This document shows, piece after piece, positions 1 to 10,043 of a stretch of DNA of 10,043 nucleotides; position 1 is the first letter of the stretch; every line of letters starts with the position of its first letter. Position numbers and translations under genes: made by a program. This DNA is from an uncultured Lachnospiraceae bacterium (GTDB taxonomy: Bacteria; Bacillota; Clostridia; Lachnospirales; Lachnospiraceae), in the NCBI GenBank assembly GCA_947594085.1, contig CANQEB010000075.1, positions 1-10,043 of the forward strand. The letters run 5' to 3'. The notes beneath the pieces were generated by a model. That model saw only the letters and a program-made list of their open reading frames with translations, was not told where the DNA came from and made no database searches.

Positions 1-892
1 GCTCACTCGCCGCCTGGATCGCTGCCGCCTGTGCCGGAAGCGAGACATTCCACGGCTGCAGGATCGCACGCATCCGGTTGAGAAGATCCGTGTCTGCACA
101 GATCCCATAGCCGAAACGCAATCCGGGCATCCCGTATATTTTTGTGAATGACCGGATCACGAAAATCCTTGAAGGCCTCGATCCTACAGCTCCGTCCGAA
201 CCATCCGATTGCTTCTGAGCTTCCAAAATCTCGCAGATGCCGGAAAAAGTCCGAACCCTGTCCTCATCACAGAGAAAGTCATAGAAACTCTCATCTAATA
301 CCAGCAGAATCCCTCTCTCCCGGCAGCGCTCGATGATTCGCTCAAGAATTGTCCTCTCGATCAGCCGCCCGGTTGGATTGTTCGGATTGCCGAGCACGAC
401 ACAGTCCGTCTCCTCGTCGATTGCATCTGCGAAGCCCTCATCCAAGCGAAAGTCCTGCTCTTCCCTCAGTTCAAAATGGCGAATCTCACAGCCGAACGCC
501 GCAAGCGCTTGTTCGTACTCAAAAAAGGACGGTACTGCAAGCAGCGTTCTGCGCGGTCTATACGCGGCCGCAAGCGCAAACATCAGCTCCGCTGCCCCGT
601 TTCCGCAGATAATCTGATTCGCCAATATCTGCCCCGACACAGCCTGCAGCACAGACTCCCTCTTGGCAAGCGCCAGTCTGAGCGCGCGACACTCTGGATC
701 CGGGTAGTGGATGGAATCCGCCACCGCACTTCTCGCAGCCAGCTGCACCGCAGGCGGCATCCCGCGAAAATTAATATTCGCGGAAAAATCCGTTATTTCG
801 TCGCATTTCTCAAATGTCTCCCGTCCGCTCGCCGTGTCCGGGCAACGCTCTGTCCGGCAGGCGTAGATATCTCCGCCATGTTTATGAAGCAT
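1..892 (-). CDS. cobD: Threonine-phosphate decarboxylase CobD, 3' end cut off by the window
   Basis: PLP-dependent fold-type I aminotransferase-like enzyme. It decarboxylates L-threonine-O-3-phosphate to (R)-1-amino-2-propanol phosphate, the linker CbiB attaches to the corrin ring. The open frame runs off the left edge; 297 residues are visible. Seen: the N-terminal HGGDIY; SANINFRG then HYPDPECRAL (residues 37-71), typical of CobD; CGNGAAEL (96-103); GNPNNPTG (168-175); VLDESFYDF (198-206), whose Asp200 should contact the PLP pyridine nitrogen; and SFTKIYGMPGLRFGY (248-262), whose Lys251 should form the Schiff base. The ATG at 892 is preceded by GGGGA at good spacing, and an in-frame stop lies 18 nt upstream, so the N-terminus is secure. 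Histidinol-phosphate aminotransferase is the main alternative; the N-terminal motif and the nearby cbiB and cobS favour CobD. In Pseudomonas nomenclature this enzyme is CobC. Confidence 0.9.
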   Translation of the reverse strand, partial: MLHKHGGDIYACRTERCPDTASGRETFEKCDEITDFSANINFRGMPPAVQLAARSAVADSIHYPDPECRALRLALAKRESVLQAVSGQILANQIICGNGAAELMFALAAAYRPRRTLLAVPSFFEYEQALAAFGCEIRHFELREEQDFRLDEGFADAIDEETDCVVLGNPNNPTGRLIERTILERIIERCRERGILLVLDESFYDFLCDEDRVRTFSGICEILEAQKQSDGSDGAVGSRPSRIFVIRSFTKIYGMPGLRFGYGICADTDLLNRMRAILQPWNVSLPAQAAAIQAASE

Positions 893-918
893 AAAGATTC
901 CCCATACTCACGTCGCCC

Positions 919-1002
919 TCATCGCGACGCTTCCCTTATCTCTTCCGTCCCTTTTCCCTCAAAAATGGAACGCAGCCCGCTTTTCGCAAGCATGATTTTC
1001 AT
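919..1002 (-). CDS. Possible 27-codon small ORF upstream of cobD
   Basis: An ATG at 1002 opens a 27-codon frame (beginning MKIMLAKSGLRS) that ends at 919-921, 26 nt before cobD. A GGAG sits 7 nt before the ATG. However, if the promoter at 1017-1045 is used, the transcript should start at about 1009-1011, leaving little or none of that GGAG in the RNA. I do not recognise the peptide. It could be a leader peptide, a small protein or chance; I lean towards chance. Confidence 0.2.
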   Translation of the reverse strand: MKIMLAKSGLRSIFEGKGTEEIREASR

Positions 1003-1016
1003 CGTAGTTCTCCATT

Positions 1017-1045
1017 ACTATAACAGAAAATCTCGGGCTTGCCAA
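1017..1045 (-). promoter_or_regulatory. Sigma-A promoter for cobD
   Basis: Read on the minus strand: TTGGCA (1045-1040), a 17-bp spacer, then TATAGT (1022-1017). Each hexamer is one mismatch from consensus. It lies between the DUF4130 gene and cobD and points at cobD, so cobD can be transcribed separately from the repair genes upstream. Expected start of transcription is around 1009-1011, giving a leader of about 118 nt. No operator or riboswitch was recognised in that leader. Confidence 0.6.
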
Positions 1046-1103
1046 ATCCTTTTTGGAGCCCATGTCCGCCCTACCCATGTCAGTGCAAAATAAGGCACAA
1101 TCC

Positions 1104-1871
1104 TCAACCAATCCGGCCTTTCCGAAACTCCGTCGCATGCTTCCGATACCAGATCGGCATATTTGTGCGCTGGCATTTTTGATTCTTGCGCGCCTCAATC
1201 GCAATACTCTCGAAAAACTCTCTCCACAGATCCGTGTAAAGATCCTCTTCTTCCTCCGTCTCTCGCAGCTGATCCAGCTCTTCTGGCGTAAGCCGCGTCA
1301 TATAATATGCCTGATCCTTTGGATGCACCGCCGCAATCCGCCGATTATCGTCGATCAGCATCCAATACTCTGATGGCATCCGGTCCGCAAAATGCGCAGC
1401 GGATATCGCCGTCACATTGCACTTCGGCTCGATGTGTGCCACGTAAATCGGCCCAACCTGCGAAAATCTCGTAAACTCCCGGAAATAATTTGCCTCCGTA
1501 TTTGCCTTGCGGCTCAGCTCAAAAATCCACACGACCTCTGGCCGAGACAACATCCTTGTCAGCTTTCCTCCGACGGCAAAGCCAAGCACTAGGAAACGAT
1601 AGATCGCGTCCAATCGGTCCGGCTCAAACGACATAGCCGCGAGAAACACCTGACGGTATGCCTCGTATGATATCTTCCTCTGAATCGTTCGCACCACCTT
1701 TGCTGCCTTGCCAAAATCCGCGTCCACATGCACATAATCACAGAATAAACTCTGCTGCCAGACCGGCTCAAGCTGCAGCCGTAGGTTGTCGTGCCCCAAG
1801 CGACTCGCCCAGGCATCGTACACGCACGTCATCATCGCCTCAAATGTATCTTCACAAGTAAATACTGTCAT
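1104..1871 (-). CDS. TIGR03915/DUF4130-type probable DNA metabolism protein, partner of the radical SAM protein
   Basis: A 255-residue soluble protein of the family that co-occurs with the TIGR03916 radical SAM protein. In many genomes this partner is fused to a uracil-DNA-glycosylase-like domain (TIGR03914); no such domain is present here, and the length matches the unfused form. Seen: N-terminal MTVFTCEDTFEAM; a central helical segment with YRFLVLGFAVGG; VGPIYVAHIEPKCNV; and the C-terminal block WREFFESIAIEARKN followed by PIWYRKHATEF, typical of DUF4130. Two ATGs compete: GGGGAGG abuts the one at 1877 but is 6 nt from the one at 1871, so 1871 is preferred. The biochemical function is unknown. 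It follows the radical SAM gene on the same strand after 192 nt and probably shares its SOS promoter. Confidence 0.8.
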   Translation of the reverse strand: MTVFTCEDTFEAMMTCVYDAWASRLGHDNLRLQLEPVWQQSLFCDYVHVDADFGKAAKVVRTIQRKISYEAYRQVFLAAMSFEPDRLDAIYRFLVLGFAVGGKLTRMLSRPEVVWIFELSRKANTEANYFREFTRFSQVGPIYVAHIEPKCNVTAISAAHFADRMPSEYWMLIDDNRRIAAVHPKDQAYYMTRLTPEELDQLRETEEEEDLYTDLWREFFESIAIEARKNQKCQRTNMPIWYRKHATEFRKGRIG

Positions 1872-1996
1872 TTTCATCCTCCCCGGATCTTTGTCCTATC
1901 CTTCAGCCCTGCAAAGTCCTTTGATTCAAATCTCCATCCACACGTAAAGCGCACACACAGCTGCACATACCGTGTCTTCCTCTTCCCGCAAGGTCA

Positions 1997-2015
1997 CATG
2001 CTCGCATCGAGCATG
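1997..2015 (-). other. Perfect hairpin between the radical SAM and DUF4130 genes
   Basis: CATGCTCG and CGAGCATG form a perfect 8-bp stem with a 3-nt loop in the 192-nt gap between the two genes. No T-run follows on the minus strand, so it is not a standard intrinsic terminator. It could be an RNA processing or stability element, or a weak attenuator lowering DUF4130 expression. Nothing else recognisable was seen in the gap. Confidence 0.4.
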
Positions 2016-2063
2016 CTTTCACGCTCCACCTGTTTATGAATTTATTTCTTTCCGACTGGCTTC

Positions 2064-3590
2064 TCACGCTTCCATCTGGAAATCCTCGAACAGGGACAGC
2101 TGCCTGAATCCGCCCTTTTTGCTGTGCCGAATCTGCCAATTCTCCTTCTCATTCACCCCGATCAGCTGGCGCGCAATATAGCGCTCTTCGATCGGTGTCG
2201 CATACATCATTCTGCCATTGCAGCTAATGAAATAATGCGCTCGCTTCAACACTACCCCCATCTTCTTCAGATGCGGAAAGTCCAACTTCCCGTGTCTGCG
2301 CGCCTGAATAATGCGCAGCGCAGATTTCGGCCCAATTCCCGGGACGCGCAGGATCATGCCGTAGTCCGCCGTATTGATCTCTACGGGAAAAAGCTCCAAA
2401 TGTCGCAGCGCCCAGTCACACTTCGGATCCAGCAGCTCATTGAAGTCCGGCCTCTCCTCGTTCAGAAGCTCATCTGCCCGGAAGCCGTAAAAACGCAACA
2501 GCCAGTCTGCCTGATACAGCCGGTGCTCCCGCAGAAGTGGCGGAGGTGTCCCGATCGCTGGCAGGGCGCTATCTTCATTGAGCGGCACATAAGCCGAGTA
2601 AAAGACGCGCTTCAAATCATACGTCTGATACAGATATTGCGTGGTCTTCAACAGCTGATAATCCGTCTCCGGTGTCGCCCCAATAATCATCTGCGTGCTC
2701 TGCCCCGCCGGGGCGAACGGGCGCTGCAGATTCTGCCGTCGAAGTTCGGCCGGGAGCGAGAAGCTCTCCCGCTCGACATTGGCCGACTGACTTCCTCTTA
2801 CGATCAAATCCTCCGCAGGCATCTGCTCTTTCAGCGGGTGCACATCGCCGACGAATCCACTCTGATCCGTCTTCTCTCTAATCCGATCGCCTGTCCCGGA
2901 GAAGATACCCCCTCCGAGCCGTCGCGTCGATCCACTCCGCTCCATCTGTGCACTCTTCCCGATCGCCAATCGATGCTCTGCAATCGTATCGCTCACCATT
3001 CGCATCGGTCGCAGAATCGCCTTGTGCGTTTTGTTCGGAGCGAGCTTTCTCAGACTCTTCTCCGTCGGCAACTCCAGATTAACACTCATGCGATCCGCCA
3101 GATAGCCTGCCGCCGCCAACAGCTCCTCCGGAGCGCCCGGAATCGCCTTCACATGGATGTAGCCATTGAAGTGATATTCATTCCTCAGCAGATACAGTGC
3201 CTCGCAGATGCGCTCCATCGTATAAGCTGGGCTATTCCACACGCCAGAGCTTAAGAATAGCCCTTCGATGTAATTCCTCTTGTAGAACTCGATCGTCAGC
3301 TCACAGACCTCCCGCGAGGTGAAAGCCGTACGCACTGTATCATTCGAAGAGCGATTGAGGCAGTACTTACAGTCATAAATACAGTGGTTCGTCAATAAGA
3401 TCTTCAACAGCGAGATGCATCGCCCATCCGCTGCAAAGCTATGGCAAATGCCCGCCGCCACGGAATTCCCCAGGTATCCCTCCCTGCCTCGCCTGTCCAC
3501 ACCGCTCGAAGTACAAGCCACGTCGTATTTCGCAGCATCCGCCAGGATATGCAACTTCTCCTGAAGCGTCAGTTCCGATCTGATCTCCAT
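2064..3590 (-). CDS. Putative DNA modification/repair radical SAM protein (TIGR03916, rSAM_link_UDG type)
   Basis: Radical S-adenosylmethionine enzyme of unknown reaction, from the family paired with TIGR03915 and linked to uracil-DNA-glycosylase-like proteins. The ATG at 3590 (508 residues) is preferred: it has AAGGAG/GGAG upstream and gives the expected beginning MEIRSELTLQEKLHILADAA. An ATG at 3677 would start inside the promoter palindrome. Seen, in 508-residue numbering: YDVACTSSG (about 22-30); the iron-sulfur motif CIYDCKYC (Cys70, Cys74, Cys77); VNLELPTEKSLRKLAPNKT (from about 170); APAGQSTQMIIGATPETDY (about 293-311); FYSAYVPL; a helix-hairpin-helix, VPGIGPKSALRI (about 416-427); and near the C-terminus QLSLF (497-501), the canonical beta-clamp-binding pentapeptide. 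A polar stretch of about 79 residues (about 212-290) interrupts the core, which explains the length over the usual 400-odd residues. SOS control is likely. Confidence 0.88.
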   Translation of the reverse strand: MEIRSELTLQEKLHILADAAKYDVACTSSGVDRRGREGYLGNSVAAGICHSFAADGRCISLLKILLTNHCIYDCKYCLNRSSNDTVRTAFTSREVCELTIEFYKRNYIEGLFLSSGVWNSPAYTMERICEALYLLRNEYHFNGYIHVKAIPGAPEELLAAAGYLADRMSVNLELPTEKSLRKLAPNKTHKAILRPMRMVSDTIAEHRLAIGKSAQMERSGSTRRLGGGIFSGTGDRIREKTDQSGFVGDVHPLKEQMPAEDLIVRGSQSANVERESFSLPAELRRQNLQRPFAPAGQSTQMIIGATPETDYQLLKTTQYLYQTYDLKRVFYSAYVPLNEDSALPAIGTPPPLLREHRLYQADWLLRFYGFRADELLNEERPDFNELLDPKCDWALRHLELFPVEINTADYGMILRVPGIGPKSALRIIQARRHGKLDFPHLKKMGVVLKRAHYFISCNGRMMYATPIEERYIARQLIGVNEKENWQIRHSKKGGFRQLSLFEDFQMEA

Positions 3591-3638
3591 ATTTCTCCAC
3601 TCCTTCTGCTGTAGTCCCGCCCTTTCATGAGTGAAAAC

Positions 3639-3692
3639 GCGAAAAGAGAACGTATGTTCTGTTCTATTATAGAACATACGTTCTCTTTTCGC
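3639..3692. promoter_or_regulatory. Twin LexA (SOS) boxes in a perfect 22-bp-arm palindrome
   Basis: The arms at 3639-3660 and 3671-3692 are perfect reverse complements, 22 nt each, around the 10-nt centre GTTCTATTAT. Each arm carries an SOS box, GAACGTATGTTC at 3648-3659 and GAACATACGTTC at 3672-3683, with box centres 24 bp apart. Both fit the Gram-positive LexA consensus CGAACRNRYGTTYC apart from its outermost bases. One box fills most of the spacer of the radical SAM promoter; the other covers the expected transcription start. Binding by LexA would therefore block the promoter. The role is inferred from the motif and its position. Confidence 0.88.
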
Positions 3693-3694
3693 AA
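3666..3694 (-). promoter_or_regulatory. Sigma-A promoter of the radical SAM/DUF4130 genes
   Basis: On the minus strand: TTGCGA (3694-3689), a 17-bp spacer, and a perfect TATAAT (3671-3666). The expected start is near 3659, giving a leader of roughly 70 nt to the ATG at 3590. The promoter is embedded in the LexA palindrome, so it should be strong when derepressed and closed when LexA is bound. Confidence 0.8.
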
Positions 3695-3818
3695 GAGGTT
3701 TTTCAAATATTTCGTATTTAATTCACTGCGAGTTTTTCATATTGGCTACCCGAACGCCCTGCACGGGCTGTGCTGTGATATGCGACGGAATATAGAAGCA
3801 TCTACATGCTACAGACCA

Positions 3819-3963
3819 GCCCGAAGAGGGAATTGCGATACCTTAGGCAAACCGTATATGAGGCCGCCGGCACTTAGCGAATGCGTAGCATGAGCTTAGT
3901 ACCGCTGCGTTGCCGAATCGAGTGAGAACGTGTTTGCCGTGGTATCGACAATTCCCATCGGGC
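3819..3963. repeat. 145-bp imperfect inverted-repeat element, probably a structured RNA or dispersed repeat
   Basis: The outer arms pair with small bulges: GCCCGA..GGGAATTG.CGATACC..GGCAAAC.CGT from 3819, against its reverse complement ending at 3963. At the centre, ACTTAGC-GA-ATGC-GTA-GCAT-GA-GCTTAGT (about 3870-3898) folds as a hairpin. In plus-strand RNA the two internal GA steps face each other as tandem G.A pairs. The element lies 17 nt beyond the GNAT stop codon, with no T-run and no credible ORF. It could be a 3'-UTR structure ending the MATE-GNAT transcript, a MITE-like dispersed repeat, or a non-coding RNA. The rest of the 3693-3979 gap shows only small hairpins, such as GCCCTGCACGGGC. 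Confidence 0.6.
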
Positions 3964-3979
3964 GTCCGGATCTTGTGAA

Positions 3980-4564
3980 TCAAACACGAATCGCTCTCTC
4001 AAGCACCAGCCGCTGCGTCTTCATTCCGACCGCCTCATAGAATGCCAGCGCCGACCGATTAAATTCCCATACCATCAGCTCAATTCTTGCCGCGCCCTGT
4101 TCCTTTGCCCTGCGCTCAGTCTCCTCGTACAGTGCCGTGGCCACGCCACACCTGCGCGCCGTCTCGTCGACATACAACGCCTCTATGTATGCGGCTTTGC
4201 TCTCGGGATTTCCATGGAAAGCCTTCGGCTCCCGAATCGCCGCCAGGCTGATTCCTATGAGCTTTCCTTCCTCCTCCGCCGCAAGCGCAATGCACTGCCC
4301 GCACACGACGATCGCTTCGAAGTCCTCCCGCGAATACACATGCTCCGTCCGTGCGTACTGATCCGGACGCGCGTCCACATGCATCCTGTGAAGGCAGCTC
4401 ATCTTTTCATCTACAGCATCATAGTCCTGCGGCGTCATTGCCCTGATCTTCATATTCTCCGGAACAACGGATGCCACTCGTCTTTGCAGCGTTGCCTTTT
4501 TGTTCTCTTCATCTTCTGTCGCTTTCTCTGGGGTCATAATATCCTTCTCCATATTCATCTCCAT
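3980..4564 (-). CDS. GNAT-family N-acetyltransferase
   Basis: Predicted acetyl-CoA-dependent acetyltransferase; substrate unknown. Seen (194-residue numbering): IRAMTPQDYDAV beginning the core at about 40; IEALYVDETARRCGVATAL (127-145), which is motif A with the acetyl-CoA-binding loop RRCGVA; and ELMVWEFNRSALAFYEAVGM (162-181), typical of GNAT motif B. The first 37 residues are charged and not part of the usual fold. The start is uncertain: the ATG at 4564 follows a weak purine-rich site (GGCGGCGGA), the ATG at 4537 has AAGGA 4 nt away, and the ATG at 4453 has GGAG only 3 nt away but begins exactly at the domain. It lies 28 nt after the MATE gene and is probably cotranscribed, so detoxification of a compound the MATE protein also exports is possible but only inferred. 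Confidence 0.82.
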   Translation of the reverse strand: MEMNMEKDIMTPEKATEDEENKKATLQRRVASVVPENMKIRAMTPQDYDAVDEKMSCLHRMHVDARPDQYARTEHVYSREDFEAIVVCGQCIALAAEEEGKLIGISLAAIREPKAFHGNPESKAAYIEALYVDETARRCGVATALYEETERRAKEQGAARIELMVWEFNRSALAFYEAVGMKTQRLVLERAIRV

Positions 4565-4592
4565 TCCGCCGCCTTTCCGTCTGGCACTATGA

Positions 4593-5963
4593 TCAATTTT
4601 CTTCAGAAGTCCCGGAAATCCCCCAGCTTTTCGTCCTGCGCAGATAATAAAGGATAAACAGCGCAGCCGTGCAACCCCAGGAGATCGGATAATTCAACAC
4701 AATCGTCTGCAATGACGGCCGCAGCGGGACAACCAGGAAGATCCACGCGATGCGGAAGAGGCAGACACCAAACATCGTCAGCAGCATCGGCAGGATCACG
4801 TCTCCCACCGCCCGCAGCGCGCCGGAAAAGATCTCGACAAAGCTGAACACAAAGTAGCAAGGTGCGATCACGCCCATCACCTCCGTGCCGATCCGAACCA
4901 CATCCGCGTCCCGCGTAAAGATGCCGAACAAAGGCCCGCGGAAGGTCAGAAGCAGCGCGCTGATCCCCAGCGAAAACAGCTGATGCATGCCAAGGCAGAT
5001 CCAGACGCCCTTCTTCATCCGGTCGAAACGATGCGCCCCGTAATTCTGTCCGACAAAGGTTGTGATCGAGATGCCGAATGCGCCGTTGATCATCCAGAAG
5101 ACCGCGTCGAGCTTGCCCTCCGCGGCCCATGCCGCCGTCGCGTCCGTGCCAAACGCGTTGATCGCAGTCTGGATGATGATGTTCGACAGACTGTACATAA
5201 CCGACTGAACGCCGCCCGGAAGTCCAATGAAAAGCTGCGACTTCAGGCTGTTCCCGCGAAACGCGATCCCTCCAAGTTCCAGCCGGTAGATGTCGTCTGA
5301 ATTCATCAGCGCCCTCGTCACGAGAAACGCGCTGAACACCTGCGAGATCGCGGTCGCGATCGCTACGCCGCCGACGCCGAGCCTCAGGACGACCACCATG
5401 AGAAGATCCAGCACGATATTGAGCAGGCAGCAGGCGATCAGGTAATAGAGCGGACGCTTCGAGTCGCCGAGCGAGCGCAGGATGCCCGAGCCGATGTTGT
5501 AGATGAACACAAAGACAATGCTGGCGAAATAGATCCGCAGGTACAGCGTCGAGCCAGCCATCAGCTCTTCCGGCGTGTTCATGAGTCTTAACATGGTCGG
5601 CGCGAGCCAGATGCCGAGCACCGTCGCGACAATGCCGCCGACGATCGAGAACGCGTACGCCGTGTGGAGCGCGTCGTTCAGATTCTTCTCATCGTTCGCG
5701 CCATAATAGCGCGCCACGATCACGCCCGCGCCTGCCGAGAGCCCCGTAAAAAAGCCGACGACAAGATTGACCGTCTGCCCGGAGGAGCCGCCCACGCTCG
5801 CGAGCGCCTGCTTCCCGACAAAGCGGCCGACGATCACCATGTCCACGGTATTGTAAAGCTGCTGAAAAAAAGTCCCCAGCAAAATGGGAAAGAAAAAAGC
5901 AAGAAGCTGCTTCCAGATCACACCCTCGGTGATCTGATGTCCCGCACTTTTTGCCCTCTGCAT
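4593..5963 (-). CDS. MATE-family multidrug/toxin exporter
   Basis: Polytopic inner-membrane transporter of the MATE family (NorM/DinF superfamily), expected to have 12 membrane helices and to export cationic compounds using a Na+ or H+ gradient. The ATG at 5963 gives 456 residues, the usual family size, and has GGAGG 8 nt upstream. An in-frame ATG at 6086 would add 41 residues of non-membrane sequence and is rejected. Seen: ITEGVIWKQLLAFFFPILLGTFFQQLYNTVDMVIVGRF at the N-terminus (given here as adjoining motifs ITEGVIWKQLLAFFFP and LLGTFFQQLYNTVDMV), GSGILRSLGDSKRPLYY, and in the second half FVGQNYGAHRFDRMKKG and SGALRAVGDVILPM, which mirror the first half as expected for the internal duplication. 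The natural substrate cannot be read from the sequence. A promoter with a probable operator lies upstream (6067-6126), and the GNAT gene follows. Confidence 0.9.
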   Translation of the reverse strand: MQRAKSAGHQITEGVIWKQLLAFFFPILLGTFFQQLYNTVDMVIVGRFVGKQALASVGGSSGQTVNLVVGFFTGLSAGAGVIVARYYGANDEKNLNDALHTAYAFSIVGGIVATVLGIWLAPTMLRLMNTPEELMAGSTLYLRIYFASIVFVFIYNIGSGILRSLGDSKRPLYYLIACCLLNIVLDLLMVVVLRLGVGGVAIATAISQVFSAFLVTRALMNSDDIYRLELGGIAFRGNSLKSQLFIGLPGGVQSVMYSLSNIIIQTAINAFGTDATAAWAAEGKLDAVFWMINGAFGISITTFVGQNYGAHRFDRMKKGVWICLGMHQLFSLGISALLLTFRGPLFGIFTRDADVVRIGTEVMGVIAPCYFVFSFVEIFSGALRAVGDVILPMLLTMFGVCLFRIAWIFLVVPLRPSLQTIVLNYPISWGCTAALFILYYLRRTKSWGISGTSEEN

Positions 5964-6066
5964 AAGTACATCCTCCGTTCTCTTCCCGTCACTTTCTGTG
6001 TTCCTGCTGCCCGTTTTTAGCACGGAACAATCATGCGCTCTCTGCCTGCTTCCTACTTTATCCGTG

Positions 6067-6126
6067 TACGAAACATACTCACACAAAAGAGAATGCTTGT
6101 CAATTACTTTTTACAAATGTTTCGTA
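6067..6126 (-). promoter_or_regulatory. MATE gene promoter with inverted-repeat operator candidate
   Basis: On the minus strand: a perfect TTGACA (6103-6098), a 17-bp spacer, and GAGTAT (6080-6075) preceded by TGT, an extended -10 element. TATGTT at a 20-bp spacing is a poorer alternative. TACGAAACAT (6067-6076) and ATGTTTCGTA (6117-6126) are exact 10-bp inverted repeats bracketing the promoter: one covers the -10, the other lies upstream of the -35. The site GTACGAAACATAC is itself a partial palindrome, as seen in TetR-type operators. No regulator gene is in the window. Confidence 0.5.
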
Positions 6127-7116
6127 TCATAGTGATATCAGCAGCGCAAGCACCGCCGCCTTCACGATTCCAAGCACCGCAAGCGACAGCACCGAGGCCG
6201 CCGTCATCATCTGATTCACCCGCGCAATGTCCTCAAGCTCGATTAGGCGCAGGTCGTCCCCGATGAACGGCTTCTTGTGAAGCTTCCCGAAATACCAGGC
6301 GTCACCGGCCAGCCGCACATGCAGCGCCCCGGCCGCTACCGCCTCCGTCTGCGCGGAGTTCGGGCTTGCATGGTTCCTGCGATCCCTTTTCCAGATCTTC
6401 CACGCCATCTTTCCGTCCTGTCCGGTCAGACACGCTCCCAGGATCAGAAACAGCGCCGCAAGCCGCGCCGGAATATAATTTACAATGTCGTCCAGCCGCG
6501 CGGCGATCCGCCCGAAATACAGATAGCGGTCGTTCTTGTAGCCGACCATCGAATCCATTGTGTTGACACTCTTGTACGCGAAGCCGAGCACGCCACCGCC
6601 GAGCATCATGTACAGCATCGGCGCGAACACGCCGTCCGAAAAGTTCTCTGCGACCGTCTCGACCGCCGCCCGGATCACGCCGGGCTCATCCAGAACTTGC
6701 GTATCGCGCCCGACGATGCGCGCCACCGCCCTCTGCCCTGCCTCAAGTCCTTCCTCGCGCAGAGCCCGCGCCACATTTGCGCTCTCCCTGCGCAGCGTCT
6801 TCACCGCGAACAGAAAAAAGCACATCACGGCCTCAAGAGCCACACCAAACCAAAAATTCAGGCGATATGACGCGCACAGCAAAAGCGCCGGAATCCCGGC
6901 AGAGAGTATAACCACAAGCACCGCCATGATCCCGCCGCCGACAAGTTCTCCGTTCTTCGTCTTCGGCAGACAGTTCCGGATCTGTTTTTCCAGCCATGCG
7001 ATCAAATTTCCAATCAGACAGATCGGGTGAAGCGCCGTCTGCGGATCGCCGAAAACCGCGTCCGCCAGAAAGCCAAGCACCACCGCGAGCAATAAGCCCG
7101 CCGCGTATTTCCACAT
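6127..7116 (-). CDS. cbiB: Adenosylcobinamide-phosphate synthase CbiB
   Basis: Integral membrane enzyme that joins adenosylcobyric acid to (R)-1-amino-2-propanol phosphate, the CobD product, giving adenosylcobinamide phosphate. The 329 residues match the family length. Seen: LADAVFGDP then HPICLIGNLI (17-39); VARIVGRDTQVLDEPGVIRA (131-150); AVETVAENFSDGVFAPMLY (151-169); NTMDSMVGYKNDRYLYFGR (185-203), followed by AARLDDIVNYIPARL; and NHASPNSAQTEAVAAGAL (248-265). Several hydrophobic segments lie near both ends and in the middle. The ATG at 7116 has AGGA 7 nt upstream. It follows cobS after 85 nt, a stretch with no clear promoter or terminator, so it is probably cotranscribed with cobS. In Pseudomonas nomenclature this protein is called CobD. 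Confidence 0.95.
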   Translation of the reverse strand: MWKYAAGLLLAVVLGFLADAVFGDPQTALHPICLIGNLIAWLEKQIRNCLPKTKNGELVGGGIMAVLVVILSAGIPALLLCASYRLNFWFGVALEAVMCFFLFAVKTLRRESANVARALREEGLEAGQRAVARIVGRDTQVLDEPGVIRAAVETVAENFSDGVFAPMLYMMLGGGVLGFAYKSVNTMDSMVGYKNDRYLYFGRIAARLDDIVNYIPARLAALFLILGACLTGQDGKMAWKIWKRDRRNHASPNSAQTEAVAAGALHVRLAGDAWYFGKLHKKPFIGDDLRLIELEDIARVNQMMTAASVLSLAVLGIVKAAVLALLISL

Positions 7117-7201
7117 ATCTTTTCCTCACATAATTCCATCGTAATAATCGAACAGTTTACCAGCTTATCTACGATCCTAATTCCATACTCTGTTCATCAC
7201 A

Positions 7202-7978
7202 TCACGTAAATACCTTTATCACCACATCCGCCGCCACGATCGCAAGCGGCATCACAAGCTCACACACCGAGAGAAAACAGCCCGCCAGATCTCCGTTGAT
7301 CCCGCCGAAATGCTTCATCGCCATATGATGATACCACAGGAAGGTCAGCAGCGCCCCCACAAGAGCCGCCGCTGCAGGGACAGGCTGCAAGGCAAACATC
7401 GTGACTGCACAGACCGCCAGGTAGACCAGGCTTGTTCCCTGTATGACACGCGTCTGCGCATTCTTCGAAAATCCCGCCACGGTCCCCTCTGCTGAAGCTT
7501 TCGGAAAGGTCACGACCGAAATCGCGCTGAGCGAGCGCGACACGACAAATGTAAAGACGTACACCCGCACCAGTTCCCCCACAACTATGTCAAGCGCGCC
7601 ATACATCAGAAAAAAATAAGCGGCGCACGCAATCACCGCAAACGCCCCCGCATGGGAATCCTTAAGGATCTCCAGCCGTTTCTCGCGCGGCCTCCAAGAG
7701 CTCATCGCGTCCGCCGTATCAAGCAGACCGTCCAGATGGATCCCTCCGCTGACCGCAAGCGGGATCAGCATCAGCACGACATTGCGCAGCGGCGCGTGAA
7801 GGTTCAGATATCCGGCCAGCGCGTCCCAGCCGAGGCAGAGCGCCCCGATCACCGCGCCGATCAGCGGAAAGAAACACATGACATATTTCGTATTTTCCTC
7901 CGACCAGTCGCACTGCGCGGCCGGGAGCCTGGAGTACATCGAAAATGCGATATTCAGGCTGTTCCAAAGTCGCTTCAT
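7202..7978 (-). CDS. cobS: Adenosylcobinamide-GDP ribazoletransferase (cobalamin synthase) CobS
   Basis: Membrane enzyme for the assembly step that joins adenosylcobinamide-GDP and alpha-ribazole (or its phosphate), producing adenosylcobalamin or its phosphate. Seen, counting from the ATG at 7978 (258 residues): WNSLNIAFSMYSRLP at the N-terminus; FFPLIGAVIGAL (36-47); the signature GGIHLDGLLDTADAMSS (78-94), with the acidic Asp residues expected to bind Mg2+; and RLEILKDSHAGAFAVIA (101-117). Multiple hydrophobic helices follow. An in-frame ATG at 8023 would add 15 hydrophilic residues; 7978 fits the family beginning and has GGAG 9 nt upstream. The 132 nt back to the ATPase gene hold no strong promoter and no convincing cobalamin riboswitch. 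Its partner cobU is not nearby. Confidence 0.94.
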   Translation of the reverse strand: MKRLWNSLNIAFSMYSRLPAAQCDWSEENTKYVMCFFPLIGAVIGALCLGWDALAGYLNLHAPLRNVVLMLIPLAVSGGIHLDGLLDTADAMSSWRPREKRLEILKDSHAGAFAVIACAAYFFLMYGALDIVVGELVRVYVFTFVVSRSLSAISVVTFPKASAEGTVAGFSKNAQTRVIQGTSLVYLAVCAVTMFALQPVPAAAALVGALLTFLWYHHMAMKHFGGINGDLAGCFLSVCELVMPLAIVAADVVIKVFT

Positions 7979-8098
7979 CTCATAGTTCTCCGCATTATCC
8001 CCATTACAACCACAGTGTTTCAATACCTATTCCTGCTCAGATCTCCTACTGAGGCACTCTTCTACAGGCGTTGCAATAAATCTCTCATCCTGATCTAA

Positions 8099-8119
8099 GC
8101 AGATTCCGTCTCAATCTGC
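8099..8119 (-). terminator. Weak hairpin at the end of the ABC importer genes
   Basis: GCAGATT and AATCTGC form a 7-bp stem with a 7-nt loop spanning the ATPase stop codon. No T-run follows on the minus strand, so it is at best a weak terminator or a 3'-end stabilising structure. Read-through into cobS is possible. Confidence 0.25.
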
Positions 8120-8863
8120 CTGATCTTCGTCTCTTTGAATCCCTCGCAGAAAATCCGCCGAGCGCGGATCCTTCGGGTTCGCGAAAAATTCTTCAGCCGT
8201 GTTCTCCTCCACGACCAGTCCGTCCTCCATGAACACGACGCGGTCCGCAACCCTGCGGGCGAACTCCATCTCATGCGTGACCACGATCATCGTCGTCCCC
8301 TCGTCCGCGAGGCGCTTCATGACGTCCAGCACCTCTCCGGTCAGCTTCGGGTCAAGCGCCGAGGTTGGCTCGTCAAAGAGAATCACGCTCGGACTTAAAG
8401 CGATCGCGCGCGCGATAGACACTCTCTGCTGCTGACCGCCCGAGAGCTGCGAGGGATAGGAATCGCTCCACTCGAGCATACCGACCTTCTCAAGTGCTTT
8501 CCTTCCGATGGCTTCGGCCTCCGCTTTCGCCATCTTTCGGCCGACTGTCAGCCCAAGCGTCACATTTGCGAGCGCAGTCTTGTTGGCAAACAGCTGGTAA
8601 TCCTGAAAAACGAAGCCGATCTTTTTGCGGTAGCGCAGGATGTCCTTCCTGGAAATATGATCCGCCCGGAACAGCTCGTCGTCGAACTCGATCTCTCCGC
8701 CGTCCGCCGTCGTCAGAAAGCTGACGCAGCGCAGAAGCGTCGTTTTCCCCGAGCCGCTCGGCCCGAGGATCGCGATCACGTCGCCCTCGTTTACCTTCAA
8801 ACTGATATTCTTCAGGACCTCACGCGGCCCGAAGCTTTTCCGGATATTCCTGAGTTCGATCAC
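8111..8863 (-). CDS. Polar amino-acid ABC transporter ATP-binding protein (GlnQ/TcyC type)
   Basis: Cytoplasmic ATPase that powers the importer formed with the permease and binding protein upstream. Its 250 residues match the family. Seen: Walker A GPSGSGKT (34-41); Q-loop Gln87 in FQDYQLF; ABC signature LSGGQQQR (140-147); Walker B ILFDE (161-165) followed by the D-loop SALD; and switch His197 in VVTHEM. All catalytic elements are intact. The start is GTG at 8863; no in-frame ATG is available just upstream, and the ribosome binding site is a modest AAGGA/GGAAG. The closest subtypes by eye are the glutamine and cystine importers; the substrate cannot be decided. The gap of 83 nt to the permease holds a small ATTGTCG/CGGCAAT hairpin. 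Confidence 0.93.
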   Translation of the reverse strand: MIELRNIRKSFGPREVLKNISLKVNEGDVIAILGPSGSGKTTLLRCVSFLTTADGGEIEFDDELFRADHISRKDILRYRKKIGFVFQDYQLFANKTALANVTLGLTVGRKMAKAEAEAIGRKALEKVGMLEWSDSYPSQLSGGQQQRVSIARAIALSPSVILFDEPTSALDPKLTGEVLDVMKRLADEGTTMIVVTHEMEFARRVADRVVFMEDGLVVEENTAEEFFANPKDPRSADFLRGIQRDEDQAD

Positions 8864-8946
8864 AGCTTCCGTTTTCCTTTCCTGCCCATTTTAATCCAAT
8901 CATAATTGCCGCTTCTGCCCCGACAATGGTCAGCTCTCAACACGAC

Positions 8947-9609
8947 TCACCGTTTTCTCTCCAGTCTCTTCTCCATCTTCCGCTGCAGCCAGGTCAGGAA
9001 GGTACAGAAGATCAGGTAGATCACCCCTGCCTCGCAGTACAGCCAGAAATAATCGTAAGTGCGCGCCGCGATCCGCTGCGCCGTCGCCAGGATCTCCACA
9101 ATCGCCACGCTGTAGGCCAGCGAAGTGTCCTTTACCAGCCCGATCAGGGAGTTGGACAGCGGCGGAAACGCCGTCGTCAGCGCCTGCGGGATGATCACAT
9201 GCCGCATCGTCTGTGTGAATGTCATTCCCACGCAATACCCGGCCTCCAGCTGTCCCGGCGGCACAGACTCGATCGCCGCACGCACCGTCTCGGAGCAGTA
9301 GGCCCCGACGCTTAAGGAAAACACGATGACCGCGCAGGGAAACGCCGGAAGCGTGAGCCCGATGCTCGGCAAGCCGAAATAGACGACAAAGAGCTGCACG
9401 ATCATCGGGGTGCCTCGGATGATCCATACATAGAACCTTGCCGCCTGCTTCAATATCGGTATTTTCGCCACCTGCACCAGAGCTACCGCCAGCGCGATGC
9501 AAAGGCCGATGGAGAAAGAAAGAAAGGTCAGTGGAATCGTCACGCGGATTCCCGGAAGCAGAAGCTTCCAGAAGGAATCCACGAGCTCATTCAGAATTCT
9601 TGCATTCAT
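8947..9609 (-). CDS. Polar amino-acid ABC transporter permease (HisM/GlnP family)
   Basis: Inner-membrane channel subunit; such permeases act as dimers with two ATPase subunits. The 220 residues match the family. Seen: an N-terminal half of hydrophobic helices with IRVTIPLTFLSFSIG; RGTPMIVQLFVVYFGLP (65-81), a hallmark of this family; SETVRAAIESVPPGQLEAG (106-124); and the EAA loop EAGYCVGMTFTQTMRHVIIP (122-141), which docks on the ATPase. The tail is basic (QRKMEKRLERKR). The ATG at 9609 has only a distant AAGGA (12 nt), and a TGCGG/CCGCA hairpin lies just before it, so translation may be weaker than that of the binding protein. It is the second gene of the binding protein-permease-ATPase operon. 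Confidence 0.93.
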   Translation of the reverse strand: MNARILNELVDSFWKLLLPGIRVTIPLTFLSFSIGLCIALAVALVQVAKIPILKQAARFYVWIIRGTPMIVQLFVVYFGLPSIGLTLPAFPCAVIVFSLSVGAYCSETVRAAIESVPPGQLEAGYCVGMTFTQTMRHVIIPQALTTAFPPLSNSLIGLVKDTSLAYSVAIVEILATAQRIAARTYDYFWLYCEAGVIYLIFCTFLTWLQRKMEKRLERKR

Positions 9610-9744
9610 ATACCGTCTGTTTCCTTAATTGCGGAATTGCCGCATCATGCGCATCGTAATATCCCGTTTTCTTTTCCATACATTTCGATGCTCTGTGCGG
9701 CAATCTCGTTATTTTTGTTGCTCTTCAGAAATAAATTGCGGCTT

Positions 9745-9767
9745 CTGCTGTCCCAACCGACAGGCAG
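9745..9767 (-). other. Hairpin just after the binding-protein gene
   Basis: CTGCCTGTC and GACAGCAG pair as an 8-bp stem with one bulged base and a 6-nt loop, starting 7 nt after the stop codon of the binding-protein gene. No T-run follows. In ABC importer operons such structures often protect the 3' end of the binding-protein mRNA so that this subunit is made in excess; that role is inferred here. The rest of the 9610-9774 gap holds a further 9-bp inverted repeat, ATTGCCGCA (9636-9644) against TGCGGCAAT (9696-9704), and no ORF. Confidence 0.4.
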
Positions 9768-9774
9768 CCAGAAA

Positions 9775-10043
9775 TCACTCCGCAGCTTCCGTCTCCGCCG
9801 GAGTCAAAGCCTCGCTCTCCGACTCTGCATCGCCCGCGTCGTTCGCTGTGACGTCCAGACCGTTGAAGTACTTCTTCGACACCTCGGCGAGCTCTCCGCT
9901 CTCGCGCGCCTGCTCCAGCGCGTCGTTGACCGCCTCGATCAGCCTCTCGTTGCCCTTCACCACCGGGACGTAGGAGCTCGGCTCCGGATCCGCGTACGCC
10001 ACGATCTTCACATCCTCCTCCGGATGCTCCTTCATGTAATCGT
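9775..10043 (-). CDS. C-terminal end of an amino-acid ABC transporter substrate-binding protein (5' part outside the window)
   Basis: The frame is open to the right edge; about 88 residues are visible. This is the last part of a periplasmic-binding-protein-like type II fold: YVPVVKGNERLIEAVNDAL followed by GELAEVSKKYFNGLDVT closely resembles the C-terminal helix of glutamine- and cystine-type binding proteins. In a Gram-positive cell it would be a lipoprotein, but the signal sequence is not in the window. After DVT there is an unusual acidic, Ala/Glu-rich tail of about 23 residues that is not part of the usual fold. It is the first visible gene of the importer operon and is followed by the permease after 165 nt. 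Confidence 0.85.
   Translation of the reverse strand, partial: DYMKEHPEEDVKIVAYADPEPSSYVPVVKGNERLIEAVNDALEQARESGELAEVSKKYFNGLDVTANDAGDAESESEALTPAETEAAE

Follow-up and report, generated by a model that had tools for sequence, protein, structure and literature searches.

Several systems described to date come close to the locus reported here; COG4277 is presumably the TIGR03916 family of radical SAM proteins. In 2013, the C. acetobutylicum genes CAC3343-CAC3344 were predicted, from a footprint and expression, to belong to the LexA regulon (PMC3828012); this prediction concerns one species, CAC3343 is equated with TIGR03916 by its product name, and the passages of the paper considered here mention neither a doubled operator nor a promoter register. 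For Bacteroidetes, SOS control was predicted for a COG1573-COG4277 operon in a work that also cites, for Verrucomicrobia and Alphaproteobacteria, an SOS-controlled system with a uracil-DNA glycosylase (PMC8565304, citing Erill 2016 and Paes da Rocha 2008). If COG4277 corresponds to TIGR03916, the Bacteroidetes operon carries the same radical SAM gene as our locus, but its partner is a uracil-DNA glycosylase, whereas ours is a stand-alone DUF4130 protein, and its LexA motifs are other than those found here.

DUF4130 itself was termed a "predicted mutagenesis-related enzyme" and placed, by gene-neighbourhood inference, in a network of genes centred on the SOS response, together with uracil-DNA glycosylases and SplB-like radical SAM proteins; an operator analysis is absent from the passages considered (PMC3765255). 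Radical SAM proteins under LexA have also been described in Gram-positives, both in the core LexA regulon (PMC7739468) and as Streptomyces vnz_31145 (PMC9380542), the family not being given in the excerpts of either paper; they resemble our case but may be of the SplB type rather than TIGR03916. The excerpted LexA table for C. difficile names no radical SAM gene, in a species that may or may not carry TIGR03916 (PMC4234289). A search of open-licence PMC papers for TIGR03916 by name gave no match, and this absence is weak because only such papers were covered. Promoters with several LexA boxes include those of the E. coli lexA, recN and colicin genes; they resemble our locus in the presence of several sites per promoter, but differ from it in the LexA motif and in the genes. 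In E. coli, consensus boxes are bound more strongly by LexA, according to the part of PMC9578287 considered.

The inverted repeat, predicted LexA boxes and promoter pattern

The locus lies in a window of 10,043 nt, that is, the whole stretch of DNA that was analysed, from an uncultured Lachnospiraceae bacterium. The following features were assigned:

3689–3694, minus strand: -35 hexamer TTGCGA, from a promoter pattern scan
3639–3692, no strand: perfect inverted repeat, 22-nt arms (3639–3660 and 3671–3692) with a 10-nt centre, 100% complementary
3672–3683, minus strand: predicted LexA box 1, reading GAACGTATGTTC, in the -35/-10 spacer and adjoining the -10 hexamer
3666–3671, minus strand: -10 hexamer TATAAT, from the promoter pattern scan
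3648–3659, minus strand: predicted LexA box 2, reading GAACATACGTTC, at the expected transcription start
3600–3607, minus strand: likely ribosome-binding site AGAAGGAG, 9 nt upstream of the ATG, read from the sequence
2064–3590, minus strand: TIGR03916 radical SAM protein, 508 aa, profile match, CX3CX2C motif C70/C74/C77
1104–1877, minus strand: TIGR03915/DUF4130 protein, 257 aa, profile match, likely co-transcribed partner

The first-pass annotation had described 22-nt perfect inverted arms that carry twin boxes of the same core around a TTGCGA-17-TATAAT promoter, with one box in the spacer and the other on the expected start, and each part of this description was borne out. The arms are fully complementary and 10 nt apart. 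Their 22 nt compare with 7–12 nt for the longest perfect arm (loop 3–60) when the window was simulated 20 times by a first-order Markov model; as single-stranded DNA, the repeat gave a fold of -23.9 kcal/mol (z -11.5). Each arm bears one exact GAACNNNNGTTC box (3648–3659 and 3672–3683), and the two, reverse complements of each other, are identical; no further match at ≤1 mismatch was found elsewhere in the whole window. The operator consensus of the Gram-positive LexA (DinR) is presumably CGAACRNRYGTTYC, with a GAAC-N4-GTTC core. Both cores fit it, and their centres, GTAT and ATAC, conform to RNRY, while the outer bases of the window boxes are A and T versus C and G/C in the consensus.

The scan of 3500–4000 returned a single promoter match, on the minus strand, which by itself is not significant because shuffles of this region contain 0.7 such matches on average. 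Box 2 starts six bases beyond the -10 hexamer, and transcription is predicted to start near position 3659. The ATG of the TIGR03916 gene (3590) lies 48 nt downstream of the repeat.

LexA, recA and the boxes of orthologous promoters

SOS control by LexA, as claimed at first pass, presupposes a lexA gene, the lack of which had been named as an argument against it. The genome of the window, a 2.4-Mb assembly that is 71% complete, contains one lexA match (244.6 bits vs. a cut-off of 110.95) and an exact box just upstream of recA. The exact motif occurs at 15 sites in this assembly, including one upstream of recA (L006), two in the window repeat and three in contig C178, and the reversed motif at 49 sites. 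The promoter of lexA itself (L016, 2121–2176) has three degenerate boxes and no exact one. Since these boxes are degenerate and none of the 29 counted lexA promoters of the genus has an exact box, the self-regulation of lexA looks weaker, in this genome and in the genus, than the control of recA and of the radical SAM gene.

The three exact GAACNNNNGTTC boxes of contig C178 (L012, G000:C178) lie within 84 bp (1488–1571), upstream of a predicted 146-aa ORF (1014–1454, minus strand) with a hydrophobic stretch. This ORF matched no Pfam family above the cut-off and gave a weak holin-like match; it is a candidate SOS gene, possibly acting at the membrane.

Boxes were counted in the promoter region from -250 to +20 at three distances: genus, family and class. 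In the genus, an exact box was present upstream of TIGR03916 in 27/27 loci, with two exact boxes in 10; the pair of locus L235, at -252 and -227, lies partly beyond the counted region. Among the best-scoring loci listed for the other genes, recA had an exact box in 28/31 (L006 included), never two, lexA in 0/29 (nine had a box with a single mismatch), and the ABC ATPase genes taken as a control in 0/30. The lexA gene of the window genome (L016) was not counted, its 107 nt of upstream sequence being under the 120-nt limit, and L254–L256 were excluded as repeats of genes already counted.

The family set comprised 67 genomes above the cut-off and 66 loci used, the window's own (L034) included; G063, with its N-terminus missing, the pieces G025, G031:C8 and G045:C146, and low-score matches were left out. 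An exact box was found in 32/66 loci (two exact in 9) and a box at ≤1 mismatch in 64/66, with two or more in 54/66, while the reversed motif gave 0/66, 1/66 and 0/66 for one exact, one at ≤1 mismatch and two or more, respectively. Three further stretches of equal length (two coding, one far upstream) had no exact box and six one-mismatch loci of 66 each, and GAAC ranked first among all 256 palindromic half-sites (32 loci; the next, TTTT, 11).

Matches below the cut-off, the window's own locus, the fragmented G139, and G142, which has hardly any sequence upstream, were not part of the class set of 64 loci; L100, L145 and L146 are among the few used with less than 350 nt upstream. Here an exact box was present in 6/64 loci, a box at ≤1 mismatch in 52/64 and two or more in 11, versus 0/64 exact and 3/64 at ≤1 mismatch for the reversed motif and, in the other regions, no exact box and 3 to 9 of 64 loci at one mismatch. 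Because TTTT ranks first among the half-sites of the class and GAAC ties for third, the support at this distance rests on the one-mismatch count. In the named set, 57/80 loci had at least one box at ≤1 mismatch. Orthologues lacking the boxes had also been put forward as an argument against LexA control: there are none among the 27 genus loci and, at ≤1 mismatch, 2/66 in the family, but 12/64 in the class and 23/80 in the named set. The box support weakens from the genus and family to the wider class.

The position of the boxes relative to the promoter was also compared. In the family, 82/122 boxes (64 of 65 other loci with a scorable promoter) fell into three registers counted from the first -10 base, namely -39 to -37 (20 boxes), -8 to -6 (18) and 17 to 23 (44), versus an average of 9.8 and at most 23 when the boxes were placed at random 1000 times; with the boxes masked, the same -10 hexamer was recovered in 59/65 loci. 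The window boxes occupy registers -6 and +18. A spacer or start-position box was found in 26/27 genus loci, and both in 12. Since 82/122 family boxes fall in set registers, the predicted doubled operator is common in the family, the register pair varying between genera. In the class, a box stood in the spacer or start register in 17/63 loci, elsewhere in 35 and nowhere in 11; because only 17/63 have boxes in these registers, either the layout or the choice of promoter fails to hold there.

As a separate observation, the spacer box in L247, L248 and L251, all of the same genus, ends in GTGC or GTAC instead of GTTC before the -10 hexamer; where the ending is GTGC, an extended -10 (TGn) could be gained at the expense of the match to LexA.

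What the sequence shows directly is the presence of the boxes, of a promoter pattern and of lexA and recA, along with the conservation. Given lexA and a box at recA in the genome, and boxes kept above the controls in orthologous promoters, LexA control is well supported, and the SOS assignment made at first pass gains strong support from lexA, the recA box, the conservation in genus and family, and the family registers. Judged from these sequence data, the TIGR03916-TIGR03915 pair is most probably transcribed from a sigma-70-type promoter covered by a doubled LexA operator, and would be repressed until LexA is cleaved upon damage.

Symmetry of the arms and its possible origin

Ten close species were compared: UBA7225 and nine members of the genus, among them the species of the window. 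In all ten, box 1 adjoins the -10 hexamer, and the start-to-start distance of the boxes is 24 in three species, 25 in five and 29 in two. A full match of the nine flank bases beyond the boxes is seen in the window, L228 and L235; when the box interiors are included, perfection is limited to the window species. Relative to the window, L235 has other bases at three flank positions in both arms and keeps its 9/9 flank match, and L229 and L232 are separated by one paired change. The paired differences suggest a coupled change between the arms.

Such coupling is known from replication, where template switching can correct quasipalindromes, and template switching between the two LexA boxes may have produced the 9-nt flank symmetry as a mutational by-product. 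This explanation, compatible with LexA control and not an alternative to it, would account for the changes that L235 shows on both arms, for the paired change separating L229 from L232, and for the restriction of the long symmetry to one clade. The events are few, however, one-sided differences are also present (e.g., in L230, L231, L233 and L234), and constraint on the -35 hexamer and the A-tracts could yield part of the pattern. Seven of the ten inner branches of the clade tree are open, and this tree, being mostly unresolved, was not used to count the paired changes. We consider template switching a serious possibility that falls somewhat short of an even chance.

The same paired changes, with the 9/9 match kept in L235, would also be expected if the extended palindrome itself regulated the gene, as a cruciform or through a hairpin formed in read-through RNA; the strong single-strand fold agrees with this. 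Moreover, the flank match was higher within species (6.7/10) than across species (6.0/10; permutation p 0.009, uncorrected for relatedness). Several results, however, make this improbable: perfection of the whole arm is restricted to the window species, the flanks of L234 and L153 are asymmetric, the predicted mRNA begins at box 2 without the other arm, and no terminator pattern was found at the repeat. Another 54 double-box pairs from the family, those passing a 12–65 bp distance filter, had a flank match at the cross-species level over 9 and 12 nt (p 0.11 and 0.29), though the nearest 6 nt exceeded it (p 0.0085). Beyond the close clade, these pairs give no support to the palindrome as a conserved functional element. 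A fixed cooperative geometry was rejected, as the centre distances are 24, 25 or 29 bp in the close clade and 13–63 bp in the 54 family pairs, with no shared helical phase. The first-pass proposal that the perfect palindrome points to cooperative binding or a cruciform is not supported: the repeat is perfect in one of the ten species compared, the family flanks are at the cross-species level over 9 and 12 nt, and the spacing varies.

Another repressor with a GAAC-N4-GTTC-like site, such as a prophage LexA-like regulator, could be imagined from the extra, weaker LexA-family matches in some genomes of the same genus, but it is very improbable given the single lexA match in the window's assembly (71% complete) and the same motif at recA of this genus. 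Perfect inverted repeats are typical of small mobile or terminator elements, but an element of this kind containing the motif by chance is next to excluded, since the arm core GAACGTATGTTC occurs just once in the 2.4-Mb assembly, so that the repeat is not dispersed in the assembled part, the box positions relative to the promoter are kept across family genera, and a terminator pattern is absent from the repeat.

From these comparisons we conclude that the predicted doubled LexA operator is the conserved feature and that perfect symmetry is local; the extra 9-nt flank symmetry is probably a feature of one clade, not needed for control.

The gene pair and its probable place in the SOS response

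The radical SAM protein matched the TIGR03916 profile at 688.6 bits (curated cut-off 343.5), and C70, C74 and C77 were invariant across 46 aligned radical SAM sequences. The alignments for the structure work comprised the window and, from the named loci, 62/78 DUF4130 and 45/75 radical SAM candidates. A helix-hairpin-helix in the TIGR03916 protein scored 25.5 bits, under the Pfam cut-off of 27. The second protein matched TIGR03915 at 255.3 bits (curated cut-off 112.25) and PF13566 (DUF4130) at 162.3 bits (cut-off 27). TIGR03915 follows TIGR03916 on the same strand in 64/66 family and 56/64 class loci, and no promoter or terminator pattern was found between the two genes (1850–2100); they are likely co-transcribed. 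Both NCBI family names contain "putative". The TIGR03916 gene had no match in 20/47 assemblies of the same genus, and the TIGR03914 uracil-DNA glycosylase none in the window genome (71% complete).

For DUF4130, the modelled fold gave a lead to the DHH phosphoesterase family, but membership was not adopted, as the sequence lent no support: comparison with the RecJ profile gave an hhalign probability of 0.4% over 12 columns, and comparison with PDB profiles no match up to E 10. The list of 50 chains for the radical SAM model does not contain spore photoproduct lyase, an absence that excludes nothing. The same model has a low-confidence stretch at about residues 220–290 (pLDDT <50 at 232–273), and same-genus TIGR03916 matches often stop near residues 200–207 and 290, which marks a variable insertion.

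In an undamaged cell, LexA dimers would occupy both the spacer site and the site at the transcription start, so that RNA polymerase would be blocked. Upon DNA damage, active RecA would bring about the cleavage of LexA, and the operon would be expressed. LexA binding, repression, induction and the timing of induction are what we infer. Tighter repression and later induction than at recA are predicted, because the operator is doubled and of full consensus, whereas at recA there is a single exact site and the lexA sites are degenerate. It may be, albeit doubtfully, that in Lachnospiraceae the pair is a tightly held, late SOS function that is costly or mutagenic to DNA if expressed when there is no damage, with a possibly DHH-like DUF4130 and with arms that co-evolve by template switching; the costly or mutagenic action is suggested by the doubled full-consensus operators, which on this reading are a better fit than the operators of recA and lexA. 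If true, the pair would not be a benign early repair system.

The first-pass annotation saw in SOS control functional evidence for the pair, and in this respect it is supported; as a novelty it is not, having been predicted in the parts of PMC3828012 and PMC8565304 considered here. Beyond the published predictions, the advance is a modest one, consisting in the breadth, the doubled-operator layout and boxes whose fit to the consensus equals or exceeds that of the recA boxes. Going by the promoters compared, the pair very likely belongs to the DNA-damage response of the relatives of this bacterium. The conserved SOS control in these gut bacteria points to damaged DNA as the setting in which the TIGR03916/TIGR03915 pair would act, the doubled full-consensus operator predicts tight and late expression, and mitomycin C with anaerobic cells may provide the assay condition for the reaction of the pair.
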